The notes under the pieces were generated by a model that was given only the letters and a program-made list of their open reading frames with translations, was not told the origin of the DNA and did not search any database. Positions 1 to 64,000 of a DNA stretch of 64,000 nucleotides are shown piece after piece (within the stretch, counting starts at the first letter, position 1; each line of letters starts with the position of its first letter). The position numbers and the translations under genes were made by a program. Where the stretch lies: positions 62,001-126,000 of the forward strand of contig NZ_JACYXZ010000001.1 of the NCBI RefSeq assembly GCF_014842875.1, in the 5' to 3' direction. This DNA is from Nocardioides donggukensis (GTDB taxonomy: Bacteria > Actinomycetota > Actinomycetes > Propionibacteriales > Nocardioidaceae).

Positions 1-366
1 GATCAGCCGGGGTGTGGAGCGGACGACGCGTCGGGCGGTGTCGGCCTCGTCGCGGGTGAGCTCGTCCCCGGCGAAGAGCTCCGCGACGACGACCTCGATG
101 TCGTCGAGCAGGGTGCCGTGCGGACCCCCGGCCCGGAACCGCTCCAGGAGCGCGGGCTCGATGACCGGCTCCCGGCCGAGGACCGCGTCGACCTTGCTGG
201 GGAAGTAGTTGAACAGCGTCCGGCGGGAGACCCCGGCCGCGTCGGCCAGGTCCTCCATCGTGAAGCCGTCGAGCCCGTGTGCGTCGGTCAGCCCCAGCGC
301 GCACACGTTGATGCGGTGCGCGGTGGTCACCTTCCGACCCTCGAGGGTGTTTGCACTCTGACTCAT
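1..366 (-). CDS. TetR-family repressor, 3' part cut off by window edge
   Basis: This is the first 122 codons of a TetR-type repressor, read leftwards from the ATG at 364-366 and open to the window edge. Residues 35-54 (FTMEDLADAAGVSRRTLFNY) followed by FPSK are the typical helix-turn-helix and its linker. Most of the C-terminal ligand-binding domain lies outside the window, so ligand and target are unknown. The start codon sits inside the first of two 25-bp dyads (351-402), which argues for autorepression. The oxidoreductase at 473 diverges from it and may share the control region. The family is certain; the regulated function is not visible here. Confidence 0.9.
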   Translation of the reverse strand, partial: MSQSANTLEGRKVTTAHRINVCALGLTDAHGLDGFTMEDLADAAGVSRRTLFNYFPSKVDAVLGREPVIEPALLERFRAGGPHGTLLDDIEVVVAELFAGDELTRDEADTARRVVRSTPRLI

Positions 367-402
367 GGAGTGCAGTCTTGCACTCTGTTGGCAAGAGTGC
401 AA
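351..402. promoter_or_regulatory. Tandem TetR operator: two 25-bp dyads
   Basis: Two inverted repeats with the same geometry lie side by side. The one at 378-402 is perfect (TTGCACTCT, 7-nt spacer, AGAGTGCAA). The one at 351-375 has TTGCACTC, a 9-nt spacer and GAGTGCAG, so both span 25 bp with the same half-site; dyad starts are 27 bp apart. The first covers the start codon of the leftward TetR gene. That this repressor binds here is inferred from position. Confidence 0.75.
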
Positions 403-472
403 AGTCGTGGGGCTGTGATCTGGACCTCAGGACGGGCTCGGGCGGCGGTCCGGACGCCCTAGGGTGGTCGGC

Positions 473-1489
473 ATGACGGTGCGCTGGGGGATCGCGGGGA
501 CTGGGGGGATCGCCGAGGCGATGGCGGCCGACCTGGCCCGGGTGTCGGACGCCGAGCTCGTGGCGATCGGCTCCCGGCGACCCGAGACCGCGCGTGCCTT
601 CGCGGAGGCTGTCGGGCGCGACGGGCTCCAGGGGACCCACGGGGAGGCCCGGGCCCACGACTACGCCGGACTCGTCGCCGACGACGGCGTCGACGCGATC
701 TACGTCGCCACCCCGCACCCGCAGCACCGCGACCTGGCGCTGGCCTGCCTGCGGGCCGGCCGGGCCGTCCTGGTCGAGAAGGCCTTCACCGCGACGCTGG
801 CCGGCGCCGAGGAGGTGGTGCGGACCGCACGCGAGACCGGCACCTTCTGCATGGAGGCGATGTGGACCCGGTTCGTGCCCGCCGTGGTCCGGGCGCGGCA
901 GCTGGTCGCCGACGGGGCGATCGGCACGGTCCGCACCGTCCAGGCCGACCTCGGCGCCTACCGCACCTACGACCCCACGAGCCGGCTGTTCGACCCCGCG
1001 CTCGGCGGGGGCGCCACCCTCGATCTCGGCGTGTACGTCGTCTCGATCGCGCAACACTTCCTCGGCGACCCGGACCGGGTCCACGCCGCGGGAACGACGT
1101 ACCCGAACGGGACCGACGCCTCGGTCGGCATCCTGCTCGGGTACGACGACGGCCGGTCGGCCACGCTGACCTGCAGCCTGGAGGCCGCCTCGCCGGCCCG
1201 GGCCGTGCTGCTCGGGGATGCCGGCTCGATCGAGCTGATGCCCCGCTTCCACCACCCCGAGCGGCTCGTGCTGCGGCGCAACGGGCACCCGCCGGAGGAG
1301 ATCCGCGAGCCGGTGCGCGGCGCCGGCTACCTGCACGAGGTCGAGGAGGTGCACCGGTGCCTGGCCGGTGGGCTGGCCGAGAGCGAGGTGATGCCGCTGC
1401 GCGACACCCTGGGCGTGCAGCGGGTGCTCCAGGAGGTGCTCGACCAGCTCGGCTGTCCGGTTGCCGAGGGCGCGGTCCCCGGGCTCTGA
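473..1489 (+). CDS. Gfo/Idh/MocA-family NAD(P)-dependent oxidoreductase
   Basis: The product is a 338-residue dehydrogenase of the Gfo/Idh/MocA fold. The N-terminal Rossmann segment starts WGIAGTGGIAEAM (residues ~5-17). The family's EKP motif is present as EKAFT near residue 102, keeping the catalytic lysine but with Ala for Pro, and MEAMWTRF follows, as in the dihydrodiol dehydrogenase-like branch. Substrate is probably a sugar or diol, not assignable from sequence. ATG 473 is preferred over in-frame GTG 464 because TAGGGT (460-465) ends 7 nt before it, a leaderless-type arrangement. It is transcribed away from the TetR gene. Confidence 0.85.
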   Translation: MTVRWGIAGTGGIAEAMAADLARVSDAELVAIGSRRPETARAFAEAVGRDGLQGTHGEARAHDYAGLVADDGVDAIYVATPHPQHRDLALACLRAGRAVLVEKAFTATLAGAEEVVRTARETGTFCMEAMWTRFVPAVVRARQLVADGAIGTVRTVQADLGAYRTYDPTSRLFDPALGGGATLDLGVYVVSIAQHFLGDPDRVHAAGTTYPNGTDASVGILLGYDDGRSATLTCSLEAASPARAVLLGDAGSIELMPRFHHPERLVLRRNGHPPEEIREPVRGAGYLHEVEEVHRCLAGGLAESEVMPLRDTLGVQRVLQEVLDQLGCPVAEGAVPGL

Positions 1490-1552
1490 GCCCGGCTCGG
1501 TCGCCCCGGCTGCTACTTGTCCGTAGGGGCCCGGAGGCGGGAGGCTGAGCCC

Positions 1553-2935
1553 ATGCCCGCCACCGCGTCGTCGTACTCGATCACCATGCGGCTCCACACC
1601 GCTCCCGACCACGGCGTCGTCGGGACCGTCGCGACCGGCATCGCCGCCGCCGGGGGAGTGGTCACCGCGATCGACGTCACCGACTCCAAGCACGACCTCC
1701 TCGTCGTCGACGTCACCTGCTCGGCCGCCGACGAGGCGCACGCCAAGGAGCTCGTGGCGGTGGTCGAGCAGATCGCCGGGGTCGAGGTGCACAAGGTCTC
1801 CGACCGGACGTTCCTGCTGCACATCGGCGGCAAGATCGAGGTCTCCTCGAAGGTGCCGCTCAAGACCCGTGACGACCTGTCGCTCGCCTACACCCCCGGC
1901 GTGGGCCGGGTCTCGGCGGCGCTGGCCGCGAACCCCGAGGACGTGCCCCGGCTGACGATCAAGGGGAACTCGGTGGCGGTCGTCACCGACGGCTCCGCCG
2001 TGCTCGGCCTGGGCAACATCGGCCCCGGCGCCGCGCTCCCGGTGATGGAGGGCAAGGCGGCGCTGTTCAAGAAGTTCGCCGGGATCGACGCCTGGCCGAT
2101 CTGCCTGGCCAGCCAGGACACCGACGAGATCGTCAAGGCCGTCGAGATGATCGCCCCCGGCTTCGGTGGCATCAACCTCGAGGACATCGCGGCCCCTCGG
2201 TGCTTCGAGATCGAGGCGCGGCTGCGCGAGAGCCTGGACATCCCGGTCTTCCACGACGACCAGCACGGCACGGCGATCGTGGTGCTGGCGGCGCTGACGA
2301 ACGCGCTGCGCTGGGTCGGCAAGGAGCTCGCGGACGTCCGGATCGTCGTCGCCGGCGCCGGCGCCGCCGGCTCCGCGATCGTCACGCTGCTGCTGGCCGG
2401 CGGAGCGCGCGACGTGGTGGTCAGCGACCGGGACGGCACCCTCTCCGCCGACGACGACTCGCTCTCACCCGCCCACGCCGACCTTGCGAGCCGCACCAAC
2501 CCGCGCCGGGTCCGCGGCAGCCTCCAGGAGGCCCTGGTCGACGCCGACGTGTTCGTCGGCGTCTCCGCCCCCGGCATCCTCGACCCGGCCTGGATCGCCA
2601 CGATGGCCGACCAGGCGGTGGTGTTCGCGCTCGCCAACCCCGACCCCGAGGTGGACCCGGCCGCGGCCGCCGAGCACGCCGCCGTCGTCGCCTCCGGCCG
2701 GTCGGACTACCCGAACCAGATCAACAACGTGCTCGCCTTCCCCGGTGTCTTCCGGGGGCTGCTCGACGCCCGGGCCCACGAGGTGACCCTCGACATGCTG
2801 CTCCGCGCGGCCGAGGCGATCGCGCACGTCGTCACCGACCAGGAGCTCAACGCCTCATTCATCATCCCGAGCGTCTTCCACCCCGACGTCCCGAAGGCCG
2901 TCGCCTCGGCGATCAGCGGCAAGCCGCGCGACTGA
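1553..2935 (+). CDS. NAD(P)-dependent malic enzyme with N-terminal ACT domain
   Basis: The 460-residue product decarboxylates malate to pyruvate. Residues ~5-85 (YSITMRLHTAPDHGVVG onward) look like a small-molecule-sensing ACT domain. The malic core follows: YTPGVG with the catalytic Tyr near 113, GLGNIGP, MEGKAALFKKF with the general-base Lys near 170, and FHDDQHGTA for the metal site. The NAD domain has VVAGAGAAGSA. The length fits the short bacterial class with an ACT extension. ATG 1553 is chosen over an upstream TTG because GGGAGG lies about 8-9 nt before it. It lies 63 nt after the oxidoreductase gene, with no visible functional link. Confidence 0.93.
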   Translation: MPATASSYSITMRLHTAPDHGVVGTVATGIAAAGGVVTAIDVTDSKHDLLVVDVTCSAADEAHAKELVAVVEQIAGVEVHKVSDRTFLLHIGGKIEVSSKVPLKTRDDLSLAYTPGVGRVSAALAANPEDVPRLTIKGNSVAVVTDGSAVLGLGNIGPGAALPVMEGKAALFKKFAGIDAWPICLASQDTDEIVKAVEMIAPGFGGINLEDIAAPRCFEIEARLRESLDIPVFHDDQHGTAIVVLAALTNALRWVGKELADVRIVVAGAGAAGSAIVTLLLAGGARDVVVSDRDGTLSADDDSLSPAHADLASRTNPRRVRGSLQEALVDADVFVGVSAPGILDPAWIATMADQAVVFALANPDPEVDPAAAAEHAAVVASGRSDYPNQINNVLAFPGVFRGLLDARAHEVTLDMLLRAAEAIAHVVTDQELNASFIIPSVFHPDVPKAVASAISGKPRD

Positions 2936-2992
2936 CCCCGGCCCGCGGCGTACGTGGGCGACCCCGACCCCGGCCCGTCCCCGACCTGGACC

Positions 2993-3065
2993 TGTCATTC
3001 GGCCGCAATTGCGGGCGTGTGACATGTTTTCTGGCCGAAACACTGTCATTCGGCCGCAATTGCGG
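2993..3065. repeat. Duplicated palindromic intergenic element
   Basis: A 23-bp sequence occurs twice in direct orientation (2992-3014 and 3043-3065), each ending in the perfect 12-bp palindrome CCGCAATTGCGG. The first copy is centred in a 32-bp symmetrical unit: TGTCA, 5 nt, the palindrome, 5 nt, TGACA (2993-3024). Between copies lies an imperfect hairpin (TGACA ... TGGCC ... TGTCA). It is AT-richer than its surroundings and lies between the malic enzyme and metS 3' ends. Repeat element or protein-binding site; undecided. Confidence 0.7.
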
Positions 3066-3168
3066 CTCTTGGACCAGCAGACGGCGTGGCCCTTGGGTCA
3101 GCACAACGGCGCGGCACACCGACCAGCACACCGACCAGCGCACCGGCCAGCACCCCCGGCACCCCGGC

Positions 3169-3294
3169 TCAGAGGTCCCGGTGGACCTCGTCGATGGTGG
3201 GGGAGTTCCGGCTCAGGTGGAGGATCGCGAACGCCAGCCCGCCCCAGATCACGACCATGGCCACGAGCATCATCACGATGGCGGCACCGCTCAT
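3169..3294 (-). CDS. metS: MetS-like small subunit of methionine/alanine NSS importer
   Basis: This is a 41-residue membrane peptide. MSGAAIVMMLVAMVVIWGG opens a single transmembrane helix, and the tail after HLSRNSP is polar. This is the typical shape of the small subunit paired with actinobacterial MetP transporters, where it is needed for transport. Its ATG (3294) begins one nucleotide after the transporter's stop codon (3296-3298), and the Shine-Dalgarno GAGGAGG lies within the end of the transporter gene, so the two are translationally coupled. Size, position and topology make the call good; the symbol is by analogy. Confidence 0.8.
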   Translation of the reverse strand: MSGAAIVMMLVAMVVIWGGLAFAILHLSRNSPTIDEVHRDL

Positions 3295-3295
3295 G

Positions 3296-4852
3296 TCAGC
3301 GCACCTCCTCTCCGGTCGAGCCGCTGCGGTCGATCCCGTCGACCTCCAGCGAGGTCTCCGGCCGCCACGGGACGCGCGCGGCGAGGAAGCCGAAGACGAT
3401 GACGGCCACGGCCGCGCCCCAGCCGAACGTGAACAGCATCCACGTCGGATAGCCCTCGTACGGCTCCTCGACGGCGCCGACGAGCTCCTGGACCAGGATC
3501 CAGGTCAGGGCGACCGGGACCAGCACCGCGAGCAGCAGTCGCCACCAGGCGCCGATCGGCACCGAGCCGTCGGCGTTCAGGTGCGCGGCGAGCGCGGGCA
3601 GCGCCCGGACCCCCCAGGCCAGCACCAGCATGCTGACCACGGCGACCAGCAGGATGCCGAACTTGTTGATGAAGTTGTCCAGGATGTCGAGCACGTAGAC
3701 GCCGCTGGTGGTGCTGAAGAGCACCAGGCTGATCACGGCGGCCGGCACGGAGACCACCAGCGAAGCAGCGACCCGCGACAGCTCGAACTTGTCGCGGACC
3801 GCGGAGATCACGACCTCGATCACGCTGACCAGTGAGGTCACCCCCGCCAGCACCAGCGAGCCGAAGAAGAGGACGCCGATGAGGGCGCCGGCCGGCGCCT
3901 CGCTGATGATCGCCGGGAAGGCGACGAACGCCAGGCCCAGGCCCTCCCCGGCCACCTCGTCGACGGCGATGCCGTTGGCCTGGGCCATGAAGCCGAGGGC
4001 GGCGAAGACGCCGATGCCGGCGAGCAGCTCGAAGCCCGAGTTGGACAGGCCCACCACCAGCCCGGAGCCGGTCATGTCGGTGCGCCGGCCGACGTAGGAG
4101 GAGTAGGTGATCATGATCCCGAAGCCGATCGACAGCGAGAAGAATATCTGCCCGTAGGCCGCCGCCCACACCCCGGTGTCGGCGAGCGCCGACCAGTCCG
4201 GGGCGAAGAGCGCGTCCAGGCCGGTGCCGGCTCCGTCGAGGAACAGCGCCCGGACCACGAGCGCCAGGAACGTCAGGACCAGCACCGGGATGAAGACCAT
4301 CGCGGTGGCGCCGATGCCCTTCTGCACGCCGAGGGCCATGATCGCGATGACGGCGAGCCAGACGACGGCGAGCGGGATCACCACGCCGGCCACGACGTCC
4401 AGGGTGACGCCCGGGTCGCCCGCCTGCAGGAAGTCCGCGAACAGGAAGGTCGCCGGGTCGTCGCCCCAGGCCTTGTCGACGGAGAAGAACGTGTAGCGCA
4501 CCGCCCACGCGATCACGGCCGCGTAGTAGACGGCGATCAGGAAGCAGATGCCCACCTGCCACCAGCCCAGTCCCTCGGTACGCCGGTCGGTGCGGGCGAA
4601 GGCCAGCGGCGCGGAGCCGCGGGTCCGGTGCCCCAAGGCGTAGTCGAGGAAGAGGAACGGGATCCCCGCGGTGAGCAGCGCCACGAGGTAGGGCAGCATG
4701 AACGCGCCGCCGCCGTTCTCGTAGGCCACGTAGGGGAAGCGCCAGATGTTGCCCAGCCCGACGGCCGAGCCGATCGCGGCCAGGATGAACACCCGCCGCG
4801 AGGTGAACGCCCCCCGACGGGCCTCGTCAGTGGCCTGTGTCCCTGCACTCAT
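3296..4852 (-). CDS. metP: Sodium-dependent amino-acid symporter (NSS/SNF family, MetP-like)
   Basis: The 518-residue polytopic protein carries the family signature GSAVGLGNIWRFPY (residues ~33-46) in the first helix, the unwound substrate/sodium site of NSS (LeuT-fold) transporters. About 12 hydrophobic segments follow, and the C-terminus is polar. NSS members with a downstream MetS subunit import methionine and alanine in Corynebacterium; the adjacent small-subunit gene suggests the same here. The start ATG 4850-4852 gives a short cytoplasmic N-terminus before the signature, as is usual. It forms a two-gene operon with metS. Confidence 0.92.
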   Translation of the reverse strand: MSAGTQATDEARRGAFTSRRVFILAAIGSAVGLGNIWRFPYVAYENGGGAFMLPYLVALLTAGIPFLFLDYALGHRTRGSAPLAFARTDRRTEGLGWWQVGICFLIAVYYAAVIAWAVRYTFFSVDKAWGDDPATFLFADFLQAGDPGVTLDVVAGVVIPLAVVWLAVIAIMALGVQKGIGATAMVFIPVLVLTFLALVVRALFLDGAGTGLDALFAPDWSALADTGVWAAAYGQIFFSLSIGFGIMITYSSYVGRRTDMTGSGLVVGLSNSGFELLAGIGVFAALGFMAQANGIAVDEVAGEGLGLAFVAFPAIISEAPAGALIGVLFFGSLVLAGVTSLVSVIEVVISAVRDKFELSRVAASLVVSVPAAVISLVLFSTTSGVYVLDILDNFINKFGILLVAVVSMLVLAWGVRALPALAAHLNADGSVPIGAWWRLLLAVLVPVALTWILVQELVGAVEEPYEGYPTWMLFTFGWGAAVAVIVFGFLAARVPWRPETSLEVDGIDRSGSTGEEVR

Positions 4853-4969
4853 GTCGCTCTCGCCTCCCGGTACGTCGCGCCGCCGGATCCCGGAACCGGA
4901 CCAGCCGATCCAGCATGCCGGAGATCACGTGACCGGCGCCACTCGGGGCGGAGGACACCCGGGAACGGG

Positions 4970-5003
4970 TCGGCCGGTGCGCCCCGCAGGACGCACCGGC
5001 CGA
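4970..5003. terminator. GC-rich hairpin behind the M28 peptidase gene
   Basis: A perfect 12-bp inverted repeat (TCGGCCGGTGCG at 4970-4981, CGCACCGGCCGA at 4992-5003) with a 10-nt loop lies 39 nt beyond the leftward stop codon of the M28 peptidase gene. No T-tract follows on either strand. It fits the U-less hairpins often seen at actinobacterial 3' ends; termination itself is inferred. Confidence 0.5.
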
Positions 5004-5042
5004 TCGATCACGCCGGCCACCAGGGCCGGGTCAGACGCCCCG

Positions 5043-6638
5043 TCAGGGGGTGAAGGTGCCCTCCGGACCGGCCGGCTCCGGCAGCTCCGAGCCACCGGGC
5101 ACGTCCTTGCCCTTCACGCCGTTCACCGACTCCGTGGAGTAGGAGAACGCCAGCTGCGCGAAGGCGATCACGTCGCTGTTCACGTCGAGCGCGTCGAGGT
5201 TGACGTTGTCGATCGTGTCGCAGGCGGAGTGGTAGCAGGGGTCGAACTGGTCCCCGGCGGTGCCACCCCAGATGGCTGCCTGCTCCTCGGTCTTGATCAC
5301 CTCGGCGCCGGTGAACAGGCCACCGGCCGGGATCCCGGCCTCGATGAACGCCTGGTAGTCGCTGCGACCGGAGAACTGCGCGTCGTCGTACGGCTCACCC
5401 ACCGAGGTGTAGAAGCGCTCGAAGAGGTTCTCGATCGCCTCCGAGCCCTCGGGGATCGGCACGCCGGCCGGTGCCGGGAACGTCGACTCGTTGGCGTCGT
5501 AGACCATCTGGACGTGGTTGGGCGAGCCGACCATGTCGTAGTTGAGGTACAGCGCGATGTTGTCCTTCTCGGCGTCCGAGAGGCCGTCGACGTAGGCCTG
5601 CGAGCCGAGCAGCCCGGCCTCCTCGGCGCCCCACCAGGCGAACCGGATCGTGTTGACCGGCTTCACCTTGGACATCTGCTGGGCGGTCTCGAGCAGCGCC
5701 GCGGAGCCGGAGCCGTTGTCGTTGATGCCGGGCCCGGACTCGACGCTGTCGAGGTGGGCGCCGCTCATCACGATGTTGTCGGGGTTCGTCTTGCCCTGCT
5801 TCTCGGCGATCACGTTGTGGACCGTCCGGGTCTCGCTGGGCAGCACCCGGACCCGGGCGGTGGACCCTGCCTGCGAGAGCGCCACGCCGTCGGCGAAGCT
5901 GGCACCGACCACGGGGATGTTCACGTCCGCGTCGCCCAGCGTGCCCACGATCAGGCCCTCGCGCGTCGGGTCGTTGCCCTGGTTGAAGATGACCACGGCC
6001 TCGGCGCCGGCGGCCTCGGCGTTGAGCGCCTTGACGGCGAACGCGCAGGTGCCGCGCTGGATCAGCGCGATGTCGTTGGGCCCGCTGAAGTCGAGGCCGT
6101 TGAAGTCCGCCGCCTCGCAGCCGGAGTCGCTCGCCCGCGGCGGGTCGAGCGCCAGGTCGACGCCGATCACGCCACCGGTCACGTCGCCGTCACCCGACCC
6201 GGTGTAGGTCCCGGTCTCGTAGTCGGCGGACACCGGGGTCAGCTGACGCAGCAGCGCCGGGAAGACGAAGTCGAACTCGAACGGGTCGAGGGTGACGTCG
6301 TAGCCGGCCTTGCGCATCGTGTCGGCGACGTAGGCGACGCTGTCGGCGTACCCCTTGGTGCCGGAGACCCGCGAGCCCGGGTAGAACTCGTCGTCGTTGG
6401 CGTCGGCGATGTCCTGGAAGGCCTGCTGGTGCTCACGGACCCCGTCCAGGGTCACGCACTCGAGCAGCTTGGGCAGGGTGTTGTTGGTGCGCTGCTCGCA
6501 CTTGGGCGCCTTGGCCGGCGCCGCGGTGGCGGTCGCCGCACCCACCGCGGGCAGCCCCGCCAGTGCGACGACGAGCCCGGCGAGCAGCGCCGGTGCTGGG
6601 CGCGCGAGGCGCCTGGAGGACGGGGTACGGCTGGACAT
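5043..6638 (-). CDS. Secreted M28-family zinc aminopeptidase with PA domain
   Basis: The 531-residue exported peptidase begins with a basic stretch and hydrophobic core (LAPALLAGLV-type, residues ~12-38) ending near ATATAAPAK. A protease-associated domain sits in the middle. The M28 zinc ligands are all visible: GAHLDSV (His ~291), NDNGSGS (bridging Asp), WWGAEEAGLLGS (Glu pair ~337), NYDMVGSPN (Asp) and CYHSACDT (His ~468). It probably removes N-terminal residues from peptides outside the cell. ATG 6636-6638 is chosen because AAGGAG lies just upstream and the signal peptide follows; the frame stays open further upstream but without export or coding features. Confidence 0.93.
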   Translation of the reverse strand: MSSRTPSSRRLARPAPALLAGLVVALAGLPAVGAATATAAPAKAPKCEQRTNNTLPKLLECVTLDGVREHQQAFQDIADANDDEFYPGSRVSGTKGYADSVAYVADTMRKAGYDVTLDPFEFDFVFPALLRQLTPVSADYETGTYTGSGDGDVTGGVIGVDLALDPPRASDSGCEAADFNGLDFSGPNDIALIQRGTCAFAVKALNAEAAGAEAVVIFNQGNDPTREGLIVGTLGDADVNIPVVGASFADGVALSQAGSTARVRVLPSETRTVHNVIAEKQGKTNPDNIVMSGAHLDSVESGPGINDNGSGSAALLETAQQMSKVKPVNTIRFAWWGAEEAGLLGSQAYVDGLSDAEKDNIALYLNYDMVGSPNHVQMVYDANESTFPAPAGVPIPEGSEAIENLFERFYTSVGEPYDDAQFSGRSDYQAFIEAGIPAGGLFTGAEVIKTEEQAAIWGGTAGDQFDPCYHSACDTIDNVNLDALDVNSDVIAFAQLAFSYSTESVNGVKGKDVPGGSELPEPAGPEGTFTP

Positions 6639-6908
6639 CGTGTGGTGCTCCTTGTCGACCGGAACGGATTGCGAACGGTCGGGTACGGCGTCCGCCCCGC
6701 ACCAGGTCAGCCGGGCCGGCTGTCGCTCCCACCACCGGACATACAAGCCCCGGGGGACGGCCGGGTCAATACCCCCAGGGTCGAAGACCGCCCCGATCCC
6801 GGGGTCGGTGCCACGCCGGCGTCGCGGCGCCGGAGGCGGCGCGAGCGGTGCCCCGGCGGGGCGGAAAATCAGGCGCCCTCCGGGCCCTCGACCTGCGACG
6901 CTGACCGC

Positions 6909-7679
6909 GTGCCGACCCTGCTGACGATGCCCCAGCACCTGGACGGACTCCGGGCCGCGACGGTCGCGCTGGCCCGGTACGCCGACCGGGCCGGGCTGGG
7001 TGCGCCGGTGCCCACGACGCCGGACTGGACGGTGCGGCGACTGCTCGCCCATCAGGGGATGGTGCACCGGTGGGCGACCCGGATCCTGCGCGGTGAGCCG
7101 GCCGCTCCGGACGCGTTCGGGGCCGAGGGCCTGGCGGCGCCGGACCCGGTCGAGTGGCTGCGCGAGGGTGCCGTCGACCTGGCCGCAGCCCTGCACGAGG
7201 CGCCGGACGATCTCGACGTCGTGGTGTTCCTGGCGGACGCACCGGCGCCGGTCTGCTTCTGGGCCCGGCGCCAGTGTCACGAGACCACCGTGCACGCGGT
7301 CGACGCGCTGTCGGCCGTGCTCGGTCGGCTGCCTCGGGCCGCGGACATCGAGATCGGTGATGAGCTGGCACTGGACGGCATCGACGAGCTGCTGTGTGGC
7401 TTCCTGACCCGCCCGCGGTCCCGGTTGCGGGCCGAGGAGCCGATGACGATCGAGGTCCGACCGGACGGGTCGGGCCGGACCTGGCGGGTCGAGGTCGGCC
7501 CCGGCCCCGCGGTGACCCGCTGCGGGCCGCCGGACGGGGTCGACGACCGGCGGCGCGCCGGGGCGGACGTCGTCCTGCGCGGGACTCCCGTGGCGCTCTA
7601 CCTGTCGCTGTGGAACCGCTCCGACGAGGTCGACGTGTCACAAGGCTGGCGGGACGCCTCGGCGATCACCTGGGACTGA
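6909..7679 (+). CDS. DinB-like / maleylpyruvate isomerase family protein (TIGR03083 type)
   Basis: The 256-residue protein has the N-terminal four-helix DinB-like fold typical of mycothiol-linked enzymes (LRAATVALARYADRAG, then VPTTPDWTVRRLLAHQG, residues ~14-50). HETTVHAVDA near residue 123 supplies the conserved helix with histidines thought to bind metal. A C-terminal domain of mixed character follows (residues ~180-256). Actinobacterial members use or modify mycothiol, but most are uncharacterised, so the reaction is unknown. The start is GTG 6909; ATG 6927 is an alternative. It diverges from the M28 peptidase gene across a 270-nt gap in which no other gene is seen. Confidence 0.75.
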   Translation: MPTLLTMPQHLDGLRAATVALARYADRAGLGAPVPTTPDWTVRRLLAHQGMVHRWATRILRGEPAAPDAFGAEGLAAPDPVEWLREGAVDLAAALHEAPDDLDVVVFLADAPAPVCFWARRQCHETTVHAVDALSAVLGRLPRAADIEIGDELALDGIDELLCGFLTRPRSRLRAEEPMTIEVRPDGSGRTWRVEVGPGPAVTRCGPPDGVDDRRRAGADVVLRGTPVALYLSLWNRSDEVDVSQGWRDASAITWD

Positions 7680-7864
7680 GCGCCCGGGGCCGCCCAGGGC
7701 CGCCCGGGCCGCCGGGGCCGCCCGCACCCGCCCGGCACCCGCCCGACGGGCGGACCCGGCATCCGCCCGACTGGCGGCCCCGGACCGGACGACGGCGAGG
7801 ATTGAAGGCGCGCGTGGCTGGGTACCGTCCCTCGGCCTGGACCACCCACCACAGGAGGCCCGCG

Positions 7865-8476
7865 ATGTTCTCGCGCAAGCGCACCACCACCACCGACGAC
7901 ACCGTCGGCACGCACGCCGACCCGGAGGCACGCGCGGCGACGGACCGCGAGATGGCCAAGGACAAGTACGGCGGGGTGAACCTCGGCGCCGCCTTCTTCG
8001 GCTGGCTGGTCGCCATCGGGATGACGATCCTGCTCACCGGGATCATCGGCGCCCTGGCCGCGGCCGTCAGCAGCGAGGCCAACGTGACCCTCTCCGACGC
8101 CGACCTCGACTCCGGCACGATCGGGCTGGTGGCCGGGATCGTGCTCCTGGTCGTGCTCGCCCTGGCCTACTACGCCGGCGGCTACGTCGCCGGCCGGATG
8201 TCGCGCTTCGACGGGGCCCGCCAGGGCGTCGCGGTCTGGCTGCTCGGGCTGGTGATCACGGTGGTCGCCGCGGTCCTGGGCGCCGTCGCCGGCGACCAGT
8301 ACAACGTGCTCGACCGGGTCGACCTGCCGAACATCCCGCTGCCCCGGCAGGACGTGACCACGGCCGGCATCATCACCGGCGTGATCGTGCTCGTGGTCAC
8401 CGCGCTGGCCGCGGCCGCGGGCGGCAAGGTCGGGCGCAACTACCACCGCAAGGTGGACGCCGCCCACTACGGCTGA
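7865..8476 (+). CDS. Hypothetical integral membrane protein, four predicted helices
   Basis: The 203-residue product has a polar N-terminal ~45 residues (MFSRKRTTTTDDTVG) and four hydrophobic segments at about 45-70, 88-110, 120-142 and 165-185. Glycine-rich helix motifs such as AYYAGGYVAGRMSRFDGARQG between helices 2 and 3 resemble the small TIGR04086/YrzE-like membrane proteins, but no function is assignable. A strong AGGAGG lies about 6 nt before ATG 7865. It stands alone: the upstream 185 nt is low-complexity GC-rich DNA, and the alkane operon promoter lies directly downstream. Confidence 0.8.
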   Translation: MFSRKRTTTTDDTVGTHADPEARAATDREMAKDKYGGVNLGAAFFGWLVAIGMTILLTGIIGALAAAVSSEANVTLSDADLDSGTIGLVAGIVLLVVLALAYYAGGYVAGRMSRFDGARQGVAVWLLGLVITVVAAVLGAVAGDQYNVLDRVDLPNIPLPRQDVTTAGIITGVIVLVVTALAAAAGGKVGRNYHRKVDAAHYG

Positions 8477-8508
8477 GCAACACGCAGGAATTTACAAAGC
8501 GCGACCTC

Positions 8509-8549
8509 TTGTCAATGCGGTTTACAAACCCTATGGTTCTGTAAACCGC
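8509..8549 (+). promoter_or_regulatory. alkB promoter with overlapping operator dyad
   Basis: TTGTCA (8509-8514) and TATGGT (8532-8537) are spaced by 17 nt, a good sigma-70-type promoter. A perfect inverted repeat with 10-bp arms (GCGGTTTACA 8517-8526, TGTAAACCGC 8540-8549; 13-nt spacer containing AACC...GGTT) covers the spacer and -10 box. An extra half-site TTTACAAA lies at 8491-8498. A repressor bound here would occlude RNA polymerase; the TetR gene at 10260 is the obvious candidate. Confidence 0.78.
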
Positions 8550-8571
8550 GTTGACGCGAGGAGGTCCACCG

Positions 8572-10026
8572 ATGGACGGCACACCCCAGCACCCCCCGGC
8601 CGGCACCGTTCCGCACGGCTCGACCGAGCAGTGGCGGGACCGGAAGCGCTACCTCTGGCTGATCGGCCTGGTCGTACCGTCCCTGTCGTTCGTCGCGGTC
8701 GGGGCCTGGTGGCTCACCGGCTGGGGCGGCTGGTTCTGGATCGGCCCGGTCGTGATCCTCGGTGTCGTCCCGGTGATCGACCTGCTGACCGGGCTGGACC
8801 GCTCCAACCCGCCCGACGACGTCATCGAGGCGCTCGAGGAGGACCGGTACTACCGGTGGATCACCTACCTCTTCCTGCCCATCCAGTACGCCGGCTTCGT
8901 CGGCGCGTTCTGGCTGATTGCCGGCCCCGAGCTGTCCACCCTCGAGAAGCTCGGTCTCGCGGTGTCGATCGGCTGCATCGGCGGCATCGGCATCAACACC
9001 GCCCACGAGCTCGGCCACAAGAAGGAGAGCCACGAGCGCTGGCTCTCGAAGATCGCCCTGGCCCAGGTCTTCTACGGCCACTTCTACATCGAGCACAACC
9101 GCGGCCACCACGTCCGGGTCGCCACCCCGGAGGACCCGGCCAGCAGCCGGATGGGCGAGAGCTTCTACCGGTTCTGGCCGCGCACGGTGGGCGGCTCGCT
9201 GAGGAGCGCCTGGCGCCTGGAGCGCAAGCGGTACGCCCGCAAGCGGCAGCACCCCTTCCGGATCGGCAACGACGTGCTCAACGCGTGGGCCATGAGCCTG
9301 GTGCTCTGGGGGGCGCTGGTGGCCTGGCTCGGCGTGCAGATCGTGCCCTTCCTGCTCGTCCAGGCGGTGATCGGCTTCTCGCTCCTCGAGGTGGTCAACT
9401 ACATGGAGCACTACGGGATGCTCCGGCAGAAGGTCGGCCCCGAGGGTCGGCGGCGCTACGAGCGGGTCGCCCCCAGCCACAGCTGGAACTCCAACAACGT
9501 CGCGACCAACGTGCTGCTCTACCACCTGCAGCGGCACAGCGACCACCACGCGAACCCCACCCGCCGCTACCAGACCCTGCGCGACTTCGAGGAGTCCCCG
9601 GTCCTGCCGACCGGGTACGCCGGGATGATCGTCCTGGCCCTGGTCCCACCGCTCTGGCGCCGGGTGATGGACCCGCGCGTGGTCGCGCACTTCGACGGCG
9701 ACCTGACGCTGGCCAACCTCTGTCCCCGCAAGCGCGACGGCCTGCTCGCGGCGTACGGCGCCCCCGCCCCGCGCTCCGAGCGCACCGACCCCGGGCGCCC
9801 CGGGACCGGCGGGCCGGCCGTGGACCCGGACGAGGTGCTGGCGGCGCGCTGCCCCGGGTGCGGCTACACCTACGACGTCGCCGCCGGCGACGAGCACGAG
9901 GGCTTCGCGGCCGGCACCGCCTGGGCCGACGTCCCCGCGGACTGGTGCTGCCCTGACTGCGGGGTGCGGGAGAAGAGCGACTTCGTCGCGGTCTCCGTGG
10001 AGCCGGTCGGGGGGCGGTCGGCATGA
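8572..10026 (+). CDS. alkB: Alkane 1-monooxygenase fused to rubredoxin (AlkB-Rub)
   Basis: The 484-residue membrane di-iron hydroxylase oxidises n-alkanes at the terminal carbon. All histidine boxes are present: HELGHK (His ~145), EHNRGHH (~174) and LQRHSDHH (~319), plus the AlkB signature NYMEHYGMLR. Several hydrophobic helices occur in residues 25-125. A linker of about 25 residues leads to a C-terminal rubredoxin with CPGCGYTYD (Cys 427/430) and CCPDCG (Cys 460/463), so the electron carrier is covalently attached, as known in Nocardioides, Prauserella and Dietzia. GAGGAGG lies 8 nt before the ATG. The extra Cys 459 next to the second iron-binding pair is unusual. Confidence 0.96.
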   Translation: MDGTPQHPPAGTVPHGSTEQWRDRKRYLWLIGLVVPSLSFVAVGAWWLTGWGGWFWIGPVVILGVVPVIDLLTGLDRSNPPDDVIEALEEDRYYRWITYLFLPIQYAGFVGAFWLIAGPELSTLEKLGLAVSIGCIGGIGINTAHELGHKKESHERWLSKIALAQVFYGHFYIEHNRGHHVRVATPEDPASSRMGESFYRFWPRTVGGSLRSAWRLERKRYARKRQHPFRIGNDVLNAWAMSLVLWGALVAWLGVQIVPFLLVQAVIGFSLLEVVNYMEHYGMLRQKVGPEGRRRYERVAPSHSWNSNNVATNVLLYHLQRHSDHHANPTRRYQTLRDFEESPVLPTGYAGMIVLALVPPLWRRVMDPRVVAHFDGDLTLANLCPRKRDGLLAAYGAPAPRSERTDPGRPGTGGPAVDPDEVLAARCPGCGYTYDVAAGDEHEGFAAGTAWADVPADWCCPDCGVREKSDFVAVSVEPVGGRSA

Positions 10027-10214
10027 GGATCCACGTGGACCGCGACACCTGCGAGGGCCTGGGCATGTGCGAGTCGATGGCGCACGAGTTCTTCGAGGTC
10101 GACGACGACGACGTCATGCACGTCCTCGACGAGCAGCCCGGCGAGGAGCACCGCCCGCAGGTCGCGGCGGCCGTCAGCTCCTGCCCGGTGCTGGCCCTGA
10201 CGCTGGAGGGCTGA
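10023..10214 (+). CDS. Three-cysteine ferredoxin, probably [3Fe-4S]
   Basis: This 63-residue acidic ferredoxin has cysteines in DTCEGLGMC and SSCPVLAL, the C-x5-C ... CP spacing of the [3Fe-4S] or [4Fe-4S] ferredoxins that usually serve cytochrome P450s. Its ATG overlaps the stop of alkB (ATGA), so synthesis is coupled to the hydroxylase. No P450 or ferredoxin reductase gene is nearby. It may deliver electrons to the AlkB-rubredoxin fusion or to an unlinked partner; the first is inferred from operon structure only. Confidence 0.88.
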   Translation: MRIHVDRDTCEGLGMCESMAHEFFEVDDDDVMHVLDEQPGEEHRPQVAAAVSSCPVLALTLEG

Positions 10215-10259
10215 GCGCCGGGCGAGGACCGGGTGGGGGGCTGTTCCTAGACTGGCGGC

Positions 10260-10844
10260 ATGCCCCCTCCCACCGGCTCGGTCGTCCTGCCCCTGCGGGA
10301 GCGGATCGTGGTCGCCGCCTCGACCCTCACCACGACCGAGGGCTGGTCGGCGGTGACCATGGCCCGGCTGGCCGACGAGGTCGGGGTCAGCCGGCAGACC
10401 GTCTACAACGAGATCGGCGGCAAGCCGGCCCTCGCCGAGGCGATGACCCTGCACGAGCTGGACCGCTTCCTCACCGTGGTCCGCGGCGCCTTCGACACCC
10501 ACGCCGACGACGTGGTGGAGGCGATCCGGGCCGCCTCCCGCGCCTGCCTGGAGCGGGCCCAGGACAACCGGCTGCTGCATGCGGTCGTCTCCGCCACCCA
10601 CGGCGCCGACACCGAGCTGCTGCCCCTGCTGACCACGCACGCGGAGTCGCTCCTCGCGGTGGCCAAGGAGGTGATCGCCGAGCGGCTGCGGCCCTTCGAC
10701 CTCGGCCTCGACGGCCGGCAGCTCGACGCCGCCATCGACATGGTCGTGCGAGTCGTGCTCAGCCACGTCATGCAGCCCTCGGCCACGCCCGCGCAGACGG
10801 CCGACGACATCGCCTGGATCGCCGCCCGGGTCCTGCGCCGCTGA
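10260..10844 (+). CDS. TetR-family regulator of the alkane operon (AlkX/AlkU-like)
   Basis: The 194-residue protein has an N-terminal helix-turn-helix VTMARLADEVGVSRQTVYNE (residues ~33-52). The all-helical ligand domain lacks further recognisable motifs. TetR genes of this length commonly close alkB operons in Rhodococcus-type actinobacteria and repress them until fatty acids or alkanes appear. It lies 45 nt after the ferredoxin gene but has its own TAGACT hexamer (10248-10253) ending 6 nt before ATG 10260, suggesting an additional leaderless transcript. The dyad at 8517-8549 is its likely operator. Family certain; target inferred. Confidence 0.85.
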   Translation: MPPPTGSVVLPLRERIVVAASTLTTTEGWSAVTMARLADEVGVSRQTVYNEIGGKPALAEAMTLHELDRFLTVVRGAFDTHADDVVEAIRAASRACLERAQDNRLLHAVVSATHGADTELLPLLTTHAESLLAVAKEVIAERLRPFDLGLDGRQLDAAIDMVVRVVLSHVMQPSATPAQTADDIAWIAARVLRR

Positions 10845-10900
10845 CCGGGTCCGCCGCGGAGCCCCGGCGTACGATGAGGGTCCGGAGTGGGGGAGGGCGG

Positions 10901-12166
10901 ATGGCTGCACGGGTACGGCGGGTGCCGGCCGTCGTCGCCTGCTGCCTCCTGCTGGTCGGCACCGCCTGCGCACCCTCGGGACCAGGCTCCGGACCAGGCT
11001 CCGACGCGGACCCGGATCCGGTCTCGGCGGGCGAGGCCCGACCAGGGACCGAGCCCTCGTCGGCGGACCCGAGCGGCGCCGCGGACGACGGTGAGAGCCC
11101 TCCCGTCGCCGAGCCGGACCTCGCCGTGGATCCACCGCCCCCGCTCGAGGAGTCCCTGCTCCCCGCCGACCTGCTGGTCTACAGCCAGGAGGAGATCCCA
11201 CCTCGCACGCTGCGCCGGATCGCCTCCCTCGACGGCGTGGAGGGCACCACCACGATGGCGATGGCCCAGGTCCCCGTGGAGAACCGGCTGCTCGTGCTGG
11301 CGGCGGTCGACCCTGCGTCGTACCGGCGGTTCACCCCGCCCAACAGCGCCCAGAACGAGGAGATCTGGCAGCGCGTGGCCGGGGGTGAGCTGGCGATCCC
11401 GCCGAGGCTCGGCAAGCGGCTGCAGGACGAGGACGCCTTCGTGGGGCTCGGCAACGAGAAGGACGCGCCGCGCGTGCACATCGGCGCGTACGCCGACCAG
11501 GCGCTGCAGGTCGACGCCGTCGTCAACGAGAAGTGGGGCGAGGAGCTCGGCATGACCCCGGGCAACGCGCTGCTGATCTCCACCGGGCCGGTCGCGCCGC
11601 AGTCGCTGCGCAGTCCGGTGGAGCGGATCGTCGGCGCCGCCGCCTCGGTGCAGAACCTCGACGCCGTCGCCCGCTACGGCCTCGACCTCGACGCGAAGCA
11701 GACCGCGTTCCTCACCGGCGGCTCGGTCTCCCAGGCGGTCGGGTCGTTCTCCTACCGGGCACTGGGCGGCGGTCGGATCGCGCCCGACCCGGCCTGGGTG
11801 GCGGCCAACATCCGCACCGAGCGGGTGCCGATCCTCGGGTCGGTCACCTGCCACCGGGCGGTCCTGCCGCAGCTGCGCTCGGCCCTGTCCGAGGTGGTCG
11901 AGCGGGGGCTCGCCGACACGATCAACCCCGGCGAGTACGCCGGCTGCTACTACCCGCGGTTCATCGCCGGCAGCACCAAGCTCTCGCTGCACTCGTTCGG
12001 GATCGCGCTCGACCTCAACACCCCCGGCAACCAGCGGGGCACCGTCGGCGAGATGGACCGCACCGTGGTCTCGATCTTCAAGAGCTGGGGCTTCGCGTGG
12101 GGCGGGGACTGGAACTACACCGACCCCATGCACTTCGAGATGAACGCGATCGTCGAGCCGCGCTAG
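10901..12166 (+). CDS. Lipoprotein with C-terminal M15-type peptidase domain
   Basis: The 421-residue protein starts with a hydrophobic signal ending GTACAPS; the Cys is a plausible but non-ideal lipobox (Gly at -3). A Gly/Ser/Pro/Asp-rich linker runs to residue ~75. A domain of unknown function fills ~85-290. The C-terminus carries the D,D-carboxypeptidase-like zinc site: SLHSFGIALDLN (His ~364, Asp ~371) and DPMHFEM (His ~410). It probably trims peptidoglycan peptides. ATG 10901 follows GGGGGAGG; an in-frame ATG 10874 is less likely. It is adjacent to, but not obviously part of, the alkane operon. Confidence 0.82.
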   Translation: MAARVRRVPAVVACCLLLVGTACAPSGPGSGPGSDADPDPVSAGEARPGTEPSSADPSGAADDGESPPVAEPDLAVDPPPPLEESLLPADLLVYSQEEIPPRTLRRIASLDGVEGTTTMAMAQVPVENRLLVLAAVDPASYRRFTPPNSAQNEEIWQRVAGGELAIPPRLGKRLQDEDAFVGLGNEKDAPRVHIGAYADQALQVDAVVNEKWGEELGMTPGNALLISTGPVAPQSLRSPVERIVGAAASVQNLDAVARYGLDLDAKQTAFLTGGSVSQAVGSFSYRALGGGRIAPDPAWVAANIRTERVPILGSVTCHRAVLPQLRSALSEVVERGLADTINPGEYAGCYYPRFIAGSTKLSLHSFGIALDLNTPGNQRGTVGEMDRTVVSIFKSWGFAWGGDWNYTDPMHFEMNAIVEPR

Positions 12167-12189
12167 GTCCTCAGCGGGCGGCGGCGTCC

Positions 12190-13089
12190 TCAGCGGGCGG
12201 CGGCAGGAGCCGTCCGGTGCCGCAGCTCCGCGGCCGTCATCGCCATCGTCGTCCTGGCCCTGCGCAGGTCGGCGGAGAGGAAGTAGTGGTCGGCGCCGGG
12301 CGTGACGTCGTGGCGCACGTCGACGCCCGCGGCCCGCAGCCGGCCGGCGTACCGGTCGCCCTCCGGCCTGAGCACGTCCCGCTCGGCGGTGAGCACCACC
12401 GCCGGCGGCAGCCCGGACAGGTCGGGCGCCAGCAGGGGCGAGGCGTACGGCTCCCGGCGGCGCTCGACGTCGGGGAAGTAGACGCGCCGGACCAGGCCGC
12501 GCAGCGCCGGGTCGATCATCCCCGGGGCTCGCGGGTCGATCTCGGCGGCCAGGTCCAGCGCGGGAACGCCGAGGATCTGCAGCCGCGGGGCGAAGGAACC
12601 GGCATCGCGCGCCTGGAGACACACGGAGGCGGCCAGGCCGCCGCCGGAGCTCAGCCCGCCCACGGCGACCCGGTGGCCGTCGACGCCGAGCCGGCCGCCG
12701 TCTCCTGCGACCCACGCGGCGACGTCGTGGCACTGCTCCTGGGCGACCGGGTAGCGGACCTGCGGGCCCACCGAGAAGTCGACGTTGACCACCACGACGC
12801 CCGCCTCGGCGGCCAGGTAGCGGCACCAGAAGTCGTCCATCTGCGGGTAGCGCATCAAGAACGCGCCCCCGTGGAAGTGGACGTAGCCCGGCAGGCCCTC
12901 GGCCCGGCCGGGTCCGGCGTCGGCCGGCCGGTAGACGTGGACCGGCACCGGGCCGTGCCGGGTCGGTGCCGTCGTCCGTCGTGGTGCCGGCAGGTCGTTG
13001 CCGGCGAAGCGGAGCTCCTCGCCGTAGCGGACCGTCCACGGCGCGGTCCTCTGCAGCAGCCAGGCGCGGGCGCGGTCCGTGGGCCTCAT
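12190..13089 (-). CDS. Alpha/beta hydrolase of the hormone-sensitive lipase group
   Basis: The 299-residue esterase has the oxyanion motif HFHGGAF (~78-84), the nucleophile elbow GLSSGGG (Ser ~150), and the late acid/base region ending PGADHYFL with the catalytic His. VVLTAERDVLRPEGDRYA supplies the likely Asp. These are hallmarks of the bacterial HSL group that cleaves short- and medium-chain esters. The start ATG 13087-13089 is preferred; an in-frame extension into the repeat region at 13140-13176 would only translate the repeat. It converges on the M15 gene, with 23 nt between the stops. Confidence 0.88.
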   Translation of the reverse strand: MRPTDRARAWLLQRTAPWTVRYGEELRFAGNDLPAPRRTTAPTRHGPVPVHVYRPADAGPGRAEGLPGYVHFHGGAFLMRYPQMDDFWCRYLAAEAGVVVVNVDFSVGPQVRYPVAQEQCHDVAAWVAGDGGRLGVDGHRVAVGGLSSGGGLAASVCLQARDAGSFAPRLQILGVPALDLAAEIDPRAPGMIDPALRGLVRRVYFPDVERRREPYASPLLAPDLSGLPPAVVLTAERDVLRPEGDRYAGRLRAAGVDVRHDVTPGADHYFLSADLRRARTTMAMTAAELRHRTAPAAAR

Positions 13090-13140
13090 GCAGGGAGTTC
13101 GGCGCGGCGGGCCGGGCAGATGGGCGGGGGGCGGGGCGGG

Positions 13141-13333
13141 GTGGTTTCGAGATGCTCGCTGGGGCTCGCTCCTCAACCACCGGGGGCGCCGGGGTGGTTT
13201 CGAGATGCTCGCTGGGGCTCGCTACTCAACCAGCGGGGGGCCGGGGTGGTTTCGAGACGCTCGCTGGGGCTCGCTCCTCAACCACCGGGTGGGGTGGTTT
13301 CGAGACGCTCGCTGGGGCTCGCTCCTCAACCAC
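13141..13333. repeat. Four tandem copies of a 40-bp intergenic palindromic repeat
   Basis: Copies lie at 13141-13180, 13194-13233, 13246-13285 and 13294-13333. Each begins GTGGTTTCGAGA, has GCTCGCTGGGGCTCGCT in the centre and ends CTCCTCAACCAC (the second ends ACTCAACCAG). The ends pair (GTGGTT/AACCAC), so each copy can fold. The outer parts match the element at 53037-53075 inside larB, so this is a dispersed family. Copies sit at 48-53 bp intervals and fill the gap between divergent genes; no transposase is linked. Confidence 0.9.
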
Positions 13334-13365
13334 CGGGGGTGGGACCCACGGCTAGGCTCGCGGCC

Positions 13366-14343
13366 ATGCGCGCAGCCCAGGTCGTCACTCCCAGCGGTCC
13401 CTCCCACGTGGTCGTCAACGACGTCCCCGAGCCCACCCCCGGTGCGGACGAGGTGCTGATCGAGGTGCACCGGGTCGGGATCTCCTTCCCGGACCTGCTG
13501 CTCAGCCAGGGGCAGTACCAGCTCACCCCCGAGCCGCCGTTCACGCTGGGCGTCGACTTCGCCGGCACCGTGGCCGAGCCCGCCTCCTCCGGCGCGGGCG
13601 GCTTCGCCGCGGGTCAGCGGGTGGCCGGGGTCCTGCCGTACGGCGGCGCGGCCGAGCTGGTCGCCTGCCCGGCGGTCTCGGCGTTCCCCCTGCCCGACGC
13701 GATGTCGTACGACGAGGGCGCGGCGCTGCCGATGAACTACCTCACCGCCCACTTCGCGCTGGCCGAGCGCGGCGGCCTGCGGGCCGGCGAGACCGTCCTC
13801 GTCCACGGTGCCGCGGGCGGAGTCGGCACGGCCACGATCCAGGTCGCGCGGGGCCTCGGGGCCAGGACCATCGCCGTCGTCTCCACCGACGCCAAGGGGG
13901 AGGTGGCCGCGGCGGCCGGTGCCGACGAGGTGGTGCTGCTCGACGGGTTCAAGGACACCGTCAAGCGGGTCACCGGCGGGCACGGGGTCGACGTCGTGCT
14001 CGACGTCGTCGGCGGCGAGGTGTTCACGGACTCGCTGCGCTGCCTCGCGCCGCAGGGGCGCCTGCTCGTGGTCGGCTTCGCCTCCGGTCAGGGCATCCCG
14101 GAGGTGAAGGTGAACCGGCTGCTGCTCAACAACGTCGACGTCCGGGGCGTCGGGTGGGGCGCCTACGCCATGGTCCGGCCCGGCTACATGGTCGAGCAGT
14201 GGGACGCCCTGGTGCCGCTGATGGAGAGCGGGGTCATCGCGCCACCGGTCGGCGCGACGTACGACCTGGTGGACTTCGGGCAGGCCCTGCAGGACCTGGC
14301 CGACCGCAAGGCGCTCGGGAAGTCTGTCGTCCGGGTCCGCTGA
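13366..14343 (+). CDS. Zinc-independent quinone oxidoreductase (MDR superfamily)
   Basis: The 325-residue NADPH-dependent reductase has the GroES-like N-terminus (MRAAQVVTPSGPSHVVVND) and the cofactor loop VLVHGAAGGVGTATIQVA near 146-163, typical of quinone oxidoreductases. The cysteine pattern for structural zinc is absent, as in QOR-type members. Substrates are probably quinones or unsaturated carbonyls. TAGGCT (13353-13358) ends 7 nt before ATG 13366 and no Shine-Dalgarno is seen, so the transcript is probably leaderless. It follows immediately after the fourth 40-bp repeat, which may lie within its promoter region. Confidence 0.9.
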   Translation: MRAAQVVTPSGPSHVVVNDVPEPTPGADEVLIEVHRVGISFPDLLLSQGQYQLTPEPPFTLGVDFAGTVAEPASSGAGGFAAGQRVAGVLPYGGAAELVACPAVSAFPLPDAMSYDEGAALPMNYLTAHFALAERGGLRAGETVLVHGAAGGVGTATIQVARGLGARTIAVVSTDAKGEVAAAAGADEVVLLDGFKDTVKRVTGGHGVDVVLDVVGGEVFTDSLRCLAPQGRLLVVGFASGQGIPEVKVNRLLLNNVDVRGVGWGAYAMVRPGYMVEQWDALVPLMESGVIAPPVGATYDLVDFGQALQDLADRKALGKSVVRVR

Positions 14344-14430
14344 GGCAGGCCCGGGCCAGGCCCGGACCCGGGCCCGGCCGTTGCCCGCGTTCCTGGTGGG
14401 GCGTGTGGTGCGGTCGCCTATCCTTCCCGG

Positions 14431-16509
14431 GTGAGGAACCCGAGGCGCCGGAGCGTGCGCGCGACCGTCGCGCTGCTGGTCGCCGCCCTGGTCCTGGCCG
14501 GGTGCTCGGGGCAGGACGGCGACGGCGACCGGGACGGCGACAGGGGCGGGCCCGACGCCGGCAGCGACTGGAGCCCGGCACCCGTGGACCGCGGCGGCCT
14601 CACCGTGCTGGCCGAGTCCGACGGCGACGGCTTCCGCCTGCACACCTCCTCGGGCACGAAGACCTTCCTCCCCGGGGTGAACCTGGGCAGCACCACGCCG
14701 CTGCACCAGCCCGGCGAGGTCGGCACCATCGAGGCCGAGACCTACCGCCGCTGGCTCGAGGGGATGGCGGAGACCGGCATCCGCGCGGTCCGGGTCTACA
14801 CCCTGCACCCGCCGGCCTTCTACACCGAGCTCGAGCGCTGGAACGAGGAGCACCCGCAGGCCCCGATCTACCTGGTCCAGGGCGCCTACCTGCCCGACGA
14901 GAGCTACGTCGAGGCCGGCCGGACCCTCTACGACCCCGCCGTCGACGAGGCGTTCTCGGCCGAGCTCGCCGACCTCTCCGACGCCGTCCACGGCGACCTG
15001 TCCCGCCCCGAGCGCCCCGGCCGGGCCGGCGGCGACTACGACGCCGACGTCTCCCAGTGGGTGGCCGCGTGGATCCTCGGCGTGGAGTGGGAGCCGCCCG
15101 CGGTCCTCCGCACCGACCGGGCCGAGGCCGACGCGCCCTACGAGCCCGGCGAGTTCTTCGCCGCCACCGACGACGCCACCGCCACCGAGCGCTGGATCGC
15201 GACGCACCTCGACGAGCTCGCGGCGTACGAGGCGGACCGTGGCACCTCGGCGCCGGTCGCCCTCGCCAACTGGCCGACCGCGGACCCGCTCGACCACCCG
15301 ACCGAGCCGTCGCCGTACGAGGACCTGGTGGGGGTGGACGCGATGCACGTGCTGCCCACCGACGCCTGGCCGGGCGGCACCTTCGCCAGCTTCCACGCCT
15401 ACCCCTACTACCCCGACTTCCAGCGCGACGAGCCTGGGCTCGACGAGACCACCTGGCAGGGCGAGCCGGACCGGTACGCCGGCTACCTCGCCTCGCTGCA
15501 GGAGCACTTCGCCGGCACCATGCCGCTGCTCGTCACCGAGTTCGGTGTCCCCGCCTCGCTCGGCTCGGCGCACCTCGCGCCGGCCGGCCGCGACCAGGGC
15601 GACCACACCGAGCAGGAGGCGATGGCGATGAACGCCGACATGCTCCGGATGATGGCCGACCTCGGTGTCGGCGGCGGGTTCGTCTTCGAGTGGACCGACG
15701 AGTGGTTCAAGCGCACCTGGAACACGGTGCAGCACCAGGTCGGCGAGCGCCGCCAGCTCTGGCACGACCCGCTCACCAACGAGCAGTACTTCGGGATCGT
15801 GGCCACCGACCCCGAGCCGGTGGCGGACGCCGCGACCGAGATCAGCCCCGAGGGCGGCCCGATCGAGTACGCCCTGGTCTGGGCCGACGCCTCCTGGGTG
15901 CACCTCGAGGTGACGTTCCGGGACGGCGTACCCCAGACCCTCGACATCGGCGCGGACGTGCTGCCCGGTCCGCAGCGGGAGGACTACCGGGTGCGGATCG
16001 ACGCCGCGGCCGGCACCGCCCGCGCCGAGGTGCGCCGGGCGCTGGACCCCATCCGCCTCGACACCCTGACCCGGCCCTACCACCCCGAGGCCGGCGAGGA
16101 CTGGCACCTGTTCCGGCTGCTGACGAACCGCAGCACCACCGGACCGCAGGGCGAGCGGCCGGCGGAGTACCTCGACGTCGGCGACCTGGTCGAGGGCACC
16201 TGGGACCCCGAGGACCCCGACTACGACTCGCTGGCCACCTGGCAGGTCCTCGAGGACGACGACCGGGTCGAGGTGCGGGTCCCCTGGTCGATGCTCGGCT
16301 TCGCCGACCCCTCGAGCCGGACCGCACTCGGGGAGGGCGATCCGGCCGAGCTCGTCACGGTCGACGGCATCGACTTCGAGGTCGCCGCCGACGGCGTCGG
16401 CGAGGCGATCGACTTCACCTGGCCGGAGTGGAACTTCACCGGGTACGTCGAGCGGCGCAAGGCCGGGGCCGACGTACTCGCCGAGGCGTTCCGCGACCTG
16501 GCCCCCTGA
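14431..16509 (+). CDS. Large lipoprotein with glycoside-hydrolase-like TIM barrel
   Basis: The 692-residue protein has a textbook lipobox LVLAGCSG (Cys ~28) and a short acidic linker. The middle (~45-430) looks like a clan-A (GH2/GH5-type) barrel: FLPGVNLGSTTP and AVRVYTLHPPAFY at early strands, GVEWEPP with a candidate acid/base Glu (~219), and LLVTEFGVPAS with a candidate nucleophile Glu (~369). Residues ~450-690 form a second beta-rich domain. The substrate is unknown; such proteins often sit near surface glycan systems, but none is adjacent here. TATCCT (14419-14424) ends 6 nt before GTG 14431, so the transcript may be leaderless. Confidence 0.75.
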   Translation: MRNPRRRSVRATVALLVAALVLAGCSGQDGDGDRDGDRGGPDAGSDWSPAPVDRGGLTVLAESDGDGFRLHTSSGTKTFLPGVNLGSTTPLHQPGEVGTIEAETYRRWLEGMAETGIRAVRVYTLHPPAFYTELERWNEEHPQAPIYLVQGAYLPDESYVEAGRTLYDPAVDEAFSAELADLSDAVHGDLSRPERPGRAGGDYDADVSQWVAAWILGVEWEPPAVLRTDRAEADAPYEPGEFFAATDDATATERWIATHLDELAAYEADRGTSAPVALANWPTADPLDHPTEPSPYEDLVGVDAMHVLPTDAWPGGTFASFHAYPYYPDFQRDEPGLDETTWQGEPDRYAGYLASLQEHFAGTMPLLVTEFGVPASLGSAHLAPAGRDQGDHTEQEAMAMNADMLRMMADLGVGGGFVFEWTDEWFKRTWNTVQHQVGERRQLWHDPLTNEQYFGIVATDPEPVADAATEISPEGGPIEYALVWADASWVHLEVTFRDGVPQTLDIGADVLPGPQREDYRVRIDAAAGTARAEVRRALDPIRLDTLTRPYHPEAGEDWHLFRLLTNRSTTGPQGERPAEYLDVGDLVEGTWDPEDPDYDSLATWQVLEDDDRVEVRVPWSMLGFADPSSRTALGEGDPAELVTVDGIDFEVAADGVGEAIDFTWPEWNFTGYVERRKAGADVLAEAFRDLAP

Positions 16510-16658
16510 CTCCTCCGGGCGGACGATCGGGCCAGTGCGACAGGTCTGTGTTCCCCCTCACGGGACGCCCCGAGGCACATCGCCGGCGGTGGCCACGAGG
16601 GGGGTCGGAGCCGTAGTCTCGTAGGGTTCTTGAACTCGAGACAAGAGAAGGAATCATC

Positions 16659-18413
16659 GTGAGCACCACGAAGAGTCCACCCCCGCCCACGGACCCGTCC
16701 GGACGGTCCGCACCGCCGCCGGGAACCCCGCCCAGCAGTCAGGGGGGACTGTTCTCGAGCGTCGCCCCCGGTGTCTTCTGGCCGGCCTTGGCGATCGTGC
16801 TGGTGACCTCCGGTCTGGCGATCGCCTTCCCCGAGGGCACCGGCGAGGCCCTGGCCGCCGTCCAGGGGGACGTGATCGGCGGCTTCGGCTGGTTCTACGT
16901 CCTGCTGGTGGCCGGGTTCGTCGGCTTCGCGCTCTGGATGGGCTTCAGCCGGTTCGGTGACATCACGCTCGGCCAGGACGACGAGGAGCCGGAGTTCAGC
17001 CTCCCCGCCTGGTTCTCGATGCTCTTCGCCGCGGGCATGGGCATCGGCCTGGTCTTCTGGGGGGCCGCCGAGCCGCTGACGTTCTTCACCAACCCCAAGC
17101 CGGGCGTCGAGGGCGACTCGGGCGAGCTGGCGCAGTCCGCGATGGCCCAGGTCTTCCTGCACTGGGGCTTCCACGCCTGGGCGATCTACGTCGTCGTCGG
17201 GCTCGGGCTCGCCTACGCCATCCACCGCAAGGGCCGCCCGATCTCGATCCGTTGGGCGCTCGAGCCGCTGCTCGGCGAGGAGCGGGTCCGCGGTCGGTTC
17301 GGCGACGTCATCGACGTCGTCGCGATCGTCGGCACGGTGGCCGGTGTCGCCACCTCGCTGGGCCTCGGCGTCCAGCAGATCTCGGCCGGACTGGTCAGCG
17401 TCGGCGTCTTCGACGAGGCCGGGAAGCCGCTCATGGTGGGGCTGATCATCGCCATCACCATGCTCGCCATCGTCTCGGTGGTCTCGGGCGTCGGCCGCGG
17501 CATCAAGTGGCTCTCCAACGCCAACCTGGTGCTGGCCGGAGTGTTCCTGGTGGCCCTGCTGCTGCTCGGTCCGACCCTGTTCGTGATGCGCGAGTTCGTG
17601 CAGAGCCTGGGCGTCTACCTCAGCGAGGTGCTGTCGCTGACGTTCGACACCAGCGCCTACACCGGCGAGGACGGCCAGGCCTGGCAGGCCGCGTGGACCA
17701 CATTCTACTGGGGCTGGTGGATGTCCTGGGCGCCGTTCGTCGGTGTCTTCATCGCCCGGATCTCCCGTGGCCGCACCGTGCGCGAGTTCGTGGCCGGCGT
17801 GCTCCTCGTGCCGACGTTCGTGACCTTCCTGTGGTTCGCGGTGCTGGGCGGCACGGCCATCTACACCCAGATGCAGGAGGGCCAGACGCTGCTCGAGGAG
17901 GACGGCAGCATCGTGAGCGAGAACGTGCTCTTCAACCTGCTGGAGGGCCTGCCCCTGGGCGGCCTGCTGTCGGGGATCACGATCATCCTGGTGACGATCT
18001 TCTTCGTCACCTCCTCCGACTCCGGGTCGCTGGTCGTCGACATGCTCGCCTCCGGCGGCGACGCCGACCCGCCGAAGTGGAGCCGCATCCTGTGGGCCTC
18101 CATGGAGGGGCTCGTGGCCATCGGCCTGATGCTGGCCGGCGGTCTGATCGCGCTGCAGACCGGGGCGATCCTCACCGCGCTGCCGTTCAGCCTGGTGATG
18201 ATCGGCATCTGCCTGGCGACGTACCGAGCGCTCAAGGCCGAGCACCGGCTGCTGCTGCGGGCCGAGAGCCGGCAGCGCCGCGAGGAGCTGACCCGTGAGG
18301 TGGGCGACGAGCTGACGGACAACTTCGACGACCACTTCGCCGAGCCCGTCGAGCGCACGGTCGTCGACGTCCTCGAGCGCACCGAGAGGCGCGGCCGCAA
18401 GCGCAAGCCGTAG
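16659..18413 (+). CDS. BCCT-family transporter (choline/betaine/carnitine)
   Basis: The 584-residue protein has about 12 transmembrane helices. Family hallmarks are GMGIGLVFWGAAEPLTFF (~126-143) and WTTFYWGWWMSWAPFVG (~346-362), the aromatic region around the substrate cage. A proline-rich N-terminus of ~30 residues and a charged C-terminal tail (ERRGRKRKP-type) are cytosolic; the tail is osmosensory in BetP. Compatible-solute uptake is the likely role; substrate cannot be read from sequence. A Shine-Dalgarno AGAAGGA precedes GTG 16659, and TAGGGT at 16622-16627 is a possible -10 box giving a short leader. Two strong hairpins follow the gene. Confidence 0.93.
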   Translation: MSTTKSPPPPTDPSGRSAPPPGTPPSSQGGLFSSVAPGVFWPALAIVLVTSGLAIAFPEGTGEALAAVQGDVIGGFGWFYVLLVAGFVGFALWMGFSRFGDITLGQDDEEPEFSLPAWFSMLFAAGMGIGLVFWGAAEPLTFFTNPKPGVEGDSGELAQSAMAQVFLHWGFHAWAIYVVVGLGLAYAIHRKGRPISIRWALEPLLGEERVRGRFGDVIDVVAIVGTVAGVATSLGLGVQQISAGLVSVGVFDEAGKPLMVGLIIAITMLAIVSVVSGVGRGIKWLSNANLVLAGVFLVALLLLGPTLFVMREFVQSLGVYLSEVLSLTFDTSAYTGEDGQAWQAAWTTFYWGWWMSWAPFVGVFIARISRGRTVREFVAGVLLVPTFVTFLWFAVLGGTAIYTQMQEGQTLLEEDGSIVSENVLFNLLEGLPLGGLLSGITIILVTIFFVTSSDSGSLVVDMLASGGDADPPKWSRILWASMEGLVAIGLMLAGGLIALQTGAILTALPFSLVMIGICLATYRALKAEHRLLLRAESRQRREELTREVGDELTDNFDDHFAEPVERTVVDVLERTERRGRKRKP

Positions 18414-18419
18414 GTGGGA

Positions 18420-18487
18420 CCGGGCCGACCACGGAGTCGGCCCGGCCACCTCCCGCGCGGGCCCCACCGGCAGGACCGGTGGGGCCC
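18420..18487. terminator. Pair of GC hairpins after the BCCT gene
   Basis: Hairpin one has perfect 10-bp arms (18420-18429 and 18436-18445) with loop CACGGA. Hairpin two has perfect 12-bp arms (18459-18470 and 18476-18487) with loop CAGGA. They start 7 nt after the BCCT stop codon. No U-tract follows, as is common in high-GC actinobacteria. Both should fold on either strand; the termination role is inferred. Confidence 0.65.
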
Positions 18488-18625
18488 CGCGTGCGTCCTG
18501 GCCCGGGTGCCTGTCCCGGGTGCCTGGCCCGGTGGGTGTCCCGGCGATTGGCCGGGTGGGTGGCCGGTGAGCGGTCGGCGGAGTGCGGACGGCTCGGTGG
18601 GTGGCACGGGTTAGGGTCGTTCTCC

Positions 18626-20587
18626 GTGAGCACTCTCGACGACGCCCGACCCGGCATGAACCCCGACATCCGTCCCCAGGACGACCTCTTCGGTCACGTC
18701 AACGGCACCTGGCTGGAGGAGACCGAGATCCCCGGCGACCGCTCCAGCTGGGGGCCGTTCGTGCAGCTCGCCGACACCGCCGAGGAGCAGGTCCGGGAGA
18801 TCATCCTCGACCTCGCCGAGCGGGTCCGCGCGGCCGGACCCGGTGCCGAGCTGGACGAGAACGCCCGCCGCATCGGCGACCTGTACGCCTCCTTCATGGA
18901 CACCGACGAGATCGACCGGCGCGGCCTGGCGCCGGTGCAGCCGCTGATCCAGGCCGTCGAGGGTCTGCGCGACGTCCGCGACCTGGCGGCGTTCCTGGGC
19001 GAGTTCGAGCGGGTCGGCGGGGCGGGCCTGTTCGGGTCCTACATCGCCACCGACGACAAGTTCTCCGACCGGTACCTCGTCCACCTCACCCAGGGAGGGC
19101 TCGGGCTGCCGGACGAGTCCTACTACCGCGAGGACAAGTTCGCCGAGACCCGCGAGAAGTACGTCGGCTACCTCAGCCGCCTGCTCGCCCTGGCCGACCA
19201 CCCGAGCCCCGACGAGGCGGCCGCCACTGTGCTGGCCGTCGACACCCGGCTGGCCGCCGGCCACTGGGAGCGGGCCGAGACCCGCGACGTCCAGAAGACC
19301 TACAACCTGACCACCTTCGAGGAGCTCCTCGCACTCGCTCCGGAGTTCGACTGGCACGCCTACGTGCGCAACCTCGGTGGCTCCGACGAGACCCTCTTCG
19401 AGACCTGCGTCCGGCAGCCGTCGTACTTCGCGCACCTCTCGACGGTCCTCGGCGAGGTGCCCATCGAGCAGTGGCGGGACTGGATGCTGACCCGGGTGCT
19501 GCGCTCGGCGGCGCCGTACCTCACCGACGAGTTCGTCGAGACCAACTTCGACTTCTACGGCCGCACCCTCAACGGGACGCCCGAGCTGCGGGCCCGCTGG
19601 AAGCGCGCGGTGGCCTTCGTGGAGGGCGCCGTCGGCGAGGCGGTCGGCGAGGAGTACGTCGCCCGGCACTTCCCGCCGGAGTCGAAGGCGATGATGGACG
19701 AGCTCGTGGCCAACCTGCTCGAGGCCTACCGGCAGTCGATCGCCGACCTGGACTGGATGACCGAGGCCACCAAGCAGAAGGCATACGAGAAGCTCGCGAC
19801 CTTCCGGCCGAAGATCGCCTACCCGGACACGTTCCGCGACTACTCGGCGCTCCGGGTGACCGCGGACAGCCTCATGGGCAACGTCGCGGCGGCCGCCTCG
19901 TTCGAGACCGACCGGCAGCTGGCGAAGATCGGGTCGCCGGTGGACCGCGACGAGTGGTTCATGCTGCCGCAGACCGTCAACGCCTACTACAACCCGGGCA
20001 CCAACGAGATCTGCTTCCCCGCGGGCATCCTGCAGAAGCCGTTCTTCAGCCCCGACGCCCACCCGGCGGAGAACTACGGCGGCATCGGCTCGGTCATCGG
20101 GCACGAGATCGGGCACGGGTTCGACGACCAGGGGGCGCAGTACGACGGCCACGGCAACCTCAACGACTGGTGGACCCCGGACGACAAGGCGGCCTTCGAG
20201 GTGAAGTCGAAGGCGCTGGTCGCCCAGTACGACGGCTTCTCGCCGCGCGCGCTGCCCGGGGAGCACGTCAACGGCTCGCTCACCGTCGGCGAGAACATCG
20301 GCGACCTCGGCGGCCTGACGATCGGGCACACGGCGTACCGGATCTCGCTGGGCGGTGCCCCGCTGTCGGAGGAGGACTCCCGGCGGGTCTTCCTCAGCTG
20401 GGCCTACTGCTGGCGCACCAAGCGTCGCGTCGAGCAGGAGCGGCAGTACCTCACCATCGACCCGCACTCGCCGCCGGAGTTCCGGGCGAACATCGTCCGC
20501 AACCTCGACGAGTTCCACACCGCCTTCGGCACCGCGGAGGGCGACGGCCTCTGGCTCGACCCCGCCGACCGGGTCCGCATCTGGTGA
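18626..20587 (+). CDS. M13-family (neprilysin-like) zinc endopeptidase
   Basis: The 653-residue metallopeptidase has NAYYNPGTNEICFPAGIL, the zinc motif GHEIGHGFDDQG (~491-502) and ENIGDLGGL with the third ligand Glu, plus the C-terminal RxNIVRN-type segment seen here as FRANIVRNLDEF. There is no signal peptide, so unlike eukaryotic neprilysin it appears to be cytosolic, as in many actinobacteria. Length matches bacterial PepO. GTG 18626 gives MSTLDDARPGMNPDIRPQDD; ATG 18656 would remove ten residues. It degrades oligopeptides. The gene ends five nt before an array of 32-bp-period repeats. Confidence 0.93.
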   Translation: MSTLDDARPGMNPDIRPQDDLFGHVNGTWLEETEIPGDRSSWGPFVQLADTAEEQVREIILDLAERVRAAGPGAELDENARRIGDLYASFMDTDEIDRRGLAPVQPLIQAVEGLRDVRDLAAFLGEFERVGGAGLFGSYIATDDKFSDRYLVHLTQGGLGLPDESYYREDKFAETREKYVGYLSRLLALADHPSPDEAAATVLAVDTRLAAGHWERAETRDVQKTYNLTTFEELLALAPEFDWHAYVRNLGGSDETLFETCVRQPSYFAHLSTVLGEVPIEQWRDWMLTRVLRSAAPYLTDEFVETNFDFYGRTLNGTPELRARWKRAVAFVEGAVGEAVGEEYVARHFPPESKAMMDELVANLLEAYRQSIADLDWMTEATKQKAYEKLATFRPKIAYPDTFRDYSALRVTADSLMGNVAAAASFETDRQLAKIGSPVDRDEWFMLPQTVNAYYNPGTNEICFPAGILQKPFFSPDAHPAENYGGIGSVIGHEIGHGFDDQGAQYDGHGNLNDWWTPDDKAAFEVKSKALVAQYDGFSPRALPGEHVNGSLTVGENIGDLGGLTIGHTAYRISLGGAPLSEEDSRRVFLSWAYCWRTKRRVEQERQYLTIDPHSPPEFRANIVRNLDEFHTAFGTAEGDGLWLDPADRVRIW

Positions 20588-20591
20588 CCCC

Positions 20592-20740
20592 CCGACCCGT
20601 CGCTTGTGTCGGCCCTGCACGCGCCGACCCGTCGCTTGTGTCGGGCGTGCACGCGCCGACCCGTCGCTTGTGTCGGGCCCGCGCACGCCGACCCGTCGCT
20701 TGTGTCGGGTCTGAGAGCCGCGACCCGTCGTGAGTGTCAG
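20592..20740 (+). repeat. 32-bp-period array, five copies of a 21-bp repeat (forward)
   Basis: Copies start at 20592, 20624, 20656, 20688 and 20720, exactly 32 bp apart. The first four are identical: constant left part CCGACCCGTCG, a three-base core CTT, right part GTGTCGG. The fifth is degenerate and supplies the GTG start codon of comB at 20730. The 11-nt spacers are similar but not identical (for example CCCTGCACGCG, GCGTGCACGCG). Ends can pair (CCGAC/GTCGG). Confidence 0.92.
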
Positions 20741-21476
20741 CGGGCAACGGGATGCCGGTGTCCGGTTCGCCTGGGGAGAGGCGGGCGCGCGGGCGTGCGG
20801 CGGCGACCTTGCCGTCGTGGTCGACGTGCTCTCGTTCTCGACCACGCTGACCGTGGCCGTCGAGCGAGGGATCGAGGTGTTCCCCTTCCGGTGGGCCGAT
20901 GCGCGCGCGGCGGCGTACGCGAGCGAGTGCGGGGCCGTGTTGGCCGTCGGGCGGTCCGAGGCGCGGGATGGCGAGGTCAGCCTGTCGCCGGCGTCGGTCC
21001 GGAGGGCGGTCGACGTCGACCGGCTGGTGCTGCCGAGCCCCAACGGCTCCACGATCAGCAGCGCTCTGGCCTCGTCGGGGACGACCGTCCTGGGCGGCTG
21101 CCTGCGCAATGCCGCGTCGGTGGCCCGGTCGGTCGCCGACCTGCTGGACGAGGGACGAGGCCCGCTGACCGTGGTGGCCGCAGGCGAACGGTGGCCGGAC
21201 GACTCGTTGCGGCCGGCCGACGAGGACCTCTGGGGTGCCGGCGCGATCCTGGCGGCCCTCGACGACCGCGGCGTGGGCGGCTTCGCGCAGGAGGCGCGGA
21301 CGGCCGAGCGCGCGTTCCGTTCCGTCCGGGACGAGCTCGGCCGGGCCCTGGTCGCGTGCGAGAGCGGCGCGGAGCTGATCGGCAAGGGGTACGCCGACGA
21401 CGTGGCCATCGCCGGCGAGGTCGACTCGTGCGAGGTGGTCCCGATCCTGGAGGGCGAGCGCTTCGTCCCCCGCTGA
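20730..21476 (+). CDS. comB: ComB-like 2-phosphosulfolactate phosphatase family protein
   Basis: The 248-residue product matches the ComB fold: VVVDVLSFSTTLT (~31-43) and LPSPNGSTIS (~95-104) are the conserved motifs holding the active-site Mg and phosphate. In methanogens ComB hydrolyses phosphosulfolactate for coenzyme M; actinobacteria lack that pathway as far as known, so the real substrate is uncertain. The only good start is GTG 20730, which lies inside the last degenerate copy of the upstream 21-bp repeat; no Shine-Dalgarno is seen. Further repeat copies lie downstream, so the gene is bracketed by them. Confidence 0.82.
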   Translation: MSVSGQRDAGVRFAWGEAGARACGGDLAVVVDVLSFSTTLTVAVERGIEVFPFRWADARAAAYASECGAVLAVGRSEARDGEVSLSPASVRRAVDVDRLVLPSPNGSTISSALASSGTTVLGGCLRNAASVARSVADLLDEGRGPLTVVAAGERWPDDSLRPADEDLWGAGAILAALDDRGVGGFAQEARTAERAFRSVRDELGRALVACESGAELIGKGYADDVAIAGEVDSCEVVPILEGERFVPR

Positions 21477-21502
21477 CCCCGGCTGACCCCGGCTGACCCG
21501 CG

Positions 21503-21648
21503 CCGACCCGTCGCCAGTGTCGGCCTCGGACCTGCCGACCCGTCGCTTGTGTCCTGCTCGAACCCGACAGTAACGACGGGTCGGCGGGCTGGGCGCCGAC
21601 AGTAACGACGGGTCGGCGGGCTGGGCGCCGACACAAGCGACGGGTCGG
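21503..21648. repeat. Facing 32-bp-period repeat arrays between comB and recQ
   Basis: Two forward copies (21503-21523 with core CCA; 21535-21555 with altered last two bases) are followed by three inverted copies (21564-21584, 21596-21616, 21628-21648). Within each orientation starts are exactly 32 bp apart. The first two inverted copies have core TTA when read forward; the third is a perfect consensus. Orientation flips between 21555 and 21564, in the gap between comB and recQ. Confidence 0.92.
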
Positions 21649-21738
21649 CGCACCGGAGCGACCCGGGCGGCCCGCCCGCGTCCACAGACGGCACCGGGCG
21701 CCGGGCGGCGCCGGTCCGGCCGCTGGTAGACAGAGCCC

Positions 21739-23880
21739 ATGACTGCAGCGACCCAGGACGACCCCGCCCGCGTGGCCGCCCGGGAGGCCGCCGAGCAGCA
21801 CCTCCGAGCCCTGGTCGGACGGGACGACGCCACGCTCCGCGAGGACCAGTGGACCGCGATCGAGGCGCTCGCGGTCGACCACCGCCGGGCCCTGGTCGTG
21901 CAACGCACCGGGTGGGGGAAGTCGGCCGTGTACTTCGTGGCCACGGCGTTGCTCCGCGCCCAGGGCGCCGGGCCCACCGTGATCATCTCCCCCCTGCTCG
22001 CGCTCATGCGCAACCAGATCGCCGCCGCGGACCGGGCCGGCATCCACGCCGTGACGATCAACTCCACCAACAACGAGGACTGGAGCCGGATCGAGGACTC
22101 GATCCGCGCCGGGGACGTCGACGTGCTGCTGGTGAGCCCGGAGCGGCTCAACAACCCGTCGTTCCGCGACCAGGTGCTCCCGCGGCTGGCGGCCACCGCC
22201 GGGCTCGTCGTGGTCGACGAGGCGCACTGCATCTCCGACTGGGGCCACGACTTCCGGCCGGACTACCGACGCATCCGCACCCTCCTCGGCGAGCTCCGCG
22301 AAGGCATCCCGGTGCTGGCGACCACCGCGACGGCCAACGAACGGGTGACCCGCGACGTCGCCGAGCAGCTGGTCCCGACCGGTACGGCGACTCCGGACGG
22401 GCCGGCTCGGCCGGACGGCGAGGTCGTCGTCCTGCGGGGCGAGCTCGACCGGGCCTCACTGCACCTCGCGGTGGTCCGGCTCAAGACCGCGGAGCAGCGG
22501 CTGGGCTGGCTGGCCGACCACCTCGGCGACCTCCACGGCTCCGGGATCATCTACTGCCTGACGGTCGCGCAGACCCAAGAGATCGCCGACTTCCTCCGGG
22601 CGCGCGGCCACACGGTGGCGGCGTACTCGGGCCAGACCGAGGCCGGCGAGCGCGCCGCCCTCGAGACCGACCTCGCCGAGGGGCGGGTCAAGGCACTGGT
22701 GGCCACGAGCGCCCTGGGCATGGGCTTCGACGCGACGCTCGGGTTCGTCGTGAACGTCGGGGCGCCGTCCAGCCCGGTCGCCTACTACCAGCAGGTCGGC
22801 CGCGCCGGGCGCGGCACGGACCGCGCCGACGTGGTGCTGCTGCCGGCGCGCGAGGACCGCGACATCTGGGCGTACTTCGCCTCGCTGGCCTTCCCGCCCG
22901 AGGGCCTGGTGCGGCAGGTCCTCTCGGTCCTCGACGGCGCCGACGGCGCGCTCGCCACCCCCGCCCTCGAGACGTACGTCGACCTGGGCCGCTCGCGGCT
23001 GGAGATGCTGCTGAAGGTGCTCGACGTCGACGGTGCGGTCCGCCGGGTCCAGGGCGGCTGGGTCTCGACCGGGCAGGAGTGGGCCTACGACCGGGATCGG
23101 TACGCCCGGGTCGCCGAGGCCCGTGAGCGCGAGCAGGCGGCGATGCTGGACTACCTCGGCACCGACCGGTGTCGCATGCGCTTCCTGCGGGACCAGCTCG
23201 ACGACCCGGCCAGCCAGGACTGCGGTCGCTGCGACAACTGCGGGGGTGTGAGCTTCAGCGCCGAGGTGTCGGAGTCGTCGGTGAGCCTGGCGCACGACCG
23301 GCTCAGCCGTCCCGGCGTGCCGGTGCCGCCCCGCAAGATGTGGCCGACGGCCCTGGTCAACCTCGGCATCGACCTCAAGGGCAAGATCGCGGACCCACCC
23401 AGTGAGGGGCGCGTCGTGGCCCGGCTGACCGACCTCGGCTACGGCCAGCAGCTGCGCGACCTGTTCCGCGAGGGCACGCCGGACGGGCCGGTGCCGGTGC
23501 CGCTGGTCAGGGCGGTGATCGCGGTGCTCGAGGACTGGCAGCCTCGGGCACAGGCCATCGTCCACGTCGAGTCCGCCCGTCGCCCGACCCTGGTCCGAGA
23601 CTTCGCCGACGGGCTCTCGCGGTTCCTGCGGATCCCGGTCGTGGGGCGGTACGCGATCGCGGACGCCGGCGTCGGCCCCGGGCAGGGTGCCGCGAACTCC
23701 GCGCAGCGGGTGGCGGCCGTACTGCGACGACACCGGCTCGAGGCGGAGGTGCCGGCCGGGCCGGTGCTGCTGCTCGACGACCTGGTCGGGACCGGCTGGA
23801 CCATGACGCTCGCGGCCCGGGCGCTCCGCGAGGCCGGCGCGAGCGACGTACATCCGCTCGCGCTGGGCAGCACCGGCTGA
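21739..23880 (+). CDS. RecQ-family DNA helicase fused to a phosphoribosyltransferase-like domain
   Basis: The 713-residue protein has a superfamily-2 helicase core: QRTGWGKSAV (Walker A, ~55-64), ISPLLALMRNQI, VVDEAHCISDWGHDFRPDY (~158-176, the RecQ-specific DEAH plus aromatic loop), and QVGRAGRG (motif VI). A four-cysteine zinc site follows (CRMRFLRDQL ... DCGRCDNCGG, ~475-500). The last ~150 residues end with LLLDDLVGTGWTM (~675-687), the PRPP-binding loop of ComF-like phosphoribosyltransferases; no HRDC domain is seen. It probably acts in DNA repair. TAGACA (21727-21732) ends 6 nt before ATG 21739. Repeat arrays flank both ends. Confidence 0.9.
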   Translation: MTAATQDDPARVAAREAAEQHLRALVGRDDATLREDQWTAIEALAVDHRRALVVQRTGWGKSAVYFVATALLRAQGAGPTVIISPLLALMRNQIAAADRAGIHAVTINSTNNEDWSRIEDSIRAGDVDVLLVSPERLNNPSFRDQVLPRLAATAGLVVVDEAHCISDWGHDFRPDYRRIRTLLGELREGIPVLATTATANERVTRDVAEQLVPTGTATPDGPARPDGEVVVLRGELDRASLHLAVVRLKTAEQRLGWLADHLGDLHGSGIIYCLTVAQTQEIADFLRARGHTVAAYSGQTEAGERAALETDLAEGRVKALVATSALGMGFDATLGFVVNVGAPSSPVAYYQQVGRAGRGTDRADVVLLPAREDRDIWAYFASLAFPPEGLVRQVLSVLDGADGALATPALETYVDLGRSRLEMLLKVLDVDGAVRRVQGGWVSTGQEWAYDRDRYARVAEAREREQAAMLDYLGTDRCRMRFLRDQLDDPASQDCGRCDNCGGVSFSAEVSESSVSLAHDRLSRPGVPVPPRKMWPTALVNLGIDLKGKIADPPSEGRVVARLTDLGYGQQLRDLFREGTPDGPVPVPLVRAVIAVLEDWQPRAQAIVHVESARRPTLVRDFADGLSRFLRIPVVGRYAIADAGVGPGQGAANSAQRVAAVLRRHRLEAEVPAGPVLLLDDLVGTGWTMTLAARALREAGASDVHPLALGSTG

Positions 23881-23897
23881 GACCCGGAGCCGTCAGG

Positions 23898-23982
23898 CCG
23901 ACACAAGCGACGGGTCGGCGGTCTGGGGGCCGACACAAGCGACGGGTCGGCGGTCTGGGGGCCGACACAAGCGACGGGTCGG
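23898..23982 (-). repeat. Three inverted copies of the 21-bp repeat after recQ
   Basis: Perfect copies in reverse orientation start at 23898, 23930 and 23962, again a 32-bp period, with identical 11-nt spacers CGGTCTGGGGG. They begin 18 nt after the recQ stop. Identical spacers here and in the array before recQ, but different spacers elsewhere, suggest local tandem amplification of single founder copies. Confidence 0.92.
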
Positions 23983-24027
23983 CGGTGAGGCGGCGTACCC
24001 CGGGCGGGGCTGGGTCGTTGTGTCCAC

Positions 24028-25974
24028 ATGCCCTTCCGCCGGACCCATCGCCCGCGCAGCGTCCCGGGCCACCGCCCGCGTCACCTCATGCTCCGCTTCC
24101 TGGCCACCGTGCTGGTCGGGTCCGCGCTGGCGGTGCTCCCCGCCGCTCCGGGGACGACTGCCGCGCCGGGGACGACTGCCGCGCCGGGGACGACGGCTGC
24201 TCCGGGGACGACGGCCGCGCCGGCTGGCGTGGCGCCGCGGATCACTGCCGGGCCCTCGCACTCGGTGACCACGCTGCACTTCCGGGTCCGCGTGGGGGAG
24301 CAGGGCGACCGGGTCTGCGACATCGTCGGCGACCTCTACCGCCCCGACGGCGCCAGCCGGGAGGACCGGGCACCCGCGGTGCTCACCACGAACGGCTTCG
24401 GCGGCTCCAAGGACGACCAGGCCGGGATGGCGGGGTTCCTCGCCGACCGCGGCTACGTGGTGCTCAGCTACTCCGGGCTCGGCTTCGGCGGCTCGGGCTG
24501 CAAGATCACCCTGGACGACCCCGACATCGACGGCCGGGCGGCCAGCCAGCTGGTCGGCTACCTCGGTGGCCGGCGCGGCATAGCCTTCCGCGACGCCGAG
24601 CACAGCGAGCCGGCCCCGCGGCTGCGGGTGGTCCGGCGGGACCGCCGTGACGCCGAGGGCAGGCGCTCGCGGCACGACCCGCGGGTCGGCATGGTGGGCG
24701 GCTCCTACGGTGGCGCGATCCAGTTCGCCGCGGCCTCGGTCGACCCGCGCATCGACGCGCTCGTGCCGCTGATCACCTGGAACGACCTCTCCTACTCGCT
24801 CGCGCCGAACAACACCGGACAGACCGGCGTCAGCAGCGCCGTCACCGGCTCGGTGAAGCTGACCTGGGGCCTGGGCTTCTCCGGTCTCGGCGTGGTCAAC
24901 GGGCTCCAGCACGCGGGCGCCGACCCGGCCCGGCTGACCCCGTGCCCGAACTTCGCCGACTTCGTCTGCCCGACCCTCGCGTACGCCGGCGTGACCGGCG
25001 GCTTCGACGACACCTCGATCGGTCACTTCCGGCACGCGTCGGCCGCGTCGTACATGGAGCGGGTGACGGTGCCGACCCTGCTGATCCAGGGCCAGAACGA
25101 CACCCTGTTCAACCTCAACGAGGGGGTGGCGAACTACCGGGCCCTGCGCCGCCAGGGCACGCCGGTCAAGATGATCTGGCAGTGGTGGGGCCACTCGCTG
25201 GGCCAGCCGGCGCCGGGCGAGCTCGATCTCGACGACCCGGACCCGCGGACGCAGTACCTCACCCGGCGGATCGTGCGCTGGTTCGCCCGGCACCTCGAGG
25301 ACCGCAGCGTCGGCACCGGACCCCGGTTCGCCTACTTCCGGGACTGGGTGGACTACGAGGGTCGTGCCGACCCGGCCTACGCGACCTCGAAGAGCTACCC
25401 GGTCGGCGTCCGCGCCCGATACCGCCTGTCCGGCTCCGGGCTGGAGCCGGAGGGCGATCCGGTCACCCCGGGCAGCCAGAGCTTCGTGACGCCGGTCTCC
25501 GGCCTGCCGTCCTCGGCCGACGAGCCGGACGTCATCGGCTTCGCCGGCGTCCCCTCCCCGCTGCCGGAGACCGACGCACCGGGCACCTTCGCCCAGTGGG
25601 CCACCGAGCCGCTGGAGCGGGCGGTGCGGGTGGTGGGCAGCCCGGAGCTCGACGTCCGGGTGCAGGCGCCGCTGGCGGCGGGACCGCAGTCCGGCGACCC
25701 GGCCGGGCAGCTGGTGCTGTTCGCGAAGCTGGTCGACGTGGCGCCGGACGGCTCCGCGACGGTGCTGCGCAACCTGGTGGCGCCGGTCCGGGTGGCCGAC
25801 CCGTCGCAGCCGTTCACGGTCACCCTGCCCGCGGTCGCCTACCGCTTCGCCGCCGGCCACCGGATCAGGCTGGTGCTCTCCGGCGGGTCGACGAACTACC
25901 GCGGGAACCTGGTGGGCCAGCCGGTCACGGTCGAGGCCGGCGCGGGCCAGGTGCTGAGCCTGCCGGTCCGCTGA
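24028..25974 (+). CDS. Secreted CocE/S15-type alpha/beta hydrolase (X-Pro dipeptidyl-peptidase family)
   Basis: The 648-residue protein has a hydrophobic signal segment LRFLATVLVGSALAVLP, a linker made of four APGTTA repeats, an S15 catalytic domain with GMVGGSYGG (nucleophile Ser ~230) and LLIQGQNDTLFN plus a late His in WWGHSLGQ for the triad, and a C-terminal jelly-roll domain (~440-648) ending in HRIRLVLSGG. Substrates are esters, amides or Pro-peptides. ATG 24028 gives a long Arg-rich n-region; ATG 24088 would place the signal peptide at the start and is equally possible, as neither has a clear Shine-Dalgarno. Confidence 0.88.
   Translation: MPFRRTHRPRSVPGHRPRHLMLRFLATVLVGSALAVLPAAPGTTAAPGTTAAPGTTAAPGTTAAPAGVAPRITAGPSHSVTTLHFRVRVGEQGDRVCDIVGDLYRPDGASREDRAPAVLTTNGFGGSKDDQAGMAGFLADRGYVVLSYSGLGFGGSGCKITLDDPDIDGRAASQLVGYLGGRRGIAFRDAEHSEPAPRLRVVRRDRRDAEGRRSRHDPRVGMVGGSYGGAIQFAAASVDPRIDALVPLITWNDLSYSLAPNNTGQTGVSSAVTGSVKLTWGLGFSGLGVVNGLQHAGADPARLTPCPNFADFVCPTLAYAGVTGGFDDTSIGHFRHASAASYMERVTVPTLLIQGQNDTLFNLNEGVANYRALRRQGTPVKMIWQWWGHSLGQPAPGELDLDDPDPRTQYLTRRIVRWFARHLEDRSVGTGPRFAYFRDWVDYEGRADPAYATSKSYPVGVRARYRLSGSGLEPEGDPVTPGSQSFVTPVSGLPSSADEPDVIGFAGVPSPLPETDAPGTFAQWATEPLERAVRVVGSPELDVRVQAPLAAGPQSGDPAGQLVLFAKLVDVAPDGSATVLRNLVAPVRVADPSQPFTVTLPAVAYRFAAGHRIRLVLSGGSTNYRGNLVGQPVTVEAGAGQVLSLPVR
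24145..24216 (+). repeat. Four 18-bp tandem repeats coding APGTTA
   Basis: Four in-frame 18-bp units (24145-24162, 24163-24180, 24181-24198, 24199-24216) encode Ala-Pro-Gly-Thr-Thr-Ala just after the signal peptide of the CocE-like hydrolase. The units differ only at synonymous third positions. Such repeats are prone to copy-number change, and the linker is Thr-rich enough for O-glycosylation, which is a guess. Confidence 0.9.
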
Positions 25975-26062
25975 GCCTGCCGGTCCGCAGATGCGGACGG
26001 CTCAAGGACGCTGCCGATCCGCCGGAACCCGCCGCCGACCCGGGTGACGGGTCGGGCTGGGC

Positions 26063-26548
<486 letters not shown>

Positions 26549-26616
26549 GGTCCGAGCCTACGGATGTCGGTGGGCCGCGCTAGCGTCAGGACCCCACCCC
26601 GAGGAGGCAGCACCAC

Positions 26617-29394
26617 GTGAGCTTCGTCCCCGTCACCGGGCCGGCCACCTTCCGGGCGGCGGTCCCGGCCCGCGAGAGCGAGGTCGAGTTCACCGACGGC
26701 CGGCGGACGGTCACCCTGCCGGTGCGGGCGGCGCTCCCGGTGCTGACCCGGGCCCACACCCGCGACGACGTCCACCCCAGCGTCGGGCTGCTGGCCGGGG
26801 CCGCGCTGCTCGGGATGCGGTTCGTGGCGGCCGGGCACCTCGAGCCGGTCGCCGACGGGTGGCGGGTCGGTCCGCTCGACCCCGACGACGAGGAGCGGGT
26901 GCGGCTGCTGGCGGTGGCCCGCGCCCACGCCGGCGAGGCCGACCCGGAGGCACTGGTACGCCGGGTGGTCGACGCCGTGGCCGACGCGCTGCCGCGCTCC
27001 GCGCCGCGCGCCGCCGGACACCGCACGGCCGCGACCCGCACCTCCGGGGCGGCCCGGCCGAGCGGTGTGGCCGGGCCGGGCGAGGTGACCGGGGCCGGCC
27101 TCGCTCCGCGCTCGGCCGGGGCCCGGACGGGGAGCCCCGGCTTCGCGGCCAGACTGCAGGCCCGGCTGGCCGGGCACGCCGAGCCCGACGAGCGACCCCA
27201 GCTGGTCACGTTGAGCCTGCGGGTCGAGGCCGACGAGGACGAGCTGGTCGGGGGCTTCGTCCGGATCGTGCTGCAGGTGCACGACGAGCAGAACCCGCTC
27301 CACTTCTGCGACGCCGCGACGTTGTGGACCGAGTCCGGCCCGGACGCCACGCACGGGTTCGGCGACCGGGCCCGGACCCACGCCACCATCGCCCTGCGGG
27401 CGGCGGCCGAGGAGTGGCCGGTGCTGGACCGCCTCCTCGAGCTGCGGGTGCCGGACCAGCTCACGCTGGACGCCGTCGAGCTGGCCTCGCTCCTCGACGA
27501 GGGTCTGACCGGGCTGAAGCGCCGCGGTGTCGACGTCCTCTGGCCGCGCAGCCTCGGCGCCGACCTGACCTCGCGCACCGTCCTGCGGCCGGGGAGCGGG
27601 CGCGACGAGCCGCTGACCGACGGGCTCTTCGGCCCGGCCTCGCTGTTCTCGTTCAGCTGGCAGCTCAGCCTCAACGGCGACCCGCTCACCGAGCAGGAGA
27701 TGGACGCCCTCGCCGCGGCGGCCAGCCCGGTGATCCGGCTCCGGGACCACTGGGTGGTGGTCGACCCGGCCACCGCGCGCCGCGCGAAGCGTCGGCTGGT
27801 GCGCACCGCCAAGCCGGCGCAGGCGCTGGCGGCCACCCTCACCGGCGTGGTCACCGTGGACGAGGTGGAGACCGAGGTGGTCGTCGGCGCGACGCTGCAC
27901 CAGGTGCGGGAGCGGCTGCGCACGGCGGCCGTGCGGGAGCCGGTCCCGACGCCGGCGGGGCTGGCCGCGACGCTGCGCGACTACCAGCGGCACGGGGTGA
28001 CGTGGCTGGCCGAGATGACCGGCCTCGGCCTGGGCGCGTGCCTGGCCGACGACATGGGCCTGGGCAAGACGGTCACCGTGATCGCGCTGCACCTGCACCG
28101 GGTGCAGGCCGGGGTGGCCACCGGACCGGTCCTCGTCGTCTGCCCTGCCTCGCTGCTCGGCAACTGGCAGGCCGAGATCGAGCGGTTCGCCCCCGGGGTG
28201 CCGGTGCGCCGCTTCCACGGCGGCGAGCGGTCGCTGGAGGGCGTCGAGGGCGGGTTCGTGCTCACGACCTACGGCACCATGCGCAGCGACGCCGCTGGCG
28301 CCCGGGCCCTGCAGACCGGACCCGGCTGGGACCTGGTCGTCGCCGACGAGGCCCAGCACGTCAAGAACCCCCGGTCCGGGACGGCGAAGGCGCTGCGCCG
28401 GATCGACTCGACCGGCCGGGTGGCGCTCACCGGCACCCCGGTGGAGAACGACCTCACCGAGCTCTGGGCGATCCTGGACTGGGCGGTGCCCGGGCTGCTC
28501 GGCTCCCGCAACGCCTTCCGCAAGGTCTGGGCGGCCCCGATCGAGGCCGGGGTCGACCCGGCGGTGACCCGGCGGTTCGCCGAGCTCATCGCCCCCTTCC
28601 TGCTTCGGCGCCGCAAGTCCGACCCCGGCATCGCCCCGGAGCTGCCGGCCAAGACCGAGACCGACCACCTGCTGGCGCTGACCCGGGAGCAGGTGGTGCT
28701 CTACGAGGCCCTGGTCAGGGACTCGATGGAGCGCATCGAGCGGGCCGACGAGCACACTCGGCGCGGTCTGGTGCTGGCCCTGCTGACCGGGTTGAAGCAG
28801 ATCTGCAACCACCCGGCGCACTACCTGCGCCAGCCCGGCGGCCGGCTCGCGGGGGGGTCGGAGAAGCTGGACCTGCTCGACGAGCTGGTGGGGACCGTCC
28901 TCGCCGAGGACGGCGCGGTGCTGGTGTTCACCCAGTACGTCGCCATGGCCCGGCTGGTCGAGGCCCACCTCGCCGCGAGCGGCGTACCGACCCAGCTGCT
29001 GCACGGCGGCACCCCAGTGCGCGAGCGCGAGGCCATGGTGCGTCGCTTCCAGGCCGGCCGGGAGGCTGGTGGGCCTCCGGTCTTCCTGCTCTCGCTCAAG
29101 GCCGGCGGCACCGGACTCAACCTCACCGCCGCCGACCACGTCGTCCACTTCGACCGGTGGTGGAACCCGGCGGTCGAGGACCAGGCCACCGACCGGGCGC
29201 ACCGGATCGGTCAGACCCGGCCGGTGCAGGTGCACCGCATGGTCTGCCAGGGGACGATCGAGGAGCGGGTCGCCGAGCTGCTGGGCCGCAAGCGGGCGCT
29301 GGCCGACTCGGTCCTGGCCCGCGGCGAGGGGGCGCTGACCGAGCTGGACGACGCGGAGCTGCGCGACCTGGTCACGCTGCGGCCCCAGCGGTGA
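26617..29394 (+). CDS. SNF2-family DNA-dependent ATPase
   Basis: The 925-residue protein has an N-terminal ~420-residue region with no catalytic motifs, seen in bacterial SNF2 proteins, then a complete Swi2/Snf2 motor: DDMGLGKTVTVIALHL (~478-493), VADEAQHVKNP (DEAQ box ~575), LTGTPVENDLTELWAI (motif III), and LKAGGTGLNLTAADHVVHFD plus ATDRAHRIGQTRPVQV (motifs V-VI). It translocates on DNA and is probably involved in transcription or repair. GAGGAGG precedes GTG 26617. Its stop overlaps the start of the SWIM-domain gene (GTGA), a pairing common in actinobacteria. Confidence 0.94.
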   Translation: MSFVPVTGPATFRAAVPARESEVEFTDGRRTVTLPVRAALPVLTRAHTRDDVHPSVGLLAGAALLGMRFVAAGHLEPVADGWRVGPLDPDDEERVRLLAVARAHAGEADPEALVRRVVDAVADALPRSAPRAAGHRTAATRTSGAARPSGVAGPGEVTGAGLAPRSAGARTGSPGFAARLQARLAGHAEPDERPQLVTLSLRVEADEDELVGGFVRIVLQVHDEQNPLHFCDAATLWTESGPDATHGFGDRARTHATIALRAAAEEWPVLDRLLELRVPDQLTLDAVELASLLDEGLTGLKRRGVDVLWPRSLGADLTSRTVLRPGSGRDEPLTDGLFGPASLFSFSWQLSLNGDPLTEQEMDALAAAASPVIRLRDHWVVVDPATARRAKRRLVRTAKPAQALAATLTGVVTVDEVETEVVVGATLHQVRERLRTAAVREPVPTPAGLAATLRDYQRHGVTWLAEMTGLGLGACLADDMGLGKTVTVIALHLHRVQAGVATGPVLVVCPASLLGNWQAEIERFAPGVPVRRFHGGERSLEGVEGGFVLTTYGTMRSDAAGARALQTGPGWDLVVADEAQHVKNPRSGTAKALRRIDSTGRVALTGTPVENDLTELWAILDWAVPGLLGSRNAFRKVWAAPIEAGVDPAVTRRFAELIAPFLLRRRKSDPGIAPELPAKTETDHLLALTREQVVLYEALVRDSMERIERADEHTRRGLVLALLTGLKQICNHPAHYLRQPGGRLAGGSEKLDLLDELVGTVLAEDGAVLVFTQYVAMARLVEAHLAASGVPTQLLHGGTPVREREAMVRRFQAGREAGGPPVFLLSLKAGGTGLNLTAADHVVHFDRWWNPAVEDQATDRAHRIGQTRPVQVHRMVCQGTIEERVAELLGRKRALADSVLARGEGALTELDDAELRDLVTLRPQR

Positions 29395-30092
29395 CCGAGG
29401 TGCCGGGTGCGGTCACCCACCCCCGCTTCCCGGCCCGACGGTCGGTGCCGCGGCCGGCCTCGTGGTGGGGCCGCGCCTGGCAGCGGGCGGTGGAGGAGTC
29501 CGCCTACGGCGAGGCGGACCTCCGAGCCGGCCGGTCGCTGGCCCGCGCGGGGGCGGTCGGCCAGGTCACGGCGGCGCCCGGCGGGCTGCTGGCCGCGGTC
29601 CGGGAGGGCGACGACGCGTGGACGACGACGGTCCGGGTGCCGGTGCTGGCCCCGGACGAGGTCGCGATCCTGGTCGAGCTGGTCGCCGCCGAGGCGGGCC
29701 GGCTGCCGGGGCTGCTCGCCGGCGACCTGCCGCACCAGCTGGTCGAGGACGCGGAGGAGTCCGGAGTCGAGCTGCTCCCGTACGGCGGCGAGCTGGCCGC
29801 CGAGTGCACCTGCGCGGCGTGGACGCCGCCCTGCCCGCACGCGATCGCCCTGCTCAGCCAGGCCGGCTGGCTGCTCGACCGGGACCCGCTCACGCTCCTG
29901 CTGCTGCGCGGCCTGCCCCGGGAGGACCTGCTGGCCGGGCTGCACGCCCGCGTCCGCGGCGCCGACCCCGAGGGCGGGCCGGACGAGGAGACGGACGCCG
30001 ACGTCGAGACGGCGCACGACGCGGCGCTGCGGGCCGCCCGGATCCTCGACCGGCTGGACCGCGGTGCCGAGGTCCCCGACCACCTGTTCTGA
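29391..30092 (+). CDS. SWIM zinc-finger protein, SNF2 partner
   Basis: The 233-residue protein contains the SWIM motif: CTCAAWTPPCPHAIAL (Cys-x-Cys ... Cys-x-His, ~143-158), a zinc site used for DNA or protein binding. The N-terminal region has WWGRAWQRAVEESAYG, typical of this family, and the C-terminal part is helical and acidic. The start GTG 29391 overlaps the SNF2 stop codon (29392-29394). Strict coupling and recurrent association with SNF2 ATPases elsewhere suggest the two form one complex; the complex itself is inference. Confidence 0.88.
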   Translation: MTEVPGAVTHPRFPARRSVPRPASWWGRAWQRAVEESAYGEADLRAGRSLARAGAVGQVTAAPGGLLAAVREGDDAWTTTVRVPVLAPDEVAILVELVAAEAGRLPGLLAGDLPHQLVEDAEESGVELLPYGGELAAECTCAAWTPPCPHAIALLSQAGWLLDRDPLTLLLLRGLPREDLLAGLHARVRGADPEGGPDEETDADVETAHDAALRAARILDRLDRGAEVPDHLF

Positions 30093-30100
30093 GCCGCCTC

Positions 30101-30133
30101 TGAGCCCTCTGAGCCCTCTGAGCCCTCTGAGCC
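30101..30133. repeat. 9-bp tandem repeat, 3.7 units
   Basis: TGAGCCCTC is repeated three times plus six bases, starting 9 nt after the SWIM gene stop. It supplies repeated TGA triplets every 9 bases in one frame. It lies between convergent genes and may simply be slippage-derived; no other structure is seen in this 69-nt gap. Confidence 0.85.
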
Positions 30134-30161
30134 TGCCGAGCCCAGCGGACCCAACCGGGCG

Positions 30162-30737
30162 TCAGGCGCGGAAGACCGAGACCGCCCAGTCGGCGGAGTC
30201 GGTCCACGCGTCGGCCTCCCAGGTCGCGAACCGGTGCTCCAGGGCCCAGCCGACCGCCCGGGCGTCGGCGTCGAGGGCGTCGAGGGTGTAGTCGCGGTCG
30301 GTCGCGAAGCCGAAGACCGCCCGACCGCCGGGTCGCAGGACCGCGGCCAGCGCTGCGAGCACGGCCCGCTCAGTGCCAGGCTCGAGGTAGACCAGCACGT
30401 TGCCGGCGGCGACGACGAGGTCGAACGGCCCGTGCTCCGGGGTCAGCTCGAGCAGGTCGCCGTGCTCCAGCGGCAGGCCGGGGTGCTGGGCGCGGCCGGC
30501 CTCGATGAGCCCCGGGTCGGCATCGACCCCCAGGACGTCGTGGCCGCGGACGGCCAGGGCGTGGGCGACCCGGCCGGCCCCGCAGCCGGCGTCCAGGATC
30601 CGGCTCCCGCGGGCGGCCAGGGCGTCGACCAGGCGGGCCTCACCGTCGATGTCGTGGCCGGCGGCGGCCAGCTTCTCGAAGCGCGAGGCGTAGGCGGCCC
30701 GGTCCCGCTCGGACCACTCGGCGAACCAGCGGGTCAC
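30162..30737 (-). CDS. SAM-dependent methyltransferase, class I
   Basis: The 191-residue enzyme shows the class I fold: ILDAGCGAGRVAHALA (motif I, SAM loop, ~47-62), VLGVDADPGLIEAGRA (acidic loop, ~69-84), FDLVVAAGNVLVYL (motif IV region) and LRPGGRAVFGF (post-motif III). Substrate unknown. The start is GTG 30735-30737, overlapping the stop of the upstream TetR gene by GTGA, so the pair is co-translated. Longer reading frames further upstream only run through the TetR gene in another frame. The link to the regulator suggests shared control with the neighbouring carboxylase operon. Confidence 0.85.
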   Translation of the reverse strand: MTRWFAEWSERDRAAYASRFEKLAAAGHDIDGEARLVDALAARGSRILDAGCGAGRVAHALAVRGHDVLGVDADPGLIEAGRAQHPGLPLEHGDLLELTPEHGPFDLVVAAGNVLVYLEPGTERAVLAALAAVLRPGGRAVFGFATDRDYTLDALDADARAVGWALEHRFATWEADAWTDSADWAVSVFRA

Positions 30738-31297
30738 ACCGACGCCCCGGTCCGGCCGAGGGCGCGCAGCGCCATCTCGGTGAGCATCGCCCGCATCTCC
30801 GGCTCGGGCAGGAAGGCGCTGTGCGGCGTGGAGTTGAGCAGCCCGAAGGCCGCGTGCGCCCGGGCCAGCGCCTCGACCTCGGAGAGCCCGTCGTCGAGCG
30901 CCCGGAGCTGGCCGGCCCACAGCCCGACGTACTCCCGCTGCAGCTGCCGGACCCGCTCCCGCGCCTCGACGGGCAGGGAGGCCCAGTCCCGGTCCTGGAC
31001 GATGATCAGGGCCTTGTTGGAGAGCGCGAACGAGACGTGCCAGTCGACCAGCGCGATCAGCGCCGGCTCCGGGGCGCCCGCCTCCTGGACCCGGGTCCGG
31101 CCCACGGAGAGCAGCTCCTCGCTGATCGAGACCAGCATGGCGGCCAGGATCGCGTCCTTGGCGGGGAAGTGCTTGTAGAGCGCGGGGCCGCTCATGCCGC
31201 AGGCGGCGCCGAGCTCGCCCACCGAGACGCCGTGGAAGCCACGCTCGGCGAAGAGGCCGGCGGCGGTGGCGAGGATCTGCTCACGACGGCTGGTCAC
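30734..31297 (-). CDS. TetR-family regulator, candidate repressor of the carboxylase operon
   Basis: The 187-residue protein has the helix-turn-helix GVSVGELGAACGMSGPALYK (~23-42) followed by HFPAKDAIL. Its ligand domain contains DWHVSFAL and ALIIVQDRDW, seen in TetR regulators sitting beside acyl-CoA and branched-chain amino-acid catabolic genes. The start is GTG 31297; TAGGCT (31304-31309, reverse) ends 6 nt before it, so it is probably leaderless. A dyad at 31310-31327 directly abuts this -10 element and recurs before the carboxylase beta gene, pointing to autoregulation and control of the operon by this protein. Confidence 0.87.
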   Translation of the reverse strand: MTSRREQILATAAGLFAERGFHGVSVGELGAACGMSGPALYKHFPAKDAILAAMLVSISEELLSVGRTRVQEAGAPEPALIALVDWHVSFALSNKALIIVQDRDWASLPVEARERVRQLQREYVGLWAGQLRALDDGLSEVEALARAHAAFGLLNSTPHSAFLPEPEMRAMLTEMALRALGRTGASV

Positions 31298-31309
31298 CCG
31301 CCCAGCCTA

Positions 31310-31327
31310 GGTGAGGAGGCGTTAACC
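31310..31327. promoter_or_regulatory. Candidate TetR operator, copy 1
   Basis: GGTGA, eight bases, TAACC form an imperfect 18-bp dyad between the divergent TetR (31297) and amidohydrolase (31354) genes. The same layout, GGTTA-N8-TAACC, recurs at 32995-33012 before the carboxylase beta gene. Position next to the regulator's own -10 box suggests autorepression. Confidence 0.6.
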
Positions 31328-31353
31328 CTTCCCCGGGCTGGCACGATGAGCCC

Positions 31354-33000
31354 ATGACCGGACTCCTCTTCGTGAACGGCCGCGTCTTCGACGGCCAACG
31401 GGACCGTGGCAGGCAGGCCGTCGCCGTCCGCGACGGTCGGGTGGTCGCGATGGGCGACCTCGACGTGGCCCGGGAGCAGGCCGGTCCCGACGCCGAGGAG
31501 GTCGACCTCGCCGGCGGGATGCTCGTGCCGGGCTTCCAGGACGCCCACGTGCACCCGATGATCGGCGGCCTCGAGCAGCTGCGGTGCGACCTGTCCGGCC
31601 TCGGCTCGCGGGAGGAGTACGTCGCGGCGCTGCGCCGGCACGTCGCCGAGCGGCCGGACGACGAGTGGGTCCGCGGCGGCGGCTGGTCGGTCGACATGTT
31701 CGGCCCGGAGGGGCCGACCGCGAGCATGCTCGACGAGATCGTCTCCGACCGGCCGGCGTTCCTGCCGAGCACCGACCACCACGACGCCTGGGTGAACACC
31801 CGCGCGCTGGAGATCGCGGGGATCACCTCGGCCACCCCCGACCCTCCGGACGGCTGGTTCGTCCGGGACGCCGACGGCAATCCGACCGGCACCGTCCGGG
31901 AGGCCGCGATGGCCATGGTCGGCGACCACGTCACCACCTCCCGCGAGGAGTACGCCGACGCGTTGCGGTCGGCGCAGCAGCACCTGTACTCGTGGGGGAT
32001 CACCGGGTGGCACGACGCGCTCATCGGCGGCTACGCCGGGCTGGACGACCCGACCCAGGCCTACCTGGACCTGATCGCCGCGGGCGAGCTCAATTCGCTG
32101 GTCCACACCTCGCAGTGGTGGGACCGGGACCGGGGCCTGGAGCAGGTGCAGGACCTCTGCGACCAGCGGGACCGGCTGGCCGAGGCGGGCCTGGACGCCC
32201 GATCGGTGAAGGTGATGATGGACGGCGTCACGCAGACCTTCACGGCGGCGATGAGCGAGCCCTACGTGGGCGAGCTGCACTGCCCGTGCGGCGACTCGGG
32301 GCTGAACTTCCTCAGCCGCCACGAGGCGATCGAGGCCGTGACCGCCCTCGACGACGCCGGCTTCCAGGTGCACTTCCACGCCATCGGCGACCTGGCGGTC
32401 ACCCACGCCCTCGACGCGGTCGAGGCGGCCCGGCGGGCCAACGGCATGAACGACCGTCGGCACCAGGTGGCGCATCTGCAGCTGGTCCGCCCCGAGGACC
32501 GCGGCCGGTTCCGCTCGCTCGGGGTCTCGGCCAACATCGAGGGGATGTGGGCCAGCAGCATGACCCCGGCCGTGGAGCTGCTCGCGCCGCACCTCGACGA
32601 CCGCCGGATGCAATGGCACTACCCGGTGGCCGACATCCTCGCGGCCGGTGGCCACGTCGCCGGGGGGAGCGACTGGCCGATCAACCCTCCCGACGTGATC
32701 GCCGCCATCCACGTGCTGGTGAACCGCTGCGCCTACGGCTCCGACGAGGACGCCAAGGACCCGCTCACGCCGGAGCAGGCGATCACCATCGAGCAGGCCC
32801 TGGAGGCCTACACGCACGGCTCGGCCTGGGTGAACCACCGCACGGACGCGGGCATGATCCAGGTCGGGTCCCGGGCGGACGCGGTCGTCCTCGACCAGGA
32901 CCTCTGCGCGCTCCCCAACGAGGAGCTCGGCCGGACCCGGGTGATGCGGACCTACACCGAGGGCCGGCTGGTCTTCGAGCGCGATGGACGGGGCGGTTAA
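31354..33000 (+). CDS. Amidohydrolase family protein (YtcJ-like)
   Basis: The 548-residue metal-dependent hydrolase has the strand-one motif [10 protein letters not shown] (His-x-His near 64-66), GVTQTF-type central region, [10 protein letters not shown] and HQVAHLQLV with further metal-binding His, and GSDWPINPP with the conserved Asp late in the barrel. YtcJ-type proteins are annotated as exoenzyme-regulatory or amidohydrolase 3; substrates are mostly unknown. It lies 59 nt before the carboxylase genes on the same strand, with the second candidate operator at its stop codon, so it may be read with or separately from them. CACGAT (31342-31347) is a possible leaderless -10. Confidence 0.87.
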
Positions 33001-33012
33001 CAGTCGCTAACC
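32995..33012. promoter_or_regulatory. Candidate TetR operator, copy 2, before carboxylase beta gene
   Basis: A perfect dyad GGTTA-N8-TAACC overlaps the TAA stop of the amidohydrolase and lies 48 nt before the carboxylase beta start. Geometry matches the dyad at 31310-31327. Two matching 18-bp sites at both promoters of one divergent locus support a shared regulator. Confidence 0.65.
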
Positions 33013-33059
33013 TTGTCGGTCGGGACCGGGAACGAGCGAGTTGGGAAGGTGGGCGCGGG

Positions 33060-34673
33060 ATGGCCGAGGACCTCAGGACGGTGACCGCGGACCTGCGAGC
33101 CCGGCTGGCCGCGGCGCGCGAGGGCGGCGCGGGCGGCTCGGACGCCGCCCGGGCCAAGCACACCGACCGCGGCAAGCTGCTGGTCCGCGACCGGGTGGAC
33201 CGGCTGCTCGACCCGGGCTCGCCGTTCCTCGAGCTCAGCCCCCTGGCCGCCACCGGGATGTACGCCGGCCCCGACGCCTCGCCCGACGACCCGGACGTCG
33301 TGCCGAGCGCCGGCATCGTCACCGGGATCGGCCGGGTCAGCGGCCGCGAGGTGATGGTGATCGCCAACGACGCGACCGTGAAGGGCGGCACCTACTACCC
33401 GATCACCGTCAAGAAGCACCTGCGCGCCCAGCAGATCGCCGCCGAGAACCGGCTCCCGTGCATCGCCCTGGTCGACTCCGGCGGCGCGTTCCTGCCGCTC
33501 CAGGACGAGGTCTTCCCGGACCGGGAGCACTTCGGCCGGATCTTCTTCAACCAGGCCACGATGTCGGCCCGCGGCATCCCGCAGGTGGCGGCGGTCATGG
33601 GCTCGTGCACCGCCGGCGGCGCCTACGTCCCGGCGATGTCCGACGAGACCGTGATCGTCCGGGACCAGGGCACGATCTTCCTCGGCGGGCCGCCGCTGGT
33701 GAAGGCCGCGACCGGCGAGGTGGTCACCGCCGAGGACCTCGGCGGCGGTGACGTCCACGCCCGCCGCTCCGGCGTGGTGGACCACCTCGCGGAGGACGAC
33801 GCGCACGCGCTCGCGATCGTCCGCAGCATCGTCGACACCTTCGAGGTGGGCGCCGGCTTCGAGACCGGCACGGGCCGCCGCCCGCAACCGCCCCGGGAGA
33901 TCGAGGAGCCGCACGAGGACCCGGCCGGGCTCTACGACGTGGTGCCGGCCGACACCCGCACGCCGTACGACGTGCGCGAGGTGATCCGGCGGATCGTCGA
34001 CGGCAGCCGGCTCCAGGAGTTCAAGGAGCTCTACGGCGAGACACTGGTCTGCGGCTTCGCGCGGATCCACGGCCACCCGGTCGGGATCGTCGCCAACAAC
34101 GGCATCCTGTTCAGCGAGTCCGCGCTCAAGGGCGCGCACTTCATCGAGCTGTGCAACCAGCGCGGCATCCCGCTGGTGTTCCTGCAGAACATCACCGGCT
34201 TCATGGTCGGCCGGGAGTACGAGAACCGCGGCATCGCCCGGGACGGTGCCAAGCTGGTCACCGCCGTCGCGTGCAGCGTCGTACCGAAGTTCACCGTGGT
34301 CATCGGCGGCTCGTTCGGGGCCGGCAACTACGGCATGTGCGGGCGTGCCTACGACCCGCGCTTCCTCTGGATGTGGCCCAACGCCCGGATCTCGGTGATG
34401 GGCGGGGAGCAGGCCGCGGCCGTGCTCGCCACCGTGCGCCGCGACGGCATCGAGGCCCGGGGCGGGTCCTGGTCGGCCGAGGAGGAGGAGCAGTTCCGGG
34501 CGCCGATCCGGGACACCTACGAGGCCCAGGGCTCGCCGTACTACTCCACGGCCCGGCTCTGGGACGACGGCGTGATCGACCCGGCCGACACCCGGCGGGT
34601 CCTCGGCATGGGCCTGGCCGCCGCGGCCGACGCGCCGATCCCCGGCCCCTCCTACGGCATCTTCCGGATGTGA
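33060..34673 (+). CDS. mccB: Methylcrotonyl-CoA carboxylase-type carboxyltransferase (beta) subunit
   Basis: The 537-residue crotonase-fold carboxyltransferase moves CO2 from carboxybiotin to an acyl-CoA. Diagnostic segments are [63 protein letters not shown] and [16 protein letters not shown], all typical of methylcrotonyl-CoA/geranyl-CoA carboxylases rather than the propionyl type. GGAAGG lies about 10 nt before ATG 33060. The stop overlaps the alpha-subunit start (TGATG). Together with HMG-CoA lyase downstream it indicates leucine/isovalerate breakdown. The open frame extends far upstream, but only through the amidohydrolase gene in a non-coding frame. Confidence 0.93.
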
Positions 34674-36625
34674 TGACGATGGACCACGAGATCAGGGACC
34701 ACGAGATCAGGGACCACCGGGGGCTGGGCTGCGTGCTGGTCGCCAACCGCGGCGAGATCGCGCTGCGGATCGTGCGTGGCTGCCGCGCCCTCGGCCTGCG
34801 CAGCGTCGCGATCCACTCCGAGCTGGACGCGCACGCGCCGCATGTGATCGCCGCCGACGACTCTGTGCCGGTGCCGAGCTACCTCGACATCGACGCCGTC
34901 GTGGCCGCCGCCGTCGGTGCCGGCGCCGACGCGATCCACCCGGGCTACGGCTTCCTCTCCGAGCGCGCGGCGTTCGCGGCCGCCGTCGAGGCCGCGGGGC
35001 TCCGGCTGGTCGGGCCCTCGGCCCGGGTCATGGAGCAGATGGGCCGCAAGGACGCGGCCCGCGAGATCGCGGTCGCGGCGGGGGTGCCGGTCGTGCCGTC
35101 CTACTCCGTCGAGGACCCGGTCTCCTCGATGAGCCTGCCGGTGCTGGTCAAGGCCGCCGCCGGCGGCGGCGGCAAGGGCATGCGGATCGTGCGCACCGCC
35201 GAGGAGTACGACGCCGCGGTCACCTCGGCGCGTCGCGAGGCGGCCTCGTCGTTCGGCGACGACACCCTGCTCGTGGAGAAGTACGTCGAGCACGGGCGGC
35301 ACATCGAGGTGCAGGTGCTCGCCGACGGCCACGGCAACGTCCGGCACTTCTTCGAGCGGGACTGCTCGACCCAGCGTCGGCACCAGAAGGTGCTCGAGGA
35401 GGCCCCCGCGCCGACCATCGGCCAGGAGGTCCGGGACCGGGTGACCGGGGCGGCGGTCGCCCTGGCCGAGCACGTCGGCTACGTCAACGCCGGCACCGTC
35501 GAGTTCCTGCTCGACACCGACACCGGCGAGGCCTACTTCCTCGAGATGAACACCCGGCTCCAGGTGGAGCACCCGGTCACCGAGCTGGCGGTCCGGGTCG
35601 CGGGCCAGCCGCTGGACCTGGTGCAGCTGCAGCTGCGGGTCACCGGCGGGCACCGGCTCGACTTCGCCCAGCAGGACGTCGCGCTGCACGGGCACGCCAT
35701 CGAGGCGCGGGTCTACGCCGAGGACTCGTTCGCCGGGTTCCTGCCGCAGGCCGGCACCGCCACGCTGGTGCGCTGGCCCGAGCACGCCCGGGTCGACGCG
35801 GCGCTGGAGACCGGTCAGGTCGTCTCGACGGCCTACGACCCGATGCTGGGCAAGGTGATCGTGCACGGCCCGGACCGGGAGACCGCTCGCCGGGCGCTGG
35901 TGGCGGCCCTGGACGACACCGCGATCCTCGGCCTCACCACCAACGCCGGGTTCCTGCGGACGCTGGTCGCCTCCGAGGAGTTCCGCGACGCCACGATCGA
36001 CACCGCCTGGCTGGACGGCGCCACGATCGACCCGCCGGGAGCAGACTTGGCCCGGCTGGTCGCGGCCTGGACCGACGTCGCGGTCCGCACCCTGACCGCC
36101 GGCGAGCCACACCCCTTCGTCCCGGACGGCTGGCGGCTGGGAGCCGACCCGGCCGCGACGATCGTGGAGCTGGACCGGCCGGTCCGGGTGGACCGTGCGC
36201 GCGGCGAGGTCGACGGGGTGCCGGTGCGCGAGCTCAGCTGCGCGGACCACCTCGTGGTGCTCGAGGTCGAGGGCCGCCGGCACCGTGCCGTGGTCGCGCT
36301 CGGCGGGCACGCCATCGAGGTCGTCCTCGAGGGGCACCGGCACGTCTTCGGACGCCCGGACCCGTTCGCCGACAGCTCCGCCGTCGCCGGGGACGGCACC
36401 GTGCTGGCGCCGATGCCGGGCACCGTGCTCGACGTGGCGGTGACCGAGGGACAGTCGGTCGCGGAGGGGGAGCTGCTGGGGGTCCTGGAGGCCATGAAGA
36501 TGGAGCTGTCCCTGAAGGCGCCGTTCGCCGGGGTCGTGGCCAGTGTCGGGGCGGGCACCGGGGACCAGGTCGCCCTCGGGGCCGCGCTGTTCGTCGTCGA
36601 CCCGCCCGAGGAGGAGACGTCATGA
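34673..36625 (+). CDS. mccA: Methylcrotonyl-CoA carboxylase-type biotin carboxylase/BCCP (alpha) subunit
   Basis: The 650-residue biotin-containing subunit has a biotin carboxylase ATP-grasp core (LVANRGEIALRIVRGCRALG at ~20-39, KAAAGGGGKGMRIV glycine-rich loop, EMNTRLQVEHPVTE) and a C-terminal biotinyl domain with LEAMKMELSL; Lys ~609 is biotinylated. It carboxylates biotin using bicarbonate and ATP, then hands it to the beta subunit. The start ATG shares its A with the beta stop (TGATG). Residues 4-13 read HEIRDHEIRD, a 15-bp tandem duplication (about 34682-34711) in the otherwise dispensable N-terminus. HMG-CoA lyase follows with an ATGA overlap. Confidence 0.94.
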   Translation: MTMDHEIRDHEIRDHRGLGCVLVANRGEIALRIVRGCRALGLRSVAIHSELDAHAPHVIAADDSVPVPSYLDIDAVVAAAVGAGADAIHPGYGFLSERAAFAAAVEAAGLRLVGPSARVMEQMGRKDAAREIAVAAGVPVVPSYSVEDPVSSMSLPVLVKAAAGGGGKGMRIVRTAEEYDAAVTSARREAASSFGDDTLLVEKYVEHGRHIEVQVLADGHGNVRHFFERDCSTQRRHQKVLEEAPAPTIGQEVRDRVTGAAVALAEHVGYVNAGTVEFLLDTDTGEAYFLEMNTRLQVEHPVTELAVRVAGQPLDLVQLQLRVTGGHRLDFAQQDVALHGHAIEARVYAEDSFAGFLPQAGTATLVRWPEHARVDAALETGQVVSTAYDPMLGKVIVHGPDRETARRALVAALDDTAILGLTTNAGFLRTLVASEEFRDATIDTAWLDGATIDPPGADLARLVAAWTDVAVRTLTAGEPHPFVPDGWRLGADPAATIVELDRPVRVDRARGEVDGVPVRELSCADHLVVLEVEGRRHRAVVALGGHAIEVVLEGHRHVFGRPDPFADSSAVAGDGTVLAPMPGTVLDVAVTEGQSVAEGELLGVLEAMKMELSLKAPFAGVVASVGAGTGDQVALGAALFVVDPPEEETS

Positions 36626-37563
36626 GGGAGCCGCACGTCGTCCCCGACCGGGCGGACCTGCCCGAGCGGGTGACGATCTGGGAGGTCGGCCCGCGGGACG
36701 GGCTGCAGAACGAGCAGGGCACGGTCGCGACCGAGGACAAGGCGGCGTTCGTCCGCCGGCTGCTGGCCGCCGGGCTGCCGATCGTCGAGGCCACCAGCTT
36801 CGTGCACCCGCGCTGGGTGCCGCAGCTGGCCGATGCCGCCGAGCTGATGACGAGCCTGGTCGCCGACCTCGGCGACGCCGCGCGCGAGCTGCCGGTGCTG
36901 GTGCCCAACGAGCGCGGCCTGGACCGGGCGCTCGAGCTCGGCCTGCGACACGTGGCGATCTTCGGGTCGGCCACCGAGACCTTCGCGCAGCGCAACCTCA
37001 ACCGGAGCCTGGACGAGCAGTTCGCGATGTTCGAGCCGACCGTGCGCCGGGCCCGGGAGGCCGGGATGGACGTCCGCGCCTACGTCTCGATGTGCTTCGG
37101 CGACCCCTGGGAGGGGGCGGTCCCGGTGGAGCAGGTGGTGGAGGTGGGCCGGCGGCTCTTCGACCTGGGCGCCAGCCAGTTGAGTCTCGGCGACACGATC
37201 GGCGTCGGCACCGCCGGTCACGTCCGCTCGCTGCTCCGGGCGTTCACCACCGCCGGACTCGGCGTCGAGCACCTGGCGGTGCACTTCCACGACACCTACG
37301 GGCAGGCCCTCGCCAACGCCTACGCCGCCCTCGAGGAGGGCGTCACCACGTTCGACGCCAGTGCCGGCGGGCTCGGTGGCTGCCCGTACGCCGAGAGCGC
37401 CACCGGCAACCTCGCCACCGAGGACCTGGTCTGGATGCTGCACGGACTGGGCATCGGGACCGGCGTCGACCTCGCGGCACTGACCGAGGCCAGCGTGTGG
37501 ATGGCCGGTCGGCTCGGTCGCCCGAGTCCCTCGCGGGTGGTTCAGGCACAATCTGGCGCATGA
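36622..37563 (+). CDS. Hydroxymethylglutaryl-CoA lyase
   Basis: The 313-residue TIM-barrel lyase cleaves HMG-CoA to acetyl-CoA and acetoacetate, the last step of leucine breakdown. VTIWEVGPRDGLQNE (~18-32) is the conserved first strand with metal-binding Asp, EATSFVHPRWVPQ and the late GLGGCPYAESATGNLATED (~252-270) with the catalytic Cys are characteristic. It is translationally coupled to mccA (ATGA 36622-36625) and to the sulfotransferase gene after it (ATGA 37560-37563). Isovaleryl-CoA dehydrogenase and methylglutaconyl-CoA hydratase are not in the window. Confidence 0.94.
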   Translation: MREPHVVPDRADLPERVTIWEVGPRDGLQNEQGTVATEDKAAFVRRLLAAGLPIVEATSFVHPRWVPQLADAAELMTSLVADLGDAARELPVLVPNERGLDRALELGLRHVAIFGSATETFAQRNLNRSLDEQFAMFEPTVRRAREAGMDVRAYVSMCFGDPWEGAVPVEQVVEVGRRLFDLGASQLSLGDTIGVGTAGHVRSLLRAFTTAGLGVEHLAVHFHDTYGQALANAYAALEEGVTTFDASAGGLGGCPYAESATGNLATEDLVWMLHGLGIGTGVDLAALTEASVWMAGRLGRPSPSRVVQAQSGA

Positions 37564-38648
37564 GTCGCACCGTCTACCTGCACATCGGCGCTCCCAAGAC
37601 CGGGACGACGTACCTGCAGGACCGGCTGAGCCGCAACGTGCGGACCCTGGCCCAGCACGACGTCCACGTCCCGACCGGGTCGATGTTCGTCTCGCCGGCG
37701 CTGTTCCAGTTCCGCGCCGCGCTCGACCTGCTCGACCAGGACTGGGGCGGTGCTCCCGGCCACGCCGAGGGTGCCTGGCCGGCCCTGGTCAAGCAGGTAC
37801 GCCGCCGCAGCGGCACGGTCGTGGTCAGCCACGAGATCTTCGCTCCCGCGCCGGCGACGAAGATCGCCAAGCTCATGAACGACCTGCAGGGCTCCGAGGT
37901 GCACATCGTCTACAGCGCCCGCGACCTCGCGCGGCAGCTGCCGGCCGCCTGGCAGGAGAGCATCAAGCAGGGCCGACGGTGGAAGTTCCGGACCTTCCTC
38001 GACAAGGCCGAGAAGGGCGACGCCTGGTTCATGCGGGCCTTCGACCTGCCCACGGTGCTGAACACGTGGACGAGGAACCTGCCCCCTGAGCGGGTGCACG
38101 TCGTGACCGTGCCCCCGTCCGGCTCGGCGCCCACCGAGCTCTGGGAGCGCTTCTGCACCGTGTTCGGCATCGACCCGGCCTGGGCTCCGCTGGACAGCGA
38201 GCGGGCCAACGAGTCGCTCGGGATCGCCGAGACCCAGCTGCTGCGCCAGCTCAACCGACGCATCGACCGCCGCACCCGGCGCTCGGCCCCGCACGACCAG
38301 CTGATCGGCCGGCTGCTCGCGTCCAACGAGCTGGTCTCGACGAGCTCCCGCCGGGTGGAGCTGCCACCCGAGCGGGAGGCCTGGGCCGCCGAGCAGGCCG
38401 AGCGGTGGATCGACTGGGTGCGCGGGTCGGGCGTGCACGTCATCGGCGACGTGGACGACCTGCGTCCCCGCCCCCGGGGCGAGGGCGTCCGGTGGCGCAA
38501 CCCGGACACGGTCTCGAACAAGGCGCTCTCCCGAGCCGCGCTCCAGGCGCTCGCGGTGATGACCAAGGAGGCCGCCAAGCGGCCCGATCCCGAGCGCGAG
38601 CTGGGGGCGCGGATCAAGAGACGTGCGCAGGAGTGGCGCAGTCGATGA
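37560..38648 (+). CDS. Sulfotransferase-family protein (first of three)
   Basis: The 362-residue protein has the PAPS-binding loop at its extreme N-terminus: LHIGAPKTGTTYLQ (residues 7-20). A 3'-phosphate-binding region with SARDLARQLPAAWQ (~119-132) follows, then the helical C-terminal part with AETQLLRQLNRR and GDVDDLRPR. This fold transfers sulfate from PAPS to hydroxyl or amino groups, often on lipids or glycans in actinobacteria; the acceptor is unknown. ATG 37560 overlaps the HMG-CoA lyase stop (ATGA), an odd pairing of catabolism and surface-modification genes. Two related genes follow on the same strand. Confidence 0.85.
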   Translation: MSRTVYLHIGAPKTGTTYLQDRLSRNVRTLAQHDVHVPTGSMFVSPALFQFRAALDLLDQDWGGAPGHAEGAWPALVKQVRRRSGTVVVSHEIFAPAPATKIAKLMNDLQGSEVHIVYSARDLARQLPAAWQESIKQGRRWKFRTFLDKAEKGDAWFMRAFDLPTVLNTWTRNLPPERVHVVTVPPSGSAPTELWERFCTVFGIDPAWAPLDSERANESLGIAETQLLRQLNRRIDRRTRRSAPHDQLIGRLLASNELVSTSSRRVELPPEREAWAAEQAERWIDWVRGSGVHVIGDVDDLRPRPRGEGVRWRNPDTVSNKALSRAALQALAVMTKEAAKRPDPERELGARIKRRAQEWRSR

Positions 38649-38658
38649 GCCGCACCGG

Positions 38659-40071
38659 ATGACCGAGCGTGCGCTGGCCACCGCCTGGGTCGCCCACCTG
38701 CGGGCCGGGGGAACGACCCCGTGGGGTGACTTCGGGTCCGGCTCCCCGGGAGGCCCGCCCGGGGAGTGGCCGCCCGGGGATGGGGCCACGGGGGGCAGGA
38801 CGTCCGGGGAGTGGCCGACCGGGGAGTGGCCGACCGGTCCGGCCGGGCTGCCCGCGGCCGGGCAGCTCGAGCTGGTGCGCCGTCTGAACGCCGCTCGGCC
38901 GACCGGAGCCGGACCGCTCCCGGGGCCGCTGGTGGACCGGGTGCTGGCCACGAGCGCCCCCGGCCGCGGACTCCCCGACCGTGCCCTGGTCGGTGTCGGC
39001 GACGGCACCCGGTTCGGCCCGCCGCCCGCGGACCCGACCGCCGTGCCGGCCGCCGAGCTGGTGCGGCTGGCGGCCGGCGTGCTCGCCGAGGTCGCCGCCG
39101 GGGCCTGCCCCGAGATGGATGCCGACGTGCATGCCGACCCGGACTCTGTCCCGGATGTTGGCCCGGGCTCCGGCCCGGGCTCCGGCCCGGGCTCCGGCCC
39201 GGGCACCGACCCGGTGCCGGGGCGGCGGCCGGTCCCGTGGCGTCGCGACCACCGGCTCGCCGGAGACCCGCACCTGGCCCGGGTGACCGGTTCGGCGCTG
39301 GAGGTCGCCGGCCACCGGCGCGGCCTGCGGCCGCCCGTGGTGCTGGTGCTCGGCGACGACCTGTCCCGCGTCCTGGCCGACGTGTGGCGCTGGCGGGTCA
39401 CCAGCCGGGGGGTGACGCCCACCTGGGACTGGTGGGTCCGGCACTGGGCGGCCCGGGACCAGCTGCCACCGCGCGCCGACCTGACCGCGATCGCCGACCG
39501 GTGGGCCGCACGGGTCGGCCCGGGCCGGGTGCACCTGCTGGTCGGACCGGACCCCCTCGCGGACGCGGGCCGGCTCCTCGGCCACCGCGGCCCGCTCGCC
39601 CCGTCGGGCCTGTCCTCCCGTGCGGACCGGGCGGACTCGGCCGACCGGGCGTACTCGGCGGACCAGGCGGACCAGGGGCTCTCGGCCGCCGCCGTCGAGC
39701 TGGTCCGCCAGCTCAACCGCGTGCTGCGGGTGCTGGTGCCGCCGGCACGTCACCAGCAGGTGCTGGGCCGGGTCACCGCGACCTGGCTGGCGGCCGAGAC
39801 CGGGCCTCCGCCGGCCCTGCCGGACGAGGTCCGCGAGTGGGTGCGCGCGCGGGCCGAGCGAATGCGCTCCCAGATCGCCGCTGCTCGCTACCCTGTGCAC
39901 GGCGATCCCGACGCGCTCCTGCCGAGGGCCGTCGACGATCCTGGTGGGCCCGCCGGACCCGGTGGGCCCGGTGGGCCCGCAGGCGGGCCTGCCGGGGGCG
40001 GATCCATGGACGAGGCGGTTCTCGACGTGGCGCTACGGACGCTGCTGAGCGCGAAGGAGGCCGGTCGGTGA
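38659..40071 (+). CDS. Degenerate sulfotransferase paralogue without PAPS loop
   Basis: The 470-residue protein has no PKTGT loop; its N-terminal half is low-complexity (GEWPTGEWPTG at ~49-59, GSGPGSGPGSGPG at ~172-184). Residues ~225-430 nevertheless parallel its neighbours: VLVLGDDLSRVLADVWRWRV matches their VYSARDLARQLPAAWQESI segment, VGPGRVHLLVGP their PPERVHVVTVP, and AVELVRQLNRVLR their ETQLLRQLNRR, in the same order. It looks like a paralogue that kept the scaffold and lost cofactor binding. ATG 38659 lies 11 nt after the first gene; the stop overlaps the third (GTGA). A structural or regulatory partner role is a guess. Confidence 0.6.
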   Translation: MTERALATAWVAHLRAGGTTPWGDFGSGSPGGPPGEWPPGDGATGGRTSGEWPTGEWPTGPAGLPAAGQLELVRRLNAARPTGAGPLPGPLVDRVLATSAPGRGLPDRALVGVGDGTRFGPPPADPTAVPAAELVRLAAGVLAEVAAGACPEMDADVHADPDSVPDVGPGSGPGSGPGSGPGTDPVPGRRPVPWRRDHRLAGDPHLARVTGSALEVAGHRRGLRPPVVLVLGDDLSRVLADVWRWRVTSRGVTPTWDWWVRHWAARDQLPPRADLTAIADRWAARVGPGRVHLLVGPDPLADAGRLLGHRGPLAPSGLSSRADRADSADRAYSADQADQGLSAAAVELVRQLNRVLRVLVPPARHQQVLGRVTATWLAAETGPPPALPDEVREWVRARAERMRSQIAAARYPVHGDPDALLPRAVDDPGGPAGPGGPGGPAGGPAGGGSMDEAVLDVALRTLLSAKEAGR

Positions 40072-41282
40072 GCCCGAAGCGGGTGCTGATCCACGTGGGC
40101 ACACCCAAGACCGGCACGTCGTACCTCCAGGACGTCCTGTTCCGCAACCGCGAGGTGCTGGCCCGACAGGGCATCCTCTACCCGGCCGACCGGTTCGACG
40201 CGCACTTCCTCGCCGCGCTCGACCTGATGCGGCTGCCCTGGGGCGGGCTGGAGACCGAGGCCGTGGGCGCCTGGGACGCGCTCGCCGAGCAGGTCCGCGC
40301 CTGGGACGGCACGGTGATCATCAGCCACGAGATCCTGGCCACCGCCACCCGGGCGCAGGTCCGCCGGGCGATGCGCTCGCTGGGCCACCCCGACACCGAG
40401 GTGCACGTGCTCGTCTCGGCCCGCGACCTGGTGCGCCAGATCCCCGCCGAGTGGCAGGAGAACGTCAAGCACCGGCGCACGATCCGCTACCACGCGTTCC
40501 TCGACCAGATCCGGGACCCGGAGCGCTCGGGGGCGATCGCCACCTGGTTCTGGGGCGTCCAGGAGATCCCCGACATCCTGCACCGCTGGGGCGACCGACT
40601 CGACCCCGGCCGCGTGCACTTGGTCACCGTCCCCCATGCCGGGGCGGCGCCGACGCTGCTGTGGGAGCGCTTCGTCGAGGCCTTCGGCCTCGGCGAGGTC
40701 GAGCTCGATCTGCACGACGAGCGGGCCAACCCCTCGCTCGGTGCGCCGGAGACCGCCCTGCTGCGGCGGGTCAACCGCGCCGTCAACAAGACCGTGCCCC
40801 CGGCCGACTACCGGCCGCTGGTCCGCGAGCTGCTGGCCCACCAGACGCTCTCCCGTCGCACCCGGTCGCCACGACTGTCGCTGCCGCCGGAGGCGCACGC
40901 GTGGGCCGAGGAGCTCTCCAAGGCCTGGGTCGCCGACCTTGGGGCCCGCGGGTACGACGTGGTCGGGGACCTCGGCGAGCTGCTGCCCGAGCCCGGGAGC
41001 GTGGAGTTCAGCGACCCCGACCGGCCGCGGGAGCGGCTGGTCAACCGGGCGGCGCTCGACGCGATCCGGGCCCTGGTGCGGGAGGCCGCCCGCCTCCGCC
41101 GGGTCGAGTCCGACCTGCGGGCCGAGCTGGACGAGGCGCACCGGGCGCTGGAGCGCGCGTACCTCCGGCCGAGCTACAAGGCGCGGGAGCGGATCGTCCG
41201 CTCGGCCGAGGGCCGGGGCGCCGGGCGCCGCCTGATGCGGCTCTACCGGCGGCTGCGGGGCAGGAGCTCGCGCCCGGCGTAG
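40068..41282 (+). CDS. Sulfotransferase-family protein (third of three)
   Basis: The 404-residue paralogue of the gene at 37560 has an intact PAPS loop IHVGTPKTGTSYLQD (~7-21), ISHEILATATRAQV, and SARDLVRQIPAEWQENV (~115-131). An extra C-terminal tail (~330-404) is rich in Arg/Glu/Leu heptads (AARLRRVESDLRAELDEAHR) and probably forms a coiled coil absent from the first paralogue. GTG 40068 overlaps the stop of the middle gene. Its last 40 nt overlap the 3' end of the convergent EcsC-like gene (41243-41282). The acceptor is unknown. Confidence 0.85.
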   Translation: MSPKRVLIHVGTPKTGTSYLQDVLFRNREVLARQGILYPADRFDAHFLAALDLMRLPWGGLETEAVGAWDALAEQVRAWDGTVIISHEILATATRAQVRRAMRSLGHPDTEVHVLVSARDLVRQIPAEWQENVKHRRTIRYHAFLDQIRDPERSGAIATWFWGVQEIPDILHRWGDRLDPGRVHLVTVPHAGAAPTLLWERFVEAFGLGEVELDLHDERANPSLGAPETALLRRVNRAVNKTVPPADYRPLVRELLAHQTLSRRTRSPRLSLPPEAHAWAEELSKAWVADLGARGYDVVGDLGELLPEPGSVEFSDPDRPRERLVNRAALDAIRALVREAARLRRVESDLRAELDEAHRALERAYLRPSYKARERIVRSAEGRGAGRRLMRLYRRLRGRSSRPA

Positions 41283-41935
41283 CGCCCGATCCGCCAGGTG
41301 GCGATGCCGTCCGCGCCCAGTCCGACGAGTCCCCCGACGACCGGCACCCGGCGCCCGATCGTCGTGGCCAGCCGCTTGCCGGCGACCTTCGTGATCAGCT
41401 CGGAGGCGACCTCGGCGGCCACGACCTTGTCGAGGTCGGGGTCGTGGACCGGTGCGGTGGCCAGCGCCATCGGGGGTGCCGGCAGTTTCTTCCGGCGGAC
41501 CAGCTCGGTGACCGCGTCCTCGCCGACCACGCAGACCAGCACGGCGTTGCGGACCCTCGGGTCGGCCAGGTCGTGGCCGCGCAGGGAGGCGATGGCGGCG
41601 ACCATCCGGCACTGGATCAGGGCCAGACCGGTGATGTTCGCGGGGATCGTCACCGTGGCCGTCACCAGTCCGCCGAGGTTGGTGGCGAAGCCCTGCGCCC
41701 CGGCGTACCGGACGTGGGTCTCGACGATCTGGCTGATCGCCGCCTCGACGTCACCGCCCTCGGCCTCGAGCGCCTTGCGGGCGGCCACGTCGGCGGCGGG
41801 CAGCGGCCCCACCCCGCGGATGGCGCGGTCCAGGGCCTGCCGGACGAACCCGGTGGTCAGCTCCGGCGCCGCCGCCGTGATCCGGGGGGCGAGCTTCGGC
41901 GCGAGCCGCTTGCCGACGCTGCTGCCGAATCCCAT
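41243..41935 (-). CDS. EcsC-family-like hypothetical protein
   Basis: The 230-residue protein resembles the EcsC family of unknown function: FATNLGGLVTATVTIPANITGLALIQCRMVAAIASL (in two overlapping stretches, ~101-135) forms amphipathic hydrophobic helices, and the C-terminal GRRVPVVGGLVGLGADGI is the conserved glycine-rich helix. It is probably membrane-associated. TAGGAT (41942-41947, reverse) ends 6 nt before ATG 41935, a leaderless layout. The 3' end runs 40 nt into the convergent sulfotransferase gene, so the mRNAs are complementary there. Function not assignable. Confidence 0.75.
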   Translation of the reverse strand: MGFGSSVGKRLAPKLAPRITAAAPELTTGFVRQALDRAIRGVGPLPAADVAARKALEAEGGDVEAAISQIVETHVRYAGAQGFATNLGGLVTATVTIPANITGLALIQCRMVAAIASLRGHDLADPRVRNAVLVCVVGEDAVTELVRRKKLPAPPMALATAPVHDPDLDKVVAAEVASELITKVAGKRLATTIGRRVPVVGGLVGLGADGIATWRIGRYAGRELLPRSRR

Positions 41936-42034
41936 GTCGCCATCCTAGGAGGGCCCGGGTTGCCGACCCCAGGGCCGCCCGGGACGACGGCCCGCACCGT
42001 GGTCGCGCGGGCAGGACCGGCCTATCGTGAGGGG

Positions 42035-42721
42035 GTGCCCACCGAGCCGCCCGCGAGCCCCTGGGAGTTCCCGGATCCCACCGCCGCGCCCGACGACCTG
42101 GTGGCGTTCGGTGCCGACCTCGAGCCCGGCACCCTGCTGGCGGCCTACCGCGGCGGCTACTTCCCGATGCCGGTCGAGGGGGAGCTCGGCTGGTGGTCCC
42201 CGCGGCACCGCGGCGTCCTGCCCCTGGACGGGCTGCGGGTCTCGCGGTCACTGCGGCGCTCCCGTCGGCGCTTCGAGGTGCGCGTGGACACCGCCTTCGC
42301 CGACGTGGTCGCCGCCTGCGGTGCCCCGGACCGCGACGGCGGGGCGTGGATCGACGCGGAGATGGCCGCCGCCTACCTGCGCCTGCACGAGGCCGGGTGG
42401 GCGCACTCGGTCGAGGCGTGGCGGGACGGGTGCCTGGTCGGCGGGCTGTACGGCGTGGCGATCGGCGGCCTCTTCGCGGGCGAGTCGATGTTCCACCACG
42501 AGACCGACGCGTCCAAGGTGGCGCTCTGCGCGCTCGTCGACCTGCTCTCCGACGAGCACCGCGACCGGCGGCTGCTCGACGTGCAGTGGCGCACCCACCA
42601 CCTGGCCTCGCTCGGGGTGGTCGAGCTCCCGCGACCGGCGTACCTCACCCGGCTCGCGGCCGCGCTGGCACTCCCCGCGGCGCCGATCGGGGATCGGCGC
42701 GAGTCGGGGGCCGTGCGATGA
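42035..42721 (+). CDS. aat: Leucyl/phenylalanyl-tRNA--protein transferase
   Basis: The 228-residue enzyme adds Leu or Phe from aminoacyl-tRNA to N-terminal Arg/Lys of proteins, marking them for ClpS/ClpAP-type degradation in the N-degron pathway. PWEFPDP (~8-14), LVAFGADLEPGTLLAAYRGG (~22-41), WWSPRHRGVLPL, GLYGVAIGGLFAGESMFH and LLDVQWRTHHLASLG are all diagnostic. Start GTG 42035: TATCGT (42023-42028) ends 6 nt before it, so it is probably leaderless. Its stop overlaps the start of the first of three lipoprotein genes (ATGA), with no evident functional link. Confidence 0.95.
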   Translation: MPTEPPASPWEFPDPTAAPDDLVAFGADLEPGTLLAAYRGGYFPMPVEGELGWWSPRHRGVLPLDGLRVSRSLRRSRRRFEVRVDTAFADVVAACGAPDRDGGAWIDAEMAAAYLRLHEAGWAHSVEAWRDGCLVGGLYGVAIGGLFAGESMFHHETDASKVALCALVDLLSDEHRDRRLLDVQWRTHHLASLGVVELPRPAYLTRLAAALALPAAPIGDRRESGAVR

Positions 42722-43296
42722 GGTGCTCCCTGGCCGGGCTGGCACCCGGCCTGGCCCTGCTCGGGGGGCTCGCCTGCGGCTGCGGAGGCGGCGCGTCGGA
42801 GGAGGCGCAGAACGACGCCGACACGGAGGCGTACTGCGCGGTCTTCCAGCGGCTGGTCGTCTCCGAGGGTGACATCGCCCACAGCAAGCAGGTCTTCGCC
42901 GACCTGGCGGCGGTGGGCACTCCGATGGACATGACCCACGACGCCCGGCGGGGCTTCGAGCTGGCCGTCGACCTGGCCCATCGGGCCGAGGACGCGGCCG
43001 AGGCGACGCGGCTGGTCGAGGCGCTCAGCGCCGAGGAGACCCGGCTCTTCGGCTCCTTCCTGGCCTGGACGGTGACCACGTGCACCGCGATCTCAGGCCT
43101 GCCGGGGGACCTCGGGTCCGGGTTCCGCTCCGAGCTGCCGACCGAGCTGCCGAGCGAATTTCCGAGCGGGTTCCCCACTGTGCTGCCCACTGTGCTGCCC
43201 AGTGGGCTGCCCCCAGGATTCCCGTCCGAGTTGCTCTCCGAGCTACCGTCAGGGTTTCCTTCGGAGCTGCCGACCGAGCTCGCTCCGTCGGAGTAG
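42718..43296 (+). CDS. Small lipoprotein, tandem paralogue 1, with (S/T)-x-(L/F)-P repeat tail
   Basis: The 192-residue protein has a signal sequence ending GLACGCGG and a ~90-residue domain starting EAYCAVF and ending VTTCTA, sharing order, length and two cysteines with the next two genes. Unlike them it carries a ~45-residue C-terminal tail of tetrapeptide repeats such as SELPTELPSEFPSGFP, encoded by near-identical 12-bp units (43126-43290). Function unknown. It starts at ATGA overlapping the aat stop, so translation is coupled to aat. The tail may reach across or along the envelope; that is conjecture. Confidence 0.78.
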   Translation: MRCSLAGLAPGLALLGGLACGCGGGASEEAQNDADTEAYCAVFQRLVVSEGDIAHSKQVFADLAAVGTPMDMTHDARRGFELAVDLAHRAEDAAEATRLVEALSAEETRLFGSFLAWTVTTCTAISGLPGDLGSGFRSELPTELPSEFPSGFPTVLPTVLPSGLPPGFPSELLSELPSGFPSELPTELAPSE

Positions 43297-43348
43297 TGCT
43301 CTGATCCCCCCGCCGGTCCGACGGTCCGGCAGACAAGGAGACCGTGCC

Positions 43349-43792
43349 ATGCGCACACGACTGGCAGCACCCCTCGTCCTGCTCACCGCCCTCGCGGTCG
43401 GCTGCGGCGGCGACGGTGGCGGCGACGGTGGGAGCGAGTCCGCCTCGGGTGACGAGGGCGTCACCTCCGAGCAGTTCTGCGACTCCTTCACCGCGATCGA
43501 GACCACCGAGGACTTCGAGTCGACCAAGTCCGCCATCGGCGAGATGGCCGACCAGGGTCTTCCGGAGGAGGCCCCGGAGGAGGCGGTCGCCGGCTTCGAG
43601 GTGCTGACCGACCTCGCCGCGGAGGCCGACGACGAGAAGGAGGCCAACAAGCTCGGCGAGGACATCGACGCCGAGGGCCAGGCGTCGGTCCAGGCGTTCT
43701 TCGAGTACTCGGCCACCACCTGCGCCGAGGAGCCCGCACCCGAGGACGGCGAGTCGCCCGCCGACGAGCCCACCGACGAGCCCACCGAGTGA
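43349..43792 (+). CDS. Small lipoprotein, tandem paralogue 2
   Basis: The 147-residue protein has lipobox LAVGCGG (Cys ~19), an acidic Gly/Ser linker, and the shared domain from QFCDSFTAIETTEDF to SATTCAEE (~43-130) with two conserved cysteines likely to form a disulfide. The C-terminal ~18 residues are acidic and Pro-rich (DEPTDEPTE). AAGGAG (43335-43340) is well placed before ATG 43349. Four nucleotides separate it from the third paralogue, so the two are one operon. Not recognised as a named family. Confidence 0.78.
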   Translation: MRTRLAAPLVLLTALAVGCGGDGGGDGGSESASGDEGVTSEQFCDSFTAIETTEDFESTKSAIGEMADQGLPEEAPEEAVAGFEVLTDLAAEADDEKEANKLGEDIDAEGQASVQAFFEYSATTCAEEPAPEDGESPADEPTDEPTE

Positions 43793-43796
43793 TCCG

Positions 43797-44234
43797 GTGC
43801 TGACCAGGATCGCCGCGCCCCTGCTGGTGGCCGCCCTCGTGGCCGGGTGCGGGAGTGACGAGGGTGAGGAGACCGCGGCCGACCCGGCCACCGCCGCCGA
43901 GAGCGAGTCGCCGACCGCCGCCGAGCCCGAGGGCTCGGCGCCCGGCGACCCCGAGTCGGCCGCGTTCTGCGAGGCGTTCGTGTCGGTCGGCGACGTCGAT
44001 GAGTTCGAGGGCATGCAGCGCCCCTTCGACGAGCTGGTCTCCATAGGGGTGCCGGACGGCGCGCCGGCCGGGGCGGCCGACGGCCTGCGGATCTTCGTCG
44101 ACGTGCTGGCGAAGTCCGAGGACGAGAAGGACCTCAACAGGCTGGGCAAGAAGGTGCCCGCGAAGAAGCAGGCGAAGGTGGCCTCCTTCTTCCAGTACGG
44201 CAGCGAGACCTGCCTGACGCCTCCCGCGCCCTGA
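43797..44234 (+). CDS. Small lipoprotein, tandem paralogue 3
   Basis: The 145-residue protein has a signal and lipobox ALVAGCGS (Cys ~18), a Glu/Ala/Pro-rich linker and the shared domain AFCEAFVSVGDVDEF ... GSETCLTP (~57-142) with the same two cysteines. Compared with paralogue 2 its domain is more basic near the end (GKKVPAKKQAKVASF). GTG 43797 lies 4 nt after the previous stop. Together the three genes form a tandem family of exported proteins of unknown role. It ends 9 nt before the convergent rhodanese gene. Confidence 0.78.
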   Translation: MLTRIAAPLLVAALVAGCGSDEGEETAADPATAAESESPTAAEPEGSAPGDPESAAFCEAFVSVGDVDEFEGMQRPFDELVSIGVPDGAPAGAADGLRIFVDVLAKSEDEKDLNRLGKKVPAKKQAKVASFFQYGSETCLTPPAP

Positions 44235-44243
44235 GTCGGGCCG

Positions 44244-44576
44244 TCACACCACCTGCGGTGGGCGGCCGGTGGCACTGACCATCGGTCGCCCCGCGCCGGC
44301 CCAGTCGAGCATGCCCCCGGCGAGGTTCACGGCGTCGTGACCCCGCTCGGCGAGCCAGGCCACGGCCTGGGCGGAGCGGCCGCCGACCCGGCACACGACC
44401 AGCACCTGTCCCCGTGGGATCTCCGAGACCCTCCCGGGCAGCTCCCACAACGGCACGTGCAGGGCGCCCTCGATGTGCCCGTGGTCCCACTCGGCCTGCT
44501 CGCGGACGTCGAGCACGGCGAGGTGGTCTGGCACCGGGTCGGGAAGGCCGGCGATGCTCACGGTGGGGACCTGCAT
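44244..44576 (-). CDS. Single-domain rhodanese-like protein
   Basis: The 110-residue protein carries one rhodanese domain: LAVLDVREQAEWDHGHIEGA (~15-34) and the active-site loop VVCRVGGRSAQA with catalytic Cys ~59. It can carry persulfide sulfur or act as a sulfurtransferase (GlpE-like size). ATG 44576 is chosen; a TTG nine nt upstream would add three residues. It lies 16 nt after the glycosylase gene on the same strand, so the two probably share a transcript. Confidence 0.88.
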   Translation of the reverse strand: MQVPTVSIAGLPDPVPDHLAVLDVREQAEWDHGHIEGALHVPLWELPGRVSEIPRGQVLVVCRVGGRSAQAVAWLAERGHDAVNLAGGMLDWAGAGRPMVSATGRPPQVV

Positions 44577-44592
44577 GTGTTCCAAGTTACAA

Positions 44593-45459
44593 CTACTTGA
44601 GCAACTTGCTCATCCTGCGGTCCGCCAGCGGCTTGCCGCCGGTCTGGCAGGTGGGGCAGTACTGCAGGCTCGAGTCGGCGAACGAGACCTCCCGCACGGT
44701 GTCTCCGCACACGGGGCACGCCTGCCCGGCCCGCCCGTGGACGGCCAGGTGTGACTTCTTCTCACCCTTCAGCTCGCTCGCGGCCAGACCGCTCGAGCGG
44801 GCCACCGCCGCGCCGAGGACGTCGCGGATGGCGGCGTACAGCGTCGCCACGTCCTGGGGGGTCAGGCCGCTGGCCGGCTTGAACGGCGACATGCGCGCGG
44901 CGTGGAGCACCTCGTCGGAGTAGGCGTTGCCGATGCCGGCGATCGTGCCCTGGTGGCGCAGGACGCCCTTGACCTGCGCTCGGCCGGCGGCTGCGAGGAT
45001 CTCCGCGAGGGTCTCCGGCGTGAAGGCGTCGGCGAGCGGGTCGGGGCCGAGCCGGGCGATGCCCTCCACGTCCGACGGCGACCGGACGACGTACATCGCG
45101 AGCGACTTCTTGGTGCCGGCCTCGGTGATGTCCAGCCCGGAGTCGTCGTCGAGCACGACCCGGGCCGCGATCGGCGACCGGTTGCTGGGCTTGGGCGGGA
45201 GCCGCGGCACCTCGTCGCGCCACCGGATCCAGCCGGCCCGGGCCAGGTGGAGGACCAGGTGCAGCCCCCCGGCCTCGATGTCGAGGAACTTGCCGTGCCG
45301 CGAGACGCCGTCGACGAAGGTCCCCTCGAGGGCGGAGAGCGGCGGGTCGTAGGTCTTCAGCGCGCTGAACGCGGCCAGGTCGACCCGCACGATCGCGCGA
45401 CCGTCGAGGCGGCCGCCCAGGTCCTGGACGAGCGCCTGCACCTCGGGCAGCTCCGGCAC
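44593..45459 (-). CDS. Formamidopyrimidine-DNA glycosylase / endonuclease VIII family
   Basis: The 288-residue DNA repair enzyme begins (M)PELPEVQALVQDLG: Pro2 is the catalytic imine-forming residue after Met removal and Glu3 the acid. It has a helix-two-turn-helix (IAGIGNAYSDEVLHAA) and a C-terminal zinc finger CPVCGDTV ... YCPTC (~245-270). It excises oxidised bases; whether Fpg (8-oxoG) or Nei-type cannot be decided. Start GTG 45459: TAGTCT (45467-45472, reverse) ends 7 nt before it, so the transcript is probably leaderless. Rhodanese follows. Confidence 0.93.
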   Translation of the reverse strand: MPELPEVQALVQDLGGRLDGRAIVRVDLAAFSALKTYDPPLSALEGTFVDGVSRHGKFLDIEAGGLHLVLHLARAGWIRWRDEVPRLPPKPSNRSPIAARVVLDDDSGLDITEAGTKKSLAMYVVRSPSDVEGIARLGPDPLADAFTPETLAEILAAAGRAQVKGVLRHQGTIAGIGNAYSDEVLHAARMSPFKPASGLTPQDVATLYAAIRDVLGAAVARSSGLAASELKGEKKSHLAVHGRAGQACPVCGDTVREVSFADSSLQYCPTCQTGGKPLADRRMSKLLK

Positions 45460-45535
45460 GCCGCCCAGACTAGACCGCCACCGGCCGGGGTGCGCGGGTT
45501 CGTCGGGCCGGGTGACAGATCAGGGGGCCCGGAGC

Positions 45536-45787
45536 ATGATGGAAGGCGTGCAGTCCGTCCCGCGGCTCCCTCGAGGCGGCGTCATCGTCCTCGACGCCCG
45601 CGGCGACGACCGCGCCCTGCGCGTGACCTGGCACCACGAGGCGGACCTGGTCGTCCTGTCCCTGTGGCGCGAGAACGTCTGCACCGGCAGCTTCCGACTC
45701 GCGGTGGACGAGGTGCCGGACCTGATCGACGCGCTGCGCGCCGGCCTGGGCGCGACGTACGACGCGACCCGGTCGCCGGCGTCCTGA
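45536..45787 (+). CDS. Small conserved-looking hypothetical protein
   Basis: The predicted 83-residue protein (MMEGVQSVPRLPRGG...) has a compact pattern: VIVLDARGDDRALRVTWHHE, VVLSLWRENVCTGSF, then RLAVDEVPDLIDALRAGL, suggesting a small alpha/beta domain. The motif LWRENVCTGSFRL is common in actinobacterial proteins of unknown role. Starts at 45512 (GTG), 45536 or 45539 (ATG) and 45548 (GTG) are possible; ATG 45536 is a compromise because GGAG lies close upstream. It diverges from the glycosylase gene. Confidence 0.65.
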   Translation: MMEGVQSVPRLPRGGVIVLDARGDDRALRVTWHHEADLVVLSLWRENVCTGSFRLAVDEVPDLIDALRAGLGATYDATRSPAS

Positions 45788-45879
45788 CGGCCCGCAGGGC
45801 TCGGCCCGGCGGCTCGCCTCGGCTCGGCGGGGATACGCAAATCTACGGGATCGACTAGATCCCCCGATACGCTGCGATC

Positions 45880-47094
45880 GTGGACCCGATCCGGAACCCC
45901 TACGCCCCCGGCGCCGGGCAGCGCCCGCCCGAGCTGGCCGGTCGCGACGAGCAGCTGCGGGCCTTCGACGTGGTGCTCGAGCGGATCGCCCGTGGCCGCC
46001 CCGAGCGCTCGCTGGTGCTGACCGGCCTGCGCGGGGTCGGCAAGACCGTGCTGCTCAACGCGCTGCGCTCGGCGGCCGTACGCCGCGGGTGGGGGACCGG
46101 CAAGCTGGAGGCCCGTCCGGACCAGGGGCTGCGCCGCCCGCTCGCCGGCGCCCTGCACCAGGCGGTCCGCGAGCTCGGGCACCCGCAGCCCGACGACGTC
46201 GACCACGTGCTGGGGGTGCTCAAGGCCTTCGCCCAGCGCGAGGCCGGGACCGGGGCGAGGCTGCGCGACCAGTGGAACCCCGGCATCGACGCCCCCGCGG
46301 TGAAGGGCCGGGCCGACTCGGGCGACATCGAGATCGACCTGGTCGAGCTGTTCACCGACCTCGGCGGCCTGGCCGCGGACGTCGGCAAGGGGGTGGCGGT
46401 GTTCCTCGACGAGATGCAGGACCTGGGCCCCGACGACGTCTCCGCGCTCTGCGCGGCCTGCCACGAGATCAGCCAGTCCGGCCTCCCGGTGATCGTGGTC
46501 GGCGCCGGGCTGCCGCACCTGCCGGCGGTGCTCTCGGCCAGCAAGTCCTACTCCGAGCGGCTGTTCCGCTACCAGCGGATCGACCGCCTGGCCCGGCCCG
46601 AGGCGGACCGTGCCCTCACCGCGCCGGCCGAGGACGAGGACGCGGCCTTCGCCGAGGACGCCCTGCGGGCGATGCACGCGGCGACCGGCGGCTACCCGTA
46701 CTTCATCCAGGCCTACGGCAAGGCGGTGTGGGACCTGGCCCCACGGTCCCCGATCACCGCGGAGGACGTCGCCGTGGCCGCACCCGAGGCGGAGGCAGAG
46801 CTGGCGGTCGGCTTCTTCGGCAGCCGCTACGAGCGGGCCACGCCGGGGGAGCGGGACTACCTGCGGGCGATGGCCGACGCCGCGGTGGCGATCGCCGAGC
46901 GTGGCGAGGAGGAGGTCGACGACATCGGCTCGGTGCCGACCGCCGACGTGGCCGCGGTGCTCGGCAAGAAGCCGCAGTCGCTCTCACCGGCCCGGGACGC
47001 CCTGCTGAAGAAGGGGCTGATCTACTCCGGCGAGCGGGGGCGGATCGCCTTCACCGTGCCGCACTTCGGCCGCTACCTGCGCGACCAGGGCTGA
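45880..47094 (+). CDS. AAA-type ATPase (archaeal-ATPase/Orc1-like)
   Basis: The 404-residue ATP-binding protein has Walker A TGLRGVGKTVLL (~48-59), Walker B GVAVFLDEMQDLGPDD (~171-186), and VIVVGAGLPHLPAVLS as the sensor-1 region. A C-terminal winged-helix-like part (VAAVLGKKPQSLSPARDALLKKGL) suggests DNA binding, as in Orc1/Cdc6- or MNS-type STAND ATPases. TACGCT (45868-45873) ends 6 nt before GTG 45880, so it is probably leaderless; a small dyad GGGATC-N5-GATCCC (45847-45863) lies just upstream. Monocistronic; function unknown. Confidence 0.83.
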   Translation: MDPIRNPYAPGAGQRPPELAGRDEQLRAFDVVLERIARGRPERSLVLTGLRGVGKTVLLNALRSAAVRRGWGTGKLEARPDQGLRRPLAGALHQAVRELGHPQPDDVDHVLGVLKAFAQREAGTGARLRDQWNPGIDAPAVKGRADSGDIEIDLVELFTDLGGLAADVGKGVAVFLDEMQDLGPDDVSALCAACHEISQSGLPVIVVGAGLPHLPAVLSASKSYSERLFRYQRIDRLARPEADRALTAPAEDEDAAFAEDALRAMHAATGGYPYFIQAYGKAVWDLAPRSPITAEDVAVAAPEAEAELAVGFFGSRYERATPGERDYLRAMADAAVAIAERGEEEVDDIGSVPTADVAAVLGKKPQSLSPARDALLKKGLIYSGERGRIAFTVPHFGRYLRDQG

Positions 47095-47144
47095 GGGCGC
47101 ACCTAGGGCCGGCGGGCGGACCAGGACGCGGAGTCGCGTCGAGG

Positions 47145-47798
47145 TCAGGTGTCGCAGGTGCCCTCCGGGGTGCCGCGGAAGCCGACGCCGAGGTCGGCGA
47201 CGACGGACCCCGACGTGAGCAGCGAGTCCACGGTGAGGGTCGGGAACCCCCAGACGGTCGTCAGATCGGCCCCCGAGCAGCCGCGCGGCCGGAACCTGAA
47301 CTCCACGTCGATCAGGAGGTCCGCACCCGGGGCCAGCCGGTGGTCGACCGGGAACCGGGCGTCGATGCCGTCGCCGTCCGGGCCGAGGACAGGCTCCTCG
47401 CCGTCGAGCTCACGGACCCGCACGGCGGCACCCCCGCCCGGGCCCATGAACGGGAGGATCACCTCGGTGACCGTGACCGTTGCGAACGAGGCGTTCTCGA
47501 CGCTCAGCCTCCACCGGCAGCGCATCCCCGGTCGCATCGCCATGGTCGGGATCCGCCTGCCGGCGAAGCGCCGTACCCGCACCGAGGAGTCCTCGCACCG
47601 CACCTCGCGCACGGGGACGATCTCCACCGCCGAGCGGGCCCTGGCTCCGGCGAGCACCCAGCCACTCGCCGCCACACCGAGCACCAGCGCCGACAGCAGG
47701 ACCAGCCACAGGCCACGTCGGCGGTGCCACGGCCTCGCCGCCACTGCGGCGTCCTCGGTCCGGGCGGCGGTCGGCCCGGTGTCCTGTGTGGCCGCCAT
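47145..47798 (-). CDS. Membrane-anchored hypothetical protein
   Basis: The 217-residue protein has a polar cytosolic start, one transmembrane helix (GLWLVLLSALVLGVAASGWVL, in ~35-55) and a ~160-residue outside domain of beta-strand character with four Cys (VRCEDSS, MRCRWRL, RGCSG, EGTCDT). ATG 47798 is preceded by GGAAGGAG, which fixes the start. It converges on the ATPase gene and diverges from the GDPD gene. Nothing else identifies it. Confidence 0.75.
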   Translation of the reverse strand: MAATQDTGPTAARTEDAAVAARPWHRRRGLWLVLLSALVLGVAASGWVLAGARARSAVEIVPVREVRCEDSSVRVRRFAGRRIPTMAMRPGMRCRWRLSVENASFATVTVTEVILPFMGPGGGAAVRVRELDGEEPVLGPDGDGIDARFPVDHRLAPGADLLIDVEFRFRPRGCSGADLTTVWGFPTLTVDSLLTSGSVVADLGVGFRGTPEGTCDT

Positions 47799-47892
47799 GC
47801 GCGGCTCCTTCCCGAGGTGGTGCCCACGATCGTGCCACGGCGCCCGGGACGCCTGCTGGCGAACGGGCACCGGATCTGCGCAGGATGGACCC

Positions 47893-48660
47893 ATGCAGGT
47901 CGTCGCTCACCGCGGTGCCAGCCACGAGCAGGCCGAGCACACCCTGGGGGCCTATCTGGCCGCACTGGAGCACGGCGCCGACGGCCTCGAGTGCGACGTC
48001 CGGCTGACCGCCGACGGTCACCTCGTCTGCGTCCACGACCGGACCTTGCGGCGCACCGCCGCGAACCGCGGCACGGTCTCGACCATGGAGCTCGAGGAGC
48101 TCAACGAGCTCGACTTCTCGATCTGGAAGAACCCCTGGGCCGAGCTCGACGACGAGGCGCCCGACGTCGACCCCGAGCACGGCAAGGTGCTGACCCTGCG
48201 CAAGCTCCTGGAGACCGCTGCCGGCCTGGACCGCCGGGTCGAGGTGGCGATCGAGACCAAGCACCCCACCCGGTACGGCGGCCTGGTGGAGCGCCGCCTG
48301 ATCCAGCTGCTGCGCGAGTTCGGCTGGGATCGCGCCGGGTCGCCGGTGCGGGTGATGAGCTTCTCGCACACGGCGCTGCAGAGGGCCCGCCGGCTGGCCC
48401 CGGAGGTGCCGGTCGTCCAGCTCGTCGACAAGGCGCACCACTGGCCGATGCTGCGCCGGATGGTCGAGCCGGACTGGATCATCGGACCCGGCATCGGCGA
48501 GCTCCGCGAGCACCCCGGCCTCGGCCGGCACCTCAAGGGCTGGCGGGTGCACGTGTGGACCGTGAACACCGCCGAGGACCTCCAGCTGTGCCAGTCGCTG
48601 GGGGTCGAGGCCGTGATCACCGACCGCCCGGCGTACATCCTCGAGCAGCTCGGTCGGTAG
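47893..48660 (+). CDS. Glycerophosphodiester phosphodiesterase
   Basis: The 255-residue GDPD-family enzyme hydrolyses glycerophosphodiesters to glycerol-3-phosphate. MQVVAHRGASHEQAEHT with His-Arg (~6-7), LECDVRLTADGHLVCVHD (~33-50) with the metal Glu/Asp and catalytic His, VAIETKHP and the closing VWTVNTAEDLQLC are all family motifs. No signal peptide, so it is cytosolic. CAGGAT (47881-47886) ends 6 nt before ATG 47893. The stop TAG (48658-48660) doubles as part of the -10 element of the next gene. Confidence 0.93.
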   Translation: MQVVAHRGASHEQAEHTLGAYLAALEHGADGLECDVRLTADGHLVCVHDRTLRRTAANRGTVSTMELEELNELDFSIWKNPWAELDDEAPDVDPEHGKVLTLRKLLETAAGLDRRVEVAIETKHPTRYGGLVERRLIQLLREFGWDRAGSPVRVMSFSHTALQRARRLAPEVPVVQLVDKAHHWPMLRRMVEPDWIIGPGIGELREHPGLGRHLKGWRVHVWTVNTAEDLQLCQSLGVEAVITDRPAYILEQLGR

Positions 48661-48670
48661 CCTGCCCGAC

Positions 48671-49609
48671 ATGGGAAAGCGCTCACGCACGAAGGGCCGC
48701 GAGGCCGCCACCACCGCACCCGGTGAGGTCGGCCCGCGCCAGCCCTGCCCGTGCGGCTCGGGTCGCCGCTACAAGGCCTGCCACGGCGCCGCCGACGGTC
48801 CGCCCCCGGTGTACGTCGCCCGCCCGTTCGCCGGCCTCGCAGGCGAGTGCGACCTGGTCGCCCTGCGCGAGCTGGTCCCCGCCGCGACCGCCCCGATCAC
48901 GGTGCGCGACTCCCCGGACCGGGAGGTGCGCCTGGCCAGCCTGCTGCCCGGCGCGGCGCCGGCGCAGGTGCGCGCCGACGGGTCGGTGTGGCTCGGGCTG
49001 CAGGTCCTGCACAGCTTCGGCGACCCCTCCCGCGACCTCGGGGCGGTGCTGACCGCCGCCCTCGCGGCCGACGAGGGCACGGTCGGGCTGACCGACCCGC
49101 CCGGCGAGGGCCCCCGCCTGCAGGACCTGGTCGTGGACGCCCCGCTCGAGGTGACCGTGCACGACGGGTTCACCTACTGGCTCGACGACGACCAGGCCCG
49201 GGACCCCGACCTGGTCGCCGCGCTCGAGCAGGCCGACGGCTCGATCAACCCGACCGCGAAGCTGGCCGGCGTCGAGGCGGCGTACTGGACCGACGTCGGT
49301 CCCAAGGAGCACCTGCGCTGGGTGATGCCGGAGCCGGAGGACGACCTGCTCACCGCCCTGGCCAGGCTGCACGCCGCGGGCCAGGACGCGCTGGTCGACG
49401 ACGGACGGCTCGTGGGCATGTTCCGGGCGCACGGGCTGCTGGCCCCGGTGTGGGACCTGCCCGTCGGGACCGGTGCCGAGGTGCTCGAGGAGCCGGCCCG
49501 GAGGTTCGCGGCCGCCCTGGCCGACGCCCTGGCGGCAGGCGGCGATCTGGGGCCTCAGGAGCGGGCCGCGCGGTCCGGTCTGGCCAACCGTCAGGTCACG
49601 ATTCGCTGA
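48671..49609 (+). CDS. SEC-C motif protein of the DUF5926 type
   Basis: The 312-residue protein starts with a basic tail and a zinc-binding SEC-C motif, QPCPCGSGRRYKACHG (~24-39), as found at SecA C-termini. The remaining ~270 residues (ADGSVWLGLQVLHSFGDPSRDLG, YWTDVGPKEHLRWVMPEPED) match a widespread actinobacterial protein of unknown function. TAGCCT (48658-48663), made partly from the previous gene's stop codon, ends 7 nt before ATG 48671, so a leaderless transcript is likely. Confidence 0.82.
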   Translation: MGKRSRTKGREAATTAPGEVGPRQPCPCGSGRRYKACHGAADGPPPVYVARPFAGLAGECDLVALRELVPAATAPITVRDSPDREVRLASLLPGAAPAQVRADGSVWLGLQVLHSFGDPSRDLGAVLTAALAADEGTVGLTDPPGEGPRLQDLVVDAPLEVTVHDGFTYWLDDDQARDPDLVAALEQADGSINPTAKLAGVEAAYWTDVGPKEHLRWVMPEPEDDLLTALARLHAAGQDALVDDGRLVGMFRAHGLLAPVWDLPVGTGAEVLEEPARRFAAALADALAAGGDLGPQERAARSGLANRQVTIR

Positions 49610-49637
49610 CCAGGGGGGCCGGTGGGGAGAATGGGAC

Positions 49638-49754
49638 AAATCAGACCCGCGAGTTTGCCCTCTGCAGTTGAGTTCGCCCCCGCGATCCCGTAGGTTCTTC
49701 CTCGCCCGGTCGTTGTTGTATCCCCCGTCAACAGCGGCCGGGCTCTTTTCATTT
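49638..49754 (+). ncRNA. Candidate 6C-like small RNA with terminator hairpin
   Basis: The gap between the SEC-C and arcA genes holds a stretch of unusually low GC with two C-rich single-stranded candidates (CGCCCCCGCG near 49675 and TATCCCCCGT in the terminal loop, 49719-49728). The second sits in a 15-bp stem followed by a U-rich tail, the layout of the actinobacterial 6C small RNA, whose loops carry about six C and pair with G-rich target sites. GAGAAT (49627-49632) could be a -10 box, giving about 115 nt. Loops here have five C. Family membership needs a covariance search; exact 5' end unknown. Confidence 0.42.
49704..49754 (+). terminator. Strong intrinsic terminator
   Basis: A 15-bp stem (49704-49718 with 49729-49743, two G-U wobbles, GCCCGG/CCGGGC base) and a 10-nt loop are followed by TCTTTTCATTT (49744-49754). 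A true U-tract is rare in this GC-rich window, so this is its best rho-independent terminator. It ends the rightward transcript of the SEC-C gene or of the small RNA. Confidence 0.85.
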
Positions 49755-49779
49755 CCCGGCCCCGGTCGGGGCCCCCGGG

Positions 49780-51003
49780 TCAGCCGTCGGTCGGCAGCGG
49801 CTCCCGGCTGATCGGGCAGGACATGCACCGCGGGCCGCCCCGGCCCGAGCCGAGCTCGGAGCCGGCGATCCGGACCACCTCGATGCCGGCCTCCTCGAGC
49901 CGGTCGTTGGTCTCGTCGTTGCGCTCGTAGGCGACCGCCACGCGCGGCGCTAGGGCCAGCGTGTTGTTGCCGTCGTCCCACTGCTCGCGCTCAGCGGTGA
50001 CTGGATCGAGTCCGGTGTCGATCTGGTGCAGCGTGTCGATGCCCATGGCCTTGGCCGCGGCCACCAGGAACGGCTCGGCGGGGGAGACGTCGAGGTGCAG
50101 CGAGTCCTCGGTCTCGGTCGCCTCGGGCACGGTCACGGCGTACGCCTGCAGCGAGTCGGCGACCGCCGGGTACATCACGATCTTGTCGACGTCGACCATC
50201 GTGCAGACGGTGTCGAGGTGCATGGTCGCCCGCTCCTGCGCGATCGGCACCGCCAGGACGGTGTGCGCCAGCTGGGCGTGGAAGACCTGCCGGGCCAGCC
50301 GCTCGACGCCGGCCGGCGTGGTCCGCTCGCCGACACCGACCGCGATCACGCCGGGGGCCAGCAGCAGTACGTCGCCGCCCTCGACGTGCTCGTGGTGCCA
50401 GCCGTGGATCTTGCGGGTGCCGCGGAAGCGCGGGTGCTCGGTGTAGATCAGCTCGGTCAGCTGGGTCTCCCGGGCCCGGGCCGGCATCGCCAGCGAGGTC
50501 ACCGCGACCCGGTCCCGGACCCAGACGCTGGAGTCGCGGGTGAAGAGCAGGTTCGGCAGCGGGTCGATGAGGAAGTCGTCGTGGGCGAGCAGCGAGGTGA
50601 CCAGGCCGTGCCCGCCGCGGACCTCGTCGTTGCGGATGCCGGCGGTCAGGTACTCCGTCAGCTCCTCGGCGGAGTGGTCCCGCAGCGCGGTGGCGAGGTA
50701 GGCGCGGAGCGTGTCACCCAGGTGCAGCCCGGCCAGGGCGGTGGTGATGGCGTGGTTGCGGGCGACCTCGCTCTGCAGGGTCTCGGTGAGCAGGTCGGTG
50801 AGGTAGAGCACCTCCACCCCGCGGGTGCTGAGCGCCTCGGCGAAGGCGTCGTGCTCCTCCTGGGCACGACTCACCCAGGGGATGCCGTCGAAGAGCAGCT
50901 TGTCGTTGTTGCGCGGGGTGAGCCGCTTCAGCTCCGGTCCGGGGCGGTGGAGCATGACCGTCTGGAGCTGGCCGACCTCGCTGTCGGCGCCGTGCGTTGC
51001 CAT
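49780..51003 (-). CDS. arcA: Arginine deiminase
   Basis: The 407-residue enzyme converts arginine to citrulline and ammonia. [24 protein letters not shown] (Glu/His of the catalytic site), [11 protein letters not shown] (His) and the terminal [13 protein letters not shown] with nucleophile Cys ~396 are all present. The rest of the pathway (ornithine transcarbamylase, carbamate kinase, antiporter) is not adjacent. ATG 51003 is preferred: TAGAGT (51011-51016, reverse) ends 7 nt before it. Acid tolerance or ATP gain from arginine is the usual role. Confidence 0.95.
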
Positions 51004-51080
51004 GCCGCGCACTCTAGTCGTCGGGCGCGGGGTGGCCGCAACGACCGCGTCCGGGCAGCTCGGCGCATCCCCGATGGGTC

Positions 51081-51134
51081 AGGCTCTACGTTCTGCAGGT
51101 TTGAGGGCCCCAGAACCTGCAGAACGTAGAGCCT
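51081..51134. repeat. Perfect 21-bp inverted repeat with 12-nt loop
   Basis: The left arm (51081-51101, begins AGGCTCTACG) and right arm (51114-51134) are perfect reverse complements; both contain CTGCAG. The loop is TGAGGGCCCCAG. It lies between the arcA promoter and the gdt1 stop on the same strand, and no U-tract follows on either side. It could serve as the 3' end of larB-larC-gdt1, or be a miniature palindromic repeat. Confidence 0.85.
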
Positions 51135-51194
51135 CGTGCCACGGCCGGGGCATCCACGGGCGACGCACCCACGGGCGGCGCACCGAGGAGCGGC

Positions 51195-51821
51195 TCAGGA
51201 GCCGAGCACCTCGACCAGCGTGAGCACGAACAACAGGAAGCACACACCGCTGCCGACGTAGTGCAGGGTGCTGAGCCGGATCCGGGCCAGCAGCACCCGC
51301 CCGGCGAGGACCGCCAACCCGCTCACCGTGAGCAGCGCGCCCCAGGCGCCGGCGAACACGGAGAACGGCGCGTCGTACCGCGCCACCAGCGACAGCGTGA
51401 GCAGCTGGGACAGGTCGCCCCACTCGGCGGCGAAGAGCACCAGGAAGCTGGCCGCGACCGCGCCCAGGCCCCGGCGCGGTCCGCCGGCCCTGTCGGCGTA
51501 CTCCTGCCCCGGGCCTGCCGGGTCCGCGTCCTCGGTGTCCGGCTGGTCCGGGTCGGTGCGGGCCTCCCTCAGCAGCAGCAGGGCGCCCCCGAGGAAGAGC
51601 AGGGCGGCACCGGACCGCACCCAGGTGATCGGCAGCTGGGCGACCACCGAGCCCAGCCCCACCGCGATGCCGGTCTGCACCAGGAAGGCCAGCCCGACGC
51701 CGATCCACACCCAGAGCGGACGGAACCGGGTGCTGAGCACTAGGGTGGCGATGAAGGTCTTGTCGGGCAGCTCGACCAGGAAGATCGTGCCGAAGGCCAG
51801 CGCGACGACGAGCAGGTCCAT
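51195..51821 (-). CDS. GDT1/TMEM165 (UPF0016) family cation transporter
   Basis: The 208-residue protein has six predicted helices in two repeats. The family's E-x-x-D motifs appear as VELPDKTF (~16-23) and AEWGDLSQ (~133-140), where the acidic residues bind Mn2+/Ca2+. Bacterial members export manganese. A charged loop (~88-120) separates the halves. ATG 51821 shares a base with the larC stop (TGATG), so it is translationally coupled to nickel-pincer cofactor genes, suggesting a metal-handling link. Confidence 0.88.
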   Translation of the reverse strand: MDLLVVALAFGTIFLVELPDKTFIATLVLSTRFRPLWVWIGVGLAFLVQTGIAVGLGSVVAQLPITWVRSGAALLFLGGALLLLREARTDPDQPDTEDADPAGPGQEYADRAGGPRRGLGAVAASFLVLFAAEWGDLSQLLTLSLVARYDAPFSVFAGAWGALLTVSGLAVLAGRVLLARIRLSTLHYVGSGVCFLLFVLTLVEVLGS

Positions 51822-53020
51822 CAGCGCGTGGGACCCCCGTCGGCGAAGAACCGGCGGCTGGCCGCGATCGCGTCCCCCAGGACGTCGCTCACCGGCCGGC
51901 CGAGGTACGCCGCCGCGCGCGCGACGTCGTCGTACTCGGGCTGGGCGTTGACCAGGACCCCGTCATGGCGGGCCAGCTTCACCGCGATCGTCCGGCCGCC
52001 CACCTCGATCGAGGTCATCTCGCGCTCGAGGGCGTGCTTGGTGAGCGGATGCTCGCGGACGCCGATCGTCGAGGTCTCCCGGAAGATCGCCGCCCGGACC
52101 GGCACCGCCCGGTCGCTGCGGACCAGCACGGAGAGGGTGTGCGCCGGTCGGCCCTTCTTCATGAGGATCGGGGTCAGCCAGGCGTCCGAGGCCCCGGCCT
52201 CGAGCAGGGCGGCGATAACCGCCGGCCAGACCCGCGGATCGAGGTCGTCGACGTTGGTCTCCACGAGCAGCGGCACCGGTCCGCTCGCGTCGGCGGGGGT
52301 GCCCACGAGCAGGCGCAGCACGTTGGCGTGGCCGTCCGGGTCGCGGCCGCCGGCGCCGGTGCCGATCCGGTCGGTCACCATCGCCGGCTGGGCGCCCCAG
52401 CCGGTGGCCAGGGTCCGCAGCAGCGCCGCCCCGGTCGGCGTGCACAGCTCCATCGCCGGCGCTCCCGGCGGACCGGCGTACGACGGTGCTCCGCGGAGCA
52501 GCTCGGCCACGGCCGGGGGCGGCACCGGCAGGGTGCCGTGCGCGGCGCGGACCGAGCCGGACCCGACCGCCACCGGCGAGACGACCACCGCGTCGGCCGC
52601 CTCGGGCAGCGTGGCGAACCCGGCGCAGACCCCGACCACATCGGCGATCGCGTCGAGCGCCCCCACCTCGTGGAAGGTGACGTCCAACGGATCGGCGCCG
52701 TGCACCGTCGCCTCCGCGACCGCCAGCCGCTCGAACACCTCCAGCGCCGGGACCCGGACCGGCTCCTCGAGATCCGCGCGGGTCAGCAGCTGCCGGATGT
52801 CGCGCCAGGTGCGGTGCGCGGTGGACTCGGCCGCCCGGACGTGGCAGCGGGTGGCGGCCAGGCCGTTGCGGTGGACCGGCTCGACCGCCAACGACACCGG
52901 CTCGGGGGAGACCGCCTGGACCGCGGCCTGGAGCACCGGCAGCGGCACCCCGGCCCCCAACAGCGCGCCGAGCAGCATGTCGCCGCTGGCACCCGAGGAG
53001 GCGTCGACCCAGACGGTCAC
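51821..53020 (-). CDS. larC: LarC, nickel insertion protein for the nickel-pincer nucleotide
   Basis: The 399-residue protein inserts Ni into pyridinium bis-thiocarboxylate mononucleotide, the cofactor of lactate racemase-type enzymes. MTVWVDASSGASGDMLLGAL (~1-20), FHEVGALDAIADVVG (~118-132) and LLVETNVDDLDPRVWP (~250-265) mark the family; DWLTPILMKKGRP-type text appears as DAWLTPILMKKGRP. It is one continuous frame, unlike the programmed-frameshift larC of Lactobacillus. Start GTG 53020 overlaps the larB stop (GTGA); its stop overlaps the gdt1 start. LarE and a LarA-type enzyme are not in the window. Confidence 0.93.
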   Translation of the reverse strand: MTVWVDASSGASGDMLLGALLGAGVPLPVLQAAVQAVSPEPVSLAVEPVHRNGLAATRCHVRAAESTAHRTWRDIRQLLTRADLEEPVRVPALEVFERLAVAEATVHGADPLDVTFHEVGALDAIADVVGVCAGFATLPEAADAVVVSPVAVGSGSVRAAHGTLPVPPPAVAELLRGAPSYAGPPGAPAMELCTPTGAALLRTLATGWGAQPAMVTDRIGTGAGGRDPDGHANVLRLLVGTPADASGPVPLLVETNVDDLDPRVWPAVIAALLEAGASDAWLTPILMKKGRPAHTLSVLVRSDRAVPVRAAIFRETSTIGVREHPLTKHALEREMTSIEVGGRTIAVKLARHDGVLVNAQPEYDDVARAAAYLGRPVSDVLGDAIAASRRFFADGGPTR

Positions 53021-53955
53021 GGGGTGGGCTCCCGGGGGTCTCGAGACGGTTGCTGCGCAACCTCCTCGACCACCGGTTGGTCGGGCGGGTGTTCTTCGGG
53101 TGCGGGTGGCCTCGGTCGCGCGCTTCGCGCCGGGTCGTCGGTGGCGCTCGCAGCGCGACCGACGTCGTGCGGTGGTTCTTCGGGTGCGGGTGGCTTCGGT
53201 CGCGCGCTTCGCGCCGGGTCGTCGGCGGCGCTCGCAGCGCGACCGAGGTCGTGCGGGTGTTCTTCGGGTGCGGGTGGCTTCGGTCGCGCGCTTCGCGCCA
53301 CGCGAGCGGCGAAGACGCCCGCCCCGTAGCCGTTGTCGATGTTGACCACGCTCACCCCGGGTGCGCACGAGTTCAGCATCCCCAGCAGCGCGGCCAGCCC
53401 GCCGAACGAGGCGCCGTACCCCACCGACGTCGGCACGGCGACCAGCGGCACCCCGGTCAGCCCACCCACCACCGACGGCAGGGCGCCCTCCATGCCGGCC
53501 ACGACGACCAGGCAGTCGGCGTGCTCCAGCCGGTCCCGGACGGCCAGCAGCCGGTGCAGCCCGGCGACACCGACGTCGCGGATCTCCTCGACCTCGGCTC
53601 CGTGCACGCGGGCGGTCAGGGCCGCCTCGGCGGCCACCGGGGCGTCCGAGGTGCCGGCGCTGATCACCGCGACCCGGCCCCGCGGCGCCGGGAGCGGGCC
53701 GAGCGTGGCGGCCCGCGCCACCCGGTCCAGGTCGGCGTCGAGGCCCGCGACCGCGTGCATCGCCTCGTCGCTGAGCCGGGTCGCCAGGACCGCCCGGTCC
53801 GGGTGCCGGGAGTGCAGCGTCCCGAGGATGGCCACGACCTGCTCGGGGGTCTTGCCGGCGCCGTAGACCACCTCGGGGTCCCCGGTGCGCCCGGCTCGGT
53901 CGACGTCGACCCGGGCGAAGCCCAGGTCGGCGGTCCGGTCGTCGTTCTCGTGCAC
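53017..53955 (-). CDS. larB: LarB, with a repeat-derived C-terminal tail
   Basis: The enzyme carboxylates nicotinic acid adenine dinucleotide, the first step of nickel-pincer cofactor synthesis. The core (~1-218) has LGFARVDVDRAGR, PEVVYGAGKTPEQ, VAVISAGTSDAPVAAEA, DCLVVVAGMEGALPSVVGGL, PTSVGYGASFGG and NIDNGYGAGVFAA, where LarB normally ends. Here ~95 more residues follow: a 28-residue unit (RSARPKPPAPEEHPHDLG...) repeated about 2.6 times and a last stretch VVEEVAQQPSRD read through an intergenic palindrome. Start GTG 53955 is chosen (312 residues) because TAGGTT ends 6 nt before it; GTG 53961 abuts that -10 box. The stop overlaps the larC start (GTGA). Confidence 0.88.
   Translation of the reverse strand: MHENDDRTADLGFARVDVDRAGRTGDPEVVYGAGKTPEQVVAILGTLHSRHPDRAVLATRLSDEAMHAVAGLDADLDRVARAATLGPLPAPRGRVAVISAGTSDAPVAAEAALTARVHGAEVEEIRDVGVAGLHRLLAVRDRLEHADCLVVVAGMEGALPSVVGGLTGVPLVAVPTSVGYGASFGGLAALLGMLNSCAPGVSVVNIDNGYGAGVFAARVARSARPKPPAPEEHPHDLGRAASAADDPARSARPKPPAPEEPPHDVGRAASATDDPARSARPRPPAPEEHPPDQPVVEEVAQQPSRDPREPTP
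53037..53306. repeat. 84-bp tandem repeats plus palindromic element inside larB
   Basis: TTCTTCGGG starts copies at 53092, 53176 and 53260, an exact 84-bp (28-codon) period; the third copy breaks off near 53300. Each holds a longer palindrome with ends GGTCGCGC and GCGCGACC and the small hairpin GCGCGCTTCGCGC. At 53037-53075 lies a different element with core GGTTGC-TGC-GCAACC and flanks TCGAGACG/CTCCTCGACCAC, the same outer parts as the repeats at 13141-13333. Confidence 0.9.
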
Positions 53956-54049
53956 GGCCACAACCTAGCCGCAGGGCCCGCTGCACCCTTGCCGTGGTCG
54001 GTGCCCGGGTGTTGGCTGGGTGTGGGGTCGCGACCAGGAGGAGCACGTC

Positions 54050-54841
54050 ATGACGAAGTTCGACCGATACACCCAGGGCACGCCGAGCTGGATCGACCTG
54101 ATGGCACCGGACCAGGACGGCGCCAAGCGGTTCTACGGCGACCTGTTCGGCTGGGAGTACGACGACCAGCCGATCGACGACCAGGGCAACACCTACTCCA
54201 TGGCCCGCATCGAGGGCGACGACGTGGCCGGCCTCGGCGGCCAGATGGAGCACGAGCAGGGCCAGCCGGCACGCTGGAACGTCTACTTCGCGGCGGACGA
54301 CGTGGACGCCGTGGCGTCCAAGGTGCAGGAGGCGGGCGGCCAGGTGATGGCCGGCCCCATGGACGTGTTCGACTCCGGGCGGATGGCGTTCGCCCAGGAC
54401 CCGGGTGGCGCGATGTTCGGGATCTGGCAGGCCAAGCAGCACATCGGCTCCCGCCGGGCCAACGAGCCGGGCACCAACACCTGGAACGAGGTGGCGGTCG
54501 ACGACGTGCCCGCGACGGCCGGCTTCTACCGTGAGGTGCTGGGAGTGACGCCGCAGGAGATGGACATGGGGCCCGAGATGGGGACCTACACGACCTTCGA
54601 GGTCGACGGGAGGTCGGTGGCCGGCTCGATGTCGCTGCCACCGGGGGTGCCGCCGCACTGGAACGTCTACTTCAACGTCGCCGACCTCGACGCGTCGGTC
54701 GCCAGGGCCACCGATCTCGGCGCCGAGGCGGTCGCCCCCGCCATGGACATCCCCGGCGTGGGTCGTCTGGCGTTCCTCAAGGACCCGCAGGGGGCGATGT
54801 TCAACCTCATGCAGCACCCCGCGGACTTCGTCGCCGACTGA
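54050..54841 (+). CDS. Two-domain VOC/glyoxalase-fold protein
   Basis: The 263-residue protein is a tandem of two vicinal-oxygen-chelate domains (~8-123 and ~135-260), similar to the mycobacterial CFP30B type. Each has the strand pattern PSWIDLMAPDQDGAKRFYGD / NTWNEVAVDDVPATAGFYRE and ends MAFAQDPGGAMFGIWQ / LAFLKDPQGAMFNLMQ. Metal ligands are not all evident, so enzymatic activity is unsure. A strong AGGAGG precedes ATG 54050. It converges on pheA and diverges from larB. Confidence 0.88.
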   Translation: MTKFDRYTQGTPSWIDLMAPDQDGAKRFYGDLFGWEYDDQPIDDQGNTYSMARIEGDDVAGLGGQMEHEQGQPARWNVYFAADDVDAVASKVQEAGGQVMAGPMDVFDSGRMAFAQDPGGAMFGIWQAKQHIGSRRANEPGTNTWNEVAVDDVPATAGFYREVLGVTPQEMDMGPEMGTYTTFEVDGRSVAGSMSLPPGVPPHWNVYFNVADLDASVARATDLGAEAVAPAMDIPGVGRLAFLKDPQGAMFNLMQHPADFVAD

Positions 54842-54904
54842 GCCGGGCACCTCACGCGACGCCCACGGGGCTGACCGCGGACCCTGAGGGGCTCCGCGAC
54901 GGCC

Positions 54905-55753
54905 TCAGGAGGAGCTGAGCGCGCGGAACGGGTCGGCGGGGTAGACCCCGATGATCTTCACCTCGTGGGTGAAGAAGGCCAGCTCCTCCAGGGCGTTGCG
55001 GACGCCCACGTCGTCGGGGTGCCCGTCGACCTCGGCGAGGAACTGGGTCGCGGTGAACTCGCCGTCGACCATGTAGCTCTCCAACTTGGTCATGTTCACC
55101 CCGTTGGTGGCGAACCCGCCCAGGGCCTTGTAGAGCGCCGCGGGCAGGTTGCGCACGTTGAAGACGAAGCTGGTGACGACGGGCCGGTCGCCGGCCGGGG
55201 CCTGCACGTAGTCGCGGGAGAGGACCACGAACCGGGTGGTGTTGTGGTCCTCGTCCTCGACCTCCTCGCGGAGGATCCGCAGGCCGTAGATCTCCGCGGC
55301 CAGCGGCGGCGCCAGCGCGGCCTGGCTCGGGTCCCGACTGTCGGCCACCTCGCGGGCGGCGCCGGCGGTGTCGCCCGAAATCATCGGCGTCAGCCCCAGC
55401 TCCCGGATCACCTTGCGGCACTGGCCCAGCGCGTGGACGTGGCTGTGCACGGTCCGGATCGTCTCCACCGAGGCGCCCTCGACCGCCATCAGCGTGAACT
55501 GGATCCGGAGGAAGTGCTCGGCGACGATGTGCAGGTCCGAGGTCGGCAGGAAGTGGTGGATGTCGGCCACCCGGCCGGCCAGCGAGTTGTCGATCGGGAT
55601 CATCGCCAGGTCGGCGTCCCCCGACTCCACGGCCGCGAAGACGTCCTCGAACGCCGGGCAGGCCACCGCCTCCCAGTCCGGGTAGTGCTGCTTGCACACG
55701 AGGTGGGAGTTGGCGCCGGGTTCGCCCTGGTAGGCGATGCGTCGTCGGGTCAC
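54905..55753 (-). CDS. pheA: Prephenate dehydratase
   Basis: The 282-residue enzyme makes phenylpyruvate from prephenate in phenylalanine synthesis. IAYQGEPGANSH (~6-17), PIDNSLAGRV (~53-62) and NTTRFVVL (~170-177, catalytic Thr in TRF) mark the catalytic domain; residues ~195-282 are an ACT domain with GVNMTKLESYMVDGEFT (the ESRP-type motif here ESYM) that binds Phe for feedback control. No chorismate mutase domain is present. The start is GTG 55753. It is monocistronic; the divergent DUF4446 gene shares its upstream region. Confidence 0.94.
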   Translation of the reverse strand: MTRRRIAYQGEPGANSHLVCKQHYPDWEAVACPAFEDVFAAVESGDADLAMIPIDNSLAGRVADIHHFLPTSDLHIVAEHFLRIQFTLMAVEGASVETIRTVHSHVHALGQCRKVIRELGLTPMISGDTAGAAREVADSRDPSQAALAPPLAAEIYGLRILREEVEDEDHNTTRFVVLSRDYVQAPAGDRPVVTSFVFNVRNLPAALYKALGGFATNGVNMTKLESYMVDGEFTATQFLAEVDGHPDDVGVRNALEELAFFTHEVKIIGVYPADPFRALSSS

Positions 55754-55823
55754 GGCGACATTTTCCCACGGCGCGGTCCTCGGCCGACGGGTGACCGGCT
55801 GCCGATCACCTACCCTCGGGCCT

Positions 55824-56219
55824 GTGCTGATCGCCGTGACCCTCGCCCTCGTGATCGCGCTCGTCGCGCTGGTCCTCGCCCTGCTCTCGCTCCGGGCCGC
55901 GCAGAGGCGCCCGGGGGTCGACGAGGAGCTGCCCGAGGACGTGCACGGGCTGCGCCAGGAGGTGGCCGCGCTGCGGGCCGAGGCGCGCGACGCGCTGAAG
56001 CACCTCGCGGTCGTGCGCTACGACGCCTTCGGGGACATGGGCGGACACCTGTCCTGGTCGCTGGCGCTCCTCGACGACGCCGGCCACGGGGTGCTGCTGA
56101 CCTCGATCCACGGCCGCAGCGAGGCCCGCACCTATGCCAAGAACGTCTCCGCCTGGTCCTCCGAGCAGCAGCTCTCGCCGGAGGAGCAGGAGGCGATCAC
56201 CCACGCCCGCCCCCGGTAG
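55824..56219 (+). CDS. DUF4446-family membrane-anchored protein
   Basis: The 131-residue protein has one N-terminal transmembrane helix (LIAVTLALVIALVALVLALL), a predicted coiled-coil stretch (EDVHGLRQEVAALRAEARDA) and a compact domain with VVRYDAFGDMGGHLSWSLAL and GRSEARTYAKNV, typical of DUF4446. The role is unknown; similar proteins occur in firmicutes and actinobacteria, often near parB or serS. TACCCT (55811-55816) ends 7 nt before GTG 55824, suggesting a leaderless mRNA. Confidence 0.85.
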   Translation: MLIAVTLALVIALVALVLALLSLRAAQRRPGVDEELPEDVHGLRQEVAALRAEARDALKHLAVVRYDAFGDMGGHLSWSLALLDDAGHGVLLTSIHGRSEARTYAKNVSAWSSEQQLSPEEQEAITHARPR

Positions 56220-56276
56220 CCGGGATCGACCGGGATCCTCGGGGCAGGGACCGGGCAGGGACAATGCGGGGACCGG

Positions 56277-57857
56277 TCAGCGGGGGACGCGGACGAGCAA
56301 TCGACCGTGGATGCACTCCATCGACAGCTCCCGGCCGGGCCCGATCGAGTCGCCGTCGAGCTGACGGGGGGTGTCGGTGGAGGCCCGGATGACGACCTTG
56401 CGGCCGGTCATCCGGTCCAGCGTGGAGTCGGTGCGCGAGCGCTTGGCCAGCACCCGCCACACGATCGGCAGCCAGGACAGGAACCGCTTGGGGTGGATCA
56501 GCACCACGTCGAGCAGCCCGTCGTCGATGGTCGCGTCGGGCAGCAGCGGCATCCCGGCCTGCAGGTAGCCGACGTTGCCGACCACGACCGTGCGCGCCCG
56601 GTGCCGGGTGAAGGGCTCGTCGTCGACGGACACCTCGATGCCCACCGCCGGGAACATCAGCGACTTCAGTGCGGAGAGCACGTAGGCCAGCCAGCCGACC
56701 TTCTCCTTGATCCCCTCGTTGACCCCCTCCATGATCGCGGCGTCGAAGCCCAGCCCGGCCATCACCATGAAGTGGGTGTCGGCCAGACCGTCGCCGCTGA
56801 CCCGCACCATGTCGATCGCCCGGTCCTGGCCGTTGAGCGTCACGTCGACCGCCGAGCGGAGGTAGAGCGGGATGCCGAGGTTCCGGGCGAGCAGGTTGCC
56901 GGTGCCGGCGGGCACGATCCCCACCGGGATGCCGGTGCTGGCCAGCTCCGCGCACACCTCGCGCACCGTGCCGTCCCCGCCGCACACCATGACCAGGTCG
57001 GCGCCCGCGACGGCGGCCGCAGCCGCCTGCCCGGTGCCGGGGTCCTCCACGGAGGTGTAGTGCCAGACCGGCTCGGACCACCCGGACTCGGCGGCCATCG
57101 CGGAGACGATCGACCGGAACTGGCCGACGTCCTCGACCTTGATCGGGTTGAGCACGACGTGCAGGTCCCGGCTGGCGACCGGCACGCTCTCCACGAGCGG
57201 TGCGGCGGTCTCGGCGTGACCCCGCGGCAGCGGCGAGAGCACGACCATGCCCAGCAGCACCAGCCCGACGCCGAGCAGCAGTCCCCCGGCGATGTCGGAG
57301 GGGTAGTGCCGGCCCAGCAGCAGCCGGTCGGCGCAGACCACGACCGCCAGCAGCCCGAGCAGGACGGCGACCGCCCGGCGCACGCCGGCCTTGCGGACCA
57401 GCATCACGGTGACCACCACCAGCACCCCGCCGAGGGCCGCGATGTAGGAGGCGTGCCCGGAGGGGAAGGAGCCGTTGCTCAGCTCGGCGAACTCCGCCTG
57501 CACCTGGGGCCGGGGCCGACCGACCAGCCACTTGAGCAGGTGGGTGGTGACCATGGTCGTGGCCATCACCAGCGCGACGTACGCCGAGGCCCGCCGGTGC
57601 CCGCGACTGAACAGCGCCCCGGCGACCACCAGCGTCACCACCGCCACCGCGATCGTGCCGGTCGCCACCTCCACCGCCCGGAGCGCGTCCAGCAGCGCCG
57701 GGCGGCCGTCGGCCCACCCGGAGAGGGACTCGGTCACCCGGCTGTCCCACTCGATCAGGGAGGTCCAGCCGGCCGCGACCAGGGCGAGCAGGACGCCGAA
57801 CGCCGAGAGGCACAGCGCGGCCAGGCCCAGGGTGGTGGCGCGCGGGCGGTCGATCAC
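56277..57857 (-). CDS. PAP2 phosphatase fused to diacylglycerol/sphingosine kinase domain
   Basis: The 526-residue protein joins a membrane PAP2 phosphatase (~1-210; KWLVGRPRPQ, GSFPSGHAS, GRHYPSDIAGG form the three-part phosphatase site) to a cytosolic lipid kinase of the DAGK catalytic type (~230-526; HVVLNPIKV, VMVCGGDGTVREV ~287-299, VPAGTGNLLARNLGIPL). One polypeptide could thus both remove and add phosphate on lipids such as phosphatidate or undecaprenyl phosphate; direction is unknown. GTG 57857 is chosen with GGAG upstream; a TTG at 57899 would add 14 Arg-rich residues. Confidence 0.87.
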   Translation of the reverse strand: MIDRPRATTLGLAALCLSAFGVLLALVAAGWTSLIEWDSRVTESLSGWADGRPALLDALRAVEVATGTIAVAVVTLVVAGALFSRGHRRASAYVALVMATTMVTTHLLKWLVGRPRPQVQAEFAELSNGSFPSGHASYIAALGGVLVVVTVMLVRKAGVRRAVAVLLGLLAVVVCADRLLLGRHYPSDIAGGLLLGVGLVLLGMVVLSPLPRGHAETAAPLVESVPVASRDLHVVLNPIKVEDVGQFRSIVSAMAAESGWSEPVWHYTSVEDPGTGQAAAAAVAGADLVMVCGGDGTVREVCAELASTGIPVGIVPAGTGNLLARNLGIPLYLRSAVDVTLNGQDRAIDMVRVSGDGLADTHFMVMAGLGFDAAIMEGVNEGIKEKVGWLAYVLSALKSLMFPAVGIEVSVDDEPFTRHRARTVVVGNVGYLQAGMPLLPDATIDDGLLDVVLIHPKRFLSWLPIVWRVLAKRSRTDSTLDRMTGRKVVIRASTDTPRQLDGDSIGPGRELSMECIHGRLLVRVPR

Positions 57858-57969
57858 GGTGGCGGGTCTCCGTCGTCGTCGGCGGGTCGGTCGCGGCAAA
57901 GTATGCCTTCGTCACCCACCATGACCGATAATGGCGGGGACCGGACCTCGCCACGAGCAAGGAGCCCGC

Positions 57970-58893
57970 ATGCGCAGCACCCCGACCCGGGCGGCGACCG
58001 CCACCGCGACGCTGGTCGCCCTCGCCGCCGTGACCGCCGCCTGCGGGCAGGACACGGGGAGCACGGGCGGGTCCACCGGTGAGGCGGGCAGCGGCGCGAC
58101 CCCGGCCGGCACGTCGACATCCCTCGACCGGGCCTGGCTGGTGCGGCTCGAGACCGGCAAGGACGAGGTCCCGGACGGGGCGGCGTACGTCCGGTTCGCC
58201 CCCGCCGGCGGCGAGACGGTGGTCACCTCGATCCCCCAGGCCCCCCTGGACTTCGAGCCGAACCCGCTCACGCTGGTCGACGCCGGGCGGACCTGGGCGG
58301 TGGGCGCGAACGCCGCCACCGGTCGGGAGCGCAACCGAGGGGTCGTGACGCTGCACTCGCTGACCGGGGACGACGACCTCGAGGTCGACCTGCCGGCGGC
58401 CACGGGGGTCGACGACCTGCGTCCGATCGGCTGGGCGTTCGACCCGGCCACGCCGGCCCTGCTGCGCGTCCTGGACCGCTCCGGCCGTCTGTTCGACGTC
58501 GCGGTGGAGGAGCGGACGGCCACCGAGGGCGAGCGGGTCGAGGCGCCGAAGGGGTTCGCGCTCGGCCCGATGTTCGACAGCGCCACCGGGCAGCCGCTGC
58601 TGCGCGAGAACAAGACCTACGAGTACCAGCCCGGTGGCGCCTACACCGCCGGTGGCGTCTCGGTGCTGGAGCCGGGCGAGGCCCCCGAGACCGGCGTCTG
58701 CTCCGACGAGGCCGCCCCCACGGCGGCGGTGGTTGACAGCGCCGGTACGACGTGGAGTGCCTGCCTGCAGGACGACCGGATCCGCCTGGCCAGCCAGGAG
58801 GCGGGAGCCGAGGAGTGGACCGAGGCCGGGACCTCCGCCGCCGACGTACCCGGCAAGGCGGCCGCCATGACCTGGGTGCTGCCACCGCTCTGA
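57970..58893 (+). CDS. Hypothetical lipoprotein
   Basis: The 307-residue protein has a signal and lipobox AVTAACGQ (Cys ~24), a Gly/Ser/Thr linker and a mostly beta-strand domain (AWLVRLETGKDEVPDG, VVTLHSLTGDDDLEVDLP, LLRVLDRSGRLFDV) that could be a propeller-like fold. Two more cysteines (TGVCSDE, WSACLQD) near 252 and 272 may pair. AAGGAG (57959-57964) fits ATG 57970, and GATAAT (57927-57932) is a good -10 box. No known family recognised. It lies directly before serS. Confidence 0.78.
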   Translation: MRSTPTRAATATATLVALAAVTAACGQDTGSTGGSTGEAGSGATPAGTSTSLDRAWLVRLETGKDEVPDGAAYVRFAPAGGETVVTSIPQAPLDFEPNPLTLVDAGRTWAVGANAATGRERNRGVVTLHSLTGDDDLEVDLPAATGVDDLRPIGWAFDPATPALLRVLDRSGRLFDVAVEERTATEGERVEAPKGFALGPMFDSATGQPLLRENKTYEYQPGGAYTAGGVSVLEPGEAPETGVCSDEAAPTAAVVDSAGTTWSACLQDDRIRLASQEAGAEEWTEAGTSAADVPGKAAAMTWVLPPL

Positions 58894-58948
58894 CCGCCTC
58901 GCCCGGCACCGCTCCGGCCACCCGCCGGGCGGCCGATAGCCTTGGCCC

Positions 58949-60223
58949 ATGATCGACCCCCGGCTGCTCCGTGACGACCCCGACCGCGTGCGCGCCGCCC
59001 AGGCCAAGCGGGGGCTCTCCGACGACGTCGTCGACGTGGCCCTGCGGGCGGACGCCTCGCGCCGGTCGGCGATCGCGGAGTTCGAGGAGAAGCGGGGCGA
59101 GCAGAAGCGCCTCGGCAAGCTGATCCCGAGGGCCGAGGGGGACGAGCGCGCCGAGCTGCTCGCCCGGACCAAGGTCATCGCCGGTGAGGTCAAGGCCGCG
59201 GAGTCGGCCCAGGCGGAGGCCGAGCGGGCCTGGCAGGACGCCCTCATGTCGATCCCGAACGTGGCCGCCGACCAGGCGCCGGCCGGCGGCGAGGACGACT
59301 TCGTGCTCCTGGAGACGGTCGGGACGCCCCGGGACTTCGCGGCCGAGGGGTTCACCCCGCTGGACCACATCGAGCTGGGCCGCAGGCTCGGCGCGATCGA
59401 CGTCGAGCGCGGTGCGAAGGTCTCGGGCTCGCGGTTCTACTTCCTCACCGGCGTCGGCGCCGAGCTGGAGCTGGCCCTGGTGAACCTGGCGATGGCGCAG
59501 GCCCGCGAGTCCGGCTTCACCCAGGTCATCGCCCCGTCGCTGGTCAAGCCGCGGGCGATGGAGGGCACCGGCTTCCTCGGGCAGGCCGCCGACGACGTCT
59601 ACCGGATCGAGGGCCAGGACCTCTACCTGGTCGGCACCTCGGAGGTGCCGATGGCCGCCTACCACTCCGACGAGATCCTCGACGGCGCCGCGCTGCCGCT
59701 GCGCTACGCGGCGTTCAGCCCGTGCTTCCGCAAGGAGGCCGGCTCGCACGGCAAGGACACCCGCGGCATCATCCGCGTGCACTGGTTCGACAAGGTCGAG
59801 ATGTTCGTCTACACCACGCCCGAGGAGGCGGCCGCGGAGCACGAGCGGCTGCTGGGCTGGGAGAAGGCGTTCCTCGACAAGCTCGAGCTCGCCTACCGGG
59901 TGATCGACGTGGCCGCCGGCGACCTGGGCCTCTCGGCGCAGCGGAAGTTCGACTGCGAGGCCTGGATCCCGACCCAGGAGCGCTACCGCGAGCTCACGTC
60001 GGCCTCGAACTGCACCGAGTTCCAGACCCGTCGGCTCGACACCCGGGCCCGGTACGACGAGGGGATCGGGGCGGTCGCCACCCTCAACGGGACCCTCTGC
60101 GCCATGACCCGGACGATCGTCGCGATCCTCGAGACCCACCAGCAGGCGGACGGCTCGGTGCGGGTGCCGGAGGCGTTGCGCCCTTGGCTGGGCCGCGACG
60201 TGCTGGAGCCGCTCCGTGGCTGA
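58949..60223 (+). CDS. serS: Seryl-tRNA synthetase
   Basis: The 424-residue class II synthetase has the N-terminal long coiled-coil arm (~25-100, charged heptads such as [14 protein letters not shown]) that grips the tRNA-Ser variable loop, motif 2 ([18 protein letters not shown], ~253-270), [18 protein letters not shown] and motif 3 ([20 protein letters not shown], ~379-398). All essential parts are intact. TAGCCT (58937-58942) ends 6 nt before ATG 58949, suggesting a leaderless mRNA. It heads an operon with three further genes, each overlapping the previous stop. Confidence 0.97.
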
Positions 60224-61052
60224 GGCCGGCTGGCGACCGCGGCTGGTCGCCCTGGACATCGACGGGACCCTGCTGCGCTGGGTCGACGGCGGCAGCACGC
60301 ACGAGGAGGTCAGCCCCGCGGTCTTCGACGCCGTGCACCGGGCGCTGGCCGACGGCGCGTACGTCGTGCTCGCCAGCGGCCGCTCCCCGCACGGCATGAC
60401 CCGGGTCGCCGACCTGCTGGAGCTGCACGGCGCGGAGCGGGACCGGCTGTGGGTGGTGGCCTCGAACGGTGCGGTGATCTTCCGCTACCCTCCGATGGAG
60501 GTCGTCCACGAGGAGACCTTCGACGCGCGGGACGCGGTGGCGGCGGTCCTCGAGCACCACCCCAACGCGCTGGTGGCCGTCGAGGAGCGCGGCGTCGGCT
60601 ACCGGGTGAGCAACCACTTCCCGGCAGGGGAGCTCTCCGGGGAGATGATCCTCACCGAGGTCGACGACCTGGTCTCCGGGCCGGTCAGCCGGGTGATCGT
60701 CCGGGACCCGGAGGCGACCGCGGACGACTTCGTCGAGCTGGCCGGCAAGCTGGGCCTGCACGGCACCGACTACGTCGTGGGCTGGACGGCCTGGATGGAC
60801 CTCGCGCCGGTGGGGGTCTCGAAGGCCTCCGGGCTGGAGCACGTCGCCGACCGGCTCGGGCTGACGGCCGCGGACACACTCGCGATCGGGGACGGACGCA
60901 ACGACCTCGAGATGCTGCGCTGGGCCGGTCGCGGGGTCGCGATGGGGCAGGCCGTGCCGGAGGTGCGGGACGCGGCCGACGCCACGACCGCGACGGTCGA
61001 CGAGGACGGGGCCGCCCGCGAGCTGGAGCGCTGGTTCGGACCGGTGAGGTGA
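60216..61052 (+). CDS. HAD-family (Cof-type) phosphatase 1
   Basis: The 278-residue hydrolase has motif [12 protein letters not shown] (Asp ~14 and 16), motif [13 protein letters not shown], Lys in [11 protein letters not shown] and motif [13 protein letters not shown], as in the Cof/YbiV sugar-phosphate phosphatases with a large C2 cap. Substrate unknown. GTG 60216 overlaps the end of serS by 8 nt, so it is co-translated with it. The GNAT gene follows at a GTGA overlap. Confidence 0.9.
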
Positions 61053-61564
61053 GCCTGCCCGCGGTGGTGCTCACCCCGAGGCTGCGACTGCCCCTGTGGA
61101 CGGCCGACGAGGCCCGGGACGTGCTCGCCGGACGAGGACGGCCGCACTGGCACCCCGACTACCCGCGTCCGGCCGACCGGGACGCCGCGGCGCTGCGCCG
61201 GGAGGGCGACCCGTGGGGTCCCCGGCACATCGTGCGGGCCGGCGACGGCCTGGTCGTGGGCTCGATCGGCTTCTTCGGGCCGCCGGCACCGTCCGGGCCG
61301 CCCGACGCGCCGACGGAGCCGGAGGTCGAGGTCGGCTTCGGTCTCGTCCCCGAGGCACACGGGCACGGCGCGGCCACGGAGGCGCTGCGCGGGCTGCTCC
61401 GGGAGACCGACCGAGCCGGCGTACGCGTGCGCGGGGCGGTCCGGCCGGACCACACGCCCAGCCTGCGGGTGCTGGCCACCTGCCGGTTCACCGACGTCCT
61501 CGGTGCCGACGAGGACGGCCGGCTGGTGCTGGTCCGCCCGCTGCCGGGAGCGGGCAACGCGTGA
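61049..61564 (+). CDS. GNAT-family N-acetyltransferase
   Basis: The 171-residue protein has the RimJ/RimL-like start VVLTPRLRLPLWTADEARDV and the acetyl-CoA-binding segment VGFGLVPEAHGHGAATEALRGLL (shortened motif A, ~92-114), followed by RPDHTPSLRVLATCRFTDV. It acetylates an amine of unknown identity. Start GTG 61049 overlaps the stop of the first HAD gene; its stop overlaps the start of the second (GTGA at both ends), so it is sandwiched in translational coupling between two phosphatases. Confidence 0.88.
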   Translation: MSLPAVVLTPRLRLPLWTADEARDVLAGRGRPHWHPDYPRPADRDAAALRREGDPWGPRHIVRAGDGLVVGSIGFFGPPAPSGPPDAPTEPEVEVGFGLVPEAHGHGAATEALRGLLRETDRAGVRVRGAVRPDHTPSLRVLATCRFTDVLGADEDGRLVLVRPLPGAGNA

Positions 61565-62358
61565 GCGCGACACCCCGGCTGGTGGCGACCGACCTCGACG
61601 GCACGCTGCTCGCCGCCGACGGCACCGTCTCGCCCCGCACCCGCGAGGTGCTCGCCGCCCTCGATGCGCGCCAGGTCCCCGTGGTGTTCGTCACCGGCCG
61701 ACCGATCCGCTGGATGGAGTCCCTCTGGGAGGCCGTGGGCGGCCACGGCCTGGCGATCTGCAGCAACGGCGGCATCGTCTACGACGTCTCGGAGCACGTG
61801 GTCCGCACCGCCCTGACGATCGACCCGAGCACGGCCGTGGAGGTCGGGCGGGCCCTGCGGCAGGCGGTGCCCGGCACCAGCTTCGCGCTCGAGAAGACCG
61901 GCGGGTTCGCGCGGGAGGAGTCCTTCCTGCCCCGGGTGCCGCCGCCCTCGGACATCCCTGTCGGGCCGCTCGAGCGCCTGGTGGACCGCACCGTCGTCAA
62001 GATCCTGGCCCGGCACGAGGAGCACCCGCCGGAGGGGTTCTGGCGACGGGTCGAGGAGGCGGTCGGGTCGCTGGTCACGACCACCTGGTCCTCGACGGGG
62101 GCCCTGGTCGAGATGAGCGCGCACGGCGTGACCAAGGCCTCCACCCTGGAGCGGCTCTGCGCGGAGCTGGACGTGGCCGCCGCCGACGTGGTGGCGTTCG
62201 GGGACATGCCCAACGACATCCCGCTGCTCCAGTGGGCCGGGCACTCCTACGCGATGGACAACGCCCACCCGTCGGTGCTGGCCACCGCCGTGCACCGGGC
62301 CCCGGCCCACGACCTCGACGGTGTCGCCACCGTGCTCGCGGAGCTGTTCGACCTCTGA
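61561..62358 (+). CDS. HAD-family (Cof-type) phosphatase 2
   Basis: The 265-residue protein has motif I LVATDLDGTLLAADG (Asp ~11 and 13), motif II VVFVTGRPIRWM, the Lys in HGVTKASTLERLC and motif IV AFGDMPNDIPLLQ. It resembles the first HAD of this operon only at the motifs, so it is probably not a recent duplicate. It is the last gene of the serS operon; 78 nt separate it from the next gene, which has its own strong Shine-Dalgarno. Confidence 0.9.
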   Translation: MSATPRLVATDLDGTLLAADGTVSPRTREVLAALDARQVPVVFVTGRPIRWMESLWEAVGGHGLAICSNGGIVYDVSEHVVRTALTIDPSTAVEVGRALRQAVPGTSFALEKTGGFAREESFLPRVPPPSDIPVGPLERLVDRTVVKILARHEEHPPEGFWRRVEEAVGSLVTTTWSSTGALVEMSAHGVTKASTLERLCAELDVAAADVVAFGDMPNDIPLLQWAGHSYAMDNAHPSVLATAVHRAPAHDLDGVATVLAELFDL

Positions 62359-62436
62359 GCAGCCGCACCCGGAGGATGCGGCGTACCGCCCGGCCTGAGA
62401 GGCTTGGCCCCGATCCGATCACCTCGAGGAGACCCG

Positions 62437-63051
62437 ATGGAGACCCGTGTGCCCCGCTTCGTGGCGCTGCTCATGCTCACCCTCGGCAGCGTCCTCGGCT
62501 CCGCCGCCCCCGCGCACGCCGCCTGCAACGAGCCCGAGCGGTCGTTCCCGGCGCAGCTGCGGGACGCCGACTCCGTCTTCAGCGGCACGGTGACCCAGGT
62601 GGTCGGCGACCGCACCGATCCCGACGAGCGGCTCGTGTACGTCGTCAACGTCAAGCGGGTCTACCAGGGCCGGATCGCCGGCGAGACCACCGTGCGCAGC
62701 CCGTCGACGGCCGCCGACTGCGGGCTCCGGAACATCCAGAAGGGCGAGAGGTACGTGTTCCTCGCCGGGTCGGCCAACGACGGCGGCGTGGTCGACGCGT
62801 TCAGCAACGAGGGCACCCGACCCCAGAGGCCGGCCGTCATGGACACCGTCACCCGGGTGCTCGGCCAGGGGGAGCCTCCGATGGCTCCGACCCAGGCGGA
62901 GATCGAGCGGGACCGGGAGGCCTCGCTCACCCAGCTCGACGACTCCACCGCCCCCGGCCTGGCGACCACCTCGCTGCCCGGCGTGGGCCTGGCGGTGCTC
63001 GGCCTGCTGGTGCTCGGGATGGCCCGGGTCCTCGGCCGCCGGCGCGGCTGA
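62437..63051 (+). CDS. Secreted, C-terminally anchored protein with NTR/TIMP-like domain
   Basis: The 204-residue protein has a Sec signal (FVALLMLTLGSVLGSAAPAHA) cleaved before ACNEPERS, a ~110-residue domain with FSGTVTQVVGD, VVNVKRVYQG, ADCGL and GERYVFLAG typical of NTR/TIMP-like OB folds, then a spacer and a C-terminal helix GVGLAVLGLLVLGMARVLG ending RRRG. SLPGVG before the helix is only a weak match to a sortase signal. GAGGAG precedes ATG 62437. It is displayed on the cell surface; function unknown. Confidence 0.82.
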   Translation: METRVPRFVALLMLTLGSVLGSAAPAHAACNEPERSFPAQLRDADSVFSGTVTQVVGDRTDPDERLVYVVNVKRVYQGRIAGETTVRSPSTAADCGLRNIQKGERYVFLAGSANDGGVVDAFSNEGTRPQRPAVMDTVTRVLGQGEPPMAPTQAEIERDREASLTQLDDSTAPGLATTSLPGVGLAVLGLLVLGMARVLGRRRG

Positions 63052-63110
63052 CCGGGAGACCGGCCGGCCGGCTGATCCGTCGACCGGCTGGCCAGCTGAC
63101 TGGGCCGGGC

Positions 63111-63734
63111 TCAGAGGTACATGCCGCCGGTGGGTCCCTCCGGACCCGGCTGGCCCGGCTGCCCGGGCTGACCCGGCTGACCGGGCTGCCCTGCCGCCTG
63201 GGGCGGGGTGGCGCCCGGCGGCAGCGCCCGGCGCATCTGCTCGAGCTGGGCGCGAGCGGCGACCTGCTGGGCGTAGATCGCGGTCTGGATGCCGTGGAAG
63301 AGACCCTCGAGCCACCCGACCAGCTGAGCCTGGGCGATCCGCAGCTCCCCCTCACTGGGGGTGCCCTCGGCGAACGGCAGCGAGAGCCGCTCCAGCTCCT
63401 CGACCAGCTCGGGGGCGAGCCCGGCCTCCAGCTCCTTGATCGAGGCCTGGTGCACCTCCTTGAGCCGGTTCCGGCTGGCCTCGTCGAGCGGGGCCGCCTT
63501 CACCTCCTCCAGGAGCTGGCGGATCATCGAGCCGATCCGCATCACCTTGGCCGGCTGCTCCACCAGGTCGGTGATGTGCGGTTCCCCGTCGTCCTCGTCG
63601 CCTGAGTCGCCCCGGCCGTCGGCGTGCGCCTGGAGGGCGCTCACCGGCACGTGTCCCATGGGCTTGCCGTCCGGGCCGACGATGACGACCTGCTCCTCGG
63701 TGTCCGGGGTGGGCTGCTCGTGCTGCTCGGTCAT
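63111..63734 (-). CDS. bpa: Bacterial proteasome activator (Bpa)
   Basis: The 207-residue protein matches Bpa/PafE, an ATP-independent ring that opens the actinobacterial 20S proteasome gate. The helical bundle (~52-165; VEQPAKVMRIGSMIRQLLEE, GLFHGIQTAIYAQQVAAR) is the ring-forming part. A flexible tail has GQPGQPGQPGQPGQP and ends GGMYL; the last four residues are the gate-opening motif, GQYL in Mycobacterium, here GMYL. TAGGGT (63741-63746, reverse) ends 6 nt before ATG 63734 and includes the stop codon of the gene upstream. prcA/prcB are not in this window. Confidence 0.92.
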   Translation of the reverse strand: MTEQHEQPTPDTEEQVVIVGPDGKPMGHVPVSALQAHADGRGDSGDEDDGEPHITDLVEQPAKVMRIGSMIRQLLEEVKAAPLDEASRNRLKEVHQASIKELEAGLAPELVEELERLSLPFAEGTPSEGELRIAQAQLVGWLEGLFHGIQTAIYAQQVAARAQLEQMRRALPPGATPPQAAGQPGQPGQPGQPGQPGPEGPTGGMYL

Positions 63735-63743
63735 GCCGCCACC

Positions 63744-64000
63744 CTACGCAGTGAGCACGATCTTGCCGACGTGCTCCCCGGCCTCGAGCATCCGGTGGGC
63801 CTCGGCGGCGTCCTCGAGCGGCATCGTGGCGTGCACGATCGGGCGGACCCGGCCCTCGGCGACCAGGGGCCAGACGTGCTCGACGACCGAGGCGCAGATC
63901 GCGCCCTTCTCGCCCACCGGCCGGGAGCGCAGCGAGGTGGCGATCACCGCGCCCCGCTTGCGCAGCAGCTTCCCGAGGTCGAGCTCGCCCTTGACGCCTC
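63744..64000 (-). CDS. Quinone oxidoreductase (MDR), 5' part cut off by window edge
   Basis: Only the last ~85 codons are inside the window, read leftwards from the edge to TAG 63744-63746. GELDLGKLLRKRGAVIATSL, EHVWPLVAEGRVRPIVH and MPLEDAAEAHRMLEAGEHVG with the closing GKIVLTA are the C-terminal hallmarks of PIG3/QOR-type NADPH:quinone oxidoreductases. The stop codon contributes to the -10 element of bpa. Cofactor domain and start are outside the window. Confidence 0.88.
   Translation of the reverse strand, partial: GVKGELDLGKLLRKRGAVIATSLRSRPVGEKGAICASVVEHVWPLVAEGRVRPIVHATMPLEDAAEAHRMLEAGEHVGKIVLTA

What the first reader, a model, noticed from the sequence alone, without database searches (positions are those of the whole stretch)
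20592..23982. Thirteen copies of a 21-bp repeat, exactly 32 bp apart within arrays, bracketing comB and recQ
Four arrays (5, 2, 3 and 3 copies) surround just two genes. Within every array the period is exactly 32 bp (three helical turns), while spacers differ between arrays. The unit has constant arms (CCGACCCGTCG left, TGTCGG right) and a variable 3-base core (CTT, CCA, TTA, TGA). Orientation flips once, between comB and recQ. Helical phasing suggests cooperative protein binding or an RNA with regularly spaced hairpins; the clustering around a DNA helicase is notable. I do not recognise the family.
Basis: seen in the sequence. Interest (0 to 1): 0.72.

Follow-up and report, generated by a model that had tools for sequence, protein, structure and literature searches.

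The report
Helix-phased repeat arrays at gene ends
This bacterium carries about 150 copies of a short DNA word, mostly in arrays that start close to where genes stop, at spacings that match whole turns of the DNA helix; related species show the same layout with other words, and the arrays likely mark where reading of a gene should end, probably with the help of a protein not yet found.

Summary
In detail: 13 copies in four arrays (5, 2, 3, 3), period 32. The recQ link does not: the genome holds 153 copies (up to 1 mismatch, control 0), recQ is strongly matched in 38 of 39 genomes searched, and the word is private to this genome among 215 of its genus. The units are a 3'-end repeat: 54 of 70 arrays examined follow a gene in sense, 49 of 54 within 30 bp of the called stop; the core is not found in 14.4 kb of divergent gaps. 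Congeners carry similar arrays of other words; eight words share a head, CCGASNNGKC. Periods (21-22, 31-32) and facing distances fit whole helical turns; divergent gaps and coding DNA do not. At one gene end 13 of 17 chosen genomes carry an array, in four word types; at array 1's site 20 of 20 relatives show none. Placement resembles REPs, but palindrome, tag and RAYT were tested and not met. Best reading: likely boundary arrays read by an unidentified protein; untested at the bench.

The parts
18629..20587 (+). M13-family peptidase gene (frame used here); array 1 starts 4 bp after its stop
   Evidence: PF05649 and PF01431; stop at 20585-20587
20592..20740 (+). Array 1: five sense units at 20592, 20624, 20656, 20688, 20720 (period 32)
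   Evidence: no array seen at this site in 20 of 20 relatives' flanks
20720..20740 (+). Unit 5 (2 mismatches); holds the GTG codon at 20730 that opens the comB frame listed by the ORF tool
20730..21476 (+). comB-like 2-phosphosulpholactate phosphatase gene
   Evidence: PF04029, 80 bits
21503..21555 (+). Array 2: two sense units at 21503 and 21535, 26 bp after the comB stop
21564..21648 (-). Array 3: three inverted units at 21564, 21596, 21628; junction to array 2 is 29 bp start to start
21739..23880 (+). RecQ-type helicase gene; widely kept in relatives, not specific to the arrays
   Evidence: PF00270, PF00271; strong match in 38 of 39 genomes
23898..23982 (-). Array 4: three units at 23898, 23930, 23962, antisense to the gene before them (an exception to the rule)

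Best explanation
The units are copies of a genome-wide repeat that sits mostly in sense orientation at gene ends, in arrays whose spacing matches whole turns of the DNA helix, and they likely work as transcription-unit boundaries (terminator-like blocks) when a DNA-binding protein, not yet identified, binds the units on one face of the helix. Shown: location, orientation, period, head-on arrangement, absence of the core from the divergent gaps examined, other words with the same layout in other species, and different words after the same stop at one orthologous gene end. Inferred: that a protein reads the word; that binding slows or stops RNA polymerase after the stop codon; that facing arrays serve two converging genes or, by forming a long hairpin in the transcript, act as a two-way terminator; that one word replaced another in place rather than being lost and regained; and that copies spread and are homogenised within a genome by a copying process of unknown enzyme.
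For: Sense placement: 54 of 70 arrays follow a same-strand gene, 49 of 54 within 30 bp of its called stop; 11 antisense, 5 inside a called gene. Core pattern CGACNNGTCGN4TG in own stretches: 71 in 11.4 kb convergent, 73 in 31.6 kb co-directional, 0 in 14.4 kb divergent, 20 in 440 kb coding. Unit profile: of 163 units, positions 3-11 and 16-19 differ from consensus in 0 to 4 units each, while 12-15 vary freely; units were picked with a pattern allowing up to 3 mismatches, but the mismatches fall mostly at positions 1, 2, 20 and 21. Spacing kept while spacers change: 89 of 93 at 32 bp, spacer identity 0.75 within and 0.48 between arrays. Phasing: tandem repeats of 18 bp or longer in convergent gaps, n=22, R=0.67 at 10.5 bp, p=5e-5; divergent n=9, R=0.19; coding n=24, R=0.06. 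Facing distances of the CCGAGTCGG word, n=19 among listed places: best period 10.55 bp, R=0.64, reached by 0.0002 of random sets; no listed pair faces the other way. At a fadJ-like gene end 13 of 17 chosen genomes have an array after the same stop, in four word types. No compensatory base pairs.
Against: No binding protein was found or searched for, and no transcript data were available. Two-strand arrays fold into strong hairpins (18 of 18), which alone could end transcription. At the fadJ-like site two genomes have an unrelated palindrome instead (G109, G178), which fits a hairpin need as well as a boundary need. Array 4 and 10 other arrays are antisense. Three of 19 junctions in the own stretches (22, 22, 30 bp) are neither modal nor a whole turn away. 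Co-directional gaps show weaker phasing (n=19, R=0.35, p=0.09), as do arrays without the shared head (n=23, R=0.36, p=0.053); words with a shared head may have inherited their period, so cases are not independent. Facing distances of 51-53 bp may be 20-21 plus a missed 32-bp unit.
Confidence: 0.42

Rival explanations
1. The arrays are hairpin terminators only: facing units form a long stem in the RNA, which ends transcription in both directions, and the word itself is arbitrary.
For: Two-strand arrays fold far better than shuffles (mean z -6.84, 18 of 18). At the fadJ-like gene end most of the 17 genomes keep an inverted repeat of some kind after the same stop, including an unrelated palindrome in G109 and G178 (by eye). 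T at position 1 is commoner than A at position 21 (30 and 11 of 163, p=0.002), as a G-U tolerant stem would allow.
Against: One-strand arrays (27 clusters) fold little better than shuffles and about as well in antisense (z -1.12 and -0.96). No compensatory changes in either possible stem. Single units of eight words fold no better than shuffles (z from -1.13 to +1.62). A hairpin needs no 10.5-bp phasing.
Confidence: 0.25
2. The units are a REP-like selfish element that copies itself to gene ends, tolerated there because it does little harm, with no host function.
For: Array 1 is present here and not seen after the same conserved stop in 20 of 20 relatives. Copy number differs strongly between genomes. 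REPs have the same placement near 3' ends and can supply stop codons (PMC3733652, section 15 read).
Against: No Y1/RAYT transposase match in this genome. Placement is polar and phased. At the fadJ-like site arrays of four word types follow the same stop in 13 of 17 genomes, which a neutral insertion would not require, though that locus and most of those genomes were chosen for carrying one of the words.
Confidence: 0.22
3. The arrays are supercoil-relief sites, such as gyrase sites, placed where supercoils build up near converging genes, as recalled for some BIME elements.
For: Convergent-gap enrichment and helical phasing. BIMEs and REPs are described as binding sites for several proteins (PMC2817692, start of abstract in the listing).
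Against: Near-invariant core positions suggest sequence-specific reading rather than bending alone. No gyrase data were examined here.
Confidence: 0.08

Closest known systems
REP elements (GTAG- and CGTC-tagged repetitive extragenic palindromes)
   Same: Short, high-copy, mostly extragenic, next to the 3' ends of convergent or co-directional genes, often within 20 bp, sometimes supplying the stop codon; some families species-specific; CGTC REPs also lack a dedicated transposase (PMC3733652: abstract, passages and sections 14-15 read).
   Different: Units here are not palindromic across words, bear no end tag, form head-to-tail arrays (which that paper calls absent, under-represented or negligible) and keep a whole-turn period. 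The word Actinobacteria does not occur in that paper's main text; a 2025 survey lists predicted REPs in three Actinomycetota genomes of other genera (PMC12306157, passages).
BIMEs (bacterial interspersed mosaic elements)
   Same: Regularly spaced units in more than one orientation, between genes.
   Different: BIME units alternate in orientation (PMC2817692, start of abstract in the listing); here + units come first and - units follow.
Intrinsic hairpin terminators of actinobacteria without a U-tract (I-shaped; recalled, not tested against a set)
   Same: Facing arrays make a GC-rich stem directly after the stop.
   Different: One-strand arrays lack such a stem; the same word recurs at many loci.

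Membership tests
REP element | Short, high-copy, mostly extragenic repeat | tested here: met
   153 copies at up to 1 mismatch, control 0; 5 of 70 arrays inside a called gene
REP element | Placement near the 3' ends of convergent or co-directional genes | tested here: met
   54 of 70 arrays; 49 of 54 within 30 bp of the called stop
REP element | Unit is a palindrome that forms a stem-loop | tested here: not met
   Own unit -6.4 kcal, z -1.13; seven other words z -0.50 to +1.62; no compensatory pairs
REP element | Unpaired GTAG or CGTC tag at one end | tested here: not met
   By eye on the eight words: CGTC is internal in the own unit (positions 7-10) and no word begins or ends with either tag
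REP element (GTAG type) | RAYT (Y1 tyrosine transposase) in the genome | tested here: not met
   PF01797: 0 matches in G000; the same search rings in 5 of 14 control genomes
REP element / BIME | Head-to-tail neighbours rare; inverted pairs the rule | tested here: not met
   93 same-strand neighbours at 31-33 bp against 19 facing junctions (counted)
Intrinsic hairpin terminator | Stable hairpin directly after the stop | tested here: inconclusive
   Two-strand arrays 18 of 18 at z -2 or below; one-strand arrays 7 of 27
Intrinsic hairpin terminator | Ends transcription in vivo | not testable with these tools
   Needs Term-seq or reporter data
Known structured RNA | Match to an Rfam family | tested here: not met
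   0 matches in window 17000-27000 at gathering scores
Protein-bound operator array | A cognate DNA-binding protein | not tested
   No candidate searched; needs a pull-down

The most novel reading that the evidence does not exclude
A genus-wide system of helically phased boundary arrays in which each species uses its own dialect of one word, and a fast-evolving DNA-binding protein co-evolves with the word, so that gene-end sites across the genome are rewritten in place when the dialect changes.
Probability: 0.22. Interest if true: 0.86.

Novelty: new variant of a known kind. Interest (0 to 1): 0.62.

Why it matters
If the arrays end transcription by a bound protein, this would be a polar, phase-dependent boundary system at many gene ends. 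Different words after the same stop in related genomes give a natural experiment on how many sites and one reader could change together. It also offers a REP-like repeat without palindrome or RAYT, which bears on the question raised in PMC3733652 of how repeats without a dedicated transposase spread.

Tried and rejected
Link to recQ: rejected; recQ is strongly matched in 38 of 39 genomes while the word is private. RAYT or IS200-type mobilisation: no PF01797 match in the genome. Known RNA family: no Rfam hit in window 17000-27000. Private words in every congener: k-mer scans of 400 kb each found no strong word in G021, G013 and G012; arrays there were found only by a gap-by-gap search. Motif CGASNNGTCRN4TG as a common key: strong in G000 and G001, a few hits in G013, G012 and G014, none in the convergent or co-directional gaps of G021, G002, G003, G007 and G017, and not enriched in other genera, so a looser head was used. 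That head, with 1 mismatch allowed, also occurs in 50 of 454 random 60-bp gap pieces, so single assignments are weak; the words were aligned by eye, and the 22-bp repeats of G002 and G003 did not fit. RNA stem with compensatory changes: not seen.

Literature: eight searches, some using the unconfirmed name Nocardioides, listed no paper whose title or abstract start describes such arrays. Of two papers opened, I read abstract, passages and sections 14-15 of PMC3733652 and passages of PMC12306157; others were seen only in search listings.

Limits and corrections: one G012 locus is counted twice (L343 and L264); without it 40 of 47 spacings are 31 bp and 7 of 11 junctions are 26/27. In one search the set for that word repeats one junction (G074), so its R is not used; the null there drew 14-60 bp while one distance is 107. 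The gene caller was home-made; the own stretches were chosen because they hold units and are part of the gap counts; several cut-offs were tried for phasing. Array spacing was defined as 30-34 bp; same-strand neighbours under 100 bp are all 31-33, while a variant cluster at C1:1171521 has 42 and 33 (not fetched).
Full report
What is in the window. Thirteen units of CCGACCCGTCGNNNNTGTCGG (11 exact, two with 2 mismatches) lie in four arrays at 20592-23982, on the + strand before 21560 and on the - strand after it. Inside each array the starts are 32 bp apart; the two facing arrays between comB and recQ are 29 bp apart start to start. The genes are an M13-family peptidase, a comB-like phosphatase, a RecQ-type helicase and an S15-type peptidase. 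No Rfam family matches window 17000-27000.

Genome-wide picture. The genome (3.41 Mb, 5 contigs) has 153 copies of CCGACCCGTCGNNNGTGTCGG with up to one mismatch, 76 forward and 77 reverse, against 0 for the reversed control, and 176 copies of the core GACCCGTCN5TGTC, control 0. Of 215 genomes of the genus, the own one included, 18 others have a single match of CGACCCGTCGNNNNTGTCGG and 196 have none. recQ is strongly matched in 38 of 39 genomes searched, the own one included; G039 has only a weak helicase match. The cluster around recQ is therefore one of many: the 34 own stretches examined hold 51 clusters.

Where the units sit. I fetched 33 further stretches of the own genome, chosen because they hold units, and with the window found 163 units in 70 same-strand arrays, 18 of them single units. 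With a home-made gene caller, 54 of 70 arrays follow a gene on the same strand, 11 are antisense and 5 lie inside a called gene. The distance from stop to first unit is within 30 bp in 49 of 54; in 17 the called frame ends inside the array, as a rule at a TGA made by the unit or its spacer. Six genes end in ...DPS because their last codons are the unit itself (whether those genes are related was not tested). The core pattern CGACNNGTCGN4TG occurs 71 times in 11.4 kb of convergent gaps, 73 times in 31.6 kb of co-directional gaps, 0 times in 14.4 kb of divergent gaps and 20 times in 440 kb of coding sequence.

What the unit looks like. Positions 3-11 and 16-19 differ from consensus in 0 to 4 of 163 units each, positions 12-15 vary, and the 11-bp spacer has only a loose consensus. 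Units were picked with a pattern that allows up to 3 mismatches, which favours this result; still, the mismatches fall mostly at positions 1, 2, 20 and 21. Spacer identity is 0.75 within arrays and 0.48 between arrays, yet 89 of 93 spacings are 32 bp, 3 are 31 and 1 is 33. Length is kept while sequence changes. One-strand arrays fold little better than shuffles (27 clusters, mean z -1.12 in sense, -0.96 in antisense); two-strand arrays fold strongly (18 clusters, mean z -6.84). There are no compensatory changes in either possible stem.

Other species. Nine congeners were sampled, four at 400 kb each and five at 80 kb each, and I looked gap by gap for tandem repeats. G001 carries the word GTCACGTCTGCAGGTCGA, 124 copies with up to one mismatch, with one copy in one other genome. 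In the sampled G001 stretches it forms 9 clusters, 7 of them between converging genes, mostly at period 21, with 8 junctions of 36-38 bp. G021 has CGCCGACTCGGCACTCAGTTC at period 22, 13 copies with up to two mismatches, single copies in five others. The word GCGCGAGGAAGTGCCCGCTCGG (up to two mismatches) occurs in 34 of 215 genomes and in 5 or more copies in 13; in the loci read, chosen for holding it, 40 of 47 spacings are 31 bp after removing a locus that one search counted twice. CCGAGTCGGCGCATCNTG (up to one mismatch) occurs in 55 of 215 and in 5 or more copies in 21, while its reversed control reaches 6 in one genome. Read in sense and aligned by eye, eight words begin CCGASNNGKC and differ in the rest; 22-bp repeats of G002 and G003 did not fit. 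The head CCGASNNGKCRC occurs 32 times in 24 kb of convergent gaps of the sampled congeners other than G001, against a mean of 2.3 and maximum of 6 for 30 permuted patterns, and once in 9.8 kb of other genera. Part of that sample was used to find the words and part was fetched because it holds one of them, so this is not an independent test.

Helical phasing. Tandem repeats (score 15 or more) occur in 59 of 175 convergent, 66 of 590 co-directional and 15 of 350 divergent gaps, own stretches included. For periods of 18 bp or more, one per genome and period, convergent gaps give R=0.67 at 10.5 bp (n=22, p=5e-5; without the own genome n=16, R=0.77), divergent gaps R=0.19 (n=9) and coding sequence R=0.06 (n=24). 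Co-directional gaps are weaker (n=19, R=0.35, p=0.09). Several cut-offs were tried. Split by head, arrays with the shared head give R=0.71 (n=15, p=6e-4) and the rest R=0.36 (n=23, p=0.053). A second measure is the distance between facing units of the CCGAGTCGG word among the places listed: 14, 14, 20, 20, 21, 24, 31, 31, 32, 32, 32, 33, 45, 51, 52, 53, 53, 53, 107. A scan from 7 to 15 bp finds the best period at 10.55 bp (R=0.64; 0.0002 of random sets reach it), and no listed pair faces the other way. Some of the longer distances may hide a missed unit. In the own stretches 13 of 19 junctions are 28 or 29 bp; of the others 39, 39 and 70 lie whole turns away, 22, 22 and 30 do not (counted).

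Two orthologous gene ends. After the stop of a fadJ-like gene (named from recall), flanks of 17 of the 18 genomes searched were read (G001 was not fetched). The locus was chosen because G012 has an array there, and 13 of the 17 genomes because they carry the GCGCGAGG word. Eight have that word at period 31 or 32, three a CCGAGTCGG-type word, the own genome its own word, and G014 a CCGACCCGTCGCGTTTGAAC-type word: 13 arrays in four word types. G013 is unclear, G109 and G178 have an unrelated palindrome, and G021 has none. Types were assigned by eye except for the first. After the stop of the M13 peptidase, where the window has array 1, 20 of 20 flanks fetched from relatives show no array by eye, and none reaches a tandem score of 15 (highest 13.5, G014); in G018, G151, G007 and G178 comB follows directly, as read from the sequence (G004 had no match). 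So an array can arise at a gene end in one lineage, and at another gene end arrays of different words stand after the same stop.

Interpretation. Location, polarity and phasing point to a DNA-level element at transcript ends. I take a boundary or terminator-like array bound by a sequence-specific protein as most likely (0.42). Facing arrays could also act as RNA hairpins (0.25), and copying without host function remains possible (0.22). The mended counts did not change these odds.

Known kinds. REPs share placement, copy number, and the habit of supplying stop codons (PMC3733652, sections 14-15 read), but palindrome, end tag, RAYT and the rarity of head-to-tail neighbours were tested and not met. 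It works much like a REP in placement, but I do not file it as one. Eight literature searches listed no description of such arrays.

Noticed in passing
window 2933 and about 13 sites in 505 kb of own stretches: A second dispersed element around the palindrome CCGCAATTGCGG; four gaps hold copies 51 bp apart.
   Followed up: no
window 21739-23880: The RecQ-type helicase has a weak C-terminal phosphoribosyltransferase-like match (PF00156, 23.1 bits, below its cut-off of 26.3), and this C-terminal part aligns in the congeners' best matches.
   Followed up: partly
window 24145-24230: The S15-type peptidase gene begins with tandem GGGGACGACNGC-type repeats that encode an APGTTA-like stretch.
   Followed up: no
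L368 and L369 (G109, G178, fadJ-like gene end): The same long palindrome (GGCGCTGTAACGCCGGGTT and its complement) stands where relatives have arrays.
   Followed up: no
L161 8205: A long 16-bp tandem array (unit CGCCGACGACCGGGCG, score 130.5) between converging genes, unrelated to the 21-bp word.
   Followed up: no
G000:C1:1171521-1172697: A variant subgroup with core GCATC, spaced 42 and 33 bp instead of 32.
   Followed up: no
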